A DNA stretch of 64,000 nucleotides from Spirochaetota bacterium (GTDB taxonomy: Bacteria; Spirochaetota; Brachyspiria; Brachyspirales; JACRPF01), in assembly GCA_016214035.1 (NCBI GenBank), contig JACRPF010000005.1, positions 186,001 to 250,000 on the forward strand, given 5' to 3'. The translations under genes and the position numbers were made by a program. The number at the start of each line of letters is the position of its first letter. Position 1 is the stretch's first letter. The notes under the pieces were generated by a model. That model was not told the origin of the DNA. It made no database searches and saw nothing but the letters and a program-made list of their open reading frames with translations. Shown in pieces: positions 1 to 64,000 of this stretch.

Positions 1-97
1 TAGCACTGATATTATCGTTGAGTACGGCGATGCGTGTCGCTGCGATGGATGCGGATGCAGTTGCCGCAAGTAAGAGTATGACGAGGCATTGTCTCAT
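1..97 (-). CDS. Secreted protein, N-terminal fragment
   Basis: The reading frame runs leftward from an ATG at 95-97 and leaves the window at base 1, so only about 32 residues are visible. They begin MRQCLVILLLAATASASIAA, a typical Sec signal peptide with a hydrophobic core and small residues at the cleavage site, followed by TRIAVLNDNISA. A GGGAG sequence lies upstream as a plausible ribosome-binding site. The mature start (IAVLND) faintly recalls periplasmic CsgG/TolB-like proteins, but the fragment is too short to assign a family. It is exported; its function is unknown. Confidence 0.6.
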   Translation of the reverse strand, partial: MRQCLVILLLAATASASIAATRIAVLNDNISA

Positions 98-133
98 ACG
101 GGCGCTCCCATGATTTCTTGAAACAACTGATAG

Positions 134-153
134 TATACGTAAAAAAACGTATA
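134..153. repeat. Inverted repeat overlapping a leftward promoter
   Basis: TATACGT (134-140) and ACGTATA (147-153) are perfect 7-bp arms around an A-rich 6-bp spacer. The repeat overlaps a TATACT-like -10 on the minus strand (137 down to 132) in front of the secreted-protein gene that starts at 97. It could be an operator for that gene. No regulator is identified. Confidence 0.4.
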
Positions 154-257
154 AACGGGTAATTCTTTTTCTGCAAAAAAGATTGCCGTTTCTGCTGCGT
201 CAGGAATATGGTGTGCGGGCTGATGACGATGCGGATATTCCGTACCGCGCGTGCAGG

Positions 258-1964
258 TTATGACGGTATATGTGTGCGCGGGAGACGTATGATGAACCGC
301 GAACCGCTGCCGACACTGCTCTCGGCTGCTATCGTTCCGCCGTGCCGCTCAACAATCTTTTTGCAGATAGCGAGTCCCACACCGGTGCCGTCAAACTCGT
401 CGCGTCCGTGCAGCCGCTGGAAGATGATGAAGATCTTATCCCGATAGGTTTCATCAAAACCGATGCCGTTGTCTTCAATGGCGATCTCGATGCACGCCTC
501 GTCCGCAAGCCGGGCCGATATGCGAATATGCGGCGGAACGTCCGGCTTTCTGAACTTCACCGCATTCGCGATGATGTTCTGGAACAGCTGGCGCATCTGG
601 CTCCGATCGGCATCTATCTCCGGCAGCGGGAGACGTTCGATGCGGGCATGTGCGGTCTCGATTGCCAGATCGAGCGTCTCAAGCGCATCATCGAGCGCAT
701 CGTCAAGACGCATGTGCTCGAATATCCCGCCGCGTGTGCCCACGCGTGAATATGCGAGCAGATCCGTGATGAGTTTCTGCATGCGCGTCATCGATTGCTG
801 CATACGGTTGATATAGCCGCGGCCTTCCTCCCCGACGGCGTCGCCTGATTTCTTGATGAGCAGATCGCCGAAGGTACGGACCTTACGCAGCGGTTCCTGC
901 AGGTCATGCGATGCGATGTAGGCGAAATCCTGCAGATCGCGGTATGAGCGTTCGAGCTCGGCGGTGTACGCCGCGATACGCTCCTCCGACTGTTTTCGCG
1001 ACGTGATGTCGCGGACGACGACGAGCAGCCGCTCTGCGCCACCGATCACCGTGCACTGCATGCTCGCTTCTATCCAGAAATATCTGCCCGTGCGGTCTTT
1101 CGTCTGCCATTCGAATACCTGAGGGCCTTCGTGGACAGCACGTTGGAACCATCGGGCGGCCTCATCGGCGGTGAACGGGGGGATGTTGCTGGAAAAGTCG
1201 ATTATCGACAGTGTCTGCACATCTTCCGGTGTGCACCGGAACATCTCGCAGAGTTTCCGGTTCGCGTCGATGACTCTGCCCGTATCGATATCCTGGACGA
1301 TGATTGCGTCGTTGACCGACTCAAAGATGGTGCGGAATTTCTGTTCGTTCTCGCTGCTGGTGCGCCCTTTTTCACGGGCTACATCGATTGCCTTGCGGCT
1401 GTTATAGATGACCAGATATGCCATGATGCCGCTGAGGACGACAAAAAGAAAGGCGCCCACCGACACGGTATCATATACGGCGAGACGGTCCGGCGTAACC
1501 CCGGTGCGCATGAAAACGATATATCCTCCCGCCACCAGCACGGATGCGCACGCGATGCCGATGGTCTGCACGGCACGTTCCGCGATGACCGCCGTAAAAA
1601 ACATGACAATCATGAGATTACATGCGTTCTGGGTGATGTCGTAGACGGGGTCGGACGAGAACCTTCCGGTGCCGAGATACAGCGCAATGATGACGTCGAT
1701 GAACACAGCGATGCTTGCGAGGGTGCTGGCGGCGAGATAGCGGCCGCTCATCAGAAGCGCGATATCGATGAGCGCCAGGATGATGATGAAGATGTCGGAG
1801 AATATCGTCGGGGTGGGATGACCCATGAACAGCCAGGAGACGACGAGGTCGACCGCCGGCACCATGGAGCCGATAACGACGGCAATGAGCAGGGTCCGCG
1901 CCTTCTGTTTGACAAGCCAATCGGCGGCGGCATACGGTTTCAGAATCGCAGCGATGAAAGACAT
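258..1964 (-). CDS. Membrane PAS-domain sensor histidine kinase (paralogue 1)
   Basis: This 568-aa inner-membrane kinase has six predicted membrane segments (about residues 23-188) and a PAS domain (about 206-320). A HisKA domain follows with phospho-acceptor His353 in FAYIASHDLQEPL. The HATPase domain has N-box Asn467, a DNGIGFD G1 box and GTGVGLAICKKIVERHGG. The H-box type resembles phytochrome-like kinases. The next gene upstream is a same-length paralogue with the kinase core almost unchanged and a diverged membrane sensor. No response regulator lies nearby, so the partner must be encoded elsewhere. It has its own promoter in the 50-bp gap, ending 6 nt before the ATG. The ligand is unknown. 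Confidence 0.9.
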   Translation of the reverse strand: MSFIAAILKPYAAADWLVKQKARTLLIAVVIGSMVPAVDLVVSWLFMGHPTPTIFSDIFIIILALIDIALLMSGRYLAASTLASIAVFIDVIIALYLGTGRFSSDPVYDITQNACNLMIVMFFTAVIAERAVQTIGIACASVLVAGGYIVFMRTGVTPDRLAVYDTVSVGAFLFVVLSGIMAYLVIYNSRKAIDVAREKGRTSSENEQKFRTIFESVNDAIIVQDIDTGRVIDANRKLCEMFRCTPEDVQTLSIIDFSSNIPPFTADEAARWFQRAVHEGPQVFEWQTKDRTGRYFWIEASMQCTVIGGAERLLVVVRDITSRKQSEERIAAYTAELERSYRDLQDFAYIASHDLQEPLRKVRTFGDLLIKKSGDAVGEEGRGYINRMQQSMTRMQKLITDLLAYSRVGTRGGIFEHMRLDDALDDALETLDLAIETAHARIERLPLPEIDADRSQMRQLFQNIIANAVKFRKPDVPPHIRISARLADEACIEIAIEDNGIGFDETYRDKIFIIFQRLHGRDEFDGTGVGLAICKKIVERHGGTIAAESSVGSGSRFIIRLPRTHIPS

Positions 1965-1970
1965 ACTCTC

Positions 1971-1999
1971 AGCTTATGCAACATTGCGTTTTTAGTCAA
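1971..1999 (-). promoter_or_regulatory. Leaderless-type promoter of histidine kinase 1
   Basis: On the minus strand TTGACT (1999-1994) and TAAGCT (1976-1971) are separated by 17 nt, and the -10 ends 6 nt before the ATG at 1964. The -10 is a poor match to TATAAT, but both hexamers, the spacer length and the distance to ATG are the same at the paralogous kinase. No Shine-Dalgarno sequence is visible. Confidence 0.55.
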
Positions 2000-2014
2000 T
2001 TGCCGCGGACGGCA

Positions 2015-3721
2015 CTATGCATTCGTATGCACGCGCGGCAGACGAATCGTGAATCGGGAGCCGATACCTGCGGTGCTTTCCGCGCTGATGGTGCCGCCGT
2101 GCCGCTCAACGATCTTTTTGCATATTGCCAGTCCCACGCCGGTTCCGCCGAAATCGTCGCGTCCGTGCAGCCGCTGAAATATGACGAATATCTTATCGCG
2201 GTACGTTTCATCGAATCCGATGCCATTGTCTTCAATAGAAATGCTGACGAAGCCGTCATCAGTCTCAACGGCGGTAATGCGAATAACCGGCGGCAGGCCG
2301 GGTTTTCTGAACTTCACCGCGTTCGCGATTATATTCTGGAACAGCTGGCGCATCTGGCTGCGGTCGGCATCTATCATGGGAAGCGGCTGACGTTCGATGC
2401 GGGCATGCGCGTTCTCGATTTCCAGGTCAAGCGTTTCCAGGGCATCATCGAGCGCATCGTCAAGCCTCACGTGCTCGAATATTCCGCCGCGCGTACCGAC
2501 ACGTGAATATGCGAGCAGGTCTATGATGAGCTGCTGCATACGTGTTGTCGACTGCTGCATGCGTGTTACGTAATTCCGCCCCTCGTCACCGACGGTATCG
2601 GCGGTTTTTTTTACGAGCAGATCGCCGAACGTGCGCACTTTGCGGAGCGGCTCCTGAAGGTCATGCGATGCGATGTAGGCGAAGTCCTCAAGATCACGGT
2701 TCGAGCGTTCAAGTTCGGCGGTGTAGGAAGCAATGCGGTCTTCAGCCGTTTTCCGCTGCGAGATGTCACGTACGACCACCAGAAACCGTTTCGCATCACC
2801 GATTTCCGCACAACGCGCGTTGACTTCGACCCAGAACAGATTTCCCAGGCGGTCCCGCGCCCGCCAATCGAAAAGCTGCGGCCCTTCCTCACGGGCGCGC
2901 GTCAGCCATCGGGCCGCTTCGACCGCGGTGTACGGCGGCGTGTTCGCTGAAAACGCGGATATGGAACCGGCAAGTGCTTCTTCACGCGAACAGCGGTACA
3001 TCTCGCACATCTTCCGGTTGACATCGAGGATTGCGCCGGTTTCTACGTCATGCACGAAGATGGCGTCATTCACGGAATCGAATATCATCCTGAACTTCTG
3101 CTCGTTTTCGCGGCTTATCCGTCCTTCACTGTGAGCGACCGCAATCGCTCTGCGGCTGTTGAGGAACAGCAGCGCCGATACAAGCCCGGTGACACCGATG
3201 AACAGCAGCTTGCTGAGCGCGATGGCATCAAACGCGCCCTGTTGTGAAAAAGGGATGCCGGAACGCACCATTGCGATGTAGAAGAACTCAATCAGCATCG
3301 ACAACGCGATGGTGATAATAAGCTGTGCGGTTTTTTCGGCGACGAGTGCGGTGAACACGATGACGAACATGAGGATAATGGCGTTCTGGGCTACTTCATA
3401 GGTGATATCCTGCGCGTATTTTCCCGCGCTCAGGAACCGGGAAAAAAACAGGCCGACGATAATGGCGAGGATGGCAGCGGAACTTGCGGCGGTATATTTT
3501 CCGCGAATAAGAAGGACAACGCTGATCCCCGCCATGAGGATAAGCAGGAGATCGGAATATACGGTGAACGCGATACGGCCGAGCATGAGCGAGGTCACCG
3601 TCCCGTCGATGATAGGTACCGTGATGCCGATGGCTATGAATATCAGGAGCGTGCGGGCTTTTTGTTTGATCAGCCAATCGACCGCATCGTATTTACGGAG
3701 TATCGTTCCGATGAGTGACAT
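2015..3721 (-). CDS. Membrane PAS-domain sensor histidine kinase (paralogue 2)
   Basis: This 568-aa tandem paralogue of the kinase at 258-1964 has the same architecture: six N-terminal membrane segments, a PAS domain (about 206-320), His353 in ASHDLQEPLRKV and a HATPase domain with DNGIGFDE and GTGVGLAICKK. The C-terminal kinase halves are nearly identical. The membrane half differs clearly, so the pair is an old duplication with sensor divergence rather than an assembly artefact. The two may phosphorylate the same regulator in response to different signals. No response regulator is adjacent. Confidence 0.9.
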   Translation of the reverse strand: MSLIGTILRKYDAVDWLIKQKARTLLIFIAIGITVPIIDGTVTSLMLGRIAFTVYSDLLLILMAGISVVLLIRGKYTAASSAAILAIIVGLFFSRFLSAGKYAQDITYEVAQNAIILMFVIVFTALVAEKTAQLIITIALSMLIEFFYIAMVRSGIPFSQQGAFDAIALSKLLFIGVTGLVSALLFLNSRRAIAVAHSEGRISRENEQKFRMIFDSVNDAIFVHDVETGAILDVNRKMCEMYRCSREEALAGSISAFSANTPPYTAVEAARWLTRAREEGPQLFDWRARDRLGNLFWVEVNARCAEIGDAKRFLVVVRDISQRKTAEDRIASYTAELERSNRDLEDFAYIASHDLQEPLRKVRTFGDLLVKKTADTVGDEGRNYVTRMQQSTTRMQQLIIDLLAYSRVGTRGGIFEHVRLDDALDDALETLDLEIENAHARIERQPLPMIDADRSQMRQLFQNIIANAVKFRKPGLPPVIRITAVETDDGFVSISIEDNGIGFDETYRDKIFVIFQRLHGRDDFGGTGVGLAICKKIVERHGGTISAESTAGIGSRFTIRLPRVHTNA

Positions 3722-3727
3722 ACGTTA

Positions 3728-3756
3728 AGCTTATGTAACTACACGGTTTTAGTCAA
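3728..3756 (-). promoter_or_regulatory. Leaderless-type promoter of histidine kinase 2
   Basis: On the minus strand TTGACT (3756-3751), a 17-nt spacer and TAAGCT (3733-3728) are followed by 6 nt and the ATG at 3721. This copies the layout in front of kinase 1, including the AAAA run after the -35, so the promoter was duplicated with the gene and kept. Confidence 0.55.
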
Positions 3757-3784
3757 CATACGCCGGAACCGCAGCGGATGCATG

Positions 3785-4447
3785 CTATACGAGCCCGTTT
3801 TTCCGAAGGTCTGCGGCACCGGCTACGGCATGCAGGCTGCCGTTCCTGAGCATGGTAAGCGCAGACGTGATATTCATGATATTCCTGTAGTGATGATCGG
3901 TGATGATGAATCCCTTTTTCTTACGGTTTTCCATTATCGCTGCACTGATAATCCCCTGATATATCGGGTCAATACCCGCAAACGGTTCATCTAGCAGCAG
4001 AAACTGTGCGCGTGAATACATGAGCAGCAGGACTTCAAAATACTTTTTTTCGCCGCCGGAAAGCATGCCGAACCGCTGACGCCACAGCGGACGTATCCGT
4101 TCGTCATCTTTCATCGTGTCTGAAGCGGAACGCGCCAGAAATATACCGGCGATGGCGCTCAGGCGTTCGTTCTCGGGGATGAAGTGTTCCTGCGGACAAT
4201 AGGCGATGAGCCCTGAGCGGAACGGCAGTTCATGGAACGTCCTGTTGATGAGCACATGTTTATCCGCCCCTGCAAGAGTTCCGAATATTGCTTTAAGCAG
4301 CGTGCTTTTTCCCGAACCGTTCCTGCCGAGTATGCCGATCACATCGCCGGTAGAGCATTTTAAATAGATGCCGCTGAGCAGTTTTGTACCCTCGATCGTA
4401 TACGATAAACCGCTGACCTCAAGCGTTCCCGTTTCAGGCGCGGTCAT
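3785..4447 (-). CDS. ABC transporter ATP-binding protein
   Basis: This is a single nucleotide-binding domain of about 220 aa with Walker A GRNGSGKST (about residues 41-49), signature LSGGEKKYFE, Walker B FLLLDEP and the switch His in ITDHHYRN. I chose the ATG at 4447 because it overlaps the TGA of the upstream gene as ATGA. The longer upstream frame would run deep into that gene. It would power an inner-membrane exporter or importer. The only candidate membrane partner in the operon is the 113-aa protein encoded just upstream, which is small for a permease. The substrate is unknown. Confidence 0.85.
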   Translation of the reverse strand: MTAPETGTLEVSGLSYTIEGTKLLSGIYLKCSTGDVIGILGRNGSGKSTLLKAIFGTLAGADKHVLINRTFHELPFRSGLIAYCPQEHFIPENERLSAIAGIFLARSASDTMKDDERIRPLWRQRFGMLSGGEKKYFEVLLLMYSRAQFLLLDEPFAGIDPIYQGIISAAIMENRKKKGFIITDHHYRNIMNITSALTMLRNGSLHAVAGAADLRKNGLV

Positions 4448-4785
4448 CTGACGTACGCCAGTATGATCAGGGTCGGAATCGCCATTGCCGCATGCATCAT
4501 ATAGGCGAAGACATACAGCCGTATGCGTCCGCATCCGGAATTTTCGAACAGTATGCGCGTGGTGCGTATGAAGAATTCATGCAGCAGAACACCGCCGATA
4601 AATCCGATGGACATGATGACAATCGCCGCCGTATGTACGATGCGAACCACGATTCCGGTGATGCCCGCGTGTGCGGCATCGCCAGTGATGGTACATGGCA
4701 GAAGGAGCGGTATAAAAAGCAGTGTTGCGATGAGCGAATACCGCGTAACGCGCACGGCATGATAACAGTATATTTTTATGTTCAT
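4444..4785 (-). CDS. Small membrane protein, ABC-associated
   Basis: A 113-aa hydrophobic protein with about three membrane segments (roughly residues 15-35, 42-65 and 90-110). I do not recognise a family. Its start overlaps the thioesterase stop as ATGA, and its stop overlaps the ABC ATPase start in the same way, so the three products should be made in fixed proportion. The context suggests a membrane partner of the ATPase. This is inference from gene order, and at 113 aa it would have to oligomerise or work with another permease. Confidence 0.7.
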   Translation of the reverse strand: MNIKIYCYHAVRVTRYSLIATLLFIPLLLPCTITGDAAHAGITGIVVRIVHTAAIVIMSIGFIGGVLLHEFFIRTTRILFENSGCGRIRLYVFAYMMHAAMAIPTLIILAYVR

Positions 4786-5528
4786 TGTGCCGCGCGCGGC
4801 CAGAAATCGGTTCGCGAACGGAACACCGCTTTCGTGCCGTTGTACGCCTCGATGCCGTAGGCTTCATCGGACAGGCGCATGCGCCGCACGGTTATTGAAT
4901 CTTTCCATACCGCTTCGGCAAGATAATTGATCTCGAATGTCTTCGCTTCGTGCGTACCGAACAGCGTCTGCGGCATCGCGTTGAACGACCAGTCGATGTA
5001 CCGCGCGTTGTTCACGTGTCCGTTCAAGTCCATGTCGGCGTACTGCGCGGTGACGGTTTCTTCATATTCAGACGTGCCGTTTATGGCGAGTGCTGCCGGA
5101 GAACGGTCGACGGCGTGCGTGTCCGGGTCGCAGACAAAGTTCGAGAGCATCGATTCAAGGCGCTTCGGACGGCGGCTTTTCAAGTCAATCAGTATCCATG
5201 CGCTCGATGCGCCGATGACCGGTGCGCCGGTGCTGTCCACGATGAGAAAGTCGCGCAGGGCGAATAGGCGGTCAACGCCTTTCGGCCAGGTGCGTACGGT
5301 GACCGTTTCGCCCCATGACGGATAGCGGGTGATATTGATATACATCCGCGACAGCACCCACACCTCGCCGCGCTCCTGCAGCGCTTCAAAGCCGACGCCG
5401 CGTTTCTCGATATGCGCTGCAGCGGTCTCCTCGAAGAGTCCTGCGACCATAGACAGGCGTATATTGCCCGCCGTATCAGTATGATTCCATCGTATGGTGT
5501 TCTGTTCTTCGTATGCCGCCGGGTTCAT
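4782..5528 (-). CDS. Acyl-ACP thioesterase family protein
   Basis: About 248 aa with two hot-dog domains. The N-terminal domain carries FEETAAAHIEKRG and the C-terminal domain carries ADMDLNGHVNNARYIDW, the Asp/Asn/His region conserved in FatA/FatB-type thioesterases, which release fatty acids from acyl carrier protein in the cytosol. An upstream in-frame GTG at 5606 would add 26 residues. I prefer the ATG at 5528 because homology begins there and GGAG precedes it. It leads a coupled three-gene operon with a small membrane protein and an ABC ATPase, so the released acid or its product might be exported. That link is inference. Confidence 0.85.
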   Translation of the reverse strand: MNPAAYEEQNTIRWNHTDTAGNIRLSMVAGLFEETAAAHIEKRGVGFEALQERGEVWVLSRMYINITRYPSWGETVTVRTWPKGVDRLFALRDFLIVDSTGAPVIGASSAWILIDLKSRRPKRLESMLSNFVCDPDTHAVDRSPAALAINGTSEYEETVTAQYADMDLNGHVNNARYIDWSFNAMPQTLFGTHEAKTFEINYLAEAVWKDSITVRRMRLSDEAYGIEAYNGTKAVFRSRTDFWPRAAQ

Positions 5529-5666
5529 GTTGGTGTGCGCTCCGTAATTATGTATGGCGTCATAATACAGGTGCAGGCCGGAGCTGTCAACATCAGCGGC
5601 ATTCACAATGGAGCTGCCGGACAGAATATGGAATTATCGGCCACACATATTCCGCCGAAGCGAAGC

Positions 5667-5694
5667 TTGCATACGGGTATACCGCTGATATAAT
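5667..5694 (+). promoter_or_regulatory. Leaderless-type promoter of AraC regulator
   Basis: TTGCAT (5667-5672), a 16-nt spacer and a perfect TATAAT (5689-5694) are followed by 6 nt and the ATG at 5701. Transcription should start at or next to the A of the ATG. No Shine-Dalgarno sequence is present. The same TTGCAT-to-ATG distance of 34 nt recurs at 39685 and 56371. Confidence 0.6.
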
Positions 5695-5700
5695 CTACTT

Positions 5701-6444
5701 ATGCAAATGTGTTCGTTCTTCATTAACCGCATTGCGACATCGGTTCGCTGTCCCGAACACCGGCATCCGTTCTATGAGATCGTCTATATGTGCGACCGCG
5801 GCGGCTATATCGAGATCAATGGCAGGCGTTATGAATACAGACACGGAGACATCGTCGTGCATCCGCCGGAGCAGGCGCATATCGCTTTCAACAAGGCAGC
5901 GGGAGAACACCACTGTCTCGGCGTTGCGGGCAAAGAGATTGCGCTCCCGTTCGGTATCGTTCATGCCGACGAGACGCTCGCGAACGCGTTTGCCGCCATT
6001 GCCGGCGAGATGAACCGCCGCGATCGTTATCACGCGTTCATCATCGACGCGCTCGCATCGCAGATCATATGGACACTGAAACGCAGACTCGACACGGGCG
6101 CTCTGCCGGAAGGTACTTCCGCATCGGAAAAGATCGCATCGGTGAAGGAGATCATCGACCGCGACTACGGCAGCATGGACATAACGCTCGATATGCTCTC
6201 GGAGAAAGTGTTACTCGACAAGGACTACATCCGGCATCTCTTCAAGAAGGAATACGGCACATCGCCGATACGCTATCTTATCGGAAAAAAGATCGAGCAC
6301 TCAAAGACGCTCCTCGCCAACCGCGGCATGAAAGTGAACGAGATCGCCGCTGCAACGGGATTTGAGGACGAATACTATTTCTCACGCGTGTTCAAGAAAG
6401 TCACGGGAAAAACTCCCACGCAGTTCAGGAAAGCCATTTTGTGA
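5701..6444 (+). CDS. AraC-family regulator with N-terminal cupin
   Basis: A 247-aa regulator. The N-terminal sensing domain is cupin-like (HPFYEIVYMCDRGGYIEING, then HGDIVVHPPEQAH, about residues 20-65). The C-terminal part has two helix-turn-helix motifs (about 150-245) ending GFEDEYYFSRVFKKVTGKTP. It lies upstream of, and on the same strand as, a dehydrogenase/isomerase pair, which it plausibly controls. It is divergent from the thioesterase operon. The ATG sits 6 nt after a perfect TATAAT, so the message is probably leaderless. Confidence 0.9.
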   Translation: MQMCSFFINRIATSVRCPEHRHPFYEIVYMCDRGGYIEINGRRYEYRHGDIVVHPPEQAHIAFNKAAGEHHCLGVAGKEIALPFGIVHADETLANAFAAIAGEMNRRDRYHAFIIDALASQIIWTLKRRLDTGALPEGTSASEKIASVKEIIDRDYGSMDITLDMLSEKVLLDKDYIRHLFKKEYGTSPIRYLIGKKIEHSKTLLANRGMKVNEIAAATGFEDEYYFSRVFKKVTGKTPTQFRKAIL

Positions 6445-6465
6445 AGGTTATTCCCGTTTTGTCCA

Positions 6466-6494
6466 TTGTTTTACACTGAGGCTCATCGTACTAT
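6466..6494 (+). promoter_or_regulatory. Promoter of the dehydrogenase-isomerase operon
   Basis: TTGTTT (6466-6471), a 17-nt spacer and TACTAT (6489-6494) precede a leader with AAAGGAG before the ATG at 6539. The same pair of hexamers with the same spacing lies in front of the XRE-cupin gene at 52422-52450. Confidence 0.5.
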
Positions 6495-6538
6495 ATGGCT
6501 ACTGACGGGACAGATTATCCCGATAAAGGAGCACGAGT

Positions 6539-7528
6539 ATGGCAACAAGAGTCGTTTTTACCGGAAAATCAGAAGGACATATTGAGGAATTCACGCCCCC
6601 CAAGCCCGGCGCGGGACAGGTGGGCATTGCAACGCAATATTCGCTCATGAGTACGGGCACGGAGAATATCGTTTTCAACCGCCTGTTCGAGCCGGGTTCG
6701 CACTGGGATCGGTGGGTGAAATATCCGTTCTTCCCCGGGTATGCCAATGTGGGCGTCGTCGACGCGGTGGGCGAGGGCGTGACGAACCTTAAAAAAGGCG
6801 ATGTCGTCGTCACCCGTTCAAATCATGCGTCGTATGTCACCGCCGATACCGGCAGATGTACGGTGCTTCCCGACGCCAGCATCGACCGCAAGGAAGCGGC
6901 GTGGTTCGCGCTCGCGAAAATATGCGCGATGGGTGTACGCGCGGCACAGTACGGACTTGCCGACAGCGTGCTCGTCATCGGCGCGGGTCCCATCGGCCAG
7001 ATGTCGGTGCGCTGGGCGCATGCACTCGGCGCTGAGACCATCATCGCCGTCGACCTCGTGAAAAGCCGACTCGACTTCGCGCAGAAAGGCGGAGCGCATC
7101 ATGTGTTTGATAAACCGGTCACCGACTGCGCCGCCGAGATAAAAGCGCTCACCAACGGCGAAGGGCCGCGCATTGTCATTGATTCCACCGGCAACGAAAA
7201 GGTGTTCGCATCCGCGCTCGGTGTTGTCCGGAAATACGGGCGTGTCGTCATCCTCGGCGATACGGGGACGCCGTCTGCGCAGCATCTCACCGCCGATGTC
7301 ATCACGCGGGGCATCACCATCGTCGGCGCACACGACGGACACGAAGACCCAACATGGAATACGCCGATAATACTGCGCTTCTTTTTCAATCTGCTCCGCA
7401 CAAAGCGTTTTGATCTCTCCGGGCTCATCACGCATGAGTTTGCCGCCAAAGACGCCATGAAGGGCTATGAAGTGGCGAACACCAAACGCAATGAGACTAT
7501 GGGCATTCTATTCGATTGGACGAAATAG
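6539..7528 (+). CDS. Zinc-type alcohol/polyol dehydrogenase-like oxidoreductase
   Basis: A 329-aa medium-chain dehydrogenase/reductase. The N-terminal GroES-like half (about 1-130) is followed by a Rossmann domain with VLVIGAGPIGQMSVRWAHAL (about residues 142-161). A ribose-binding Asp follows at AVDLVKSR. The usual structural-zinc cysteine cluster is absent. MDR relatives of this kind oxidise sugars, sugar alcohols or related compounds with NAD(P). The start has the SD AAAGGAG. The isomerase-like gene follows after 34 bp with its own SD, so they form an operon. The substrate is not determinable here. Confidence 0.8.
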   Translation: MATRVVFTGKSEGHIEEFTPPKPGAGQVGIATQYSLMSTGTENIVFNRLFEPGSHWDRWVKYPFFPGYANVGVVDAVGEGVTNLKKGDVVVTRSNHASYVTADTGRCTVLPDASIDRKEAAWFALAKICAMGVRAAQYGLADSVLVIGAGPIGQMSVRWAHALGAETIIAVDLVKSRLDFAQKGGAHHVFDKPVTDCAAEIKALTNGEGPRIVIDSTGNEKVFASALGVVRKYGRVVILGDTGTPSAQHLTADVITRGITIVGAHDGHEDPTWNTPIILRFFFNLLRTKRFDLSGLITHEFAAKDAMKGYEVANTKRNETMGILFDWTK

Positions 7529-7562
7529 CCGAACGGATATTTTAGACAGTTAAGGAGCCGTT

Positions 7563-8324
7563 ATGTTTCACTATTCACCGTGTCTTGATATTTTTTTCCC
7601 TGAACTGCCGTTCCCGGAACGCATTAAAAAGGTCGCGGCGCTGGGTTACGAGTACTTCGAATTCTGGTCGTGGTGGAACAAGGATATTGCCGCTGTTGAG
7701 AAGGCCATGAAAGAAAGTGATATGCAGGCCGTCGGATTCTGCACGAAGATGATATCGCTCGTCGATGCATCCAAACGTGCCGAATATCTTGCCGGACTTA
7801 AAGAGACGATCGATGTCGCCAAACGGCTCGGCACGCGCGGCATCATATCGCAGGTGGGTAACGAGCTTGCCGGCGTATCCCGCGACGAGCAGAAGCGTTC
7901 GCTCATCGACGGACTCAAAGCCGCCGCACCGCTCCTTGAAGCTGCCGGCATGACGCTTCTGGTTGAACCGCTCAATATCCGCTACGACCACAAGGGATAT
8001 TTTTTATCATGTTCCGACGAGGCCGCTGAAATAATTACTGCGGCCGGATCGAAGTCGGTGAAGATGCTTTTCGATATCTATCATCAGCAGATAACCGAGG
8101 GCGACCTCATCAATAATATCAAAAAATATCTGCCGCTGATCGGGCATTTTCATATCGCCGATCACCCGGGACGCCATGAGCTGGGCACCGGCGAGATCAA
8201 TTATCAGAATGTGCTGTCGATGATACAGAAGTCGGATTACAACGGCGCCGTCGGCATTGAGCTTTTCCCGATTGATAAACAGGGACATGAAAAGGCGCTG
8301 AAGGTTTCATCGCTGAAAGTGTAG
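7563..8324 (+). CDS. Hydroxypyruvate isomerase-like TIM-barrel protein
   Basis: A 253-aa xylose-isomerase-like TIM barrel. Likely metal and catalytic residues sit in LLVEPLNIR (Glu), KMLFDIYHQQITEGD (Asp, His), HFHIADHPGRHELGTGEINY and VGIELFP (Glu), in the order seen in Hyi/IolE/IolI-type enzymes. These proteins interconvert hydroxypyruvate and tartronate semialdehyde, or epimerise sugars and inosose. Cotranscription with an MDR dehydrogenase points to a sugar or sugar-acid pathway. The TAAGGAG SD supports the start. The resemblance to Hyi is good, but the exact substrate is open. Confidence 0.8.
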   Translation: MFHYSPCLDIFFPELPFPERIKKVAALGYEYFEFWSWWNKDIAAVEKAMKESDMQAVGFCTKMISLVDASKRAEYLAGLKETIDVAKRLGTRGIISQVGNELAGVSRDEQKRSLIDGLKAAAPLLEAAGMTLLVEPLNIRYDHKGYFLSCSDEAAEIITAAGSKSVKMLFDIYHQQITEGDLINNIKKYLPLIGHFHIADHPGRHELGTGEINYQNVLSMIQKSDYNGAVGIELFPIDKQGHEKALKVSSLKV

Positions 8325-8459
8325 AAGACTATATCATTATCACATGACTTCTGGTCGGGGATGGTCTACTTCGAAGCTGCATGTTTCGGGTAAAAAGCCG
8401 GAGAGCCGTCATTGCTGCATATCAGACGGCCCGTTTCTGATAGTACAAGCATGATTTCA

Positions 8460-9455
8460 TCAAAATACAAAAATATGCAGCAGCAGGACAATTACAATAA
8501 AAATCGATATACCCGCAAGTAATTGTTTTTCAATTATTTTCGGAGTGAAGGTCTTCATTTCTTTCTGCTTCGACAGTCCGTTGTATTTTACGATCATGTC
8601 TTTGCGGTCTTTCACATACGTCCGGCAGCCGGGGCTGTCGGCGATATAATGCTGCGCATAGGGGAAGCAGAGCACCGTAGCGAGATCCTGTTCCATCAGA
8701 TCCGGGAACAGTGTATTCGCCGTTATGCGAATGTCCTTCACCGGAATATCCAAGGCTGTCGCAACTTCAGCCGGGTCGAAGACTACGGCAAACGGATTAT
8801 CATCGCGGCCCATCATGTCTTTACAATGGGCGATGGATGTATTTCCTAAAAGCCACAGATCCTGATCCAGCGCACGCGCTTTCCCGTTGACGATCGTGCC
8901 CTTCAGTGCAAGCTGCCGGTCTGTCCTGTCTTCCTTGAAATCAAGGAATATGCCGCCTTTCGAGTCCGTGGTGAAAAACGCCTGTGTACTGTTCGGATCG
9001 GCGATTCCTTTCGACGGCATCGCGATGATGGTGTTGCTGAGGACATCGATGAATATCCAGGACAACAGTCCGGTTTCCCTGTCTCTGGCGACAAGATACG
9101 ATTCCTGTCTGGTGCCCCAGAATGTGGTGGCGCGCGCATTGAATATGCCGGTGCCGTAAAAATAGTCCGGCGCGCTGTCGGCGAATATCTTCGCCTTCAC
9201 CAGTTCATAACGGTCCGGCAGCATCGACTTCGCTTTTTCAATGTCCTTCAGTTTGAAAAACAAAAATAAACTGTAGGGCTCGATGACAAAACCCATGCGC
9301 GGATTTTTTTTTGAAATGTCGAGCAGAAGCTTTTTAAAAACAGGCCGCGGTATTATCTTGGTGAACCGCTGGTAGAACAGCAGTTCGCTTATTGCCGCGG
9401 GCTTGATCATCCCCTCGACAAGTTTTATGTAATTCTCGTCATTTTCTATTTTCAT
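8460..9455 (-). CDS. Unknown protein with C-terminal membrane anchor (paralogue of next gene)
   Basis: A 331-aa protein I cannot assign. It shares a layout with the next gene upstream (9490-10419): PRMGFVIEPYSLFLFFKL near residue 55, a segment like LPDRYELV, FNARATTFWGTRQESYLVA, and CFPYAQHYIADS near the end. This copy alone ends in a hydrophobic helix (about 310-331), suggesting a membrane tail. The body has a loose resemblance to the acetoacetate-decarboxylase barrel, but I see no catalytic lysine motif. It is the last gene of a leftward cluster with an SDR and FAD enzyme. The SD GAGGAG precedes the ATG. Confidence 0.75.
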   Translation of the reverse strand: MKIENDENYIKLVEGMIKPAAISELLFYQRFTKIIPRPVFKKLLLDISKKNPRMGFVIEPYSLFLFFKLKDIEKAKSMLPDRYELVKAKIFADSAPDYFYGTGIFNARATTFWGTRQESYLVARDRETGLLSWIFIDVLSNTIIAMPSKGIADPNSTQAFFTTDSKGGIFLDFKEDRTDRQLALKGTIVNGKARALDQDLWLLGNTSIAHCKDMMGRDDNPFAVVFDPAEVATALDIPVKDIRITANTLFPDLMEQDLATVLCFPYAQHYIADSPGCRTYVKDRKDMIVKYNGLSKQKEMKTFTPKIIEKQLLAGISIFIVIVLLLHIFVF

Positions 9456-9489
9456 TATCGTCTCCTCACGTGATACAGCGGATGTTCTA

Positions 9490-10419
9490 TTAGTTCTTCC
9501 CGGGCGCCGAACTGTCTTTCAATTCCAATAGGCCGCACATATCGGCAACGGCTTTTTTCAGGTCGCTGCCGGTTTTCATGGGGCTTTCCCTCGGCACACT
9601 CGTGGTGATGAAATGCTGTGTGTAGGGGAAACAGCAGGCTTCAAAAGGATCGCCGGACAGTATGCCGCCGCCGAACGAGTTCTGTTCGACCGCCACATTT
9701 TTCAACGGCAGCTTCAGCGCCCGCGCCATCTCCCGGGGGTCGAATATCAGCCCGAATGCCTTGGTCTTGCCGTCATGCAGACTGCCGCCGTAGTCTACCG
9801 AGAGATTGCCCTCAAGCCACAGCCGCTGGTTCAACGCCGTCATTTTTCCCGATTCCAGATCGGCTGTCGCCGCAAAGCGGTTTTTTCCGTCACGGCCGGC
9901 CACATCGACGATGAGTTCCCCGCGGAATGATGTGGTCACCACCGAATGTGCCGTACTCGCTCCGTTGAACCCGTTTCCGGGATCATAGTTGATGGTGTTT
10001 GACTCATAGTCGCCGATGATCCATGACATCATACCGGTCTTTTTATTCACTGCTATCAGGTACATTTCCACGCGGCTGCCCCAGAACACGCTCGTATGGA
10101 TATTGAACGCCCCTATTATCGCGCAGGGCCGTTCCTTCGTTCCGTGAAACATCGAGGACGGCGCCAGTTCATAGCCCGCAGGGACAAGCCGTGAAGCCTT
10201 GTCCATATCCGTGATCTCATAGGCCAGAAAAAAAGCGTACGGTTCCACGATGAAACTCATGTACGGATTATTTACGGAGGCTTTTGTCATAATATACTTT
10301 TGCACAGCCACCGGAAGCTTCATCAGCATCTGTGCGCCCTGGGTAACTTGCGCTACCGTTTCCGGAATAACCATTTTCTCGGTGGCCTTGATGAAACGTA
10401 CGGAGTTATCTTTGTTCAT
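9490..10419 (-). CDS. Unknown protein, paralogue of 8460-9455
   Basis: A 309-aa protein matching its downstream neighbour in blocks: NPYMSFIVEPYAFFLAYEI, LVPAGYELAPSSMF, FNIHTSVFWGSRVEMYLIAV and CCFPYTQHFITTS. It lacks the C-terminal membrane helix, so the pair may form one soluble and one anchored subunit. No family is recognised with confidence, and an acetoacetate-decarboxylase-like fold is only a guess. An AAAGG SD lies 7 nt before the ATG. The 119-bp gap before it could hold a separate promoter. Confidence 0.75.
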   Translation of the reverse strand: MNKDNSVRFIKATEKMVIPETVAQVTQGAQMLMKLPVAVQKYIMTKASVNNPYMSFIVEPYAFFLAYEITDMDKASRLVPAGYELAPSSMFHGTKERPCAIIGAFNIHTSVFWGSRVEMYLIAVNKKTGMMSWIIGDYESNTINYDPGNGFNGASTAHSVVTTSFRGELIVDVAGRDGKNRFAATADLESGKMTALNQRLWLEGNLSVDYGGSLHDGKTKAFGLIFDPREMARALKLPLKNVAVEQNSFGGGILSGDPFEACCFPYTQHFITTSVPRESPMKTGSDLKKAVADMCGLLELKDSSAPGKN

Positions 10420-10538
10420 GCAAACGCCTTTCCGGCATGATCACCGGATGAGTTTTAGTCGAAACAGCAGCATGCTGATATACTATCATATAATGCAAAA
10501 TAGTTACAGGAAGTACATATGGAGATGACGGTAAACGT

Positions 10539-12152
10539 TCATGTCCATCTCAGTTTTTTATGCACTCTATCGGCGGCGAGTTTTCCCGTAAGCAGGGCTA
10601 TCGGTACGCCCGCGGGGCTGTATGACCACTGGCCTGCCTGACAGATATCGGGCAGCGGGGTCCGGATTGATGTCGTCATGTACTGCATACGGTGTACCGC
10701 CGGTATGCTGCAGGTAAAAGCCCAGCCGGTAATGGCGCCGTCAGCACTTCCGTTTATTCTTTCAATTGATACCGGCGTATATGAAAAAGCGTCCAGTATT
10801 CTCTCGCGAAGACCGGGGTATATGGACGCCGAGAGTGTGTCTACCATGCAGTCACCGGTGAACTTCTTGAACTCGGTGTACCATCCCTGTTCCCGTATAA
10901 TACTGCTTAGTTCATAATCGAACAGAACGCTGATGATAAGTCCCGATTTTCCCGCGGGAGCCAGGCTCTTGTCTTTTACTGCCGGGATGGATATTTCGTA
11001 TGTGGTTTTCTGCAGATAGCTTTGTATCCATGCTTCAGCGGATTTTCTGAAGCGTTCAGATGTGATATCGCGAGCACCGGATACCAGTCTTTCATACGCG
11101 CCTTTCGTGATATCGCCTACGCCGTCCCTTGAAGGCGTATAAAAGAAATGGCCGTTGGATATGCCCGCAAAGTATTCCGGAGCGATATTCACAGCCAGAT
11201 AGAGCGTGAAGATGCTGTCGCCGCCCTTTGCGTCATGCAGCGTTTCGATCTTTTGCCGTGTCTTTTTCTTTATTGTTCCTGAGGCGATTGTATTGACGTC
11301 GATGGAACGGTACATGGACTTCATGTCCGCCGCCCACACCAGTTGTTTATAGGAATAACCGTTGCCATTTTCATCGGTGACCATACGCTTGTCCGGGTCG
11401 ATTTTTACAATGCGCGTATTTTTTTTTATCGTGACCTTTTTACGCAAACAAAATTCCTCGAGTCTGCGGGGGAGAACGCCCGTGCCGCCAACCGGGTAGT
11501 GATAATCCAGATACAGACTGAAATAGCCCATGGCAAAAAAGGCAGGAGTATTCCTGAAAAAATGCTGGCTGATGATGTCGATGAGCCGCCGGCTTGACGT
11601 GAACTTTTTGAGATGTTCTTCAACCGGTTCACGCATCATATTGGTCTTTATAATGGCCATGAGGAATTTGCCGAGCCAGGGAAGCATCGTCTTCAAAATA
11701 TATCCGGGTTCATGTATCAGATCCTTGAAGAACGGGTTTTCAATTCCGTACATGATATCCGTGTATTTCATGACCATCCTGATGTCCTGCATGATCGACG
11801 CTATGTCCGCGCGGCTATCCGGATAAAAATGTGCCAGCAGCTTTTCGTAGTCGTTCAGATTCTCACGCGTCTCAGCACGTATAACCCTGTCTTCAATGCC
11901 GACCGACACGCTGCCGTTCACAAATTCCATTTCAATGCCCAGCGCCTTGAGCATAGTGAAGAGAACGCCGGAGTCCTCGATGGCCCTGGCGCCGGTGTCA
12001 AAGACAAAACCGTTTCGCTCGAACGAGCCGATAAGTCCGCCGAGTCTGTTCTCTTTATCGCACAGCAGTACGGAATGTCCGGCATGAGCGGTAAACGCGG
12101 CGGCGGTAAGTCCCGCCATTCCCCCGCCGACAACGATGACATCATACTCCAT
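10539..12152 (-). CDS. Phytoene desaturase/carotenoid isomerase-like FAD oxidoreductase
   Basis: A 537-aa flavoprotein. The N-terminal dinucleotide-binding motif is VIVVGGGMAGLTAAAFTAHA, with the CDKENRLGG continuation typical of the CrtI/CRTISO/amine-oxidase superfamily. The C-terminal flavin segment reads CQAGQWSYSPAGVPIALLTG. CrtI-type enzymes desaturate or isomerise polyenes at the membrane, but no carotenoid synthase gene is visible, so the substrate could be another isoprenoid or lipid. It follows the SDR gene by 21 bp with its own SD (GGAGAG). Confidence 0.85.
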   Translation of the reverse strand: MEYDVIVVGGGMAGLTAAAFTAHAGHSVLLCDKENRLGGLIGSFERNGFVFDTGARAIEDSGVLFTMLKALGIEMEFVNGSVSVGIEDRVIRAETRENLNDYEKLLAHFYPDSRADIASIMQDIRMVMKYTDIMYGIENPFFKDLIHEPGYILKTMLPWLGKFLMAIIKTNMMREPVEEHLKKFTSSRRLIDIISQHFFRNTPAFFAMGYFSLYLDYHYPVGGTGVLPRRLEEFCLRKKVTIKKNTRIVKIDPDKRMVTDENGNGYSYKQLVWAADMKSMYRSIDVNTIASGTIKKKTRQKIETLHDAKGGDSIFTLYLAVNIAPEYFAGISNGHFFYTPSRDGVGDITKGAYERLVSGARDITSERFRKSAEAWIQSYLQKTTYEISIPAVKDKSLAPAGKSGLIISVLFDYELSSIIREQGWYTEFKKFTGDCMVDTLSASIYPGLRERILDAFSYTPVSIERINGSADGAITGWAFTCSIPAVHRMQYMTTSIRTPLPDICQAGQWSYSPAGVPIALLTGKLAADRVHKKLRWT

Positions 12153-12173
12153 GCATATCTCTCCGCAAAATGA

Positions 12174-13106
12174 TCAACCCAATCCTGCCATTTTCATGCT
12201 GATATCCCAGATGATCTTTCCGATTTTTCTGTCCAGAGCGTGCGGCGCAGGTTTCTCCGGGTGCGTGAGATTGAAATACTGCCCGCTGACAGACGCAAGT
12301 TCCGGTGCGGCCGCCAGATAATGGATGGCCCGGCCCGATATGGCGGGATCGACCAGCGCACCTGCCAGAACAGTGCGCTTGAACCAGCGGTACAGCGGTC
12401 CGTTATTCTCGCCGATGGCGCTCCGCACCGCACCCGGATGCATCGCGTTTATGGTGACGCCCGTTCCACGGAGCATATCGGCGAATTCCCGGACCGTCAG
12501 AAGCTGAGCCGTCTTGGATGCGCCGTATCCCCGGAGTCCGGTGTAGTGGCGTTTTTCCCAGTTTACATCCTTCACATTCAAACCGCCGAAACGGTGTCCC
12601 TGCGAGTTTACCTGGATTATCCGCGAACCCGGGTACTGCTTCATGCGTTCGAGCAGCTTGTACGTGAGCAGAAATGAGGCGAGGTGGTTTACGCAGAACA
12701 CGGTTTCGATATGATCCTGCGTATATGTTTTTTTCGTACAGTGTATGCCGGCGTTATTGATAAGTACATCAATACGGGGATACGCACGTAGAATCGCATC
12801 CGCCGCATCATGTACCTCGCGCAGATTGGTGAAATCAGCCGTAAAGAAGGCGGTTTCGGTGTGATAACGCGAGCGTATCTCCGCGCATATCGCTTCAGAC
12901 TTTTCTACGCTCCGGTTTATCATGACGATGCTTGCCCCGTGTGCCGCCAGCGCGAGGACGGCTTCACGCCCCACACCGGACGTTGCGCCGGTCACAAGGC
13001 AGACTTTACCTTTCATATCGGCAGCGCATTCGTTCTGCGGGGAGCGGTCATTATCCATCATCTGTCTGATGTCAGCCCAGCGGTAGTGCAATATGTACTT
13101 AAACAA
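12174..13106 (-). CDS. Short-chain dehydrogenase/reductase
   Basis: A 310-aa classical SDR, retinol-dehydrogenase/WWOX-like in its motifs. It has the NAD(P) motif TGATSGVG, structural NNAG, and the active site as Ser in QVNSQGHR plus YGASK. The start codon is TTG at 13106, chosen because AAAGGA lies 8 nt before it. The first ATG further in has no ribosome-binding site. The gene sits between an NTF2-like protein and a CrtI-like oxidoreductase, so it probably reduces a carbonyl or oxidises an alcohol on the same, likely lipophilic, compound. Confidence 0.85.
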   Translation of the reverse strand: MFKYILHYRWADIRQMMDNDRSPQNECAADMKGKVCLVTGATSGVGREAVLALAAHGASIVMINRSVEKSEAICAEIRSRYHTETAFFTADFTNLREVHDAADAILRAYPRIDVLINNAGIHCTKKTYTQDHIETVFCVNHLASFLLTYKLLERMKQYPGSRIIQVNSQGHRFGGLNVKDVNWEKRHYTGLRGYGASKTAQLLTVREFADMLRGTGVTINAMHPGAVRSAIGENNGPLYRWFKRTVLAGALVDPAISGRAIHYLAAAPELASVSGQYFNLTHPEKPAPHALDRKIGKIIWDISMKMAGLG

Positions 13107-13116
13107 CGGACATCCT

Positions 13117-13587
13117 TTAACCGAAATATTTCTTCATGAACCAGCGATAGGGTTTGTTGACCAGCGGAATGTTGTCGAAAATATCGCCCCAGATGTCGTA
13201 ATAATCCCTCTGGCCGATGATTTGTCCGTTTTCGTGAAGTGTAAGCTTTGTGGCTCCATATATGGTGGACCTGGGGAATCTCTTGAAAATCATGGTCATT
13301 TCCCATTGCATGAAAATAGAATCATGTTCTTTCATCAGGGAAGGTATGTTCATCTGCAGCTGTCTGCAGCGGCCGGTCAGGCGCGTGCAGAGCGCCTTGA
13401 ACGCGGTGATGCCGCGGATCTCCTGTATGGAATCCTTGAATACTATCTCATCGTGATAATACGGGAAAATATGTGACCAGTCCGGTTTGCCTTCACGGTT
13501 GTATGTCCTGGACCAGAGCTCTTTCACCTGTGCGGCCGATACACTGAATAAGGAGTTGGGGTTTTCCATATCGGTGATAGGTTTCAT
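13117..13587 (-). CDS. NTF2/SnoaL-like protein
   Basis: A 156-aa protein with the NTF2-like cone-fold signature: WSHIFPYYHDEIVFKDSIQE, RGITAFKALC, and a late IIGQRDYYDIWGDIF. Families of this type include polyketide cyclases, ketosteroid isomerases and non-catalytic binding proteins. It is the first gene of the leftward cluster, 10 bp ahead of the SDR. Co-occurrence of NTF2-like, SDR and FAD genes in other bacteria suggests lipid modification, but no function is proven. The start is uncertain because GGGAG abuts the ATG directly. Confidence 0.7.
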   Translation of the reverse strand: MKPITDMENPNSLFSVSAAQVKELWSRTYNREGKPDWSHIFPYYHDEIVFKDSIQEIRGITAFKALCTRLTGRCRQLQMNIPSLMKEHDSIFMQWEMTMIFKRFPRSTIYGATKLTLHENGQIIGQRDYYDIWGDIFDNIPLVNKPYRWFMKKYFG

Positions 13588-13759
13588 CTCCCGCAGTGAA
13601 TACGCAAAAACGCGGTATTTAGATGTATGATCTCGCGGATGGATATTTTTCTGTTTCGCTGCATGCTGGTATGTACAGTGTATTGCAACAAATACGCCGC
13701 GTCAAGCGTCATCTCCATGACGTCATCGCTTTTTATTTATGATTCTGACGCCGGTACAC

Positions 13760-13788
13760 TTGAACGTTTTACATCACGGTGGTATACT
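13760..13788 (+). promoter_or_regulatory. Leaderless-type promoter of beta-helix protein
   Basis: TTGAAC (13760-13765), a 17-nt spacer and TATACT (13783-13788) are followed by 7 nt and the ATG at 13796. There is no Shine-Dalgarno sequence, so the transcript probably begins at the start codon. Confidence 0.55.
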
Positions 13789-13795
13789 ATGACCT

Positions 13796-14995
13796 ATGAA
13801 AAGATCAAATATATCCCGGATAATTCTTTTCCATGTAACGGTGCTCGTGCTGTGTTTCGGGGGCATGGTGCATGCCGGTGATGCCGGAGCAATGACTGGC
13901 GAAATGATACAACAGGCGATAGACAGACTTCCTGCTGACGGCGGTCAGGTTGACCTTGGTGAAGGCGTCTGGACGATACGGAAACCCCTGCGGCTGAAAA
14001 GCGGCAGCAGACTCTGCGGCAGGGGTGAAAAAACGGTTCTGCTTCTTGCCGGAGGCGTACAGATCCCCTGTATCGCCAATAGTGATATCACAAACGGGAA
14101 CACGGATGTCGTACTGTGTTCGCTGCTGCTCGACGGGAACAGCGCCGGACAGACGTTTACGTCCAATGACTGGGGTAAACGCTGGTCGGCAGCGGGTCTG
14201 GACGCGGTAGACAATGTCGGCGTGTATATAAAAGGATGCAGCAACGTCCTTCTGTCGAACATCGTTGTGCGCAATTTTCTGAACGAAGCGGTCATGGCGG
14301 TGAGATGCGGCGGCATACAGGTGATGCAGTGTACATTCTCGAATATCTGCCAGTCGAATTCGCCGAGAAATGATTTTGCTCAGGGCGCGTTTTACACCCG
14401 ATATGCGGCCGATTGTCTGTTCGTCAGCAATGTATTCCTCGACTGCCATGAAGGCGGCATCGCACTCGGATTCGGCAGCGACCGTAACCGGCTGATCGGG
14501 AACCGCAGCGAGCGTTCCCCCAGCGGGGAAGGATTCTTTGTCGGTTGCGGCAGCGGCAATCTCTTTCTCGGAAATACGGTGCGTTACAGCTCTCATGCCG
14601 GCGGAGGGACGGGCGCCGGAATATCGGCGAGCGTGCCCCCGTCGATAGACAAGGATAAGTACCCTGCTGTCCGCAACATGATGATCAGCAATATCATCGA
14701 GCACACCGGCGGTAACGGCATAACCGTTATGCGCGCGGATAATGCAACGGTATCCGGTAATATCATCCGTTACGGCAATGAGAACGGCAATCGTAATCAG
14801 GGCGGCATCAAGATATACATGTCTGCCAACGCCGTTATTGACGGCAATATCCTGGAGTCATGCGCCGGCGCCGGTATCGTGATCCAGTCATCATCCGGTG
14901 CCGCAGTAAGCTCGAACCGCATCTCCGGATGTCCTGAAGGTGTGAAAAAGGACAATGCTCCGGATACCAGCGAACACGGAAATGATGTGCGCTGA
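13796..14995 (+). CDS. Secreted right-handed beta-helix protein
   Basis: A 399-aa protein with a signal peptide (ISRIILFHVTVLVLCFGG, cleavage near AGDAGA). Pectate-lyase-superfamily features follow: an N-terminal region resembling other parallel beta-helix enzymes (IQQAIDRLPADGGQVDLGEG), then short Asn/Ile-rich coils such as ISNIIEHTGGNGITV, VSGNIIRYGN and VIDGNILESCAGAGIVI through the C terminus. Such proteins bind or cleave polysaccharides in the periplasm or outside the cell. A catalytic site cannot be named by eye, so lyase, hydrolase or structural roles remain possible. Confidence 0.8.
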   Translation: MKRSNISRIILFHVTVLVLCFGGMVHAGDAGAMTGEMIQQAIDRLPADGGQVDLGEGVWTIRKPLRLKSGSRLCGRGEKTVLLLAGGVQIPCIANSDITNGNTDVVLCSLLLDGNSAGQTFTSNDWGKRWSAAGLDAVDNVGVYIKGCSNVLLSNIVVRNFLNEAVMAVRCGGIQVMQCTFSNICQSNSPRNDFAQGAFYTRYAADCLFVSNVFLDCHEGGIALGFGSDRNRLIGNRSERSPSGEGFFVGCGSGNLFLGNTVRYSSHAGGGTGAGISASVPPSIDKDKYPAVRNMMISNIIEHTGGNGITVMRADNATVSGNIIRYGNENGNRNQGGIKIYMSANAVIDGNILESCAGAGIVIQSSSGAAVSSNRISGCPEGVKKDNAPDTSEHGNDVR

Positions 14996-15085
14996 CGCAC
15001 CGCCGTTACTTTTTTCATAATCCTGCGTATTGTTACAATGAAGGCATGCGATGCCGGAATTGTATTTTATTACATGGAGCAGGAA

Positions 15086-16090
15086 ATGATGTCAGTATTC
15101 CGTCTCCTGATCATAGCGCTTCTTTTCATCGAGCCGCTGCTTACGGCGGGGACCTTGGTCGCGTACAAAGATGATATTTACTTTTTTATTCCTGCTGAAG
15201 GTTCCATTGGATTATGGAAAATAAAGAACAGACACGGACAGCCGGAGCTTATCATTCCGCTGCCGCATATCGTCAATGCTGTCAGCACCGCGGACCGTCT
15301 GTATCTGGTCACCATGACGGCCGACCGCTCGGCGTTGTGGCGCAGTGACGGGACCTCACGCGGGACCGAGGAGATCATGTCGGGATACGGCTATTGGCCG
15401 AAGAGCGACCATCCGCGGCAGGGTGTTCTGGCGATTCATCACCCCGGACTGTCCGGATTTTCACCGCCGCAGATATCGGTTGTTCCGGCGCAGAACGTTC
15501 TTTATATCATTTATTCAGGACAGCAGAGAAGATCGGATGATGTTTTCTCCGTAAGCGCTGAAAAGAATGATGAAGACCCGTATGCATCGCCCGGTATCTG
15601 GATTGACCGGGGTGTCGGCAGTCCGATACTGCTGAAACAATTCCCGGAATGCATGCTGCAGATCGCCGGGACGGGAAACGAGGGGCTTGCATTTTCTGTG
15701 CTGTCGAACGGCGCTGCGATGCAGATCTGGAAAAGCGACGGGACACGTGACGGCACCCGGTTCTCGGGTGTCGCAGGTGATGCGGCTACGGCATATGTGA
15801 TATCGAACAGGACAGACCCGGTTCTGATGCGGGGCATTCCCGCCGCCGAACCACTGCATTATCGTTATGTTGATATATTCGCCTGGAAGGGCAGCCGCTA
15901 TTGTATCAGAGAAATAATCCAACAGCCCGCACCGAAGCCGAATTCCGGGACATATATTCAGCGCACCATTTTTGAGATAGGCATGCAGACGGGTGAAAAA
16001 TGCAATGTGCTTGGAACTATTACAAATGAAACCAGGATAGAAGTGCAGGACCCGAGACTCAATGAAATACCGTTACAGAAAAAACCATAA
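15086..16090 (+). CDS. Secreted protein with WKSDGT-type repeats
   Basis: About 334 aa. The ATG at 15086 is preferred over an upstream in-frame one because GGAG lies 6 nt before it and it directly starts the signal peptide (SVFRLLIIALLFIEPLLTAG). At least two copies of the LWRSDGTSRGT / IWKSDGTRDGT motif are visible, a repeat seen in secreted beta-propeller-like proteins. No catalytic motif is recognised. It follows the beta-helix gene on the same strand and could be a surface or periplasmic partner. Function unknown. Confidence 0.7.
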   Translation: MMSVFRLLIIALLFIEPLLTAGTLVAYKDDIYFFIPAEGSIGLWKIKNRHGQPELIIPLPHIVNAVSTADRLYLVTMTADRSALWRSDGTSRGTEEIMSGYGYWPKSDHPRQGVLAIHHPGLSGFSPPQISVVPAQNVLYIIYSGQQRRSDDVFSVSAEKNDEDPYASPGIWIDRGVGSPILLKQFPECMLQIAGTGNEGLAFSVLSNGAAMQIWKSDGTRDGTRFSGVAGDAATAYVISNRTDPVLMRGIPAAEPLHYRYVDIFAWKGSRYCIREIIQQPAPKPNSGTYIQRTIFEIGMQTGEKCNVLGTITNETRIEVQDPRLNEIPLQKKP

Positions 16091-16147
16091 TATGTGATAG
16101 TGAGCGGATCGGTCATGTGGAGATACCTGCTCCGCGCGTTGTATGTG

Positions 16148-17164
16148 TTATGCCGAATACCCGTTCTGTTTTTTTATCTCCTCAATGAACGCCACGAGAT
16201 TCTCAACCGGAACGTCACCTTCCACCGAGTGCGCCGGCGCGAAAATATAACTTCCGTCCGAACCGAGCCCGATGAGCCGACGCACTTCGGCGCGCACTTC
16301 ATCGGGAGTTCCGTACGGCAGTATTTTCTGTGTTGATAATCCGCCGTGAAACGACAAACGCCCGCGATATTGTTTCATAAGCGCCGCGGTGTCCATCACT
16401 TCCGGCTGGAACGGATTGAAGCAGTCGAGGCCGATGCCGATGAGGTCGTCGAAGAGTTCGTCCACGTCGCCGCAGGAATGTATCGTCACATATTTGCCGG
16501 CGTCCTTCGCCACAGCGTACATGCGCTTAAGCTCTGGATAGATGAACTCGCGCCAGAGTTTCGGTCCCATGATGAGTCCCTGCTGCTGGCCCCAGTCGTC
16601 GCCGAAGTGTACCGCGTCGATGTCGTACGTGAGCGCTTCCTTCACCTGCGCGATGTTGTAGTCGGCGATTGCATGAAGCAGTTCATGGACGAATTCCGGA
16701 TGTTCGTAGAAATCCATGAGGAGGTTTTCCATGCCGCGGAGCGTCCACGCCCGTTCATAGAGTGAAAAGCCTATCGAGAATACGCGGAACTTATCCTGAT
16801 TTTTTGTGATACCCGTCGCCATATTCTCAAAGAACATCTTGTTGCGCGGGTCGGGGAATGTGTAGCCCTGCATCGTCGGTTCTTTGATTACTACGCCTTC
16901 AACGTTGCCGATATCCTTATCGCTGCTCCTGTCCCACACGACGCCGAATATGTCCTTTACCCGGTCATTGCCGATGTCGGTGAAAAAACCGGTGCCGCTG
17001 CCGAATCCCGCGAAATGGCCGTCGAATAATGCATTGAAATCAGCCTTTGCGCCGTAATGTTCACGGAGTTTTTCACCGGCCTCTTTCGTGAAGCCGTAGC
17101 TCCAGGGTACATAGGGCGGACGTTTTCCGTCAAGCACCAGTTTAATCACATCTCGCTTTGTCAT
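16148..17164 (-). CDS. Uroporphyrinogen decarboxylase (URO-D)-like protein with zinc motif
   Basis: A 338-aa TIM-barrel protein of the URO-D/MtaA/CmuA superfamily. It keeps a His-x-Cys pair in YVTIHSCGDVDEL and a late LSFHGGLSTQ, like the zinc ligands of MtaA-type corrinoid methyltransferases. It lacks the N-terminal Arg-rich signature of true HemE. I chose the ATG at 17164, with GGAGG 5 nt before it. It is divergent from a PocR-AraC regulator, a pairing common for such genes in carbohydrate-using bacteria. The substrate (a methyl donor, demethylation target or other) is unknown, and no corrinoid protein is adjacent. Confidence 0.8.
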   Translation of the reverse strand: MTKRDVIKLVLDGKRPPYVPWSYGFTKEAGEKLREHYGAKADFNALFDGHFAGFGSGTGFFTDIGNDRVKDIFGVVWDRSSDKDIGNVEGVVIKEPTMQGYTFPDPRNKMFFENMATGITKNQDKFRVFSIGFSLYERAWTLRGMENLLMDFYEHPEFVHELLHAIADYNIAQVKEALTYDIDAVHFGDDWGQQQGLIMGPKLWREFIYPELKRMYAVAKDAGKYVTIHSCGDVDELFDDLIGIGLDCFNPFQPEVMDTAALMKQYRGRLSFHGGLSTQKILPYGTPDEVRAEVRRLIGLGSDGSYIFAPAHSVEGDVPVENLVAFIEEIKKQNGYSA

Positions 17165-17274
17165 ATCGGCCTCCGCCGTGTGCATTTGATTCTATGACGA
17201 TAATATACCGCTGCCGCGATGGAAGTGAATGTATGCAGATGCGGACGGATATGTACTTTTCAGCAATGGTCTTG

Positions 17275-17280
17275 TATACT
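17275..17280 (+). promoter_or_regulatory. -10 element of PocR-AraC gene
   Basis: TATACT here ends 6 nt before the ATG at 17287, with no SD in between. The -35 region (TGTACT, 17252-17257) is weak, which suits an activator-dependent promoter. Confidence 0.45.
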
Positions 17281-17286
17281 TCATCC

Positions 17287-18144
17287 ATGACGGCTTTTGA
17301 AATCATCGTCACTGACGGCGTGAAGCACCTGTTCAACGACTTCACCACTTTTTTCGGTGTGCGCATCGCGTTTTTCTCACCGGACGGAAAGGAGATCGCG
17401 TCGGGACTTGCGTCGCGTACCTCGTCGGCGTTCTGTACGCATTTGCGTAACGACCTCGGCCGTGACGCGGACTGCAGATCATGTGATGCGAAATGGCGGG
17501 CTATTGCCGCGCGCCGAAAGACCGTAACCGCATACCATTGCCATGCCGGTCTCATGGAAGTGCTCGTTCCGGTGTTTATCCGCGGACGGCTTGTCGGGTT
17601 TGTCATGATAGGTCAGTTTCGCGACCGGGAGACGCTGCCGCAGTCCGAAGCGCGCTCTATTCCAGCGAAAAAACGCGGTGCGTTTGCGCGATACTATCAA
17701 GCGCTGCCGTATATTCCGAAAATCAAAATGCAGAGCTTTATCCGCATCTTTACGCGCCTTATCGACGCGATGATTGCGCGGAATATGGTGACGGTTAAGG
17801 ATAATCTTGTCATCGAAGACGCCCTTGCATATCTGCATGCGCATGCGCGTGAATCGGTTACCATATCGTCGGTGGCCGCAGCGGCGGGGAAAAGCGAGTC
17901 CACGGTGAGTCATCTGTTCACCGCGGTGCTCCGGAAAAGTTTCAGGCGAACGCTTCTTGAAATAAAGATCGAACACGCCGAGCACTATGCGCGCGAAAAT
18001 CCGTCGGCCTCCATAAGCGATATCGCCGAGGCATTCGGGTTTTACGATCAGTTCCATTTCGCAAAGGCCTACCGTTCATGCCGGCATATGACGCCGTCCG
18101 CAGGATTACGGAAAAATCAATTTATTGACAAAAACGATGTGTGA
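17287..18144 (+). CDS. PocR-domain AraC-family regulator
   Basis: About 285 aa. The N-terminal PocR-type domain (about residues 5-140) has its conserved cysteines in AFCTHL, DCRSCDAK and YHCHAGLMEVLVPV. The C terminus is AraC-type HTH (ISSVAAAAGKSESTVSHLF and SDIAEAFGFYDQFHFAKAY). PocR domains sense small metabolites such as propanediol-type compounds. I start it at 17287, just before the domain. The longer frame to 17158 would run into the divergent URO-D-like start. It most likely controls that divergent gene. The rpiB promoter lies across its stop codon. Confidence 0.8.
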   Translation: MTAFEIIVTDGVKHLFNDFTTFFGVRIAFFSPDGKEIASGLASRTSSAFCTHLRNDLGRDADCRSCDAKWRAIAARRKTVTAYHCHAGLMEVLVPVFIRGRLVGFVMIGQFRDRETLPQSEARSIPAKKRGAFARYYQALPYIPKIKMQSFIRIFTRLIDAMIARNMVTVKDNLVIEDALAYLHAHARESVTISSVAAAAGKSESTVSHLFTAVLRKSFRRTLLEIKIEHAEHYARENPSASISDIAEAFGFYDQFHFAKAYRSCRHMTPSAGLRKNQFIDKNDV

Positions 18145-18158
18145 TAGTATCATCACAC
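18125..18158 (+). promoter_or_regulatory. rpiB-glgC promoter with palindromic operator
   Basis: TTGACA (18125-18130), a 17-nt spacer and TATCAT (18148-18153) form a strong promoter inside the end of the upstream gene. GTGTGAT (18139-18145) and ATCACAC (18152-18158) are perfect inverted arms straddling the -10. A repressor bound here would block polymerase. The arms resemble a CRP site, but the TGTGA/TCACA spacing is 8 nt, not 6. Confidence 0.6.
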
Positions 18159-18179
18159 AATCGCGATCAAGGATTTACT

Positions 18180-18632
18180 ATGAAAATCGTCTTCGGCGCC
18201 GATCACGGCGGTTTCGAGCTCAAAGAAAGCATGAAGGCGCATCTGGCGGGAAAAGGATTTACCGTTATCGACGCTGGCATTCATGATACGAATGCGGTTG
18301 ATTACCCCGATATCGCGAAGCAGGCCGCCGATCTTTTTTTCACCGAAAAAGCCGACACACTGATACTCGCCTGCGGCACCGGTATCGGTATATCTATAGC
18401 GGCCAATAAAATCAAAGGTATCTACTGCGGGCTCATTTACAATGAGGAGACTGCACGGCTTGCCCGCGAACATAACGACGTGAACAGTCTTGCGTTCGGC
18501 GGCAGACAGATAGCGCCCGGTCTTGCGAACCGCATGCTCGACGCGTTTTTCGGCGAAAAGGCGAGCACTGACGAACGGCATGAACGGCGCCGGAAAAAAT
18601 ATAAACAACTTGATGCGGAGGGAACACGATGA
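18180..18632 (+). CDS. rpiB: Ribose-5-phosphate isomerase B
   Basis: A 150-aa cytosolic RpiB/LacAB-family isomerase that interconverts ribose-5-P and ribulose-5-P. Signature parts are FGADHGGFELKE, DAGIHD, DYPDIA, the catalytic-Cys loop ILACGTGIGISIAANK, and the EHNDVNSLAFGGR segment. The start at 18180 has AAGGA upstream. The TGA overlaps the glgC ATG as ATGA, so pentose-phosphate and glycogen genes are coupled. Some family members act on allose-6-P or galactose-6-P, which cannot be excluded. Confidence 0.92.
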   Translation: MKIVFGADHGGFELKESMKAHLAGKGFTVIDAGIHDTNAVDYPDIAKQAADLFFTEKADTLILACGTGIGISIAANKIKGIYCGLIYNEETARLAREHNDVNSLAFGGRQIAPGLANRMLDAFFGEKASTDERHERRRKKYKQLDAEGTR

Positions 18633-19909
18633 ACACCACCTATTGTCTCATTCTCGGCGGCGGACGCGGTACGAGGCTGTACCCGCTTGTGCGCGACCGC
18701 TCGAAACCCGCCGTGCCGGTGGGAGCGAAATACCGGATGATCGATATTCCCATATCGAACTGCATCAACTCGGGGCTCAAAAAGATATTCATCCTCACGC
18801 AGTTCAATTCGGCGTCGCTCAATAATCACGTGTACAGCGCATATCATTTCGACTCCTTTTCAAAAGGATTTGTGCGCATACTCGCCGCTGAGCAGACCGA
18901 CAGCAACATGGACTGGTTTCAGGGTACCGCCGACGCGGTTCGCAAACATATCATGCAGTTCGACAAAGAGGACTGCGAGTTCATCCTTATTCTGTCTGGC
19001 GACCAGATTTACCGCATGGATTTCTCGCATCTGCTGGACCAGATCAAGGAGACCGGTGCCGATCTCATCGTCTCAACCGTTCCGGTGGATGAAGAATCCG
19101 CGCGCGGTTACGGCATCATGAAGGTGAACGCCAAGAATCAGATTCATGCGTTCAGCGAAAAGCCGTCGGACCCGTCCGAACTCGCGTCGCTCAAGCTCAG
19201 CGCCGAGCAGAAAAAGATCATGGACATCAAGGACCCCAAGCGCAATTATCTCGCGTCGATGGGTATCTATCTTTTCAGAAAGAAAGTACTGCTCGATCTT
19301 CTCACAGACACCTCGAAAATAGATTTCGGGAAGGACATCATCCCCAACGCCATAAAGACACACAAGGTGTACAGTTTTCCGTTCAAGGGCTATTGGGAGG
19401 ATGTGGGGACTATTCGCTCGTTCTTTGACGCCAACCTCGCCTTTGCAAGCAAGCATCCGCCCTTCTCGTTTTACGATGAAGACGCACCGTTCTACACCAA
19501 TCGCCGTTCGCTCTCGGCAAGCATGTTCCTCGACGCCGACGTGAGCGAATCGCTCATCGCCGAGGGCTGCACGGTGGCGCGAGCGACGATCAAGAAAGCG
19601 GTCATCGGCGTGCGGTCCATCATCCGTGAGGGTTCAACGCTCGAACGCGTGGTGATGATGGGTGCCGACTCCTATGAGACCGCCGCGGACGAGAAGCGCA
19701 CGAGCGCGCAGCATCTGCCGCCCATCGGCATCGGCAAGGAATGCACGATTCGCGATGTCATCATCGACAAGAACGTGCGCATCGGCAATAATGTGATTAT
19801 CACCAATAAGAAGAAAGTGAAGCAGATGGATACCGACCTCTACTGCATTCGCGACGGCATCGTGATCATTCCGAAGAATACGGTGATCAAGAGCGGAACG
19901 ATTATCTGA
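18629..19909 (+). CDS. glgC: Glucose-1-phosphate adenylyltransferase
   Basis: A 426-aa ADP-glucose pyrophosphorylase, the committing step of glycogen synthesis (glucose-1-P + ATP to ADP-glucose + PPi). It has the nucleotidyltransferase N terminus with LILGGGRGTRLYPLVRDRSK and KPAVPVGAKYRMIDIPISN, the SGDQIYRMD metal/nucleotide motif, GTADAVRKH, YWEDVGTI, and a C-terminal left-handed beta-helix. Length and motifs are normal for bacterial and plant-like GlgC. It is translationally coupled to rpiB and followed by a clear terminator. No other glycogen gene lies in the window. Confidence 0.95.
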   Translation: MNTTYCLILGGGRGTRLYPLVRDRSKPAVPVGAKYRMIDIPISNCINSGLKKIFILTQFNSASLNNHVYSAYHFDSFSKGFVRILAAEQTDSNMDWFQGTADAVRKHIMQFDKEDCEFILILSGDQIYRMDFSHLLDQIKETGADLIVSTVPVDEESARGYGIMKVNAKNQIHAFSEKPSDPSELASLKLSAEQKKIMDIKDPKRNYLASMGIYLFRKKVLLDLLTDTSKIDFGKDIIPNAIKTHKVYSFPFKGYWEDVGTIRSFFDANLAFASKHPPFSFYDEDAPFYTNRRSLSASMFLDADVSESLIAEGCTVARATIKKAVIGVRSIIREGSTLERVVMMGADSYETAADEKRTSAQHLPPIGIGKECTIRDVIIDKNVRIGNNVIITNKKKVKQMDTDLYCIRDGIVIIPKNTVIKSGTII

Positions 19910-19920
19910 GTCGGCCGCGC

Positions 19921-19948
19921 ATCACACCCGCCGTGTGATTAGTTTTTT
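19921..19948 (+). terminator. Rho-independent terminator of rpiB-glgC
   Basis: A stem ATCACAC (19921-19927) / GTGTGAT (19933-19939) with a 5-nt loop is followed by TAGTTTTTT. It begins 11 bp after the glgC stop. Confidence 0.8.
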
Positions 19949-19994
19949 CTGACCATGCTTCCGTCGGCATTCTTTACATAGAAAGGAGATATCG

Positions 19995-20825
19995 ATGAGA
20001 CGCGCAGGCATCTGGACGAACTATCTTGTGAATACGACACCGGAGGAAATGGTTCCTCTGTTCGCGAAACACGGCTGGTATGACCTTGAATTTTCCGATG
20101 AGCACGGGCATATGCTTCTGGCGCGCGACGGCGATCCGGCGGCCGTCGGTGACCGCTTCCGGTCGTTTGCCGCAGATCATCACGTTGCTTTCCCGCAGGG
20201 ACATCTCTGGCTTGCCGCGGACATATGTGCCGCTGACAACGGGGCTACAATCGACGCTTTGAAACGCTGGCTCGATTTGTATCACGCGCTTGGCATACGT
20301 TCGGCGGTGCTGCATCCCGGCGGAAATGAACTCATCAAAGCGAACGCATCCGGCACGGCGATATTCGATGCGCGGACCGCGGCGCTGAGAGCGCTCACGC
20401 AGCATGTGTCCGGCCGTGATATCAGCATCGCCCTTGAAAACATCCATACGCCGCATGCGAAGACCGCAGATGATCTCATTCCGCTCGTGGATGCGTTTAA
20501 CGGAAAGAACATCGGTATCTGTCTTGATACGGGACATCTGAATATCGTGAAGGGGGACGTCGGCGTTTTCGTGCGTGCCGCGGGAAAGCGGCTAATCGCG
20601 CTTCATATCGCCGACAATGAAGGAGCAACTGATCAGCATCTCATGCCGTACGGCCGCGGTACCGTCGATTGGACTGGCTTTATGAAAGCGATACGTGAAG
20701 TCGGCTATGACCGTCTCATGAATCTTGAGATACCCGGTGAAAGCCGCTGTCCGCAGCCGGTACAACTCATGAAACTCGATTATATCAGGCGTATGATGGC
20801 ATATCTCCTCGAGGAAGGAATCTAG
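19995..20825 (+). CDS. Sugar-phosphate isomerase/epimerase family protein
   Basis: A 276-aa xylose-isomerase-like TIM barrel. Likely metal and catalytic residues lie in SIALENIHTP (Glu), GICLDTGHLNIVKG (Asp, His), LIALHIADNEG (His, Asp), GRGTVDW and LMNLEIPGE (Glu). This is the IolE/IolI/EndoIV-like sugar epimerase pattern. AAAGGAG lies 8 nt before the ATG. It stands alone between the glgC terminator and the LacI promoter, so the operon context gives no substrate. Confidence 0.8.
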   Translation: MRRAGIWTNYLVNTTPEEMVPLFAKHGWYDLEFSDEHGHMLLARDGDPAAVGDRFRSFAADHHVAFPQGHLWLAADICAADNGATIDALKRWLDLYHALGIRSAVLHPGGNELIKANASGTAIFDARTAALRALTQHVSGRDISIALENIHTPHAKTADDLIPLVDAFNGKNIGICLDTGHLNIVKGDVGVFVRAAGKRLIALHIADNEGATDQHLMPYGRGTVDWTGFMKAIREVGYDRLMNLEIPGESRCPQPVQLMKLDYIRRMMAYLLEEGI

Positions 20826-20884
20826 GAAGCAGACGGATAGATTCAGAACCTTTTTTCTAAGAAAAGACAATAAAATTCACCTAT

Positions 20885-20944
20885 TTGACAGATTATCAGA
20901 AATGTATTAATATATTAAGCGATTAACGTTAAGCGTTTAATATA
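20885..20944 (+). promoter_or_regulatory. LacI-gene promoter and autoregulatory palindrome
   Basis: TTGACA (20885-20890), a 17-nt spacer and TAATAT (20908-20913) form the promoter. From 20911 to 20944 the DNA is symmetric at 30 of 34 positions around the core TTAACGTTAA, which has the central CG typical of LacI-family operators. It covers the -10, the predicted start site and all the DNA up to the ATG at 20945, so it would give tight autorepression. No SD is seen. Confidence 0.7.
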
Positions 20945-21967
20945 ATGACTAAACAAAGAAGAATAACACTAACCGATGTTGCAAAGGAAGCGGGCGTTTC
21001 GGGATGTCTTGCGTCGAAGATAATTAGCGGCAAGGACGAAGGTGTATGGATAGCCGCTGAAACGAAAGAGCGGATACTGAAAGCGGCTCACAAGCTTAAC
21101 TACAAACCGAATCTTCAGGCACGGCAGCTTGCCCGGGGACGCAAGGACGCCATCGGCATCTTCATCGATAAGAGCAGCGATTTCAACAGCAGATTCGTCA
21201 TGGCGTCGGTCAAAGGCATCGTCACGAAAGCCGAGGAGCTGGGATTCACCGTCAACCTGGGCCTCAGCCACCCGGGAAGCGACATCAAGCTCATCGAGAC
21301 GGGCGCCATCGACAGCGCGATACTGATACCGGCAGACCGGCGTCTCGGCGAGGAACTTGAGGGAACGCTTACCCGTGAACATATCCCGACGATCAAACTC
21401 AATCCCGGACTGTGGGTCGATGAGAATTCCGTCTGCTGCGATGATACGGGCGGCATGAAGCAGGCCGTCGCTCATCTGACAGAGCTGGGGCATCGGCGTA
21501 TTGTGTATATCGGAAGTCCCACGGAGCATGCGAGCGGCGGTACACGTCTTGCCGCGTACCGGAATGCGATGGCTGAGGCTGCGCTTGAAGCACTCACGCT
21601 TGAATCGGGCACTATTCTTCTGCCGGAGATCGTCGAACAAGCGGTGCGTGGACTCAATGCCACCGCCGTTATTCTCTATCATGATGAGATGCTCGTGGAT
21701 CTGCATATGGCCTGCAATCGTCTGGGGATTCGTATTCCCGACGATCTGAGCGTGGTGGGCATCAACGATCTGGAAGATGCGACGCGGTTCATCCCGGCGA
21801 CGACTGACGTTCACATCCCGATATTCGACATGGGCATAGCCGCCGTGGAACTGCTCGAAAAACAAATACGCCTCGGCGCGCCGGTGCCGTCAGTGCTCAT
21901 CCCCGAATCGCTCATCGTCCGTGATTCATGTGCGCCGGTCACTGACGGAGTCCGTGAAAAGTCATGA
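20945..21967 (+). CDS. LacI-family transcriptional regulator
   Basis: A 340-aa repressor with an N-terminal HTH (ITLTDVAKEAGVSGCLASKI), a hinge helix region (NYKPNLQARQLARG) and a periplasmic-binding-protein-like ligand domain (about 65-335). The recognition helix (GCLASK) differs from the common ATVSRVL pattern, so operator specificity may be unusual. The near-palindrome abutting the start codon suggests autorepression. The glycoside-hydrolase gene follows after 44 bp, making it the obvious target and operon partner. The inducer is probably a sugar from that enzyme's substrate. Confidence 0.9.
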   Translation: MTKQRRITLTDVAKEAGVSGCLASKIISGKDEGVWIAAETKERILKAAHKLNYKPNLQARQLARGRKDAIGIFIDKSSDFNSRFVMASVKGIVTKAEELGFTVNLGLSHPGSDIKLIETGAIDSAILIPADRRLGEELEGTLTREHIPTIKLNPGLWVDENSVCCDDTGGMKQAVAHLTELGHRRIVYIGSPTEHASGGTRLAAYRNAMAEAALEALTLESGTILLPEIVEQAVRGLNATAVILYHDEMLVDLHMACNRLGIRIPDDLSVVGINDLEDATRFIPATTDVHIPIFDMGIAAVELLEKQIRLGAPVPSVLIPESLIVRDSCAPVTDGVREKS

Positions 21968-22011
21968 AGACGAATTCTGCATTGTGCAATAAATATATTT
22001 CTGGAGGCTTT

Positions 22012-24711
22012 ATGCGAAGTATCATCGGTCTTGTATCACTGCTCCTGCTGTCATTCGGCTCATGGGGACAGGATATCGCCCTCGACGCGGACTTCGGCAG
22101 TGCGGCTGACGCCATCACGGCTCCCGCCACTGGTAAAGGTGAGATCAAGGGCATGCTGCCGGCCGGGTGGATGGAGAACTCCAGCGCCTGGTGCGAGATA
22201 TATGCGCAGTGCACGCCTATGGAGGAGAGCGGCAGCCGATTTCTCCGGATGAATGTGAGCGACATCAGGAGCGGTGCGGCGCAGTTCTGCACGCACATCG
22301 GTACGATACCGGAAAAAGGCTTCATCAAATTCACCATCCGTTACCGCGGCACTATCGACGGGCTCACCACCGGCATACGTCTCGTCGATGCGCCGTATTC
22401 GTTTCTTAAAAAGATAGACATCGAATCATCGGCCGACTGGATCGAACGCACCATCGTTTTCAAAGTGAACCGGACCGACGATAAAACCGGCGTGTGGCTC
22501 ACGTTCTCGGCGCCCGGTGTCGTGGATATTGCCCGCATAACGATTGAACGCCTGAGCGAAGCGGGCATGATTGAGAAGAGCCGCGTTGCTTATCCTGACG
22601 GCGGACCGGCGAATCTTCTGAAGAATCCGGTGCTTCCGTCCGGACTTCAAACCGGTATGCTTTTCGACAGAGACCTCTCCGATGATATGGTCGACATAGC
22701 ACCCGACCCCGATGTCATCGGTCCCAGCGGCTGTCCGGCATTGCGTGTCAGATCGCTCGCGCCGGGTAAGGGGATAGGCATCAGGGGCGAAACGTACAAG
22801 CCCGTCAATCTTGCGGTACGGCATGGTTTTTCCGTGCGATGCAAAGGCCCGGGAACGATATCGCTTCAGTTGTTCAGAGACGCGCAGTGGATAGCCACCA
22901 GGGATTTCGGCAAAGCCGGTGACGACTGGCGGACGGTTACGCTCGAATACCAGCCCGGGTTCGGTGAATTCGAGAAGCCGAAAATATTCTGCAAGGGCGA
23001 TGTGTGGATCGATGCAATGGAAGCGGGCCCGCTCTCGAAAGCCGGTACGTTCGCATTGTCCGGCAAGGCGGTTGTGGGACTTTCGATACCGGGCTCGGAT
23101 GCGTCACTTTCAAAGATACAATTCGAGGACGAAAAAGCGCTTGTTGATGTGAAAGTCTTCGGCGACAGTTCCGGCGCGGTGCTCAAAGCGACCGCAACGG
23201 ACCTCTATGGTACTGAGACTGCGCTTCCGACAGGTCCGCTCACCGGCAGCGGGACGCTTAAACAAAGCCGCATCGATTTTTCCGCGGCGCTGACGAAACG
23301 GCCGTACGGCGGTTTCCGCATCGAGGTCTGGGTAGACCAGAACGGAAAACCCGTGTCGCCGGTACAGGAGATCATTGTCTATCGTCTCCGCCGTCCGCTC
23401 TATTGGGGCAAGGATGCTCCCGATTCTCCGTTCGGCGTGCACACGCTTTCCACGCTCCGGCATATACGTATGGCAAAAGCGGTGGGAGCGAACTGGACAC
23501 GGCTTCATGACGCGGGGCTTGAATATATCGGCTGGTGGAATCTTGAGCCGGAGAAAGGACAGTGGCGATTTTTCGATCAGGAGATAAACCGCTTCCGCGA
23601 AAACAAGGTCATGATTTACGGCGAACTGAGCACGGCGCCGAAGTGGGCGACGTATTATATGGATACCGGACTCACTACGTTCGGCTATTGGGATAAATTC
23701 TTTCAGCCCAAAGACCTCGCCGATTTCGGGAACTATGTGAAGGTGGTCGTGAGCCGCTACAAGGGCGTCATCGACCATTGGGACATCTGGAACGAACCGT
23801 GGAACGTCGAGTGGTGGGGCGTTGCGTTCGATAAGAACGATACGAAAAAATCGCACGGCTACCGCACCAGCAAAGAACCGGCGCGTGATTTCGCGCTTCT
23901 GTCGAAAGCGGCGTTCACCGCTGCGAAGGCCGCCAATCCGAATGCGTATGTCAACGGATTCAACTCCACCGCGGGAGGATCGGGCAGCAAATGGACAAAG
24001 GGCGTTCTTGAGGCCGGCGGTCTTGAATACTGCGACGGCGTCTGCTATCACGAGTATCAGACGAGGCCGCTGCCGGGTGAAAGCAACGACACGATAAAAC
24101 GGGGTATCGAGGACGCCACGGGAGCTATTGTGGCGGCAAACGGGAAACTGGACAAGCCGCTCTGGATGTCGGAAGGCTCCTGCTATACGTCGGACACGTC
24201 ACAGATGCGCCTGGACTTCGGTCTCTACAAGAACTCGCTGCCGTTCACCAACAACGACCGGTATATCGACGCGGCCGATACACTCTGCAAATATATGCTC
24301 GCGCTCAAGAGTTACGGCGTCAAGCGCTGGTTTCTCTACAGCATGCACTGCTTCAACGGCGATATCAACGCCTGCTCCATTCTGGTAATGCCGGACGGAC
24401 AGCTACATCCCGCGGGTGTGGCCCATGCGGCGTTCGCCGATCTCATCGAGGGACGCGAATACCGGAAGACGATACCGCTTGCGGAAAAGACATACGCATT
24501 CCTGTTCGAGGGGCGGGGAAAGACCGTTGCCGTGATCTCCGGGAACAAAGGCTGCGCGGCACGTACGTTCAGGGTGCCGGCTCATGCGAAGGCAGTGGAT
24601 ATCTATGGTAACGCGGTTTTGGACAGGATTGCGTTCGACGGGAAGGTGTCGTATCTTGTTTTCGACAGCAGCAGCGCGGCTGAATCCGCTATGGGATCGC
24701 TGATCAAATAA
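22012..24711 (+). CDS. Secreted clan-A-like glycoside hydrolase, multidomain
   Basis: About 899 aa. The start at 22012 has GGAGG 4 nt upstream and begins the signal peptide (SIIGLVSLLLLSFGSWG). The N-terminal 450 residues look like carbohydrate-binding beta-sandwich domains. From about residue 465 a TIM barrel begins (SPFGVHTLST), with likely acid/base Glu in HWDIWNEPWN and likely nucleophile Glu in PLWMSEGSCY, the two-Glu layout of GH39/GH5-like enzymes. It should hydrolyse a beta-linked polysaccharide outside the inner membrane. It is controlled with the LacI gene. The exact GH family is uncertain. Confidence 0.8.
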   Translation: MRSIIGLVSLLLLSFGSWGQDIALDADFGSAADAITAPATGKGEIKGMLPAGWMENSSAWCEIYAQCTPMEESGSRFLRMNVSDIRSGAAQFCTHIGTIPEKGFIKFTIRYRGTIDGLTTGIRLVDAPYSFLKKIDIESSADWIERTIVFKVNRTDDKTGVWLTFSAPGVVDIARITIERLSEAGMIEKSRVAYPDGGPANLLKNPVLPSGLQTGMLFDRDLSDDMVDIAPDPDVIGPSGCPALRVRSLAPGKGIGIRGETYKPVNLAVRHGFSVRCKGPGTISLQLFRDAQWIATRDFGKAGDDWRTVTLEYQPGFGEFEKPKIFCKGDVWIDAMEAGPLSKAGTFALSGKAVVGLSIPGSDASLSKIQFEDEKALVDVKVFGDSSGAVLKATATDLYGTETALPTGPLTGSGTLKQSRIDFSAALTKRPYGGFRIEVWVDQNGKPVSPVQEIIVYRLRRPLYWGKDAPDSPFGVHTLSTLRHIRMAKAVGANWTRLHDAGLEYIGWWNLEPEKGQWRFFDQEINRFRENKVMIYGELSTAPKWATYYMDTGLTTFGYWDKFFQPKDLADFGNYVKVVVSRYKGVIDHWDIWNEPWNVEWWGVAFDKNDTKKSHGYRTSKEPARDFALLSKAAFTAAKAANPNAYVNGFNSTAGGSGSKWTKGVLEAGGLEYCDGVCYHEYQTRPLPGESNDTIKRGIEDATGAIVAANGKLDKPLWMSEGSCYTSDTSQMRLDFGLYKNSLPFTNNDRYIDAADTLCKYMLALKSYGVKRWFLYSMHCFNGDINACSILVMPDGQLHPAGVAHAAFADLIEGREYRKTIPLAEKTYAFLFEGRGKTVAVISGNKGCAARTFRVPAHAKAVDIYGNAVLDRIAFDGKVSYLVFDSSSAAESAMGSLIK

Positions 24712-24726
24712 GCAGTTCCGTGTATG

Positions 24727-24750
24727 TCCGGCAGTATCGATGCTGCCGGA
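24727..24750. terminator. Hairpin between convergent genes
   Basis: TCCGGCAG (24727-24734) and CTGCCGGA (24743-24750) form a perfect 8-bp stem with an 8-nt loop in the short gap between the convergent hydrolase and amidohydrolase genes. There is no U-run, so its termination role is tentative. Confidence 0.45.
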
Positions 24751-24772
24751 GTGCGGGAATGGCTGCGGTGAC

Positions 24773-25603
24773 TCACCTCGTGAATGTACTGCGTAACTGT
24801 TCTGCATTGCCGCGCAGTATCTTGTTGCGTTCCCCGGGTTCACCCCAGCGGTAATAAAGTCCGCCGATCATTTCGAGGAAGAGCTGCCAGTACTGCACCA
24901 GGCGCAGCGCCGCCGCATTCGATTCCGGCGTGCCGTACATCGCATCGGTGGCGAACAGTATCTTGTCATTGAAATATCGTTTCGTGCCGTCATGGCATTT
25001 TCTGTCAAGGATGCGTATGAACCACTCGATGTCTTTTCGATATCCGCTGAGGTCATGATAGATGTTTTTGTAATAGTAGAGGTTCATCTCAGTCTCATCA
25101 AGCCATGGGTAACCGAGATGTCCGCCGATGATGGTCAGCTCCGGGAACGCTTCGGCTATCGACGCAAGCATTGACGGCCGCATCGTACCGCATCCATGTC
25201 CGAGAGATGCGTTCTGTTCGCCCGGCATTCCATAGGAGACGATGCCGGTGTGAAACAGTATCGGCATGCCGAGTGCCGCGGCCCGTTCGTACAGCGGGAA
25301 ATGATCATGATGGTCATACGGTTTTGCCGGTTTGTACGGTTTTAAGCCGATGAATCCTTTGTCGCGGAGCGCATCGATGCTGTCCGGTGAACCATTGTTC
25401 AGATCGAGATAACCGAACGGTACCACAAAACCCGGATATCTTTTTGCCGCGGTGAGCACTTCGGCTTCCGAGGCGAACGGCGCATAGGTGATGTGCGCGT
25501 CGGAAAGGTCCATGACCCAGATAGATTCTATAAGACCGCTTTCCACGATGTCGTCGAGGTCCGTACATCCGGACTGCAGATGCGCATGTGCATCGATGAC
25601 CAT
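24773..25603 (-). CDS. Amidohydrolase (TIM-barrel metal hydrolase)
   Basis: A 276-aa amidohydrolase-2-type protein. The metal motif is VIDAHAHLQ at the N terminus, followed by PILFHTGIV, TIIGGHLGYPW and a late ILFATDAMYG (Asp). The family covers decarboxylases and lactone or amide hydrolases. The ATG at 25603 has GGAGG upstream and lies 10 bp after the NagB-like gene's stop, so the two share a leftward operon. That places its substrate in amino-sugar or related sugar catabolism, by context only. Confidence 0.8.
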   Translation of the reverse strand: MVIDAHAHLQSGCTDLDDIVESGLIESIWVMDLSDAHITYAPFASEAEVLTAAKRYPGFVVPFGYLDLNNGSPDSIDALRDKGFIGLKPYKPAKPYDHHDHFPLYERAAALGMPILFHTGIVSYGMPGEQNASLGHGCGTMRPSMLASIAEAFPELTIIGGHLGYPWLDETEMNLYYYKNIYHDLSGYRKDIEWFIRILDRKCHDGTKRYFNDKILFATDAMYGTPESNAAALRLVQYWQLFLEMIGGLYYRWGEPGERNKILRGNAEQLRSTFTR

Positions 25604-25613
25604 ACAGCCTCCG

Positions 25614-26462
25614 TTATAATACAATCTTCGGCGCCGTTGCGGTAGCCCGGTCGGTCGCCACGATATAATTCTTATGTCCGCGTATATGCGTCACCGGATA
25701 ATCGTCTCCCGGCGCACCGAGTGCGGCCATGCGGAGCGCCGTGTTCGCCCATTGGAAATCCTTCGATTCGTTGCGCGTCATGAGGAGCAGTTTTCGTGCG
25801 CCGAGTATTTCGCGCATACCGAGCGTGATGGCCTTCCGCGGGAAGTTGATGAGATTGCCGCCGTAGGAATGGCGTGACGCGTCGAGCGTGCGTGTGAAGT
25901 CGTTAATCTCGATGATACGCGGGCCGGTATTTTTGATGCCGGGCGCCGGTTCGTTGAACGCAAGATGTCCGTGTATGCCGATGCCGCCGTAGCAGACTTC
26001 GATTCCGCCAGCAGCCGCTATCATCGCCGGGAGTCTGTCGAGATTTTCAGGCGACGGAAATACGACGGCATTGTCGGCAGGCCGGAGCCTGGTGTCGATG
26101 AGGTCGAAGAATATACGACGTACCTGGCCGCGGAAACTGATGGGACTATCGGTTGACACCAGTGCGCCGTCATCCGTGCAGTACTCATCCATGAAAAAGA
26201 AAGTCGCATAGCTGAGGTCTACGCGCTCATCGTTGATCATGCGTGCCATATTCGCGTACGGCTGTGTGGGACCTACCGGCACGATATATCCCGTCATGCG
26301 TTTTTCCCGCGCTGCCCGGGCGAACTCGTCCACCATGCTGCGTGCGAGATATTCATAGAGCTCATCGAGCGTGTTTGTGACGACAAGATGTCCGGCGCAT
26401 TCTTTCACCATCTCATCAACTGAAAGTGTGAATAGTTCCCGAATCTCTTTGCTGCGGTTCAT
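25614..26462 (-). CDS. Glucosamine-6-phosphate deaminase-like protein
   Basis: A 282-aa NagB/6-phosphogluconolactonase-superfamily protein. Asp92 in FFFMDEY matches the NagB general base, and GIGIHGHLAFNEP matches the active-site loop. In that loop the usual Asp before Gly-His is His164, while His166 and Glu171 are kept. Canonical NagB converts glucosamine-6-P to fructose-6-P and ammonia in the cytosol. The changed residue leaves activity and substrate open. It has a strong SD (AAGGAG), is followed by an amidohydrolase and is divergent from an AraC gene, with a shared regulatory element between them. Confidence 0.8.
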   Translation of the reverse strand: MNRSKEIRELFTLSVDEMVKECAGHLVVTNTLDELYEYLARSMVDEFARAAREKRMTGYIVPVGPTQPYANMARMINDERVDLSYATFFFMDEYCTDDGALVSTDSPISFRGQVRRIFFDLIDTRLRPADNAVVFPSPENLDRLPAMIAAAGGIEVCYGGIGIHGHLAFNEPAPGIKNTGPRIIEINDFTRTLDASRHSYGGNLINFPRKAITLGMREILGARKLLLMTRNESKDFQWANTALRMAALGAPGDDYPVTHIRGHKNYIVATDRATATAPKIVL

Positions 26463-26535
26463 AGTGAAGTCTCCTTAAAATCCGGCAGATAGTTTTCCGC
26501 GTTGCCGGTATGGTCATAATGTACTTCAGCATCAC

Positions 26536-26580
26536 CCGTTCGGGTATGTACAAAGTGGATGAATATGTTAAAATTGGAGT
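26536..26580. promoter_or_regulatory. 45-bp shared element, copy 1 (NagB-like/AraC intergenic)
   Basis: This stretch matches 29121-29165 at 37 of 45 positions without gaps, including CCGTTCGGGTAT and TGGATGAATATGT as fully identical blocks. It also contains the presumed AraC promoter (TGTACA 26547-26552, TAAAAT 26569-26574, then 6 nt to ATG). It lies 74 bp upstream of the leftward NagB-like gene and may be the operator for the AraC regulator. Confidence 0.6.
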
Positions 26581-27426
26581 ATGGAAGATACGAACGATCC
26601 GCCGATCATATTCGAACCGCGGGTGAGATTCTACTTCGGAAAAAAAGATGAGCACTTCATCGGCGCAGGTTTTCTGCGCTATCCGGCCCGTCATGCCCAC
26701 CGGCACGGTATTGAGAAAGGACATCCTGATTTCCGTTTTCTGTATCTGCTGGAAGGCGGCGGCATGTACGGAAGGCCGGATGGTGAACGCATACCCATCG
26801 CGCCGGGTGATCTTGTCTGCAGACGGCCGGACATCGATCATGCGATACTCCCCGAAAAGAACCGGCTCTGGCGGGAATTCTACTTCGTCCTGCCGCCGTT
26901 TCTGTACACGATGTTCCAGGAAGCCGATCTGATACCTAAACAGGATCTTTCCCGCATCCGTTGCGATGCATCGATGCGGACGGCGATGGAAACGGTCATC
27001 GCATCGGTGCAGCATGCCCGTTCATTCGCCGCGCTTCTGCCGGACATCGCCGATTTCATGACATTCATCAAAACCCGCACCGACGGCGCATATATGGACA
27101 AACGCGAACGGGTGATGATAGCAAAGGCGAAACGGATGCTTTCATCCGGGGTCGAACGCACGCTCTCGATGGAAACAGTCGCACGCTCTGTCGGCATGGA
27201 ATATGATGCGTTCCGCAAACGCTTCAAGGAGATCACCGGCATGGCGCCGAAGGAATACCGCATGCGGAAAAAGCTTGCGGCTGCAGCCGATATGCTGCTT
27301 GACGGGCAAATGTCGGTCTCCGCAATCAGCGAGCAACTCGGCTATCCCGATATCTTCTGTTTTTCGCGTCAGTTCAAATCGCATTTCCACTGTACCCCGC
27401 GCGAGTACCGGCGCATCTATCGCTGA
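26581..27426 (+). CDS. AraC-family regulator of amino-sugar genes (inferred)
   Basis: A 281-aa regulator with an N-terminal cupin-like sensing region (HRHGIEKGHPDFRFLYLLEG, then IAPGDLVCRRPDIDHAIL) and a C-terminal AraC HTH pair (about 180-281, ending GYPDIFCFSRQFKSHFHCTP). It is divergent from the NagB-like/amidohydrolase operon and convergent with the GH20-like gene. The shared 45-bp element upstream of both units makes it the best candidate regulator of both, by inference. GGAG sits only 1 nt from the ATG, so it cannot act as a normal SD. The -10-to-ATG distance suggests a leaderless message. Confidence 0.88.
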   Translation: MEDTNDPPIIFEPRVRFYFGKKDEHFIGAGFLRYPARHAHRHGIEKGHPDFRFLYLLEGGGMYGRPDGERIPIAPGDLVCRRPDIDHAILPEKNRLWREFYFVLPPFLYTMFQEADLIPKQDLSRIRCDASMRTAMETVIASVQHARSFAALLPDIADFMTFIKTRTDGAYMDKRERVMIAKAKRMLSSGVERTLSMETVARSVGMEYDAFRKRFKEITGMAPKEYRMRKKLAAAADMLLDGQMSVSAISEQLGYPDIFCFSRQFKSHFHCTPREYRRIYR

Positions 27427-27430
27427 CATT

Positions 27431-28891
27431 TCATTGCGGTGCCGGGGATGTTTCCGTCGCTGTTTTTTGCAGCCTGTTGGCAAGCTCATCATATTCCTGC
27501 CGCAGCGGCTGCATACGCTCATCACAATATCGTTCCATCCATATTGAAGGAACCAGATCGCGGAAGACATCAAGGATCTCCGCACGCAGATGTTCGAGCG
27601 CCGCAAGGTTGTTTTTCAGATAGCCGAGCATTTTATCAGCATTCAGCAGAGCACGCCGGCGCACGTCCGCTTCCATGCAGGCGATGGTTTCGCGTGACTT
27701 GATCGCGTTCATCCAGCCGGCACGGCGCTGACGTGTGAGGCGTTCCATAAGGTCGCGGCAGCGGACAAAGCGTTCTTTCTCGCCGCTATGTTCAATAAGC
27801 GACAATGCTGTATCGAGCACGTGCTGCCGCCACGGTGCATCGGGGTTACCGGGATCGCCCGACGCTGCAGCTTTGCCGCTCCAGATACGCCCGCAGGCTA
27901 CCATGAGGTCGAGCGCCGCATCGATGGGCTGATACTGGGGTGTGTCGGTTGTGGCGCGGCTCCAGGCGGTGTTCACTAATCCCGCGAACGGATACCGGCC
28001 TGCTATCACCGCCCAGTCGGCGATATTGGTAAGGCGCGTGACCGGATCGGGAACATCAAGGTACATGATATCGGAAAGACCCGCCTTGTATGCGCCCGCA
28101 CCCCACATTGTTATGCCGGCTTTGCGGAATCGTTCGAAAAGTGTATCGCATGCGGGAACACCGCCGCCGCCTTCAAGTATCGGCGGCCGTGACGAGTTTT
28201 CAGCTTCGGTAAGCGCCCGCGCCCATGGTGTTCGTTTGCGGTCAAAGCGATTGTATGCCCACACGCAGAGGTCCGCCTTAACAGCGATGGCTTTCAGCGC
28301 CGCATCATCCCACTCCAGCATCATATCATGCCAGAGTATGGGCCGTACACCGCGGGAAGCGAGCCGGTCGAGGATGGGTTCGACGTGATGAAGATAGAGA
28401 GCGCCTTTGCCGTGCTGTTCGATATATGCCTTTGTGTCGGGATGATGCCCGAATGTCCAGGCTTCATCACCGCCGAGATGGAAGTGACGGCAGTCCGGTG
28501 TTCTATCGAGCACTTCATCGACGAGTCCTTCGACGAGACTGCGCGCACCCTTTGCCAGAGGATTCAGTACGTCGACATGCTGCGGCAGTTCCCGAAGCTC
28601 TTTGTTTTCAGGGATACGAAGCCATGTCTCCATATGGCCGAGGCATTGCACAAGCGGGATGACCTCAAGTTCGAGTGACGCCGCATGTTCATGAAATGCG
28701 CGTATTTCGTCATCAGTATAACATGTCTCGTTTCTGTATCGGATTTCACGCCACGGAAACTGGTCTTCCCATTCCACAAGGAGCGCATTGTATCCGCTTT
28801 CCCGCGCTATCTCCATTAGCCGGAGAAGGCGCGGCATCGCAGGCGGTACTCCCTTAAGATCGAGATGCAGGGCGCGGAAATTCGGTTTCAT
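27431..28891 (-). CDS. GH20-like beta-N-acetylhexosaminidase
   Basis: A 486-aa protein without a signal peptide, so probably cytosolic. The TIM barrel has the GH20 catalytic pair in HFHLGGDEAWTFG (Asp-Glu). It resembles hexosaminidase-D-type enzymes more than secreted chitobiases (start RALHLDLKGVPP, then YNALLVEWEDQFPW). It would release N-acetylhexosamines from short oligosaccharides, feeding the NagB-like enzyme nearby. The start has GGAG. The upstream leader carries a small perfect hairpin and, further up, the 45-bp element seen at the NagB-like operon. Confidence 0.82.
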   Translation of the reverse strand: MKPNFRALHLDLKGVPPAMPRLLRLMEIARESGYNALLVEWEDQFPWREIRYRNETCYTDDEIRAFHEHAASLELEVIPLVQCLGHMETWLRIPENKELRELPQHVDVLNPLAKGARSLVEGLVDEVLDRTPDCRHFHLGGDEAWTFGHHPDTKAYIEQHGKGALYLHHVEPILDRLASRGVRPILWHDMMLEWDDAALKAIAVKADLCVWAYNRFDRKRTPWARALTEAENSSRPPILEGGGGVPACDTLFERFRKAGITMWGAGAYKAGLSDIMYLDVPDPVTRLTNIADWAVIAGRYPFAGLVNTAWSRATTDTPQYQPIDAALDLMVACGRIWSGKAAASGDPGNPDAPWRQHVLDTALSLIEHSGEKERFVRCRDLMERLTRQRRAGWMNAIKSRETIACMEADVRRRALLNADKMLGYLKNNLAALEHLRAEILDVFRDLVPSIWMERYCDERMQPLRQEYDELANRLQKTATETSPAPQ

Positions 28892-28906
28892 TGTTTACTC
28901 CATAGC

Positions 28907-28922
28907 GCGGGACATATCCCGC
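28907..28922. repeat. Inverted repeat in the GH20-like leader
   Basis: GCGGGA (28907-28912) and TCCCGC (28917-28922) are perfect arms around CATA, placed just upstream of the GGAG ribosome-binding site of the GH20-like gene. It could be an operator or an mRNA hairpin affecting translation. Confidence 0.45.
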
Positions 28923-28950
28923 AACCTAAAAGGATAAAATGACAGCATAA

Positions 28951-28977
28951 CAATAAAAATACGCGCATGGATGCGCG
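28951..28977 (-). terminator. Terminator-like hairpin after the AraC pair
   Basis: On the minus strand CGCGCAT/ATGCGCG (28977-28962) is followed by TATTTTTATT. It lies downstream of the leftward AraC pair and upstream of the GH20-like gene, so it would separate the two transcripts. Confidence 0.45.
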
Positions 28978-29120
28978 GAATCATGATGTACTCCCGCGCT
29001 TCGCTAGCGCAAGCGATGCTGGATGCATCGCGAGAGCGACGGTAACGTAGGAGAAATATTGTGTGCGAAATATTAGTATAAATAATATCTAGCATTCGTA
29101 ATATAAGATACTCAGTACTG

Positions 29121-29165
29121 CCGTTCGGGTATAGATAAAATGGATGAATATGTCAGAAATGGAGC
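29121..29165. promoter_or_regulatory. 45-bp shared element, copy 2 (upstream of GH20-like gene)
   Basis: Ungapped match to 26536-26580 at 37 of 45 positions. It lies between the AraC stop at 29171 and the GH20-like start at 28891, about 230 bp upstream of the latter. The plus-strand -10 and ATG of copy 1 are not kept, so conservation does not reflect an AraC promoter and points to a binding site for the leftward gene. Confidence 0.55.
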
Positions 29166-29170
29166 CGCAG

Positions 29171-30067
29171 TCAGCGTGTGCGGATGAATGACGACGGGAC
29201 GAGGCCGGTGTACTTCTTGAACATCGCGCTGAAATAGAACACGGTGCCGAAACCGAGCGCGCGCGCCGTCTCACTCACCGATCTGCCGTCGGCAAGCAGG
29301 CGTTTTGCGGCATCCACACGGAGACGGTTGGCATAATCGGTGATAGTCTCGCCGAATACCGCTTTGAATTTTCTGCTCACATATGACGGATGTACGCCGC
29401 AGTGTTGTGCGATATCGGCAAGCGATGCCGGTTCATGCATATGCGCCTCGATGTACGCCTTTGCCCGTGACGGCATATCCTCCGGGCCGGCGGCTCCTTC
29501 GGATAAAAGCCGTGTGACACGCGCGAGAAGCTCGCTGACGCGGTGATAAATAATCTCGCGAGCATACATCCGTTCGCGGGTGAGTTCTTCGCGAATGTCG
29601 CTGAAGATGAACTCGCAGCGTACGCCGGCCTGTATCACCGCGTACCGCGACACGCCGATGTGCCCGCCGATTCCGGAAAGATGCTGGTCTATCTCCTCGG
29701 TGAACCTGAGCGCCTTGAACGGACTGTTACGGTGTGCGTAGCGGTAATGGATAACCGATTCATGCTGCGCAGTGATCACGCGTTTTCCGGTCTGCATACC
29801 GAGCCAATAATAGGCAAGCTTCTCTGAAGGTGCGATGAAGCAGTGCTCCACCTCCGGCGCGATGATGATGAGGTCATACGGCCGTATCGTGACCGGCGGT
29901 GCGTTTTTCGTAAGCGTGATATCGCCCCCGCCCGCGGTGAAAAAGAAAAGCTCGTAGCCGTAGTGATAGTGCGGCAGCGGGAACGACGTGGCGCCGCCGG
30001 ATTCGAAACCGAAATGCGTGAGTCTCGGGAAATCCTTACGCGGAAAACTGACGTGGAATTCCTTCAT
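29171..30067 (-). CDS. AraC-family regulator (second of coupled pair)
   Basis: About 298 aa. It has a cupin-like N terminus (LPHYHYGYELFFFTAGGGDI, PYDLIIIAPEVEHCF) and an AraC HTH pair (SLADIAQHCGVHPSYVSRKF, then ARALGFGTVFYFSAMFKKYTG). The ATG at 30067 overlaps the preceding AraC stop as ATGA, so the two are made together. Two adjacent, unlike AraC regulators in one operon may work as partners or sense two stages of one pathway. The divergent URO-D-like gene is the likely target. Confidence 0.88.
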   Translation of the reverse strand: MKEFHVSFPRKDFPRLTHFGFESGGATSFPLPHYHYGYELFFFTAGGGDITLTKNAPPVTIRPYDLIIIAPEVEHCFIAPSEKLAYYWLGMQTGKRVITAQHESVIHYRYAHRNSPFKALRFTEEIDQHLSGIGGHIGVSRYAVIQAGVRCEFIFSDIREELTRERMYAREIIYHRVSELLARVTRLLSEGAAGPEDMPSRAKAYIEAHMHEPASLADIAQHCGVHPSYVSRKFKAVFGETITDYANRLRVDAAKRLLADGRSVSETARALGFGTVFYFSAMFKKYTGLVPSSFIRTR

Positions 30068-30891
30068 CGCTTTCCCCATTCGCGGAACGCCGCGCGATAA
30101 TCGGTGGGTGACATCGACGCGTGCTTGGTGAACCAGCGGGAAAAATAATACGGGTCATCGAAACCGAGCAGGCGTGCAACCGATGTTACCGTATCGCTGC
30201 CCGAGATGATGCGTTCCTTGGCGATGCCTATCTTCATGTGCGCGAAGTACATGCCGGGTGTATAACCCGTTTCGCGTTTGAACCGGCGGCGCGTGTACTG
30301 CACACTGAGATTGTTCTGTGCGCAGTAGCCGTCGAAATTAAAATCCATGACGCGCAGATGTTTTTTCATGGCCGCGATGATGGCACGTATCTCGCCGCTT
30401 ATCGAATCATCGGCACGATTACTCCGGCCTGAGGCGACGATTTCCTGCAGTACCGACGTCGCCCGCCGCGACAGTCCGGCGTGGAAGCCCGGTTTCTGCT
30501 TTTTGCAGAGCGTAAGGCATTCTTCCCAGAGCGCTATTATCGTGTTATTCGTTCCTACTTTGAATACCGGATCCGCCGGCGAGAACACGCCGTTCTCACG
30601 GTATCGGTCGGCGATAAAGCCTTCAAAGAGAAACCAATATTCAAGCGACGGCGGTTCACCCGGCGTATACGTATGCCATATCCCGGGGAACAGGATGAAC
30701 GCCTCTCCGGCTGATACCCGGCAACTTATTGCAGGGGAGCGGAAATCATACCAGCCGTCGGCGAGATACACAACGGCGTAAACGGGCAGTGTACGCGGTG
30801 AGGTAATGCCGGTCTTCGAACGCTGTTTGCCTACGCCGGTGATTTCAAGACCCATGCGCATGGCCAATGGATTGCGCGTGTTCAGTATCAT
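30064..30891 (-). CDS. AraC-family regulator (first of coupled pair)
   Basis: About 275 aa. The N-terminal sensing region contains VYLADGWYDFRS and ILFPGIWHTYTPGEPP. The C-terminal HTH pair ends LLGFDDPYYFSRWFTKHASM. I chose the ATG at 30891 over a TTG at 30909 because a good promoter (TGGACA, 16 nt, TATACT) ends exactly 6 nt before it, the spacing seen at other regulators here. It is divergent from the URO-D-like gene at 31011. Confidence 0.85.
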   Translation of the reverse strand: MILNTRNPLAMRMGLEITGVGKQRSKTGITSPRTLPVYAVVYLADGWYDFRSPAISCRVSAGEAFILFPGIWHTYTPGEPPSLEYWFLFEGFIADRYRENGVFSPADPVFKVGTNNTIIALWEECLTLCKKQKPGFHAGLSRRATSVLQEIVASGRSNRADDSISGEIRAIIAAMKKHLRVMDFNFDGYCAQNNLSVQYTRRRFKRETGYTPGMYFAHMKIGIAKERIISGSDTVTSVARLLGFDDPYYFSRWFTKHASMSPTDYRAAFREWGKR

Positions 30892-30897
30892 ACCGCG

Positions 30898-30925
30898 AGT
30901 ATATGGCAAGGTACGATTATGTCCA
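30898..30925 (-). promoter_or_regulatory. Leaderless-type promoter of the AraC pair
   Basis: On the minus strand TGGACA (30925-30920), 16 nt, TATACT (30903-30898), 6 nt and then ATG at 30891. No SD is present. Confidence 0.6.
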
Positions 30926-30946
30926 TCATATCGACGTTACCGTCCA

Positions 30947-30975
30947 TTCACCGTAACGCCTGCCGTGAGTATAGT
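30947..30975 (+). promoter_or_regulatory. Promoter of URO-D-like gene 2
   Basis: TTCACC (30947-30952), 17 nt and TATAGT (30970-30975) precede a normal leader with AAGGAG before the ATG at 31011. The promoter lies about 22 bp from the divergent AraC promoter, so one bound regulator could affect both. Confidence 0.45.
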
Positions 30976-31010
30976 ATTCTCATGACCGCAGCAACGGCAA
31001 GGAGATCGAT

Positions 31011-32177
31011 ATGACAGCAACAGTTGAACGCACAGAAGTCGCGGACGGTATTCATGCGATTGTACCCTATGACATGATGTCTCCGGGTGCACGCAAGATG
31101 CGTGATTTTTATGATATGAAACCGGGTGCGGCGTTCTATCAGCGCGAGTTCGGCTTCTATTCGCTTGAGGCATGGAAAACGCAGGGCATGCCGCAGGATA
31201 TACCGCATCATACACTGTTCGGGTTCGACCCGGCGGGAAAGCACAGCCTCGGACAGATAGGCTGGTGCGAGGCGGGATTCAATCCCGTGTTCGAGGACAA
31301 GATTCTCGAGGACCGCGGCGACTATGAAGTGGTGCAGGATTTTGCCGGCCGTCACGTGCTCTGTTTCAAGGGACGGCGCAGCGGTTTCATGCCGGAATAC
31401 ATCGACCATCCGGTGAAGGACATGCGCACCTGGAAGGAGCTCTGCGAATGGCGGCTTAATCCTTCATCACCCGAGCGGTATGCCGATCTTGACAAACGCA
31501 TGGCAAACGCACAGCGCGCCGCCGGTGAAGGGCAGGTGATATGCCAGAACCTTGTGGGCGGCTACATGTATCTGCGCAGCCTCATGGGACCGGAAGGCAT
31601 ACTCTACAAAGTATACGACGACCCGGAATTGATACACGCCTGCATGCGCACCTGGTTCATCCTCGCCGACGCCGTCATCGCGCGGCATCAGGAATATGTG
31701 ACGCTCGACGAGATCTATTTCGGCGAGGACATCTGCTATAACGCGGGGCCGCTCATCGGACCGGATATGATTCGCGAATTTCTCTTTCCGTATTATCAGC
31801 AGCTCATTACGAACGCAAAACATCGGCAGCTCGATCCGGACCGTCACCTTTTCGTCAATCTTGACACCGACGGCAAGGCGGCCACCGTCATCGAGGTGTA
31901 TCAGGAGATCGGCATGGATTACATGAATCCGTTCGAGGTGGCGTCGGGCTGCGACGTCGTGGAAGTCCGCAAAAAATATCCGTCACTTCTCATGCACGGC
32001 GGTTTTGACAAGCGCATCCTCGCAAAAGGCAAAGAGGCCATCGACCGTGAGGTGGACCGCATATTCCCGTTCATGAAAAAATACGGCGGCTATATGCCCA
32101 CGTGCGACCACGGTGTTCCCGAAGAAGTGAAGTATGAGGATTATCTGCATTATAGGAAGCGGTGCCTGGAGTTCTGA
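31011..32177 (+). CDS. URO-D-like protein lacking the zinc motif
   Basis: A 388-aa URO-D-superfamily TIM barrel. Where the paralogue at 16148-17164 has His-x-Cys (IHSCGD), this protein reads FVNLDTDGKAATVIEV, so the usual zinc ligands of corrinoid methyltransferases are missing. LLMHGGFDKRIL near the end is kept. It therefore probably has a different chemistry or is a different subfamily. It has AAGGAG and is divergent from two coupled AraC regulators. The context suggests carbohydrate or methylated-compound metabolism. No function is assigned. Confidence 0.8.
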   Translation: MTATVERTEVADGIHAIVPYDMMSPGARKMRDFYDMKPGAAFYQREFGFYSLEAWKTQGMPQDIPHHTLFGFDPAGKHSLGQIGWCEAGFNPVFEDKILEDRGDYEVVQDFAGRHVLCFKGRRSGFMPEYIDHPVKDMRTWKELCEWRLNPSSPERYADLDKRMANAQRAAGEGQVICQNLVGGYMYLRSLMGPEGILYKVYDDPELIHACMRTWFILADAVIARHQEYVTLDEIYFGEDICYNAGPLIGPDMIREFLFPYYQQLITNAKHRQLDPDRHLFVNLDTDGKAATVIEVYQEIGMDYMNPFEVASGCDVVEVRKKYPSLLMHGGFDKRILAKGKEAIDREVDRIFPFMKKYGGYMPTCDHGVPEEVKYEDYLHYRKRCLEF

Positions 32178-32889
32178 GGGGCCGCCTGCCCAACGCTACG
32201 CTCACTCGGGATGCGTAACTGCGCTTACGGGCTTGCGGGGGTATTTTCTTCACGCGCTAGCGTAACTCGCAAATATATGGTTTCACGATATTGTTTTGCC
32301 GGCATCATACGTTGATTGCACGGTATCGCGTAGGCTATGCTCGCACAACGCAGACGCGTTCAGAAAACACCCCCGCGGCGCCCGGCGCACAATACGCGTT
32401 GGCTCGTTCGCTGCGCTGTTACCCGCCATCGCGGAGTGGGAATCCCAAAAGCTTCGCGCATTAGAACCAATATTCCGTTCGTCGTAATACATATATTCTG
32501 GCATCCCGCAGTCATTTTTTCGTTCAAAGATAGTCTCCGCACGGTCTTCGTCCGTTTTCCCGTACGCGAAGACACACTGTTCCCGAAGGAATATAATTTC
32601 GGCGCTGACGCCCGGAGCTTTTCCGCGGTAGAAGATAATTTCTTCAAGCTCGAAGATATCATTTCACAAGGCGCCGGACATGCTTCTCACGTCCCGGAAG
32701 TTCCGAAACACGTGTCCAGGTCTCCGGAACACGCGCCCGGGTCATCTTTGAGCGCGCCGAAATATCCTTCTGCCTGGAATTGGACTGTACCCATGAAAAA
32801 AACGGCTTGACGCGGTGGATATGCCGCAGTAACTGTATGAAATGCTATGCAGCAAAAAAATAGTCCGAACCGTTGACTTCCAATCCTCT
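32178..32889. other. 712-bp stretch with no supported gene
   Basis: This lies between convergent genes and holds no open frame with a convincing start, ribosome-binding site or family motif. It is rich in short CGCT/AGCG-type inverted stretches (for example around 32195-32270), which resemble degenerate intergenic repeats. A similar GC-rich patch occurs at 28990-29050. The right part (32520-32810) is less repetitive and could be gene debris. I see no RNA gene. Confidence 0.5.
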
Positions 32890-34428
32890 TCAGCTTAAAG
32901 CTGTATTGCCGCACCGGAATGAATATAACGCGCCGCGATAGACATGAAAACGAAACCGCAGCGGACTAAGATGCTCCGGAAGGCGATTATTCGCGCGCCA
33001 TAGAACCCGTGCGGAAAGTTCGTCACCGTCAAGAATCACCGCCTCGTCCGCGCCATACCCGGGAATGACATTTCCCGCGGCATCAAGCACTTCTACTTTC
33101 AATGCTCCGCCGGGACAGATGTAATTGACATAGAGTTCACATCCGGATAATACGAGCGGCCGAGTAGTCACTGTTCCGTTGCCGCTATAATCACAGAGTG
33201 CGGCGAATCCGTCGCGCCTGAGCGTAGCAAAACCCGTGCCGGCTCCCGCATACATCGCATTGGCTGCAAAATGGCCGCCGTTGGCACTGCCGGAGAGCCG
33301 GGGTGAAATGCCCGACCAGCCGGAGTAGTAAAATCGAATATGGTCGCCCGCATCGACCCAGATGCCGCCGGCCGCATGCAGATATCCGCGGTCCCATCGC
33401 CCCGCAATACGCGATGATCGCAGGAACGGACGGCCGGTTGACGGACGGAACCAATGTACTCCGTCCCTGCTGAACCCGAGTTCCAGATCGATCGTCTTAG
33501 GAATGCCGTTTGCTTCACAGACATTATTTTCCGGTCCCCGCATGACACCGAAGACACCAATCAGAATGCTTTCATAGGCAGCGGCGTTGAAATCATAGAG
33601 CTGCGGAACAAAGCCGATGACGGGATCGGGCCTGTCCTGTTCATCACACCAAAGCCACGGAGCAGGTTCTTCTGTAGTCCAGCGGCAGTCAAAGAAATCA
33701 TCACGCTCGACGATGCAGCGCATCCGTTTCCAGTCTTTTGAAAAACCGCGTATGCTGAATATCCAGCGGTTACGGAACGGGTCGAAATAAAATCCGGTAT
33801 TGTCGCCGCACGGCCCGGTGTTCCCGCGGAACGTCCAGTGAATGCCGTCAGCCGAGCTCAGCACACTGCCGTGTTCACGCAGGACGTGATTGCGGTCATC
33901 AACTTCCCGCTCGAAGAGAAACATCTTCCAGCGTTCATCGGGACTGCGTGCGCCGGTATCAAGCCACACCGTTGATCCGTCACGCATACGGCGTCTGTTA
34001 AGCGGCAGCACGAGATTCGTCCCGGGAACGACATCAAGCTGAGGACGTTCCCACGCAATGCCGTCGCGGCTCAGCGCGAGCGCCGTACCGCCGAACCAGC
34101 CCGCATGGTACCACAGCTTGTACATACCGTCGTCCGGGTCGAACCAGACACCGTCGTTGAACGGTCCCGCCACGGGGCAGATGCCGTTGTCACATTCCAC
34201 CGCCGTTTGCGGCGTGAGCACCGGATTTTCGGCATACGGCTTCGCCGGATAATAGATGCGCGTAAGGTCCGTGTGGTCGATCAGATAATCATCGACAAAA
34301 AGCTGACGTGCATCACTGACGGAAACCGTTTCCGGCGGCACGGCAAGATACGGCGGCAATGCCGATATTCCCGTGCCGCAGACGGTGTCGACATGAAACG
34401 GCATGATGGGATTAGCTTCATCAGGCAT
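32890..34428 (-). CDS. Glycosidase-like beta-propeller protein
   Basis: About 512 aa. Features such as RQLFVDDYLIDHTDLTRIYY, FNDGVWFDPDDGMYKLWYHA, LALSRDGIAWERP, LSSADGIHWTFRG and LGFSRDGVHWFRPS repeat a blade-like SxDGxxW pattern. They resemble GH32/GH43-like five-bladed propellers common in polysaccharide-degrading bacteria. There is no clear signal peptide, so it may act in the cytosol. The start is uncertain: the ATG at 34428 begins recognisable sequence but has only a weak GGGA, and a longer frame reaches a TTG at 34569. The catalytic residues are not assigned. Confidence 0.72.
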   Translation of the reverse strand: MPDEANPIMPFHVDTVCGTGISALPPYLAVPPETVSVSDARQLFVDDYLIDHTDLTRIYYPAKPYAENPVLTPQTAVECDNGICPVAGPFNDGVWFDPDDGMYKLWYHAGWFGGTALALSRDGIAWERPQLDVVPGTNLVLPLNRRRMRDGSTVWLDTGARSPDERWKMFLFEREVDDRNHVLREHGSVLSSADGIHWTFRGNTGPCGDNTGFYFDPFRNRWIFSIRGFSKDWKRMRCIVERDDFFDCRWTTEEPAPWLWCDEQDRPDPVIGFVPQLYDFNAAAYESILIGVFGVMRGPENNVCEANGIPKTIDLELGFSRDGVHWFRPSTGRPFLRSSRIAGRWDRGYLHAAGGIWVDAGDHIRFYYSGWSGISPRLSGSANGGHFAANAMYAGAGTGFATLRRDGFAALCDYSGNGTVTTRPLVLSGCELYVNYICPGGALKVEVLDAAGNVIPGYGADEAVILDGDELSARVLWRANNRLPEHLSPLRFRFHVYRGALYSFRCGNTALS

Positions 34429-34630
34429 ATTTTTGTTTTCCCGCAGCGCAATTGTTTTCGATGTCACTAAGATACGCGGCGGACACAGCCGCGACAATGC
34501 ACTTTTATGACGCCGGCTATACTTTTGCGACATGCAGCGGAAGCAATACCCCGTCCTGTCCGGGCGCAATTAGAACATCCCGATGCATCGCGCCTCCGGC
34601 GCTCCCCGCATTTTATTTTTATTCAAAAAA

Positions 34631-35497
34631 TCAGATCCTGAGTCCGTCGTATGCCACATCAATTCCTTCGTCGGAAAGCATGGCGGCATATTCATCATGC
34701 GGCGGCGTCCAGTGCGGCGACATATGCGTGATAACCATGCGCGCGTTGTCGGCAAAGCATCCATGGTCGGCGAGGAGCTTTCTGAACGCGCGGTTTTTTT
34801 CAAGGCACATGTGCCCCGGACCGTTATAGCCGAGACCATAGGTGCCTTCCATGATCACGAGATCATACCGGTATTCGAACAGTATCTTCATCATATCGTC
34901 GTCATATCCGCCGGTATCGGAGGCATAGAGGAGCGTTTTACCGCCGCGTTCTACGATGTAGTTGTGACAGAATCCCGGCGCTCCGTGCTGCGCCCGTATC
35001 GCCCTGATCGTAAGGCCGCCTTCCTGATAGCTTTTTCCATCTTCGATCTGGTGATAGATTATCTGCTGGCGCGACGGTGTATCAAAGATCTCGGGCCGCA
35101 CACGCATAAGCGCATGTTTCGTCGCGCGGCTTCCGAACACATGCAGGTCGGGAACGGCGGTGAATCGCGGCGATGATATTTTCATCTGTTCTGCTTTCGG
35201 CATTGTGTCGAGACCGGGTGTCATAAAACGCCACCAGAGCATCTGCGAGGAAAGATGATCGTCGTCGGAATGCGTGATCAAAAGATGGCGTACACGTCCG
35301 AGCGGAATACCCATACGGGCGGCGGTCACGAAGCAGGTATCGTTCATGTCGAGCATCGTGTCGGCATCGATGAGGGTAGCCGTGTTCGTGCGGATGTTGC
35401 GCCCGCCATGGACACGGGCATACGTGCAGTTCGGGCATTCGCAGAAGAGTCCGGGATATCCTTCTCCGGCACCTGTTCCGAGGAACGTAACATTCAT
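34631..35497 (-). CDS. PhnP-like metallo-beta-lactamase-fold hydrolase
   Basis: A 288-aa MBL-fold protein. It opens NVTFLGTGAGEGYPGLFC with an ECPNC pair like the structural zinc loop of PhnP. The metal motif is LITHSDDDHLS (HxxDDH-type), with further ligands in ASDTGGYDD and VITHMSPHWTPPHDEY. PhnP-type enzymes are phosphodiesterases acting on cyclic ribosyl phosphates, and relatives include tRNase Z-like and PqqB-like proteins. The ATG at 35497 has GGAGG 7 nt upstream. No phosphonate genes are nearby, so the substrate is open. Confidence 0.8.
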   Translation of the reverse strand: MNVTFLGTGAGEGYPGLFCECPNCTYARVHGGRNIRTNTATLIDADTMLDMNDTCFVTAARMGIPLGRVRHLLITHSDDDHLSSQMLWWRFMTPGLDTMPKAEQMKISSPRFTAVPDLHVFGSRATKHALMRVRPEIFDTPSRQQIIYHQIEDGKSYQEGGLTIRAIRAQHGAPGFCHNYIVERGGKTLLYASDTGGYDDDMMKILFEYRYDLVIMEGTYGLGYNGPGHMCLEKNRAFRKLLADHGCFADNARMVITHMSPHWTPPHDEYAAMLSDEGIDVAYDGLRI

Positions 35498-35625
35498 GTC
35501 GCTGCCTCCGGTCAATGTTGTAATCCGTTCGCAGTATACGTCCCACGGCACAATCGTCAAGATGCGATTGCGGATCCGTGCGGTACGAGTAGTCAGTTCC
35601 GACGTAACGCACAGCGCCGTCATCC

Positions 35626-35654
35626 TTGCGCCTTATCCGGCGCCGTGCTATACT
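35626..35654 (+). promoter_or_regulatory. Promoter of ketoacyl synthase-secreted protein operon
   Basis: TTGCGC (35626-35631), 17 nt and TATACT (35649-35654) leave only about 9 nt of leader before the ATG at 35670, with no SD. Confidence 0.5.
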
Positions 35655-35669
35655 TGAAAGCAGAGCACC

Positions 35670-36791
35670 ATGGCAGCATATATCAACGCATACTCAATAA
35701 TAACGCCGGAACACCGCGATGCGGCGTCGCTGAAACAGGCAATACTTCACGTGCGTATTCCGGAACGGTTTGCGATAGCGCCCGAAGTCTACACCGGATT
35801 TCGTTCTGATGCAGAACTGGATGTATCATACGATGAGACCGCCGTACTTGCCGTGACATTGGTAAACGATCTTGCACAGCGCGCCGGTATATCGTCAAAA
35901 GATTTGCGCGATATTCCCGTCATCATCGCGAACAGCAAGGGCGGCGTGCGGTCGTTCGAGCGTTTGTTCACCGCGTTCATGCATTCCGGCGATGTGGACG
36001 GTTCATTCGCGTCGGTTCCGCCGTATCATGCGGGCAGCGTGCTTGCCGGTCATTTCGGGATCACCGCACCGGTGATATCCGTGCAGTCTGCATGCGCGAG
36101 CGGCATCACCGCGCTTATCGCCGGCACACGTATGCTTGAGCGGGGTTACGAACGCGTCATCGTCATTGCGGTGGAAAGCTCGAGTACCGGCATCATGCAT
36201 GCGGGATTTGATGCGCTCGATGTGCTTACTCCGGAGACGGTCATGCGTCCGTTCGCTGAGAACCGCGGCGGATTCATCATGAGCGAAGGCGGCGCCGCAG
36301 TGCTTCTCAGCAGAGAGCAACAACGTGCGTATGCCGAGGTGGAACGCATCGTAGAGGCAGCCGATGCGTCGCACTATATCAGATTCCGCGCCGACGGCAG
36401 CACGATACAGAATGCCATGAAACGGCTTGCGTATTCCCGGAACGATATCGACGCTGTCATTGCGCACGGCACCGCAACAGAAAATGATATTATCGAGGCG
36501 AATGCCGCACACAGCGTGTGGGGCGATGTTCCCGTCACCGGATTGAAGACATATCTCGGTCATTCGCTCGGTGCAAACGCGCTTATTGAGATAACAGCAT
36601 GCATCGATCTTGCGCGAGAAGGATATATCGCTCATCTGCCCGCGTCGCTTCCCGTTGCGCATGACATACGCGCGAATATCATTACCGCTCCGGTCCGCCA
36701 TGAGGTGCGCCGTTTCGTAAAACTCGCGTATGGATTCGGCGGATGTATCGCGCTCGCGGGAATACGAATACTCAACGGCGCTGCGGATTAG
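35670..36791 (+). CDS. Beta-ketoacyl-ACP synthase-like protein (FabF/KAS II type)
   Basis: A 373-aa thiolase-fold condensing enzyme with Cys142 in VQSACASGITAL, His266 in VIAHGTATEND, and Lys293/His298 in LKTYLGHSLGAN, so the Cys-His-His triad is complete. It is shorter than usual FabF (about 410 aa) and stands without ACP, ketoreductase or malonyltransferase genes, so it may serve a dedicated lipid or polyketide-like step rather than bulk fatty-acid synthesis. The message leader is very short and lacks an SD. A secreted-protein gene begins 3 bp after its stop. Confidence 0.85.
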   Translation: MAAYINAYSIITPEHRDAASLKQAILHVRIPERFAIAPEVYTGFRSDAELDVSYDETAVLAVTLVNDLAQRAGISSKDLRDIPVIIANSKGGVRSFERLFTAFMHSGDVDGSFASVPPYHAGSVLAGHFGITAPVISVQSACASGITALIAGTRMLERGYERVIVIAVESSSTGIMHAGFDALDVLTPETVMRPFAENRGGFIMSEGGAAVLLSREQQRAYAEVERIVEAADASHYIRFRADGSTIQNAMKRLAYSRNDIDAVIAHGTATENDIIEANAAHSVWGDVPVTGLKTYLGHSLGANALIEITACIDLAREGYIAHLPASLPVAHDIRANIITAPVRHEVRRFVKLAYGFGGCIALAGIRILNGAAD

Positions 36792-36793
36792 GT

Positions 36794-39634
36794 ATGCCGA
36801 TGCGACATTTACAATTCATCATAATTCTTTTTCTGTTCTTGAAAATGATAGCTGCGCAAACGCTTGCCGATTTTCCGCGTATCGAGACCGCACCGCCGCA
36901 GAAGCCGGAACATAATATCTGGATAGAAGGTGAAAACTGCATCGCGCAGACCGGCGGCAGCATTGTGCGCGACGACGGCTGCTATAACGACCGGGCGTGG
37001 CTTCTGTTCCGTACGAACGGCCCCGGGATGGCGGAATACGGATTTCAGGCTCCGGCCGCAGGACAGTATCTCATCGCCGTTGCGGGACAGGAAACGGGAA
37101 AGCCGTGGGTGTCGCCGGTGTCGTATGCAATTGACGGCGGTAAGCGCTTTGCCGCAGGCGTCGTTCCGTCATCGGCTGTGTCATGGGGCAGATCGCTCGC
37201 GATGAAATGGACGCTCGTGAGCGTTGTTGAACTCTCCAAAGGCGTGCATACGATATCATTCCATGTGGACGAACGCCGTGAGATGGATTCCAACTATGCA
37301 TACCGCATCGACGCTGTCGCCTTACTGCATGAACCGCTCACCAGATTCCGTCTGCCGCTGAAAGTCCTCGCCGCCGCTCCGGAGAATGTATTCATCGGTG
37401 TCGCGCCGGTTTTCCGTCCCGCATACAAAGTCCCGCCGCGCGCAGTGCGATGGCGCGTTACCGATTTTTTCGGCGTCACACGTGCGGAAGGCGGATGGCT
37501 TGCCTCCGGCGACCTTGTACTCGGCATGCTTTCCGACGGCTATTACCGCTTCAGTTTCAGCGAAGGAACGAACGACAACTACCGTACGGCCTCCGCCATT
37601 CCGTTCGTCCGATACGGTGCAGTACGGAGCAACAGCCGCGTAAATCCCATGCTATGCATCGATACACCGTATAATCCGCTGCGGGAAAATTCGTATGCCT
37701 CAAACACGGCACAGGCCGCCATGCTCGCGCGCAGTATGGGCGCATCAACGGTGCGCATCCATTGCAGCAACAGCGCTTTCGTCGACAGGGATATCGTCTC
37801 TGCCGCCGCAGCATACCGCAATGCCGGTCTCGGGGTATCGGTTGTTATCCATGATGCCCGCAGTCATGCGCGTCGCGAAGACCTATCGGCGCTTTTTTCG
37901 AATGCGCGGGCGCTTCGTGAAACATATGGCGGAATATATGCCGCATGGGAATTCGCCTGCAGTGAAGATGACACTGCGTTTACCGCCTGGGATTTTGCAG
38001 CACGGCAGAAAGTACGGTATCTCGGCATGAGATCGGCAGCGGGCGGTGCGCTGTCAGCCGGAACGATGCAGCATCCGCTTGCAACATCATTTTTTGAAAC
38101 CGCTCTCCGTAACGGCATCTCCGGGTATGCCGACGCATTCTCACTGCAGCTGTATGAGCCTGCGCATACGTATACCGAAACCATCCGGATGCTGCATGCC
38201 GTTATGTCACATCACGGCAGCACCGTTCCGCTATGGATTGCGAAGAACGGGCTTGCGTATGAAGGTGCTGCCGCGGGCGCATCATCTTCTGACGGCACGT
38301 ACCGCGAACATGACGACACACAGGAACGCATGCAGGCGGAACATGCCGTGAAATCCATGGTCACACTTGAGTCACTCGGTGTGAAACGGAATTATTTCTA
38401 TACGCTGCTGCCGTATTATGTAGGAGCAAAAGTTTGGGGCCTTTTCCGCAGCGACCTTACCCCGAAACCGGCATATGCGTCACTTACTGCGCTTTCCCGG
38501 TGTCTTGAAAACGCCCGCTATGCCGGACGTGTTACGTTGGGGAGTACTATTCCGGGGTTTGTGTATGACATGCCTGACCGCACTCAGACTGTCGTTTTCT
38601 GGAACGATTCCGATGATGTCCGGACGTTTTCACTGCGCAGTTCCGTTCCGGAGCTGAAGCTGATGGATATCTGCGGTTATGCGGAGAAAGTATTTCCTGA
38701 AAAAGGACTGTACCGATTCACCGCACAGCGATATCCGTCATATATTCAGGGGCTGACCGGTATGCGGGTTGAAGCGCCGTTCCCGGAAATCACTGCACCG
38801 CACACGGATGAAACGCAGATTGTACTCCGCTGGAATCCGGGCGCCGGTTTCATCCCGAACGGCATGACATCGGTACTCGTCACGGCACCTGCGGCAGAAT
38901 GCTCGCTTGATGTGTATAACTTCTCTCCGGTGAAAAAAAATGTTGCGCTGAATGCAGCCGGCAGCGGGTATGCGATACGCGGGATGCCTTCGGCCCTGCA
39001 GATTCCGCCGATGAGCTTCACAAATATTCCGCTTCGTATTTCCATCACCGCCGACAGGTCATTCGCGTTATCGTTCGGCGCCGCCTGCGGTGAACAGCCC
39101 GTGCCGCGGGTATATATTCCGGTGGCCGTTCCGTTTACCGGCAACCCATCGTATATGCAGCGCCCCCTGTCCGCAGAGAATCCTGCTCATTGGAGCACGT
39201 ACGCCTCCGGGCCTATGCTCGCCGTGTATGATGATGCCGAGCATGCGATCCGTTTTGAGGCGAGTTTCAATGCCGCCGGCGGATGGATGTATCCGGAGTT
39301 CATGCTGGGCGCCGCCGGTGTGCGCATGGATGGTGCGGTAGACGGCGTATCGTTCGAGATAAAAACATCGGATGACGATGTTCTCTCGGCACAGGCGATA
39401 ACGCTGTGTACGCAGGGGGCAATGGAACGGACATATCAGTTCTCCTATATGAGACCGTCAACGAATTGGTCAACGCGTACGGTCTATTTCTCAGCGGATG
39501 CTCCGTCCGGGTTCACTCCGGAAACGGTTACACGTTTTCGTATCGGGCTGCATACGAAGCAGTCCGTCTGTACGTTCTGGATACGGAATGTAAACGCCCA
39601 TGTCCATGGAAGGGCAGGGGGGCGCCCTGAATGA
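36794..39634 (+). CDS. Large secreted protein with degenerate glycosidase-like barrel
   Basis: About 946 aa with a signal peptide (FIIILFLFLKMIAAQ). The N terminus resembles a carbohydrate-binding beta-sandwich (WIEGENCIAQTGGSIVRDDG, about residues 40-190). A barrel-like region (about 300-610) has SMGASTVRIHCSN, AAWEFACSEDD and LWIAKNGLAYEG where clan-A enzymes have a WNEP-type acid/base and a nucleophile Glu. Both spots look altered. C-terminal beta-sandwich domains follow. It is probably a binding protein or an atypical glycosidase. The start is 3 bp after the synthase gene; an ATG at 36800 is equally possible. Confidence 0.72.
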   Translation: MPMRHLQFIIILFLFLKMIAAQTLADFPRIETAPPQKPEHNIWIEGENCIAQTGGSIVRDDGCYNDRAWLLFRTNGPGMAEYGFQAPAAGQYLIAVAGQETGKPWVSPVSYAIDGGKRFAAGVVPSSAVSWGRSLAMKWTLVSVVELSKGVHTISFHVDERREMDSNYAYRIDAVALLHEPLTRFRLPLKVLAAAPENVFIGVAPVFRPAYKVPPRAVRWRVTDFFGVTRAEGGWLASGDLVLGMLSDGYYRFSFSEGTNDNYRTASAIPFVRYGAVRSNSRVNPMLCIDTPYNPLRENSYASNTAQAAMLARSMGASTVRIHCSNSAFVDRDIVSAAAAYRNAGLGVSVVIHDARSHARREDLSALFSNARALRETYGGIYAAWEFACSEDDTAFTAWDFAARQKVRYLGMRSAAGGALSAGTMQHPLATSFFETALRNGISGYADAFSLQLYEPAHTYTETIRMLHAVMSHHGSTVPLWIAKNGLAYEGAAAGASSSDGTYREHDDTQERMQAEHAVKSMVTLESLGVKRNYFYTLLPYYVGAKVWGLFRSDLTPKPAYASLTALSRCLENARYAGRVTLGSTIPGFVYDMPDRTQTVVFWNDSDDVRTFSLRSSVPELKLMDICGYAEKVFPEKGLYRFTAQRYPSYIQGLTGMRVEAPFPEITAPHTDETQIVLRWNPGAGFIPNGMTSVLVTAPAAECSLDVYNFSPVKKNVALNAAGSGYAIRGMPSALQIPPMSFTNIPLRISITADRSFALSFGAACGEQPVPRVYIPVAVPFTGNPSYMQRPLSAENPAHWSTYASGPMLAVYDDAEHAIRFEASFNAAGGWMYPEFMLGAAGVRMDGAVDGVSFEIKTSDDDVLSAQAITLCTQGAMERTYQFSYMRPSTNWSTRTVYFSADAPSGFTPETVTRFRIGLHTKQSVCTFWIRNVNAHVHGRAGGRPE

Positions 39635-39684
39635 AACGTAATAGCACCATGTGTACAACATCGTCAGGCGCCTGTCTACTATTC

Positions 39685-39712
39685 TTGCATTTTTCCACAG
39701 CCGGTATATAAC
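39685..39712 (+). promoter_or_regulatory. Leaderless-type promoter of radA
   Basis: TTGCAT (39685-39690), 16 nt, TATAAC (39707-39712), 6 nt and then ATG at 39719. The geometry is identical to those at 5667 and 56371. No SD is present. Confidence 0.6.
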
Positions 39713-39718
39713 CACCGC

Positions 39719-41077
39719 ATGCCGAAAGCAAAAGCAACATACGTCTGCACGGAATGCGGTCATACCGCGCTGCAGTGGGCCGGGAAATGTCCCGCCTGCG
39801 GTGAATGGAACACACTCCAGGAGCAGATTGCCGTTGAGGAGAAAAAGTTCTCGCGTAACACCGGAGACGGTGACGTAACGCTCACCCGCATCAGCGACGT
39901 CACCGCGCCGAAGAACGAACGCATTGATCTCGGCAGCACGGAACTCAACCGTGTACTCGGCGGCGGCGCGGTTGAAGGCAGTCTCGTGCTCATCGGCGGC
40001 GAACCGGGCATAGGGAAATCAACGCTGCTGCTCCAGTCCGCGGCGCATGTCGCGGCGAGTGCAAAGGTGTATTATTTCAGCGGCGAGGAATCGGCGCACC
40101 AGATTAAAATGCGCGCGGTGCGTCTCAAGGTCTCCGGCAGAGAACTTTTTCTCGCGGGCGAAACGAATATCGACCGCATTGTAAGAAAAGTCATTGCCGA
40201 GAAACCGGCAATGATCGTGGTCGATTCACTGCAGACGCTCTATACCGAGGACAGCAATTCGATACCGGGAAGCATCGCGCAGATAAAGAATGCGGCGGCA
40301 ATGCTTCTGAAACTCGCCAAAGAAGCCGGCATCACCGTTTTCATCATAGGGCATATCACCAAGGAAGGCACGCTCGCCGGGCCGAAGATACTTGAACACA
40401 CCGTCGACTGTGTGCTCTATTTCGAAGGCGATACGGAAGGGCAGTACCGCATCATACGCAGTGTAAAAAACCGTTTCGGTTCCGTGGACGAGATAGGCGT
40501 GTTTGAGATGCGGGAGACCGGCCTTGCCGATGTGGAGGACCCTTCCGGTATTTTCGCGCGCGACCGCAACCGTGAAATAGGCAGCGGTACCGTGTTCGCG
40601 CCGGTCATCGAGGGCAGCCGCGTGTTCTGCGTTGAGGAGCAGGCGCTTGTGAACACATCCGTGTTCGGCTACCCGCGGAGGCTTGCCATGGGGTTCGATC
40701 AGAACCGTCTCCTCATGCTCTGCGCCATACTTGAAAAACGCGCTAGCGTTGCGCTCGCAAATCAGGACGTCCATGTGAACATCGCGCAGGGTCTCAGGGT
40801 ACGCGAAACGGCAAGCGATCTTTCCGTTGCCATGGCCATTGTGTCTTCACTTACGAATGTCGCCATCTCCCGCGATACGGGTTTTATCGGCGAGCTCGGG
40901 CTTTCCGGCGAGATACGCAGTGTCCGTTTTGTCGGCCGCCGCGTGCGGGAAATGAAGAAATTCGGCATACATCGCATACTGGTGCCTGCGGGAAATGCTG
41001 ATGAAGCAACCGCGGAAGGGCTGTCGGTCATTCCCGTAAACACGGTACGTGAGGCTATCGAGAAAGCGCTTACCTGA
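39719..41077 (+). CDS. radA: DNA repair protein RadA
   Basis: A 452-aa protein of normal RadA (Sms) length. It has an N-terminal four-Cys zinc finger (CTEC ... CPAC, residues 10-27), a RecA-like ATPase with Walker A GGEPGIGKST (about 93-102), the RadA-specific KNRFGS motif, and a C-terminal Lon-protease-like domain (FIGELGLSGEIRSV). It is a DnaB-like branch-migration helicase that helps RecA process recombination intermediates in the cytosol. The ATG is 6 nt after a -10, suggesting a leaderless message. perR and an Fpg-like gene follow on the same strand under their own promoter. Confidence 0.95.
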   Translation: MPKAKATYVCTECGHTALQWAGKCPACGEWNTLQEQIAVEEKKFSRNTGDGDVTLTRISDVTAPKNERIDLGSTELNRVLGGGAVEGSLVLIGGEPGIGKSTLLLQSAAHVAASAKVYYFSGEESAHQIKMRAVRLKVSGRELFLAGETNIDRIVRKVIAEKPAMIVVDSLQTLYTEDSNSIPGSIAQIKNAAAMLLKLAKEAGITVFIIGHITKEGTLAGPKILEHTVDCVLYFEGDTEGQYRIIRSVKNRFGSVDEIGVFEMRETGLADVEDPSGIFARDRNREIGSGTVFAPVIEGSRVFCVEEQALVNTSVFGYPRRLAMGFDQNRLLMLCAILEKRASVALANQDVHVNIAQGLRVRETASDLSVAMAIVSSLTNVAISRDTGFIGELGLSGEIRSVRFVGRRVREMKKFGIHRILVPAGNADEATAEGLSVIPVNTVREAIEKALT

Positions 41078-41173
41078 TAAACACACACTGTTTGAAAATA
41101 TGCAAATATTTAATGTTTTTTGACCAGTAATCCGTATTTTTTGATTTTTATCTAAAAATCTGCCAAATGTCGC

Positions 41174-41232
41174 TTGACTTATATTATAACCGGTATTATA
41201 TTATAATTGTTATAAAACAATAATATTTATAA
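41174..41232 (+). promoter_or_regulatory. perR promoter with PerR box
   Basis: TTGACT (41174-41179), 17 nt and TATATT (41197-41202) form the promoter. TTATAATTGTTATAA (41201-41215) matches the Bacillus PerR box TTATAATNATTATAA at 13 of 14 defined positions and overlaps the end of the -10. A weaker 11-of-14 match lies at 41218-41232. The surrounding DNA is very AT-rich compared with the window. Confidence 0.75.
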
Positions 41233-41245
41233 CAGAGGGACAAAA

Positions 41246-41650
41246 ATGAGCCAATTTTGCGAGCAGTTAAAGACCGCTGGACTGCCATTGACAACTCACC
41301 GTATTGCCATTCTTGAATTTATGGCGGATAACCACAGTCACCCCTCAGCTGAAGACATCTATTCGGCGCTTCATCAGAAATTCGATTCAATGTCGAAAAT
41401 GACCGTCTATAACAATCTGCAGACATTGGTTTCGTCAAAGCTTCTACAGGAAATTGATATAGATAAGGAGAAAGCCCGTTACGACTGCATCACCGCAACG
41501 CATCACCATTTTTACTGCAATGTCTGTAAAAAAATATATGACGTTGCGCTTGAATGCCCGAACCTCAATCACGAGACGATGGACGGCCATGCAATAGAAT
41601 CTGTACAGGGATATTTTTTCGGCACATGCCGTGAATGCCGTGCCGGATGA
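41246..41650 (+). CDS. perR: Peroxide-responsive Fur-family repressor
   Basis: A 134-aa Fur-superfamily regulator. The five PerR regulatory-metal ligands align by spacing: His32, Asp80, His86, His88 and Asp99 (Asp, not Glu, at the last site favours PerR over Fur). The structural zinc cysteines are Cys91/Cys94 and Cys128/Cys131. In PerR, iron-catalysed oxidation of the histidines by peroxide releases DNA. A near-perfect PerR box overlaps its own promoter, implying autoregulation. The Fpg/Nei-like gene 28 bp downstream is likely in the same transcript, tying oxidative DNA repair to peroxide sensing. Confidence 0.88.
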   Translation: MSQFCEQLKTAGLPLTTHRIAILEFMADNHSHPSAEDIYSALHQKFDSMSKMTVYNNLQTLVSSKLLQEIDIDKEKARYDCITATHHHFYCNVCKKIYDVALECPNLNHETMDGHAIESVQGYFFGTCRECRAG

Positions 41651-41678
41651 GATACACTAGTTTTAAGGAGGATACAAC

Positions 41679-42356
41679 ATGCCAGAATTACCGGAATTAC
41701 AGATAATCATAAACCAGCTCAAGAAAGAGCTTCAGTATGCGTATATCGACGGCGTTACACTGAGGGATCTTGCGCTTGGTGAAGATATCAGCCTTGTGCG
41801 CGGACAGAAGATTATTGAGATTGTCCGGCGCGGCAAGACGATATACTTTCAGCTGTCACGTGACGCGTTTACCATCAATCTTGCGAAACACGGCGTGCTC
41901 ATGCTCAGTCAGGAAACACCGAAGATCGCAAATACCCGGGCTATATTTCAAACCACCAGCGGGAACCTGTATCTTGTCGATAAAACCCGGACAAGCGGCG
42001 TCCAGTACATCGATAAGGACGAGACGTGGCTGCCCACTATCGGCGTCGACCCGCTCACCAAGATGTTCAATTTCAAGATGCTGCTCAGGAATCTGAAATC
42101 ATCGAGTGAGAACATTCAGGAATTCCTCATGAAGGAAGATGTTGTTTCCGGGATAGGCCGCCGCTATGCGCGGAGCATTCTCCACCGCTCACGGCTTGAG
42201 CCGGGAGTGGCGGCGAACAGAATACCGAAGACAAAGGCAAAGGTGCTTTTCTGGAGCATCAAGAACATACTGCGTGAAGCGATTGCGAGCAGAGATCCAG
42301 GCTTCAATCCCGTTGATGCGGAATTCGACGACGAGCCCGTTTTTCCAACCAGGTAA
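41679..42356 (+). CDS. Fpg/Nei-family DNA glycosylase without zinc finger
   Basis: A 225-aa protein with the catalytic N terminus PELPE (Pro2, Glu3) of formamidopyrimidine/endonuclease VIII glycosylases and a helix-two-turn-helix region (DVVSGIGRRYARSIL, about 150-165). It stops about 45 residues short of typical Fpg, and the C-terminal four-Cys zinc finger is absent. No finger is encoded in another frame before the convergent MCP gene, so this is a real short form, not an obvious frameshift. Zincless relatives (NEIL1-like) exist. It would excise oxidised bases. AAGGAGG precedes the ATG. Confidence 0.85.
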   Translation: MPELPELQIIINQLKKELQYAYIDGVTLRDLALGEDISLVRGQKIIEIVRRGKTIYFQLSRDAFTINLAKHGVLMLSQETPKIANTRAIFQTTSGNLYLVDKTRTSGVQYIDKDETWLPTIGVDPLTKMFNFKMLLRNLKSSSENIQEFLMKEDVVSGIGRRYARSILHRSRLEPGVAANRIPKTKAKVLFWSIKNILREAIASRDPGFNPVDAEFDDEPVFPTR

Positions 42357-42365
42357 GAATAAAAG

Positions 42366-45104
42366 CTAGTGCTGCTCCGTGTCGCCGGATTCAGGTGTCG
42401 GGAGCATCCGCTGAGCGCCTACCGTATCGCCTTCGATAGCGGGTTTCTCGGTATCCTTGGTTGTACGGAATGCATTCACCGATCCGAGGAACTGGGTGAA
42501 ATTGCTGTTCAGTTCTTCTATCGATGATGCGAGCATACTGCTCGATTCCCGGTTCTTATGCGCAATGGCATTGAGCCGTTCCATGGCGGATGTTATCTCT
42601 TTCGCACCGATGGCGTTCTCGCCGATGGCGTTGGCCACTTCCGACGTTATGCGGTCGAGCAGCGTCACCTGCGATTCAACCACGTTCCCGCTCTGCATCT
42701 GTTCCTCAACGGACGCCTTCACCTCGCCGGTGATCTCATTGAGGTTTTTGATTGTCTCGAGAATATCGCGTCCGCCAACCTCAAGCTCATTGTTTGACGC
42801 GTTTATTTCGGAGATGATGTTCGCGGTGCTGCCCGATACTTCGAGGATATCCTCAAGCGACCGGCCGGACCCCACGGCAAGTGAAACGGTCCGCTCGATG
42901 CGCGTGCCGATTTCCTTGACGATGACGGTTATCGATTTCGAATTCTCCGCGGTGTTCTCAGCAAGTTTTCGTATTTCGTCCGCGACAACGGCAAACCCTT
43001 TTCCCTGATCGCCAGCATGCGCGGCTTCGATGGCGGCATTCATCGCAAGCAGGTCCGTCTGTTCGGCGATGCCCTGGATGACACTGATTATCTCGTTGAT
43101 CTGCGCTGACGATTCCTCGATCTCATGTATGGCGTCCACCAGGTCTTCCACCTTTTCACCGCCCGCCTTTGCCTCGGCGAGGAGACGCTTTGAATACGCA
43201 TCCGCATTGCCGACGTTCTTGGCTACCGACAGAATGTTCGATGTCATTTCCTCTATGGCGGAGGACGTCTCGGATATCGCCACCGCCTGTTTCTGCATAT
43301 GGTCGCTGATCTTGATGATGGATTTCAAGAGTTCTTCGATGGCGACATTGGCGCTCGCAAATGCGTTTTTCTGCTGCTGTGTGACGCCGCTCACCTGATT
43401 AATAGAGCTCATAATCTGTTCAACGCTCGCAACGGTGAGCTCGATGCTCTCTATCTCTTCCGCGGCTGACGTCGACGTCTCCTGCATCGCCTGGTGCATG
43501 GAGCGGAGGTTCGCGTTGAGCCCCGAGGTGCCGCCTTTTATCCCGGCGATGATGAAATCCATCTTGTCGATGAACTTATTGAAATGATGCACGAGCGCGC
43601 CAATCTCGTCGTTCGAACCCACGGCGATGCGCTTGGTAAGATCGCCGCGTCCCGCGGAAAGCTCTTTCGCAAGCGCACCGGCGCGTTCCAGCGGTTTCAG
43701 GAATATATTCAGCGCGATGATGATCACCGTGCCCACGATCATAATGGTTATCCAGAGCGTGAATGCGGTGAGGCGCGCTGCATTGTCTATTTCCGCGGTC
43801 GCATGCAGTGAAGTCTTCGGCATGGTGATGACAGTCATCAGTATGCCTTTCGGTCCTATAGAAGCGAATGCGATTCCCGGTTTGCCGTCGAATTTCGCAT
43901 CGCCGGAATTCAATTCATTCTCGCCGTGCGTTTTATTGGTGACTATTCCCATAACATTGGCGTCATACAGCGCCGTGGTCTGCACTCCCGTCTGTGCGGC
44001 CGTATTCGCTGCGATCACCGTTCCGCCGATCGATACGGTGATGCGGCTGTTGCGCGGCAGCGGAAGGGCCGCGGTACGCGCCGCCACCGTCCGCACATCG
44101 ACAATAGTGATGAATGCGCCGGCGAACCCCTGATGCATTATCGGCGCCGCGATCATAAGCACGCCGTTTGAAGCAGCAACGGCAGTCCCGCCTGATGCCT
44201 CTGCTTGCCGGTATGCCGGATGATCATACCATGTCATGTCCGGTGTCCGCAGAAAAATATTGCCGCCGGATGATTCCCATGCTACCGATGCTTCACTGTT
44301 CTTCTGCGCAGCCGGAGCGAGCAGTACTCCCGCAGCGGTCACGGAGATGTCCTCTACCGCTTCGAACAGCGGAGAAATGCCCGATGAAAGCGCTTTTTCA
44401 AATCCCGCCCGCGTGCTGCCCGCTTTTGTGCCGATAAGCGCGGCGGCGGTTTCCGCATTATGGCGTGCGTGTGCGGTAAAGGCATTGATGCCGCGGTTGA
44501 CAATGCGCTCAAGCCTGCTCACCTGACCAGCCATCAGTATCTGCTGCTGATGTGCAATGATCCGCATCTCGGTGCGGTAATGTATCACATTGACGATGGT
44601 CATGGACACCAAAAAGGTGAAAAAGACGATGCTTAATAACTTATCGCGCAGCGGTATGCGAAGGTCTCCTGACAGATACATCGCCGGCATGCCGCGTACC
44701 GAATACATGAAACCGACGATGCTTAAAAAATAGATGAGCGCGGCAATCGCAAACATCCAGAAAAAGCGTATGGCGATGACCTGCAGCGATATCGTGCCGT
44801 CAAGGAGCAGCGCTACCTGACTGCCGATACCCACCAGAAAAACACCGGCCAGAAGCACCCGGATATAGATGATCCCGAGCGGAACGCGTCCGCCGCGTTC
44901 CCATTTCCTGATAAAATGAAAATTGATCGAAAGTGTCACCGCAAAAAGAATCACGTAATAGATGACCAGTATCGGCGATGAGCTGAGCCTGCCGAACAGG
45001 AGCGGCGTTATAGTGAAATGTATCAGAAAAGCGAATAACGGGATAGCGATGAGTGTGATACGCAGACGTTTGGCCGTTTGTTTGATTATTGCAATCTCTG
45101 GCAT
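42366..45104 (-). CDS. Methyl-accepting chemotaxis protein, large
   Basis: A 912-aa chemoreceptor. The N terminus has about four membrane helices (residues 15-135), a further helix near 155-175, and a periplasmic Cache-like sensor (about 180-440). Another membrane helix (about 445-470) leads to a HAMP domain ([20 protein letters not shown]) and a long coiled-coil signalling domain with the hairpin-tip sequence [19 protein letters not shown]. There is no C-terminal CheR/CheB pentapeptide. The extra N-terminal four-helix module is unusual. It has an SD (GGAG) and an upstream TATAAT. The ligand is unknown, and no che genes are nearby. Confidence 0.9.
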
Positions 45105-45208
45105 AGCGCAATCTCCGTTGTTGCTGACATCCGCATAACATTATACCGCAGCGGTGATAAAAATGCCAGTATGTCGATAGCATATTTCGCCCGTTTTTCC
45201 AGCCGATA

Positions 45209-45236
45209 TTGACAAACGCCGTTTTATGGGTATAGT
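45209..45236 (+). promoter_or_regulatory. Promoter of the Nif3-DUF2225-permease run
   Basis: TTGACA (45209-45214), 16 nt and TATAGT (45231-45236) precede a leader with GGAG before the ATG at 45268. Confidence 0.65.
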
Positions 45237-45267
45237 ACCTACCATCATATGTTCTGCGGAGCGATGC

Positions 45268-46239
45268 ATGGCCAGACTTACGCTTAAGGAATTGCATGAG
45301 GCCGCTATCGGCGTCGGCATCGAGTTTGATCCGCGCGGAAAGGAATTCATCACCGCCGAGCTTGCGCGCAGAAAAAAAGATTTTGAAAAAATCTCCGACT
45401 CGAAAAAGAAAGCGCTGTTCGATCAGGAAACGCTGTGGAACCCCTACATTGACACGCGGCTGCTCAACGGCGATGAACGGACCGAGATAAAAAAGGTTAT
45501 CGTCGGTGTCGATATGGAAGCGCCCGAAGTGCTTTTGACCGACCGTCTCAACGAGAAGGGCGCCGGCATCGACTGCGTCATCGCGCATCATCCCGAAGGC
45601 CGCGCGTACGCTAATTTTTATGAAGTCATGGACATGCAGGCGGAGATACTCAGAAGTCACGGCGTGCCCATAACACAGGCCGAAGGTGCTCTCGGCAAGC
45701 GCATCCGCGAGGTGGGCAGAAGCGTTGCGCCGGTCAATCACACGCGCGCGGTGGACCATGCGAAACTGCTCGGCATACCGATGTGCTGCATGCACACGGT
45801 TGCGGATAATCAGGTTGATAACTTCCTTGCAAAACTGGTCGAGGAGAAGAAGCCGTATAACGTAGGCGATATCCTCGACATGCTCAACGAAATTCCCGAA
45901 TTTCAGATGGCGTCGGCCAATAACAGCAAGCCGGTGCTGTTCAACGGATCGGAGAAAAACCGCTGCGGTAAAATATATTTCCACATGACCGGCGGCACTT
46001 CAGGCAGCGAAGAAGAGATGGAGCAGCTTGCGAACGCCGGCATCGGTACGCTCGTGGTCATGCACATACCGGACAAGCATCGTGAGCGGTGTGAAAAGTC
46101 GTACATTAATATCGTCTGCGCGGGGCACATGGGGAGCGACAGTGTCGGCCTCAATCTGCTCTTCTCGCGCATCATGGCGGCGACGAAAAAGGAATTCGAT
46201 ATTGTGGCCACCGCCGGCTACTACTACGTCAAACGATAA
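45268..46239 (+). CDS. Nif3-like (NGG1p-interacting factor 3 family) protein
   Basis: A 323-aa protein. Metal-ligand-like motifs of the Nif3/YqfO family are visible: IVGVDMEAPEVLL, CVIAHHPEGRAYA (His-His) and NIVCAGHMGSDSVGLN (His, Asp). The N-terminal 60 residues are a lineage-specific extension. The ATG at 45268 has GGAG upstream, and the longer frame lacks support. Family members form toroidal hexamers with a bimetal site, and some are GTP cyclohydrolase-like or tRNA-linked, but the role is unsettled. It starts a run with DUF2225, permease and cNMP-binding genes. Confidence 0.8.
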   Translation: MARLTLKELHEAAIGVGIEFDPRGKEFITAELARRKKDFEKISDSKKKALFDQETLWNPYIDTRLLNGDERTEIKKVIVGVDMEAPEVLLTDRLNEKGAGIDCVIAHHPEGRAYANFYEVMDMQAEILRSHGVPITQAEGALGKRIREVGRSVAPVNHTRAVDHAKLLGIPMCCMHTVADNQVDNFLAKLVEEKKPYNVGDILDMLNEIPEFQMASANNSKPVLFNGSEKNRCGKIYFHMTGGTSGSEEEMEQLANAGIGTLVVMHIPDKHRERCEKSYINIVCAGHMGSDSVGLNLLFSRIMAATKKEFDIVATAGYYYVKR

Positions 46240-46263
46240 TCTGAACGCGGGACGGGGCTCTCT

Positions 46264-47175
46264 GTGGCGAAAAAAGAAGCGGAACAGGAAGACGACGGAA
46301 AAAACCTCAAGGTAAGCTATCTTGAGAAAAGTCCGCGCAAATGTCCGGTCTGTGAACAGGAGTTCTACAACGAACTCATGTATACCGGCGGCGGGCGCAT
46401 CATCGCCGGGCGGCTGCGCAACGACCTGCGCCGTACCTACGAGGTCAGTAAAAAATACGGCAAGGTTAATCCGCTCATCTACATCGTTTCGGTGTGCCCC
46501 GCGTGCTTTTACGCCGCATACAATGAAGACTTCCTTGAGATGGATCAGTCGCATCGGGAAACGGCTCTTGCGGAAAAACCGAACAGGATAAAATACGCGA
46601 AGGTCATTTTCGGGCGCGACATCGATTTTGCGAAACCGCGTACGCTCATAACCGGTGCGGCGAGTTATTTTCTCGCGATGACCGGATATAATTATCAGCG
46701 CAAGAACGTGTTCCCCACGCTCAAGCGGGCGATGTGCGCGCTGCGCGCCTCGTGGCTCCTCGAGGATATCGCGGCGATTTATCCGGACCAGCATTTTGCC
46801 GAGCTCATCCCGTTCTTTCTGACCAAATCAAAGAAGTATTACGGACGCGCCATTGATTTCATGCAGAACGGCAAAGAGACTTACGAGAAAGTGAAGACGT
46901 TCGGGCCGGACACGGATACGAATTTCCGCTACGACGGGGTGCTGTACATGTTCGCGCGTCTCACCGCGTCGATGTCATATCTCATCACCGATCCGAAAGA
47001 GAAGATCGACGATCTCATCAAGGCAAAACGCTCGGCCGCGAAGATATTCGGAATGGGAAAATCGAGTAAATCGAAACCGCAGGACCTTCTTGATTTTTCA
47101 AAGGAGCTCCATACGGAGATCGGCAATTATATAGAGGAACTCGCGAAAAAATTCAACATCACCGTTGAAGAATGA
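46264..47175 (+). CDS. DUF2225 protein
   Basis: A 303-aa protein starting at a GTG. It has an N-terminal zinc-ribbon-like pair (KCPVCEQEFYN) and a second one (VCPACFYAAYNEDF), the hallmark of DUF2225, then a helical tetratricopeptide-like C terminus. The family is seen in spirochaetes and Firmicutes and has no established function. Its stop overlaps the permease start as ATGA, so the product is likely tied to envelope assembly. That is inference from coupling only. Confidence 0.85.
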   Translation: MAKKEAEQEDDGKNLKVSYLEKSPRKCPVCEQEFYNELMYTGGGRIIAGRLRNDLRRTYEVSKKYGKVNPLIYIVSVCPACFYAAYNEDFLEMDQSHRETALAEKPNRIKYAKVIFGRDIDFAKPRTLITGAASYFLAMTGYNYQRKNVFPTLKRAMCALRASWLLEDIAAIYPDQHFAELIPFFLTKSKKYYGRAIDFMQNGKETYEKVKTFGPDTDTNFRYDGVLYMFARLTASMSYLITDPKEKIDDLIKAKRSAAKIFGMGKSSKSKPQDLLDFSKELHTEIGNYIEELAKKFNITVEE

Positions 47176-48269
47176 AACTCATCGAGCGATATCTCCTCGT
47201 CGAATTTCTGAAAGTATTCGCCGGCACCATCATCTTTTTTGCCGTTATTGTGCAGTTCTCCGAAATTCTTTCACAGATACAGTATTATGTGAAGATTCCC
47301 GACCGCCTGCATCTTGTGGGTATGTACTATCTTCTCCGCATTCCGTTTGTCATCTTTTCATATCTCATTCCCGTGGCGGTGATGTTCTCCACGACGTTCG
47401 TGCTCGGCAATATGGTGAAGAATAACGAGATGATCAGCGTGTACAATTCCGGCGTGGGACTTGTTCGGTTTATACGGATATTGCTCATCGTCAGCGTCAT
47501 TTTCGCCGCCGTCAATATAGCCGCATGGGAGTTTATAGCCGCGCCGTTCGCTCAGCGTGCCGCGCTGCTTACGGATAATTTCTATATGCGCAATAAGAAT
47601 TACGACTGCAACGATAATATCTCGTTTTACGGGCGCAACGGCAGGATGTACTTTGTAAAACGCTTCTGCGTGAGCACCGGGGTCATGCAGCAGGGACTCG
47701 TACTCACGGTCACCAACAATGAGCTGTCCGAAAAATTCGCGTTCCGCGACGCGGTATGGCTCCCCGCATCCAATGCATGGGAATTTCATAACGGCATTGT
47801 CACCGTGTTCAGAAGCAATCACGTCGTCAGCGCGACGCCGTTTTCGAATATGCAGCTCACGCTTCCCGAACAGCCGTATCACTTTTCCCGCGAGACGGCT
47901 GACCTGAACATGATGACGCTCGCGCAAAATAAGCGCTATGTGGAGAAGATGCGCGACATCGGCGGGAAGACGGCCGAGGCGGAGACGAATTTCTATTTCC
48001 GCATCGCGTTTTCGTTCATCAGCATCATCATCGTGCTGCTCGCCGCGTCGTTCGCCCGGTTCTCATCGCAGAGCGTACTGGTGGCAAGTTTCGCGCTCGT
48101 GATCGGCTTTCTGCTCGCGTTCTATGTTGTCATGTCCATCGGCACGTCGCTCGCGAACATTAATATTCTTCCGCCCGTCATCGGCGCATGGCTGAGTAAT
48201 ATCGTCTTCCTTATTTTAGCGATTGTATTACTGCGTCGTTCGCAGTCCGCCGCACCGTCCGGCAGGTGA
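47172..48269 (+). CDS. LptF/LptG-family (YjgP/YjgQ) permease
   Basis: A 365-aa inner-membrane protein with three N-terminal helices (about 12-125), a periplasmic beta-rich middle (about 130-265) and three C-terminal helices (about 275-360), the classic YjgP/YjgQ layout. LptF and LptG form the permease that pulls lipopolysaccharide or a related glycolipid toward the outer membrane with LptB and LptC. No second permease gene or lptB is adjacent, so F and G cannot be told apart. It is coupled by ATGA to the DUF2225 gene. Confidence 0.88.
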   Translation: MKLIERYLLVEFLKVFAGTIIFFAVIVQFSEILSQIQYYVKIPDRLHLVGMYYLLRIPFVIFSYLIPVAVMFSTTFVLGNMVKNNEMISVYNSGVGLVRFIRILLIVSVIFAAVNIAAWEFIAAPFAQRAALLTDNFYMRNKNYDCNDNISFYGRNGRMYFVKRFCVSTGVMQQGLVLTVTNNELSEKFAFRDAVWLPASNAWEFHNGIVTVFRSNHVVSATPFSNMQLTLPEQPYHFSRETADLNMMTLAQNKRYVEKMRDIGGKTAEAETNFYFRIAFSFISIIIVLLAASFARFSSQSVLVASFALVIGFLLAFYVVMSIGTSLANINILPPVIGAWLSNIVFLILAIVLLRRSQSAAPSGR

Positions 48270-48350
48270 TCGGCCCCTTAATTTTACCGTTCAGAACGCC
48301 GACAATCATACGGGGAGCGCCTTACCGGCAAATCAGCCCCCGGGTACATC

Positions 48351-48998
48351 ATGGCCGAAACACAAAAGCTTATCATCCGCCCGAAACATTATGCCAGCGG
48401 TTCCGTGTTATTCCGTCAGGGAGACAACAGCAGGGACGTTTACATCCTGCATTCGGGGAAGATTGGCGTATATGTGGACGAGATCGAGGTCGCTATTCTC
48501 ACGGAAAGCGGTATTTTCATCGGCGAATCCGCCGCGCTCCTCGAAGAGCCGCGTAACGCCACCGGTGTGGTGCTGATGGATTCAACGCTCACGGAGCTTC
48601 CGGGTAAATTCCTCGATAAGATAATCCAGCAGCATGCCGGCATCGGATTCCGGCTGCTTCAGATTCTCGCCAAGCGGCTCCAGCTCACGACGAAGAATTT
48701 CACCGGCATGCAGAAGAACGTCATCCATCTGAAAAAAGAGATAAATAAGCTCCGCCGCATACCTGAGAAAGTGGGCGCCTATGACATGCTCACGGAACTC
48801 CTCCTTGAAATGGGCTATGTCACCGAGGCCGAGATAAGCAAAGCGAAACGCCGCCAGGAGGAGCTCCTCCTTATGGGCGTTGAAAAAAACATATCGAATA
48901 TCCTCGTCGAGATGAACGTCATCACCATGTATCAGATGATAGAAGTGATGAAGGTGCAGCGCGAGATTTCCGGCACCAGGTCCGATTCACCGCGATAA
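48351..48998 (+). CDS. Cyclic-nucleotide-binding domain protein with GspE-N-like tail
   Basis: A 215-aa protein. Residues about 8-120 form a cNMP-binding beta-roll (LFRQGDNSRDVYILHSGKIG, then IFIGESAALLEEPRNATGV). No CRP-type HTH follows. Instead, about residues 145-205 read like the N-terminal domain of type II secretion/type IV pilus ATPases (YVTEAEISKAKRRQEELLLM, ILVEMNVITMYQMIEV). So it is a cAMP- or cGMP-sensing adaptor rather than a transcription factor. It follows the permease gene by 81 bp and has no clear SD. The partner is unknown. Confidence 0.75.
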   Translation: MAETQKLIIRPKHYASGSVLFRQGDNSRDVYILHSGKIGVYVDEIEVAILTESGIFIGESAALLEEPRNATGVVLMDSTLTELPGKFLDKIIQQHAGIGFRLLQILAKRLQLTTKNFTGMQKNVIHLKKEINKLRRIPEKVGAYDMLTELLLEMGYVTEAEISKAKRRQEELLLMGVEKNISNILVEMNVITMYQMIEVMKVQREISGTRSDSPR

Positions 48999-49020
48999 TT
49001 CACATCAGCGCCGCTTTTTA

Positions 49021-49049
49021 TTGCTATTTTAAATAGACTGCCGTATACT
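49021..49049 (+). promoter_or_regulatory. surE promoter
   Basis: TTGCTA (49021-49026), 17 nt and TATACT (49044-49049). The leader before the ATG at 49088 is about 30 nt. Confidence 0.5.
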
Positions 49050-49087
49050 ATGTTAACCGAAATATATTCTGCAACACGGCGGCATCG

Positions 49088-49843
49088 ATGGCGATACTGA
49101 TAACCAATGACGACGGCGTTCACGCGCCGGGCATTAAGGCGCTTGCCGCGGCGCTGTCAACGGTTGCGCCGGTGTATGTGGTGGCGCCGGTTGAGGAACG
49201 CTCGGGATGTTCGCATTCGGTGGCGATAGGAAAGACGTTCGATATGATCAAGCTCGATGAACGCACCTATGCGCTGGCGAGCACGCCCGCCGACTGTGTA
49301 CGCGCCGGGCTGCTCGGGCTAATCACCGACGACACGATCGATCTGGTGGTCTGCGGCATCAACCGCGGAATGAATGTCGGCTATGACATACACTATTCCG
49401 GGACCGTTGCCGGCGCCCGCGAGGCGTGCATCGGCGATGTTTCCAGTCTTGCGGTATCGCTCAATAACTACAGTGCTGACGCAGACTACACCGCCGCCGC
49501 CGGTATCGCTCGCGCGATGGTGAAGCAGCTGTATGCGGAGGGATATACGAACGGGAAAAGGATTTTTCTCAACATGAACGTTCCCGATCTTCCCGCGAAT
49601 AAGATAAAAGGCGTTCGCAAAACGGTTATCGCGCGGCGCATCTACAAAGATTATTTCACAATAAAAGAGACGAACGGATCGACAAGTGTCGTGACATTTT
49701 CAGGCGCTATCCCCGACGGCGACCGGGATGAGCATACCGATTTCGGCGCGGTGCTGGGCGGCTACATCTCGGTCACACCGCTTTCGCTCCGGTATGAAAC
49801 GCCGGCGGATGACATTGCGCCGCTCATGCGGGGGTTAGTATGA
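49088..49843 (+). CDS. surE: 5'-nucleotidase SurE
   Basis: A 251-aa SurE. The N-terminal ILITNDDGVHAPGIKALA (metal-binding Asp-Asp) is diagnostic, followed by VAPVEERSGCSHS and GINRGMNVGYDIHYSGTVAGA. It dephosphorylates nucleoside 5'- and 3'-monophosphates with a divalent metal in the cytosol, a survival-linked housekeeping role. Length and motifs are normal. Its stop overlaps the following TPR gene as ATGA. Confidence 0.95.
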   Translation: MAILITNDDGVHAPGIKALAAALSTVAPVYVVAPVEERSGCSHSVAIGKTFDMIKLDERTYALASTPADCVRAGLLGLITDDTIDLVVCGINRGMNVGYDIHYSGTVAGAREACIGDVSSLAVSLNNYSADADYTAAAGIARAMVKQLYAEGYTNGKRIFLNMNVPDLPANKIKGVRKTVIARRIYKDYFTIKETNGSTSVVTFSGAIPDGDRDEHTDFGAVLGGYISVTPLSLRYETPADDIAPLMRGLV

Positions 49844-50529
49844 TAGGACGGGAACAGTTCGTATCGCTTCTTAATGAAGGCGTCAAACAGCTTCGTGATG
49901 ACGATTATACGGGCGCCATCGATAAATTCGAGACAATCTATAAGCATGACCGGACCAACACCGAGGCCGGATATTATCTTGCGGTGGCATACGCGAACGA
50001 ACGCGAATACGACAAGGCCATCGAAGTGTTCGATGAGATTATCGTGAAGCTCGATAATCCGCTCAGACTCATGCAGTCGCACTTTCTGCTCGGATACATC
50101 TATGCGGTCAGGGAGATGTTTGAACTTGCGGAGCTTGAGTTCAAAGAGGTGCTTAAGCTGGGTATTGTGAACGCGCAGGTGCATGCGGCGCTCGGGTATG
50201 TGTACCACCGTCGCAAAGACTATGCGCTCGCGGTGAGCCATTTGAAGAAAGCGCTCACGATTGATCCGTCAAACGCCAATGCTCACAACTCGCTCGGATT
50301 CGTGATGGCGGAAGCGGGCGGCGACATCGACGAAGCGATTAAGGAAATTCGGGATGCGCTTGACCTTGCCCCGGAGAACCCCGCGTATTTCGACAGCCTC
50401 GGCTGGGCGTACCATAAAAAAGGCGACTCGATCAACGCCAAACGCTATCTCATGAAGGCGTTCGAGCTTGCGCCGTATCACGATGAGATTAAGGAGCACC
50501 TGCGTATCGTACGTCAGGTCTCCCTGTAA
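49840..50529 (+). CDS. Tetratricopeptide-repeat protein
   Basis: A 229-aa helical protein made of about five to six TPR units. Recognisable examples are AGYYLAVAYANEREYDKAIEV, AALGYVYHRRKDYALAVSHL, SLGFVMAEAGGDIDEAIKEI and SLGWAYHKKGDSINAKRYL. There is no signal peptide, so it is a cytosolic protein-protein scaffold. It is coupled by ATGA to surE, which suggests co-regulation. The binding partner is unknown. It is convergent with the lipoprotein gene 11 bp away. Confidence 0.88.
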   Translation: MIGREQFVSLLNEGVKQLRDDDYTGAIDKFETIYKHDRTNTEAGYYLAVAYANEREYDKAIEVFDEIIVKLDNPLRLMQSHFLLGYIYAVREMFELAELEFKEVLKLGIVNAQVHAALGYVYHRRKDYALAVSHLKKALTIDPSNANAHNSLGFVMAEAGGDIDEAIKEIRDALDLAPENPAYFDSLGWAYHKKGDSINAKRYLMKAFELAPYHDEIKEHLRIVRQVSL

Positions 50530-50540
50530 CCGTAGATCGG

Positions 50541-51488
50541 TTATCGCCGCCGGTTGAACAATTCATAATGCAGTATTTCACGCACCGCCGCGGCACCGGC
50601 GTTTGACGACGCTCCGAGAACAGCCGACCGTTCCGCCGCAGATACGTCCGTGTTCGTTCCGTACGCGGCGAAGTTCTTTGTGGTGAGCAGTGTATCGGCA
50701 TAAATCTGTACCGTTCCGTTCGCGCGATGCCGCACCGCATTGTTCTCATTCGTCTGTGTCCGCGTGCCGAGCCATTCAGCTTCAACGCGGTAATCGCCCT
50801 TGCCGGCCGCCGGTATGATCTCCATATTGCTCTCACGAAGATAGCGCAGCAGCGCTTCCCTGAATTCAGCACCGTACTTCGCATCACCCAATGCATTCAT
50901 CGTGACGGCAATACGACGCTGCCGTGTGATGAACGGTTCGGCGAAAAACTCAACGATGACGCGTTCTCCCTCGATGCCTATCACATTCGACGCGATGACG
51001 GCCGACGCCCCGAATGGTGCAGCGGCAATGGCTGCGTCACGCGCAAAATGAGGCGCGAAGTTTCCGGCATCTTTCCGTATACGGTGTCCGACAATACCTT
51101 CGATGAGCGCTCCTGCGGACAGGAATTCGATATGCTCGAATGTCCTTCCTTCAAATCCGCTCATCGTGAGCACGCTGCTGGTGATGACAGAGTTTTTTAC
51201 GTTATCATAGTAGACCGATGTTTTTTCGACGGCGACATACGGCGCAAGGTTGTCGGGAATTTTGAACGTTCCCCCGGCATCGTAACAGGACGCGAGCGCG
51301 CTTATTTTTCTGCCGCCGTTCGCCTGCGCGAAAGCCGCAAGCCCCTTACCGAGGAGATCGTGCAGCGGCCACGCGCCCCGATATCCGACGCCCGTCTGTT
51401 CTATCTCGGCGGGCGGACGTACCATGACACAGCTTGTCATGAGCGCGGCAATACAGAGAGAAATAAAGCATATACGGGAATGTTTCAT
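50541..51488 (-). CDS. Predicted lipoprotein of unknown function
   Basis: About 315 aa. The N terminus is a lipoprotein signal peptide with a lipobox-like ALMTSC, so Cys31 or nearby would be lipidated and the protein anchored to an envelope membrane. The ATG at 51488 has AAGGAG 5 nt upstream. The mature part (GALIEGIVGHRIRKDAGNF, AYGTNTDVSAAERSAVLGAS) matches no family I know. Its start overlaps the stop of the HAD phosphatase gene as ATGA, an odd pairing of cytosolic and envelope products. Confidence 0.75.
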   Translation of the reverse strand: MKHSRICFISLCIAALMTSCVMVRPPAEIEQTGVGYRGAWPLHDLLGKGLAAFAQANGGRKISALASCYDAGGTFKIPDNLAPYVAVEKTSVYYDNVKNSVITSSVLTMSGFEGRTFEHIEFLSAGALIEGIVGHRIRKDAGNFAPHFARDAAIAAAPFGASAVIASNVIGIEGERVIVEFFAEPFITRQRRIAVTMNALGDAKYGAEFREALLRYLRESNMEIIPAAGKGDYRVEAEWLGTRTQTNENNAVRHRANGTVQIYADTLLTTKNFAAYGTNTDVSAAERSAVLGASSNAGAAAVREILHYELFNRRR

Positions 51489-52261
51489 GTTCGCTCCTTG
51501 AGTACATTCGTAAGCAGCCACCGTGCGACACCGTCATTATCATTGTCGCCGCATATATGATCGGCAGATTCTTTGATCTCATCAAGCGCATTCTGCATTG
51601 CGACGCCCGTACCGCAGTCACGCAGCATCTCACGGTCATTACAGTCATCGCCGAATGCTGTCATGTCCGACAATTTCCAGCCGCAATGCCCCGCAAGTGT
51701 ACGCAGCGCTCCGGCCTTTGACGCACTGCGGTTCATGATAAGCCCGAGCTTTCCGGAACTCAATTCGAGATACAGGTGTTCCGGCACATAGCGGTTATAC
51801 CGTTTCATGTCGTCAGCCGACGATACGCCGATGATTATCTTGTCTGCGGGAAACGGCGGCAGATCATTGAAATCGGTCATGACGGCTTTCGATGCATTCC
51901 AGTCTTCCGGAACATCGAAATTCGCATAGAGCGTATCGTTTATCTCGACCGACAGGGTTGCCTGCGGATGATCGGCCGCGATGGCGCAGAGAATATGTTT
52001 CGCGACATCCGGTTCAATGCCGCTGTGAAATATCGTTTCCGTACCGCAGACAATAATGGCGCCATTATGCAGAATTAGCGCCTCTGCGGGTATCTGTTCA
52101 CGGTAATGAAGTATCGTCCGCATCGGGCGGGCAGTTGCAAAAACAACATGTATACCGCGTTCGATGCAGCGGTTGAACACATCGGCGGAAAACGCCGATA
52201 TCGTTTTATCCGTCCGCAGCAGTGTCCTGTCAAGGTCGGTTACAATAATTCGTGATTCCAC
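51485..52261 (-). CDS. HAD-family (Cof-type) phosphatase
   Basis: A 258-aa HAD hydrolase of the Cof/YbiV group. The nucleophile motif is VTDLDRTLLRTDK, motif III is near SASKAGALRTLAGHCGW, and motif IV is MTAFGDDCNDREML. The large cap of this subclass lies between. Such enzymes dephosphorylate sugar phosphates, FMN or pyridoxal-P. It starts at a GTG (52261), and no strong SD is seen. It is coupled to the downstream lipoprotein gene. Substrate undetermined. Confidence 0.88.
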   Translation of the reverse strand: MESRIIVTDLDRTLLRTDKTISAFSADVFNRCIERGIHVVFATARPMRTILHYREQIPAEALILHNGAIIVCGTETIFHSGIEPDVAKHILCAIAADHPQATLSVEINDTLYANFDVPEDWNASKAVMTDFNDLPPFPADKIIIGVSSADDMKRYNRYVPEHLYLELSSGKLGLIMNRSASKAGALRTLAGHCGWKLSDMTAFGDDCNDREMLRDCGTGVAMQNALDEIKESADHICGDNDNDGVARWLLTNVLKERT

Positions 52262-52421
52262 CGGTTCACCGATATATCATGTTGGCGCATCATCTTGCAT
52301 TCGCAGTTTGCACATACATTTCAGTTTTATGCAGTAACGCGTATTCGTCAAGTATACCGCAGCATGCGGTTTGCGTCAAATAAAAAGCATTCATCGCCGG
52401 CGTACGAATCTATTTTTATGA

Positions 52422-52450
52422 TTGTTTTTAATTGTATCATAGGTTACTAT
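52422..52450 (+). promoter_or_regulatory. Promoter of the XRE-cupin/acyl-CoA ligase operon
   Basis: TTGTTT (52422-52427), 17 nt and TACTAT (52445-52450), the same hexamers and spacing as at 6466-6494. A leader with AAGGAGG precedes the ATG at 52496. Confidence 0.5.
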
Positions 52451-52495
52451 CCCCCATAACGCACGTGTCGGATCATTAATTCTAAGGAGGCTTTT

Positions 52496-53050
52496 ATGGA
52501 TGAGAATATAATGCTGATAGCCCAACGCATCAAGGCGCTCAGGGATATTGCCGGAGAATCGAAAGAAGAAGTCGCGAAGGTCCTTGAAATACCGGTAAAG
52601 GACTATGAGAACTATGAAAGCGGCAAGACCGATATCAGCGTGAGTTTTCTCTACGAGCTTGCCGCACACTTCAATGTGGAGCTCACGGCGATACTCACCG
52701 GTCATGAACCGCATATGAAGTCATTCAGTCTGGTCAGAAAAGGCACCGCCCCCAATATCGAACGGACCAAGGAGTACAGTTACCGGGATCTGGCTTATAA
52801 TTTCAAACATAAACGAATGGAGATATTCGAAGTCCAGGCTGAACCGAGATCCGGCGATAAGCCCGGACATCTCAACAGCCACCCGGGTCAGGAATTCAAC
52901 TATTGCCTTGAAGGTTCCATGAAAATAATCATCGGCAGCAATGAGATGACGCTCAATCCGGGGGACTCGCTGTACTTTGATTCCGGTCTGCCGCATGCCA
53001 TGATTGCATTGAACAATAAGCCCGCTAAATTCATCGCGGTAATTCTGTAG
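52496..53050 (+). CDS. XRE-family regulator with C-terminal cupin
   Basis: A 184-aa protein with an N-terminal lambda-repressor-like HTH ([20 protein letters not shown] to about residue 65) and a C-terminal cupin ([39 protein letters not shown]). This fusion is a common partner of AMP-forming acyl-CoA ligases, and the ligase follows after only 10 bp. It probably senses a carboxylic acid or its CoA ester and controls the operon. AAGGAGG gives strong translation initiation. Confidence 0.88.
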
Positions 53051-53060
53051 GAGGCGCATG

Positions 53061-54740
53061 ATGTCACAACATAAACCTGCCGGAAAAGATCTGCTCGACA
53101 TATACGCACCCGGAACGTTCAGCTCATATGAGGATTTTGTGAAAAACTACAAAGTGAACGTGCCTGAAAATTTTAATTTCGGATTCGACGTTGTAGACGA
53201 AATGGCCCGAAGGGCGCCGGATCAGACGGCACTCGTCTGGTGTGATGACAAGGGCGCTGAGGCCGTTTTTACGTTTAAACAGATTATGGAAAAGTCGAAC
53301 CGGGCCGCAAACGCATTGAAAGCCCTCGGCATAAAGAAGGGCGACGTGGTCATGCTCATCCTCAAGCGCCGCTACGAGTTCTGGTTTCTTTCCGTTGCGC
53401 TTCACAAGATAGGCGCCGCCTGCATACCGGCAACACATCTTCTCACGGTCAAGGACCTGAAATACAGGAACAGCGCCGCCGGGATAAAGATGATAATAAG
53501 CGTCGGCGATGAGACCATCATGAACGCCATCGACGAATCGCAGAAAGAATCGCCTACACTTACCCAGAAGGCGTGCATCACCACCGACAGACCCGGCTGG
53601 ACCAATATGTCAAAGGCCATCGAAGCGGCTTCACCCGTATTTGCACGGCCCACGGGAGCTGAAGCGACGACGAACAGCGATATATTCCTTCTGTACTTTA
53701 CCTCAGGCACAACCGGCATGCCCAAGATGGTAAAGCATAATTACACTTATCCGCTCGGGCATATTGTGACCGCAAAATACTGGCAGAACGTTCAGGCTGG
53801 AGGTCTCCATTTCACCGTTGCGGACACGGGATGGGCAAAGGCCGCGTGGGGAAAGATATACGGTCAGTGGATAGCGGGAACGGCTATTATGGTTTACGAT
53901 TACGACCGGTTCGTGCCCAAGGATATGTGCACGGTTATCGCAAAGTACAAGGTCACCACCTACTGCGCACCCCCGACGATATTCCGTTATCTGATAAAAG
54001 AGGACCTGTCCAGTTATGATTTCTCCGGATTGAAGTACTGCATCACCGCAGGAGAGCCGCTGAATCCTGAAGTGTACAGCCAGTTTCTGAAGATGACGGG
54101 CTTTGAACTCCGTGAAGGTTTTGGACAGACCGAATGCACCGTGGCGGTGGCAACCTATCCGTGGCTCAAGGCAAAACCGGGTTCCATGGGAAAACCGACG
54201 CCGGGATATGATATCGACCTTTTTGACGACAACGGAAGGCCGGTGGAGACAGGTGAGGAAGGTCAGATAGTGATTCGTACCGACAGGAAAAAACCCGTCG
54301 GGATGTTCGACGGATATTACAAGGATGAAGCGCTCACGAAACGGGCGTGGCACGACGGGGCGTATTACACGGGAGACGTGGCGTACCGCGACGAGGACGG
54401 TTATTACTGGTTCGTGGGCCGTGCGGACGACTGCTTTAAAAGTTCAGGTTACCGGATAGGGCCGTTCGAGATAGAAAGCGCCCTGCTCGAACATCCGGCC
54501 GTTCTGGAATGCGCCATCACCGGTGTGCCCGATCCGGACAGGGGTCTCGCGATCAAGGCTACGGTCGTACTCACCAAGAATTACACCGGTTCCGATGCGC
54601 TGGTCAAGGAACTGCAGGAACACGTAAAAAAAGTTACCGCGCCGTACAAATACCCGCGCATTATCGAATTCGTAAAGGAACTGCCGAAGACTATCAGCGG
54701 AAAGATTCGCCGTGTGGAAATACGAGGGGATAAAAAGTAG
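53061..54740 (+). CDS. AMP-forming acyl-CoA synthetase
   Basis: A 559-aa adenylate-forming ligase. It has the P-loop motif [16 protein letters not shown], the A5 motif EGFGQTEC, the A7 motif [20 protein letters not shown], and a late [10 protein letters not shown] with the catalytic Lys (A10). It activates a carboxylic acid with ATP and CoA. Closest by eye are acetyl-/medium-chain acyl-CoA synthetases. There are two adjacent ATGs (53058 and 53061), and the second has the better 6-nt spacing to GGAGG. It is in an operon with the XRE-cupin regulator, a frequent pairing. Chain-length specificity is unknown. Confidence 0.92.
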
Positions 54741-54749
54741 TTTCTTATG

Positions 54750-54834
54750 TGCCCGGGGCCGGAATCGAACCGGCATGACCGTTACAGCCAACGGATTTTA
54801 AATCCGTTGCGTCTACCAATTTCGCCACCCGGGC
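54750..54834 (-). tRNA. tRNA-Leu (anticodon UAA)
   Basis: On the minus strand the 7-bp acceptor stem (GCCCGGG at 54834-54828 with CCCGGGC at 54757-54751) closes an 85-nt class II tRNA. It has a D-arm (AAATTGGTAGACGC), an anticodon stem-loop around TTTAAAA giving anticodon TAA, a long variable arm, and a T-arm GGTTCGATTCC. The discriminator is A (54750). CCA is not encoded, so it must be added after transcription. Confidence 0.95.
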
Positions 54835-54914
54835 TTTGCAGCGGATGCGTATTCGAGGGGCATGGTAGCATATCGAACATAAAATGCAAGCTCGGAAGTG
54901 TTTCCGCGGGTGCG

Positions 54915-56243
54915 TCAGGGCAGATATCCGCCTTCGGCAATAAGGCGCGCGCGGAGTTTCTTCACGTCAATGTGATGCACATCGCCGTCGGTCTTCGACG
55001 CGAACGCGGCTGCGATGCCGGCGGCTTCACCCATGGCGAGACACACCGGCATGACGCGCACGCTTCCCTGCACGATGCGGTCACAGGAGATGGACCGCCC
55101 CGCGACGATGACATTCGTAATACTTTTCGGCAATAGACATCGGTACGGTATGCCGTGCGATTCCCCTTTCTTGTAACGTTCAAAGCGGTGTTCCACGACG
55201 TTCTCTGTTTTCGTTTTCTCTATTTCGTTCTTAGCCGTGTGTATGTCGATGAAATAGCTGTTGCGGCATATCTCATCGTCAAAACTTTTGCGTGCGAGGT
55301 AATCTTCGAGCGTGAGATTGTAGTCGCCCACGATGCGTCTGCTTTCGCGTATGCCGAGGAGCGATCCGGTTGATGCAAGGAACGAGTTTCTGAATGCGGG
55401 ATGATATTCGGCAAGCGCATCGCGGATATCGGCTGCAATCTTTCTGCCTTCCATGAGCGCCTTCGAGAGACTCGCCGGGTCTGTTGAATCCACGTCCCAG
55501 ATGTGTCCCGCATTGAGCCCCACCGTTCCCGGACCGATGATGTTGTTGCACATGTGCGTGTCTTTGATACGCGGATATTTTCCCGAAGTGACGATCTTGT
55601 AGACCGGGCTGTTCTTATTGCCGGCGTACAGGTTCTCTCCGTGACGGTATGCGTAATCATCCACATTCGAAAGGATGAAGCAGTGCGTTGCCGGCATCGT
55701 CTCGCCCTTTTCGTCGCCCTGGTGGAATTCGGCGCCCGCCCACGCCGCAATGTCGGCGTCACCGGTGCAATCGATGAATACTTTGGCGCGATATGCGGTA
55801 AGCCCGCTTTTGTTGGATACAACGACGGTCTTCACCGCTCCGCCCGCCGCGTCCACGGTGCATACCGACGAGTGGAACAGTACCGTTGCGCCGAACGATG
55901 TCACCATGTCGTCATAGACGCGCTTGAGATGTTCCGGGTCTATCGCCACCCAGTCCATCTTGTTTTTCGGTTCATGCATGACGGTCTCACGCGCGCGGGT
56001 AAACACTTTCTCGGCAAGACCCCGGTAGATCATTTTTTCAAGATCGGAGAACGGACACCATGCCGGCACCAGGCCGAGCGTTCCCATGCCGCCGAGGGCG
56101 CCTGTTCCTTCAAGAAGAAGTGTCTTCGCCCCTTCGCGTGCGGCCGCCATCGCCGCGGTGCAGCCTGCCGGTCCGCCGCCGGCCACGATGACATCATACG
56201 TCTCATTGAGCGGGATAGACTGTGTAAGCGTATACGAACTCAT
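54915..56243 (-). CDS. FAD-dependent oxidoreductase (FAD_oxidored family)
   Basis: A 442-aa flavoprotein with dinucleotide-binding motif YDVIVAGGGPAGCTAAMAAA, then LEGTGALGGMGTLGLVP and VFIDCTGDADIAAWAG, and a C-terminal flavin-contact stretch (NVIVAGRSISCDRIVQGS). This is the family often found beside glycoside hydrolases and AraC regulators in polysaccharide degraders, with unknown substrate. I chose the ATG at 56243, preceded by GGAG. The upstream ATG has no SD. It is divergent from an AraC-type gene that probably regulates it. Confidence 0.85.
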   Translation of the reverse strand: MSSYTLTQSIPLNETYDVIVAGGGPAGCTAAMAAAREGAKTLLLEGTGALGGMGTLGLVPAWCPFSDLEKMIYRGLAEKVFTRARETVMHEPKNKMDWVAIDPEHLKRVYDDMVTSFGATVLFHSSVCTVDAAGGAVKTVVVSNKSGLTAYRAKVFIDCTGDADIAAWAGAEFHQGDEKGETMPATHCFILSNVDDYAYRHGENLYAGNKNSPVYKIVTSGKYPRIKDTHMCNNIIGPGTVGLNAGHIWDVDSTDPASLSKALMEGRKIAADIRDALAEYHPAFRNSFLASTGSLLGIRESRRIVGDYNLTLEDYLARKSFDDEICRNSYFIDIHTAKNEIEKTKTENVVEHRFERYKKGESHGIPYRCLLPKSITNVIVAGRSISCDRIVQGSVRVMPVCLAMGEAAGIAAAFASKTDGDVHHIDVKKLRARLIAEGGYLP

Positions 56244-56370
56244 GGTTTTCTCCATTTCATATGTTCAGCCGGGACTTGCGTTCCCGCTGCTGTGCGTATG
56301 GTATAACTATAACATCGCGACTGCGCGCGGTCAATGCATTTTGAAGCGATAAAACTGCACTTTTCTCCGA

Positions 56371-56398
56371 TTGCATTTTCACGGGTTTCATATAGATT
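56371..56398 (+). promoter_or_regulatory. Leaderless-type promoter of AraC-PocR-like gene
   Basis: TTGCAT (56371-56376), 16 nt, TAGATT (56393-56398), 6 nt and then ATG at 56405. The geometry matches the sites at 5667 and 39685, with a weaker -10. Confidence 0.5.
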
Positions 56399-56404
56399 TT
56401 ATGC

Positions 56405-57238
56405 ATGAATGACGTACGGACGATGATATCCGCATACGAACAGCGGCTCGGTGTGACCATCTGCGTCCATGACTATGCCGGAGCGCTTCATGCCGTCGTC
56501 CCGTCCGACAGGATTTATCACGACCGGAATCCGTTCTGCCGCAGTGAAAAAGCGCTCAACGACATCCGCTGCAGCGCGTTCGACCTGAGGCGACTGCAGA
56601 ACGAGATCACCCGTTTTCCCGACGGCGGCTGCAAACGGTGCCATGCCGGTTTTCTGGAACTGTTCATTCCGCTGCACCGGTACGGCCGCATTGAAGGCAT
56701 GCTCTTCGCCGGCATCTTTCTTCCGAAGAACGATACGCATATCCCGCTGGTGCTCTCCGAGGCGGTTCGCAGGAGCGTACGAAGCGGTGACCGTTCAGGC
56801 ATACCCCGCATCGACGAACGGATGATGCATGAACATCTTGCCGTGCTGTCGCTGCTTGCGGCGCACATAGAATCCGCAGCGGCGGTCACCGCGGATGATG
56901 CGCCGGTGAACCGCCGGCAGATGATAGACCGGTTCATCGAAACGAAATATAATCGCGATCCCTCGCTCGACGATCTCTGCCGCACGCTCGGTTTGAATCC
57001 GTCGCGTACGAGCGAGGTTATACGTACGCTGTATGCAAAGACATTCCCCGAGCTCATCAACGCCCGACGTCTTCAGCATGCGCGGCATCTGCTTGCCGAA
57101 ACGGCGCTCCCGGTGCATTTTGTAGCGGCGCAGTGCGGGTATGAGAATACGGAGTATTTTTTCAGAATATTCAAAAAGCAATTCCGCATGACGCCGCTTG
57201 CGTGGCGTGGAAAACGTACCGGGAAGAAAAGCGGATAA
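56405..57238 (+). CDS. AraC-family regulator with PocR-like sensor
   Basis: A 277-aa regulator. The N-terminal half has PocR-like cysteine motifs (NPFCRSEKALNDIRCS, GGCKRCHAGFLELFIPL), sharing the CHAG signature with the regulator at 17287. The C-terminal AraC HTH pair includes LDDLCRTLGLNPSRTSEVI and AAQCGYENTEYFFRIFKKQF. It is divergent from the FAD oxidoreductase, its likely target. The message is probably leaderless. Confidence 0.85.
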   Translation: MNDVRTMISAYEQRLGVTICVHDYAGALHAVVPSDRIYHDRNPFCRSEKALNDIRCSAFDLRRLQNEITRFPDGGCKRCHAGFLELFIPLHRYGRIEGMLFAGIFLPKNDTHIPLVLSEAVRRSVRSGDRSGIPRIDERMMHEHLAVLSLLAAHIESAAAVTADDAPVNRRQMIDRFIETKYNRDPSLDDLCRTLGLNPSRTSEVIRTLYAKTFPELINARRLQHARHLLAETALPVHFVAAQCGYENTEYFFRIFKKQFRMTPLAWRGKRTGKKSG

Positions 57239-57260
57239 CGACGCGGCGCATTTTCCGCGA

Positions 57261-58313
57261 TCAGTCTATGATGCCCGCGCCGATGACCTCATCCCCGTCG
57301 TAAAAGACGGCTGCCTGTCCCGGCGTCACCGCGCGTTCCGGTTCGTCAAAGACCACGCGTACCCTGTTTTCCTCCGGATACACCGTGCATCCCGCGCCTT
57401 CATGCGTTGAACGTATTTTCACCGTCATGTGTTTCGGCGATGACGCAGGCTTCGCTGCGATGTAATTCATATCGCTTGCGGTGAATCCGGCGCGGAACAG
57501 TGCCGTATCATTCCCGACGATGACGCTGTTCGTCTCCGCGTCGATGCGCACCACATAGAGCGGTGTCGCATGCGCGATGCCCAGCCCCCGCCGCTGGCCG
57601 ATGGTATAATTGGCTATGCCGTTATGTGTTCCGAGCACATTACCGTTCACATCTTTTATCTCGCCGCTCTTTCCCGGATCGCCGATGAGCACCTTGTAGT
57701 CGCCGCCGGCGAAATCCTGGCTGTCGGGTTTGTCGTGCGTGAATAGGCCGTATTCCTTCGCCTTCGCGCGTACCGCGTCCTTGCCCATGGCGCCGAGCGG
57801 GAAACATACGCGGGCGAGTATCTCCTGCGTGAGAAAACCGAGGAAGTACGACTGGTCGCGTTTTCCGTCGACCGCGCGTTTGAGGATGTATCGTCCGTCG
57901 GCGTTCTCGACACGCGCATAATGACCGGTGGCGAAGAGTGAAAAATCGATGCCGAGCTCGTGCGCGCGAGAGATGAGAAAGCCGAATTTCATCTGCGCAT
58001 TGCACCGCACGCACGGATTGGGTGTGCGCCCTCTGGCGTATTCGCTGCGGAAATAATCGAGCACGACGGCGCGGTATTCTTTTCTCAGATCGATGACATG
58101 GAACGGGATGCCGATGGTTTTCGATACGTTCTCAGCCGCGGCGATATCCTCTTCCTCGTCCGGTCCGTAGCAGGCGTTCTTGTTCTCGCCCCCCGGCAGA
58201 TCCCCGGAGTATATCTGCATGATGACGCCGATGACATCGTGTCCCTGCTCTTTGAGTATGAGTGCGGCTATCGACGAATCGACGCCGCCGGATAGTCCGA
58301 CTGCGATTTTCAT
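57261..58313 (-). CDS. mnmA: tRNA-specific 2-thiouridylase MnmA
   Basis: A 350-aa MnmA, which thiolates U34 of tRNA-Lys/Glu/Gln. It has the PP-loop GLSGGVDSS (residues 6-14), the catalytic Cys101 in NPCVRCN, and YTIGQRRGLGIA in the C-terminal domain. Where most MnmA proteins have a second catalytic Cys (DSQxICF-like), this one reads KPDSQDFAGGDYK with no Cys and is about three residues shorter. The nucleotide sequence supports this, and no frameshift is evident. Sulfur transfer may follow a different route, for example via Cys104. The ATG at 58313 begins the family sequence. The leader is very short and has no good SD. Confidence 0.9.
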   Translation of the reverse strand: MKIAVGLSGGVDSSIAALILKEQGHDVIGVIMQIYSGDLPGGENKNACYGPDEEEDIAAAENVSKTIGIPFHVIDLRKEYRAVVLDYFRSEYARGRTPNPCVRCNAQMKFGFLISRAHELGIDFSLFATGHYARVENADGRYILKRAVDGKRDQSYFLGFLTQEILARVCFPLGAMGKDAVRAKAKEYGLFTHDKPDSQDFAGGDYKVLIGDPGKSGEIKDVNGNVLGTHNGIANYTIGQRRGLGIAHATPLYVVRIDAETNSVIVGNDTALFRAGFTASDMNYIAAKPASSPKHMTVKIRSTHEGAGCTVYPEENRVRVVFDEPERAVTPGQAAVFYDGDEVIGAGIID

Positions 58314-58362
58314 AGTAGCGCTATAGTATAACATCTGGCACAGTGTTGCAAGCTCCGTTCAT

Positions 58363-58391
58363 TTGACGAAATATCTGACGGAAGATATACT
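58363..58391 (+). promoter_or_regulatory. Promoter of the binding protein-kinase operon
   Basis: TTGACG (58363-58368), 17 nt and TATACT (58386-58391). The leader is about 64 nt to the ATG at 58462. Confidence 0.65.
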
Positions 58392-58461
58392 GTACGAGGA
58401 TAATGCTTGAAATATTTGCACTCGGGCGACAATATGAAAAAAGAATGGAGCCGCATGTATC

Positions 58462-59583
58462 ATGAATAAACGCCTGTTGATAGCGATCCTGCTCGCCGCT
58501 GCTGCGGGCACGTTATTCTATATGGCGTTTTTCCGCACCGGATATCTGCCGAAACGAATACCGGTGTCGGTTAACTATGACAGCTATTCATACGGCAATG
58601 CCCGTGACGCAAAAATCATCGATGTTGCTACGCAGCCGAATGCAATTTTCACGAGCGAAAGTCTTTTCCATGATCTGATTTTACAGCGGCAGCTCGCGGC
58701 TGACGGATGGAAACTGCGCGAGCATCGTTTCCGCAACGGCAGAGATATGCTTCCCTATACCGACGGGCGTCTTGATGTCATGGTGCTCGGTGATATACCG
58801 GCTTATATAGCCATGACGCGCAGCCGTATCGGTATCTTTGCCGTCTGCAGACAGGGGTACAACACCATCGTGGCGAACCGGATACTTACGCCCTCGGAAA
58901 TCAAGGGGCGGCGCGTGGGATATCCGCCCAACACCACGGCGCATTTCACGCTTGACCTTGCGCTTCATTCAGCGGACCTATCGATCAATGACATCATCAC
59001 GATACCCATGCCTCCCGATGAGATGGAGGCCGCTTTCCGGAAACGTTCGGTGGATATGATCGTCTCATGGGAGCCCACCGCATCCGCCATTCTTGCCATT
59101 CCCGGCAGCGCCGCCATATCGCGTTCTGAAGGTTTTTCATACATAGCCATGGACATAGATTTTGCCGCACGTAATCCCGCGGTTCAGGCTGCCGTGCTCG
59201 CCGCGGTAGTCCGTGCAGTGAGCTGGGCCCGCAGTGATGAACGGAATGTACGGACGAATCTCATCTGGGACAGGCTGGCGGCAATCGCGTTTCTCGGTTC
59301 GTCACCTGTTGAAGCGAATGCCAAATGGACGGGCCTCATGCGCAAAGAGACCATCGACAACCCGTCATTCCCCATGCTTTCCCTCGATTTCAGCGATGAG
59401 CGCGGTATACAACACCGGCAGTTCGTGTTCATGAAACAGAACGGACTTCTGCCCGAAGATGCGTCATGGCAGCGGATATGCGAACGTGTGTATGTGCATC
59501 GTGTTCCGGAGATCATTAAAGAAAGCATACGCTGGCAGATCGGCCGTTTTGACTATGCCGCCGAAAAACTATACCGGGAATAA
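58462..59583 (+). CDS. NMT1/SsuA-like periplasmic solute-binding protein
   Basis: A 373-aa protein with an N-terminal signal or anchor helix (LLIAILLAAAAGTLFYMAFF) and an ABC-type substrate-binding fold of the NMT1/TauA/SsuA type. Motifs are DGRLDVMVLGDIPAYIAM, GRRVGYPPNTTAHFTLDLAL and DMIVSWEPTASAIL. Relatives bind aliphatic sulfonates, nitrate or thiamine precursors in the periplasm. No permease or ATPase is adjacent. A sensor histidine kinase starts 10 bp downstream, so this protein probably presents a ligand to the kinase rather than to a transporter. This is inference. Confidence 0.82.
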   Translation: MNKRLLIAILLAAAAGTLFYMAFFRTGYLPKRIPVSVNYDSYSYGNARDAKIIDVATQPNAIFTSESLFHDLILQRQLAADGWKLREHRFRNGRDMLPYTDGRLDVMVLGDIPAYIAMTRSRIGIFAVCRQGYNTIVANRILTPSEIKGRRVGYPPNTTAHFTLDLALHSADLSINDIITIPMPPDEMEAAFRKRSVDMIVSWEPTASAILAIPGSAAISRSEGFSYIAMDIDFAARNPAVQAAVLAAVVRAVSWARSDERNVRTNLIWDRLAAIAFLGSSPVEANAKWTGLMRKETIDNPSFPMLSLDFSDERGIQHRQFVFMKQNGLLPEDASWQRICERVYVHRVPEIIKESIRWQIGRFDYAAEKLYRE

Positions 59584-59593
59584 AGGAACAGCA

Positions 59594-61873
59594 ATGCTGC
59601 CGATACGGTTCATGCCTGTCAGCTTCAGAGGGCGTATTATACTGGTGTTCAGTATCCTCATTGTTGCATTTCTCGGTGTCATGATATCGCTGGAGATCGT
59701 CGGCATTCCCGGCACTCCGATGAAAGGCAAATATGCCTCATATCGCGCAGGAATTCTGAACGACATGGTGATTGTTTCCGGTCTTCTTAATCAGCGTATT
59801 GAGAGCTGGTTCAATGAACGCCGTATCGACATCAGCGGTTTGGCCACATCACCGATGCGCCGCCGGATGATCGAAAGCGTCGGGGCTGACGCCGATCGTG
59901 TTCTTGACGATGAACTTGCTGAATTCCTGAAATGGAATCCCAAGATAGATTCCATTGCGATCATTGATGCCGACCGTGTTTCCATCCGCGCCGTCCGCGG
60001 CGGTTTTTACGGCGCACGGAATATCGGCGATATCGGCATTGCCGCCGACCGGTTTCGCCGGCTTATCATCCCCGGCTATCTTGAAGCCGTCGATGTGTAC
60101 AGACCGGCGGATATGACCCCGCACATACGGATTATCCGCCAGGTCACATCCACCGACGGGCAGAACAGAATCATCGGCATTATTGTTGCCGAAATGGATA
60201 TTGAGAACATGCTGCGTCATATTGAAACGGCGCTTAACGATATCACCTCACGTAAATGGACGTTCGTTCTGGCCTGCGCTATCGACGGCGCCGTGACACT
60301 GTTTCGTGAACAGGGAGCCGTCACCGGACCGGGGCGGGAGACCGTGCCGGTAACGGCGGTGTTCACCCCGATCAGGATGGCGCTGTCGGGTATTAACGGG
60401 CCCTACGACGGACCTGATAACAAGGGACGCCCCGTCCTTGCGTTTCACCGGCAGATACGGCTCGATCTCAATGTCGCTTTAGCTATCGTACTTTCCATGG
60501 ACCGTACGAAGGCGCTTGCCCCGGCGGGAGAAGAGATTCTGCGGCAAAGCATACTGTGGATTGTCATGCTCCTTTCGGGTATCGCGCTCATCTTTCTGCT
60601 TGCACGGCAGATAACCCGTCCCATCAACGAGCTGAGCGACGCGGCCCGCAGGGTTGCAGCCGGTGACCTTACCGTACACATCGAGACGTCTGGCGAGTCC
60701 GAGATAGGTGAGCTTGCGATTGTTTTCAATAACATGGTTTCACGTCTGCAGCAGCTCCATCAGGACCTCGAGCGGGAGGTCATTGCGCGCACCCGTGAGC
60801 TTCAGACGCTCGCCAAGCGCCAGGAGGCGATACTTTCCGCCATCCCCGACATCATCGCTGAGGTGGATAATAACAAGGTGTTTACGTGGTCGAACAATGC
60901 CGGATTTGAATTCTACGGCCCGGACCTTATCGGAAAAGAGGCGTCGTACTTTTTCGAGGGTGAACAGCCCACGTATGATGTGGTGGCTCCGCTGTTTCGC
61001 GGTTCCGAAAAGGTTATCTATGTGGAGAGCTGGCAGCGGCGCAGAGACGGTGAAAAAAGGCTTCTGGCATGGTGGTGCAACAGTCTGGTGGATGACGCCG
61101 GAGCGGTTACCGGCGCCATATCGACGGCGCGTGATATCACCGATCAGCGGAACACGGAAAAGGCGCTTCTGCAGGCGGATAAGCTGAGCACGCTCGGAAT
61201 TCTCTCCACCGGCATAGCGCATGAGATCAATCAGCCGATGATGGCAATCTCCATGGCGCTTGAGAACATCGCGCTCAGGCACGGCGATGCTGCATACGTG
61301 CTCGACAAGGTCGCCGGGATGTCGGCGTATGTCCAGCGCGTGAAGACGATCATCGAAGGCATCAAGACATTTGCGCGCGATCACGAAGCGGCTCCCGGCA
61401 GCAGCTTTTCCGTGAATGAGGGCATCGGCAATGTGATAAATCTGGTGGGCACGCAGTACCGTCTGCATGAGATAACGCTGTCGCTGTCGCTGGATGAAAC
61501 GATACCGCCGGTGAGCGGGGACCTCTACCGTTTCGAACAGGTGGTGTTGAATCTTATTTCCAACGCAAAGTACGCTGTTGACCACAGGACATTGCCGGCA
61601 GGAACCGAATTCCGCAAGGAGATATCCATCGCCACGTCGCATGAAGGCGCACATGTAGTCATGCGTATACGCGACAACGGCACCGGGATGAACGAAGACG
61701 TGGCGCGAAAAATATTTTCGCCGTTTTTCTCAACCAAACCCATCGGCGAAGGTACCGGCATGGGATTGTCCATCTCGTACGGCATCATCAAAAGCATGGG
61801 CGGCGACATTACGGCGGAAAGCGTGCCGGGAAGTTACACGGTGCTTACCGTAACCCTCCCCGCAGTGACATGA
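59594..61873 (+). CDS. Membrane sensor histidine kinase with Cache-HAMP-PAS
   Basis: A 759-aa kinase starting at 59594 (AAGGAA upstream). It has a membrane helix (about 14-34), a periplasmic Cache-like domain (about 40-310), a second helix (about 318-338), HAMP (338-391), PAS (about 408-515) and a HisKA domain with His543 in GIAHEINQPM. The HATPase domain has NLISNAKYAV, DNGTGMNE and GEGTGMGLSISYGI. It is a plain, not hybrid, kinase, and no response regulator is adjacent. The upstream solute-binding protein gene is in the same operon and may supply the ligand. Confidence 0.9.
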   Translation: MLPIRFMPVSFRGRIILVFSILIVAFLGVMISLEIVGIPGTPMKGKYASYRAGILNDMVIVSGLLNQRIESWFNERRIDISGLATSPMRRRMIESVGADADRVLDDELAEFLKWNPKIDSIAIIDADRVSIRAVRGGFYGARNIGDIGIAADRFRRLIIPGYLEAVDVYRPADMTPHIRIIRQVTSTDGQNRIIGIIVAEMDIENMLRHIETALNDITSRKWTFVLACAIDGAVTLFREQGAVTGPGRETVPVTAVFTPIRMALSGINGPYDGPDNKGRPVLAFHRQIRLDLNVALAIVLSMDRTKALAPAGEEILRQSILWIVMLLSGIALIFLLARQITRPINELSDAARRVAAGDLTVHIETSGESEIGELAIVFNNMVSRLQQLHQDLEREVIARTRELQTLAKRQEAILSAIPDIIAEVDNNKVFTWSNNAGFEFYGPDLIGKEASYFFEGEQPTYDVVAPLFRGSEKVIYVESWQRRRDGEKRLLAWWCNSLVDDAGAVTGAISTARDITDQRNTEKALLQADKLSTLGILSTGIAHEINQPMMAISMALENIALRHGDAAYVLDKVAGMSAYVQRVKTIIEGIKTFARDHEAAPGSSFSVNEGIGNVINLVGTQYRLHEITLSLSLDETIPPVSGDLYRFEQVVLNLISNAKYAVDHRTLPAGTEFRKEISIATSHEGAHVVMRIRDNGTGMNEDVARKIFSPFFSTKPIGEGTGMGLSISYGIIKSMGGDITAESVPGSYTVLTVTLPAVT

Positions 61874-61885
61874 GACTGCGCAGCC

Positions 61886-62773
61886 TCACACATATATCAC
61901 CTCATAGGTACCCGATCCGCGGAATACGATTGTCGGGCAGCGCCGCTCCTGATCGCTCGTGAGGATGACGTGGTTGTGACAGCCGTGGAGGTTTTCCCAC
62001 ACGCCGTCACCGTCGATGCCGCGGCGCATGGGGTTATGCCCCACGATGACGGGGATATCCGGCGGACAGCCGAGCGATGAGCGCATCATCTCAAGGTCGC
62101 TGTTGCCGTAGAGCGATTCATGGGGCGGCAGATTGAGCTCGTTGATGCGGTTCCACACGAGCGCACGGCGCACCGATTCGTTCGCCCGGATGTTGATGAT
62201 ATCTTCGCGTTTCACGCCGCCGTGCGGAGGGCCCGCGTGCATGGCGACGAACTTCGGGTGCATGATGAAATACGGCAGCAGCTGAAAAAAATCCTCCATG
62301 CGCGCCACATACTCGTCGCCGCGTTTACGCTTGAGATAGAGCCGGAACACCATGCCCTGCGCCACGCCGCCTTTCATGTACGTCGACGAGAACGAATCGT
62401 GATTGCCGCGCAGATACAGCACGCCTGCCGGCGCCTCGACGAAGAGCCTGAAAAGAAGATCGAGCATCATGAGCGATGATTCCATCTCGTCAAGGTGGCT
62501 CGCCCGCGACTCGTGGAACGCATCGCCGAGGAGCACGAGTACGGCCTCGTTGGCGCGTATGCGATTGAGCAGATGGTCGTGATGCATCACCCGTTTGAGA
62601 TTGTCGGTGTTCGCGTGAAGATCGCCCACGATGACGATATCGCGTTTGTCGTCCGGCGGGAATGTCACAAGCCCCCCCGGCATGCCGTCAACGGCGCGCG
62701 GGCGCAGTGTTTCATCCATGGTGCGCACAATCTCGCTCACCGCGAGCAGGCGTTCCATCGCTTTCTCGCTCAT
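61886..62773 (-). CDS. Calcineurin-like metallophosphoesterase
   Basis: A 295-aa phosphoesterase with the dimetal motifs in order: DIVIVGDLHANTDNL, VLVLLGDAFHESR, YLRGNHDSFSS, FVAMHAGPPHGG (His) and VIVGHNPMRRG (GH). It resembles bacterial Ser/Thr-phosphatase-like proteins. The substrate (phosphoprotein, nucleotide or other) is not determinable. It starts 1-2 bp after the helicase stop, in a tight leftward operon, and is convergent with the histidine kinase gene. Confidence 0.88.
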   Translation of the reverse strand: MSEKAMERLLAVSEIVRTMDETLRPRAVDGMPGGLVTFPPDDKRDIVIVGDLHANTDNLKRVMHHDHLLNRIRANEAVLVLLGDAFHESRASHLDEMESSLMMLDLLFRLFVEAPAGVLYLRGNHDSFSSTYMKGGVAQGMVFRLYLKRKRGDEYVARMEDFFQLLPYFIMHPKFVAMHAGPPHGGVKREDIINIRANESVRRALVWNRINELNLPPHESLYGNSDLEMMRSSLGCPPDIPVIVGHNPMRRGIDGDGVWENLHGCHNHVILTSDQERRCPTIVFRGSGTYEVIYV

Positions 62774-62774
62774 C

Positions 62775-64000
62775 TCACGCCCCGAAGAACGACGACATGT
62801 CGTTCATGATGTCGTTGATGGACCCGGAGACCACGGGCACGTCCGGCAGCGAGCGGCGGAATTTCACGCCGTAGTTTTTGGTGAGCATGCGCTTGTCGAG
62901 GAGGAGCACCACGCCGCGGTCGGTTTTGCTGCGGATAAGCCGCCCGAATCCCTGTTTGAATTTGATGACCGCGAGCGGTGTGATGTAATCGATGAAAGCG
63001 TTCCCGCCGTTGGCCTCGATGTATTCCTGGCGGGCCTCGGTTATCGGGTCGGTGGGCACGACGAACGGTATTTTCGGGATGATGATCATCTCAAGGTGTT
63101 CGCCCACAACGTCAACGCCCTCCCAGAACGAATCGACACCGAAGAGGATGTTGTTCGCCGACGCACGGAACGTCTCGAGCAGAGTGTTCCGATGGAGCGT
63201 TCCGGACTGCGTGAGCACGTTCACGCCCATCGCCGCCAGGTCGTCGCGCGTTTTGTTGTACACTGCCGAAAGAGTCGCGAACGAGGTGAAAAGCGCGAAG
63301 CACCTGCCCCGGGTTATCGTCATGGCCTGTTTCACGTAGCGGACGATATCACCGATGAATCCGCTGCCGACGGGTTCGTCGACGTCGGTGGCGATGTACA
63401 GCCGCGCGTGGTTGTGGTAATCGTACGGGGATGCAAGCTGTTCGGCGATGAAGCGTTCCGGTAGGATGCGCGTGAGTCCGAGCCGCTCTGAGAAAAAGTC
63501 GAACGACGAATCGATTGAGAGTGTCGCGCTGGTGAGTACCACCGATTCGAAACGGCTGTAGAGATGCTTGTCGAGATATGAGGCGACCTCCACCGGCGTG
63601 AGGTGCCAGTTGAGGTAAAGCGCGCCTTTCCGCGAGAGAAACACCTCGAACCAGCGTATGTACTCGTCGGGCTGCCAGTCGACTGCCGCGTTCAGCCCGC
63701 TGACGAGCGACCGCAGTCTGCCGATGTAGATGTCGGCGCCGTTGGTTATCTGCGTGTGTTCTATCTGATATTCACGGGCGATGTCGGTGAAACGCGTCTT
63801 CACGAGTTCCGCTGTGTTCACGAGCGCATTGAGCGCGCTCACCAGTCCCCGGAGTATCGTGCTCCCGAGCTGCCAGTGCTCGGTTTTTGCGAACGCCTCG
63901 CTCACGCGGAAACGGTAACCGTGTTCGGATGTCCCCGTGATATACTCGCGGCAATATGACAGAAAATCCTTCGCCACGCGTTCCACCGTGTCGCGTGCGT
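62775..64000 (-). CDS. DinG-like superfamily 2 helicase, C-terminal part
   Basis: The frame stays open through the window edge at 64000, so at least 408 residues of the C terminus are present and the N terminus (Walker A, iron-sulfur region) is missing. Visible motifs are VVLTSATLSIDSSFDF (motif III/IV area), FALFTSFATL, ILFGVDSFWEGVDVVGEHLE (motif V) and FKQGFGRLIRSKTDRG (motif VI), as in DinG/XPD-type 5'-3' DNA helicases involved in repair. The in-frame GTG at 63986 is not the start. It is in an operon with a metallophosphoesterase. Confidence 0.88.
   Translation of the reverse strand, partial: ARDTVERVAKDFLSYCREYITGTSEHGYRFRVSEAFAKTEHWQLGSTILRGLVSALNALVNTAELVKTRFTDIAREYQIEHTQITNGADIYIGRLRSLVSGLNAAVDWQPDEYIRWFEVFLSRKGALYLNWHLTPVEVASYLDKHLYSRFESVVLTSATLSIDSSFDFFSERLGLTRILPERFIAEQLASPYDYHNHARLYIATDVDEPVGSGFIGDIVRYVKQAMTITRGRCFALFTSFATLSAVYNKTRDDLAAMGVNVLTQSGTLHRNTLLETFRASANNILFGVDSFWEGVDVVGEHLEMIIIPKIPFVVPTDPITEARQEYIEANGGNAFIDYITPLAVIKFKQGFGRLIRSKTDRGVVLLLDKRMLTKNYGVKFRRSLPDVPVVSGSINDIMNDMSSFFGA

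Follow-up and report, generated by a model that had tools for sequence, protein, structure and literature searches.

The C-type of MnmA, the tRNA 2-thiouridine(34) synthase, with the cysteine arrangement CC-CxxC-C, was reportedly described from Thermus thermophilus by Shigi et al. in 2020. The published scheme sets this arrangement beside a D-type, C-DxxC-C, and a C-type of Campylobacter and Helicobacter that is without the CC region (PMC11784392). For the D-type enzyme of E. coli both a persulfide on Cys199 and a [4Fe-4S] cluster on Asp99, Cys102 and Cys199 have been argued, and the C199A mutant is inactive (PMC11784392). For E. coli there is disagreement over whether any MnmA requires a cluster (PMC11784392), and Ogunkola et al. 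are cited there as reporting that the enzyme of this species is cluster-independent. In Thermus, the C-type MnmA carries a [4Fe-4S] cluster and depends on anaerobic conditions (PMC11784392, PMC8584467), and in NcsA and TtuA three cysteines hold the cluster, leaving one iron free for sulfur (PMC10067955).

Here we describe an MnmA that fits neither published type, because the C-terminal cysteine required in both is missing. Its gene lies in the window, by which we mean the whole 64,000-nucleotide stretch of DNA analysed, in a Spirochaetota genome of 5.2 Mb that is 98% complete (G000). None of the papers searched describes an MnmA without the C-terminal cysteine, though there may be an earlier mention elsewhere. 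The features referred to below are the following.

57261..58313, minus strand: mnmA, tRNA 2-thiouridine(34) synthase of the variant type; 349 amino acids plus stop, the sole MnmA of the genome
58275..58292, minus strand: PP-loop SGGVDS, residues 8-13, the adenylation motif, intact
58140..58208, minus strand: loop residues 36-58 (SGDLPGGENKNACYGPDEEEDIA), standing where C-type MnmA has its CC motif
58170..58172, minus strand: Cys48 codon (TGC), invariant across variant proteins; proposed relocated third cluster ligand
58011..58013, minus strand: Cys101 codon, first cysteine of the CxxC, at the position of E. coli Asp99
58002..58004, minus strand: Cys104 codon, second cysteine of the CxxC, counterpart of E. 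coli Cys102
57711..57722, minus strand: S198-Q199-D200-F201, site of a two-residue deletion; the counterpart of E. coli Cys199 (Cys200 in C-type MnmA) is gone

The window protein is clearly an MnmA, matching curated models over their full length: it scores 387.8 bits against NF001138 (cut-off 284; positions 1-345 of 345) and 325 against TIGR00420 (cut-off 237; positions 1-351 of 351), and it contains the three Pfam domains tRNA_Me_trans, _M and _C. The reading frame is open throughout, with no internal stops and no frameshifts; the 349-residue product begins MKIAVGLSGGVDSS, and an alternative in-frame ATG lies at 58334. Ser8, Gly10, Asp12 and Ser13 of the PP-loop are invariant in alignment A1. 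Five cysteines are present, at positions 48, 101, 104, 170 and 309, the second and third of them in the CxxC motif TPNPCVRCN (residues 97-105). ARAGORN also placed a tRNA-Arg (CCG) at 57558-57650 on the plus strand, antisense within mnmA, which is probably a false positive.

The region of E. coli Cys199 (E. coli residue numbers are taken from PMC11784392) reads KPDSQDFAGGDYK in the window protein and contains no cysteine. Where homologues have SQ(D/E)(I/V)CF or STGICF, the window protein has SQDF, lacking two residues of which the cysteine is one; in an alignment to solved MnmA chains, KPDSQD--F stands against KKDSTGICF with a gap of two residues. The MnmA of the nearest relative (G001, 62% identical) carries the identical deletion, as does every MnmA found in the order, and therefore the deletion is not a sequencing error. 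The open reading frame, together with the same deletion in relatives, likewise ruled out a frameshift, a pseudogene or an assembly error. Thus the sequence-only reading was right that the Cys199 counterpart is absent without a frameshift and that the loop is shortened. It had also taken Cys101 for E. coli Cys102; Cys101 is indeed present, but it aligns with Asp99, and the true counterpart of Cys102 is Cys104. Moreover, Cys48, which is invariant in the subfamily described below, had been overlooked. In the solved-chain alignment, NPCVRCN of the window protein pairs with both NPDVMCN and NPCVMCN chains. The solved MnmAs include two recent sets of structures (PDB 9hln, 9i7r and 9hlv, 9hm3, 9hmj) that are near-identical in sequence, differ in having NPCVMCN or NPDVMCN, and look as if a D-type motif had been turned into a C-type one.

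Compared with C-type MnmA, the variant has the same fold, domain order, CxxC and PP-loop; it differs in having lost Cys200 together with a neighbouring residue, and where the C-type has an optional CC in the loop, the variant has a longer loop with one invariant cysteine (C-Y/F/L-x-P). With D-type MnmA (C-DxxC-C; E. coli, Bacillus, PDB 2deu and 9hlv) it shares the MnmA fold, the loop cysteine and the counterpart of Cys104, whereas Asp99 is replaced by Cys101 and Cys199 is absent. Foldseek gave a TM-score of 0.91 to E. coli MnmA with adenylated tRNA (2deu), followed by TtuA and other PP-loop enzymes. The tRNA thiolases TtuA, NcsA and TtcA use the same PP-loop chemistry and a three-cysteine [4Fe-4S] cluster with a free iron, as we propose for the variant. 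They are, however, a separate family, and their third cysteine comes after the CxxC, whereas the proposed third cysteine of the variant comes before it.

An alignment across phyla, which the sequence-only reading had suggested, was run, and a subfamily sharing the deletion does appear. In the window's order the deletion is found in every MnmA detected (29 of 31 genomes), the remaining two genomes, 85% complete, having no MnmA match. Variants were recruited with the motif [DE]xQ[DE]F..G[DE]Y at the DNA level, which contains none of Cys48, Cys101 and Cys104. An exact-motif count gave 72 of 393 Spirochaetota genomes, and a reversed-motif control had no match among the Spirochaetota matches listed. 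Scanning one-genome-per-species contigs with the motif gave at least 119 loci, with an MnmA-like protein in 99 of the 119 listed. Among the matches listed, the record titles of variant loci name Spirochaetota, Elusimicrobiota, Gastranaerophilales, Alphaproteobacteria, Bacteroidota, Aminicenantes/Saccharicenans, Dehalococcoidia, Sumerlaeota, WOR-3, Adiutrix and a Fusobacterium MAG. In all, MAGs labelled as about nine phyla besides Spirochaetota carry the variant, and because many bearers are MAGs, individual labels may err. Of 24 genomes in other groups that bear the variant, 22 have no other MnmA. Two MnmAs occur together in G182 (L225, L237), G402 (L311, L320) and G399 (L087, L305); these pairs consist of a variant (C-CxxC) and a C-type protein (CxxC-C) without the loop cysteine, so that each cell has complementary cysteine sets.

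The cysteine counts come from an alignment of 284 rows, in which MnmAs of the variant loci were joined by those of 75 additional Spirochaetota stretches and of Bacteroidota and Pseudomonadota genomes. CxxC, Cys200 and a loop cysteine occur together in 62 rows, plus L288, whose CxxC was read differently by the script; CxxC and Cys200 without the loop cysteine in 15; and DxxC, Cys200 and the loop cysteine in 68. The remaining 138 rows have CxxC without Cys200, and since the window protein is counted twice they represent 137 distinct proteins. All 138, the window protein included, belong to the C-CxxC subfamily (loop Cys48 and CxxC, no Cys200, SQDF). As read from the alignment, the usual persulfide cysteine is deleted throughout this subfamily, and no protein among the 137 lacks Cys48, Cys101 or Cys104. 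The loop cysteine is dispensable in C-type MnmA, being absent from 15 of 77 rows, and is absent from none of the variants. Cysteine occupies at least three of the four sites (loop, 101, 104 and 200) in each of the 284 rows, and the site that is dropped differs by MnmA type. Conservation reaches at least 97% in 53 columns of the 138 variant rows, among them those of the PP-loop, TPNPC..CN and TGHY; Gly6, Phe124, Asp125, Phe127 and Gly204 are specific to the variant. Asp200 is also invariant; the search motif itself accounts for part of the SQDF conservation.

Fisher's test on the CxxC rows gave p = 8e-8 with rows that are related by descent, and because of this relatedness we used a tree to test the loop cysteine. 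Trees were built after removing the three motif regions, which hold the trait columns. In a 119-row tree all variant rows fell on one side of one branch (SH-aLRT 67), adjoining C-type rows, with 1 trait change against 37 in shuffles. In a careful 60-row tree one variant row strayed, giving 2 changes, and a single-clade constraint was not rejected (p-AU 0.498). The variants fall within the C-type (CxxC-C) MnmAs. These trees allow a single origin of the variant, which they support weakly and do not prove. Among C-type rows, with 31 units of branch length, the loop cysteine changed about 10 times; the variant clade, with 26 units, shows 0 changes where 8.5 were expected (estimated Poisson probability of none, 2e-4). 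The loop cysteine became indispensable where Cys200 was lost. Because the swap is one evolutionary event at best, this covariation is without replication by independent origins.

The window protein was modelled with AlphaFold2 from a 63-row alignment, and a C-type protein, L274, from 53 rows as a control; mean pLDDT is 95 in each case. In the nucleotide-binding domain the two models have the same strands apart from two short ones predicted in the variant only, 47-49, which contains Cys48, and 200-202, at the deletion site. Because strands do not form singly and no other additional strand is available to either, the two probably pair, and Cys48 would then come to lie where Cys200 used to be. 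Judging from the two secondary-structure strings, Cys48 most likely lies beside the old Cys200 site.

The sequence-only reading had named a second MnmA with both cysteines as the counter-evidence to look for in the genome. A TIGR00420 profile search of G000 found no second MnmA, the next-best match having E = 2e-4 across 40 positions. Another U34 thiolase of the Ncs6/TtuA group was ruled out in G000, where PF01171 gave no match at E 0.001 and thus no protein of Ncs6, TtuA, TtcA or TilS type. MnmG is present (802.9 bits). The strongest cysteine desulfurase match of the genome is to PF00266 (Aminotran_5, 309.7 bits) and lies at L382:7177-9206 (G000:C17), where a NifU-like ORF is directly followed by this NifS-like cysteine desulfurase; these putative names come from reading the sequences together with the Aminotran_5 match. 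No stand-alone TusA was found in G000, its sole TusA domain sitting inside a 753-residue open frame. Separately, G000 has no recognisable tRNA-Ile lysidine synthetase (TilS): besides the PF01171 result, the best TIGR02432 match is 23 bits against a cut-off of 93.6, and named bacterial controls do match in these searches. Either there is an assembly gap or AUA is decoded some other way.

In the window, mnmA has as neighbours an AraC-type regulator and an unrelated binding protein. Comparison of the variant loci revealed no dedicated partner gene adjoining mnmA, and neighbours cluster by lineage only; L096 is the sole variant locus with nifS near mnmA, and no variant locus has nifU there. Apparent MnmA fusions in L026 and L378 are long open frames and probably not fusions, because their upstream parts are of low complexity without sign of a domain. 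Elsewhere in the window a tRNA-Leu (TAA) at 54749-54834 on the minus strand overlaps the tail of mechanically derived ORFs downstream of an acyl-CoA-synthetase-like gene, and the small ORFs overlapping it are probably not genes.

The persulfide proposed on Cys199 is impossible in the variant since Cys199 is absent, and the likeliest consequence is a different sulfur-transfer intermediate. Of the two that the sequence-only reading had offered, an iron-sulfur site would fit best, given the invariance of the CxxC and Cys48 across the 137 distinct proteins, and a single-cysteine route is unfit because the conserved cysteines number three, not one. The reading to which we incline, with somewhat better than even confidence, is that this is a working third, unnamed type of MnmA (C-CxxC), in which Cys48, Cys101 and Cys104 would hold a [4Fe-4S] cluster that delivers sulfur. 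Cys48, in the loop after the second strand, would have taken over the place of Cys200. The cluster is proposed by likeness to C-type MnmA, TtuA and NcsA, which use CxxC plus one cysteine. One iron would be left open; the PP-loop and ATP would activate U34 of tRNA Lys, Glu and Gln to an adenylate; the open iron would bind sulfide or persulfide sulfur from the NifS of G000; and the iron-bound sulfur would attack C2 of U34, yielding s2U34 and AMP. The Cys199 persulfide would have no role.

The strongest alternative would be a persulfide formed without any cluster on a relocated Cys48 (or Cys101), with Cys104 resolving the disulfide in the manner proposed for Cys199 and Cys102 of E. coli. The invariance of Cys48 and the model's hint that it lies near the old Cys200 site would suit such a route, as would the cluster independence that Ogunkola et al. 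are cited as reporting for E. coli MnmA (PMC11784392). Two cysteines would suffice for it, yet three are invariant; Asp stands at Cys101 in 0 of 138 variant rows, though throughout the D-type; and the variant is placed among C-type MnmAs, a type that in Thermus has a cluster. It leaves the three unvarying cysteines, including that at the Asp99 site, unexplained, and we regard it as doubtful. Alternatively, a cluster on Cys101 and Cys104 might have as its third ligand not Cys48 but, say, Asp200 or a partner protein's cysteine, and Cys48 would then be structural. Asp200 is invariant and an Asp ligand has been proposed for E. coli (PMC11784392), but C-type MnmAs often have Asp or Glu at this site without needing it as a ligand, the SQDF conservation owes something to the search motif, and it would take another cause to explain why Cys48 is strictly kept just where Cys200 has been lost; this makes the arrangement distinctly improbable. 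That thiolation has been lost, leaving an enzyme that only adenylates or binds tRNA or has gained another function, with s2U34 missing, would be in line with deletion of a residue held to be catalytic (C199A being inactive in E. coli), but is very improbable given the 53 conserved columns, the status of sole MnmA in G000 and in nearly all of the other genomes counted, and three cysteines that a decayed enzyme would not hold invariant.

Returning to the cluster on Cys48, Cys101 and Cys104, we put at about even the chance that the variant represents a third MnmA class, spread across many mostly anaerobic phyla, in which the C-terminal cysteine ligand has been exchanged for a loop cysteine upstream of the CxxC and the same s2U34 chemistry would proceed without Cys199; more generally, MnmA would have a pocket with four cysteine sites, any three being enough. 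Automatic annotation and 'catalytic residue' checks that look for Cys199 fail in a large set of bacteria, among them all Brachyspira examined and numerous gut MAGs. Moreover, the choice between a Cys199 persulfide and a [4Fe-4S] cluster in MnmA is an open dispute (PMC11784392), for which the variant, widespread and in most cases the sole MnmA of its genome, is a natural, ready-made test. If the variant thiolates U34, the Cys199 persulfide would be no general requirement, and the three remaining cysteines would show the cluster site.
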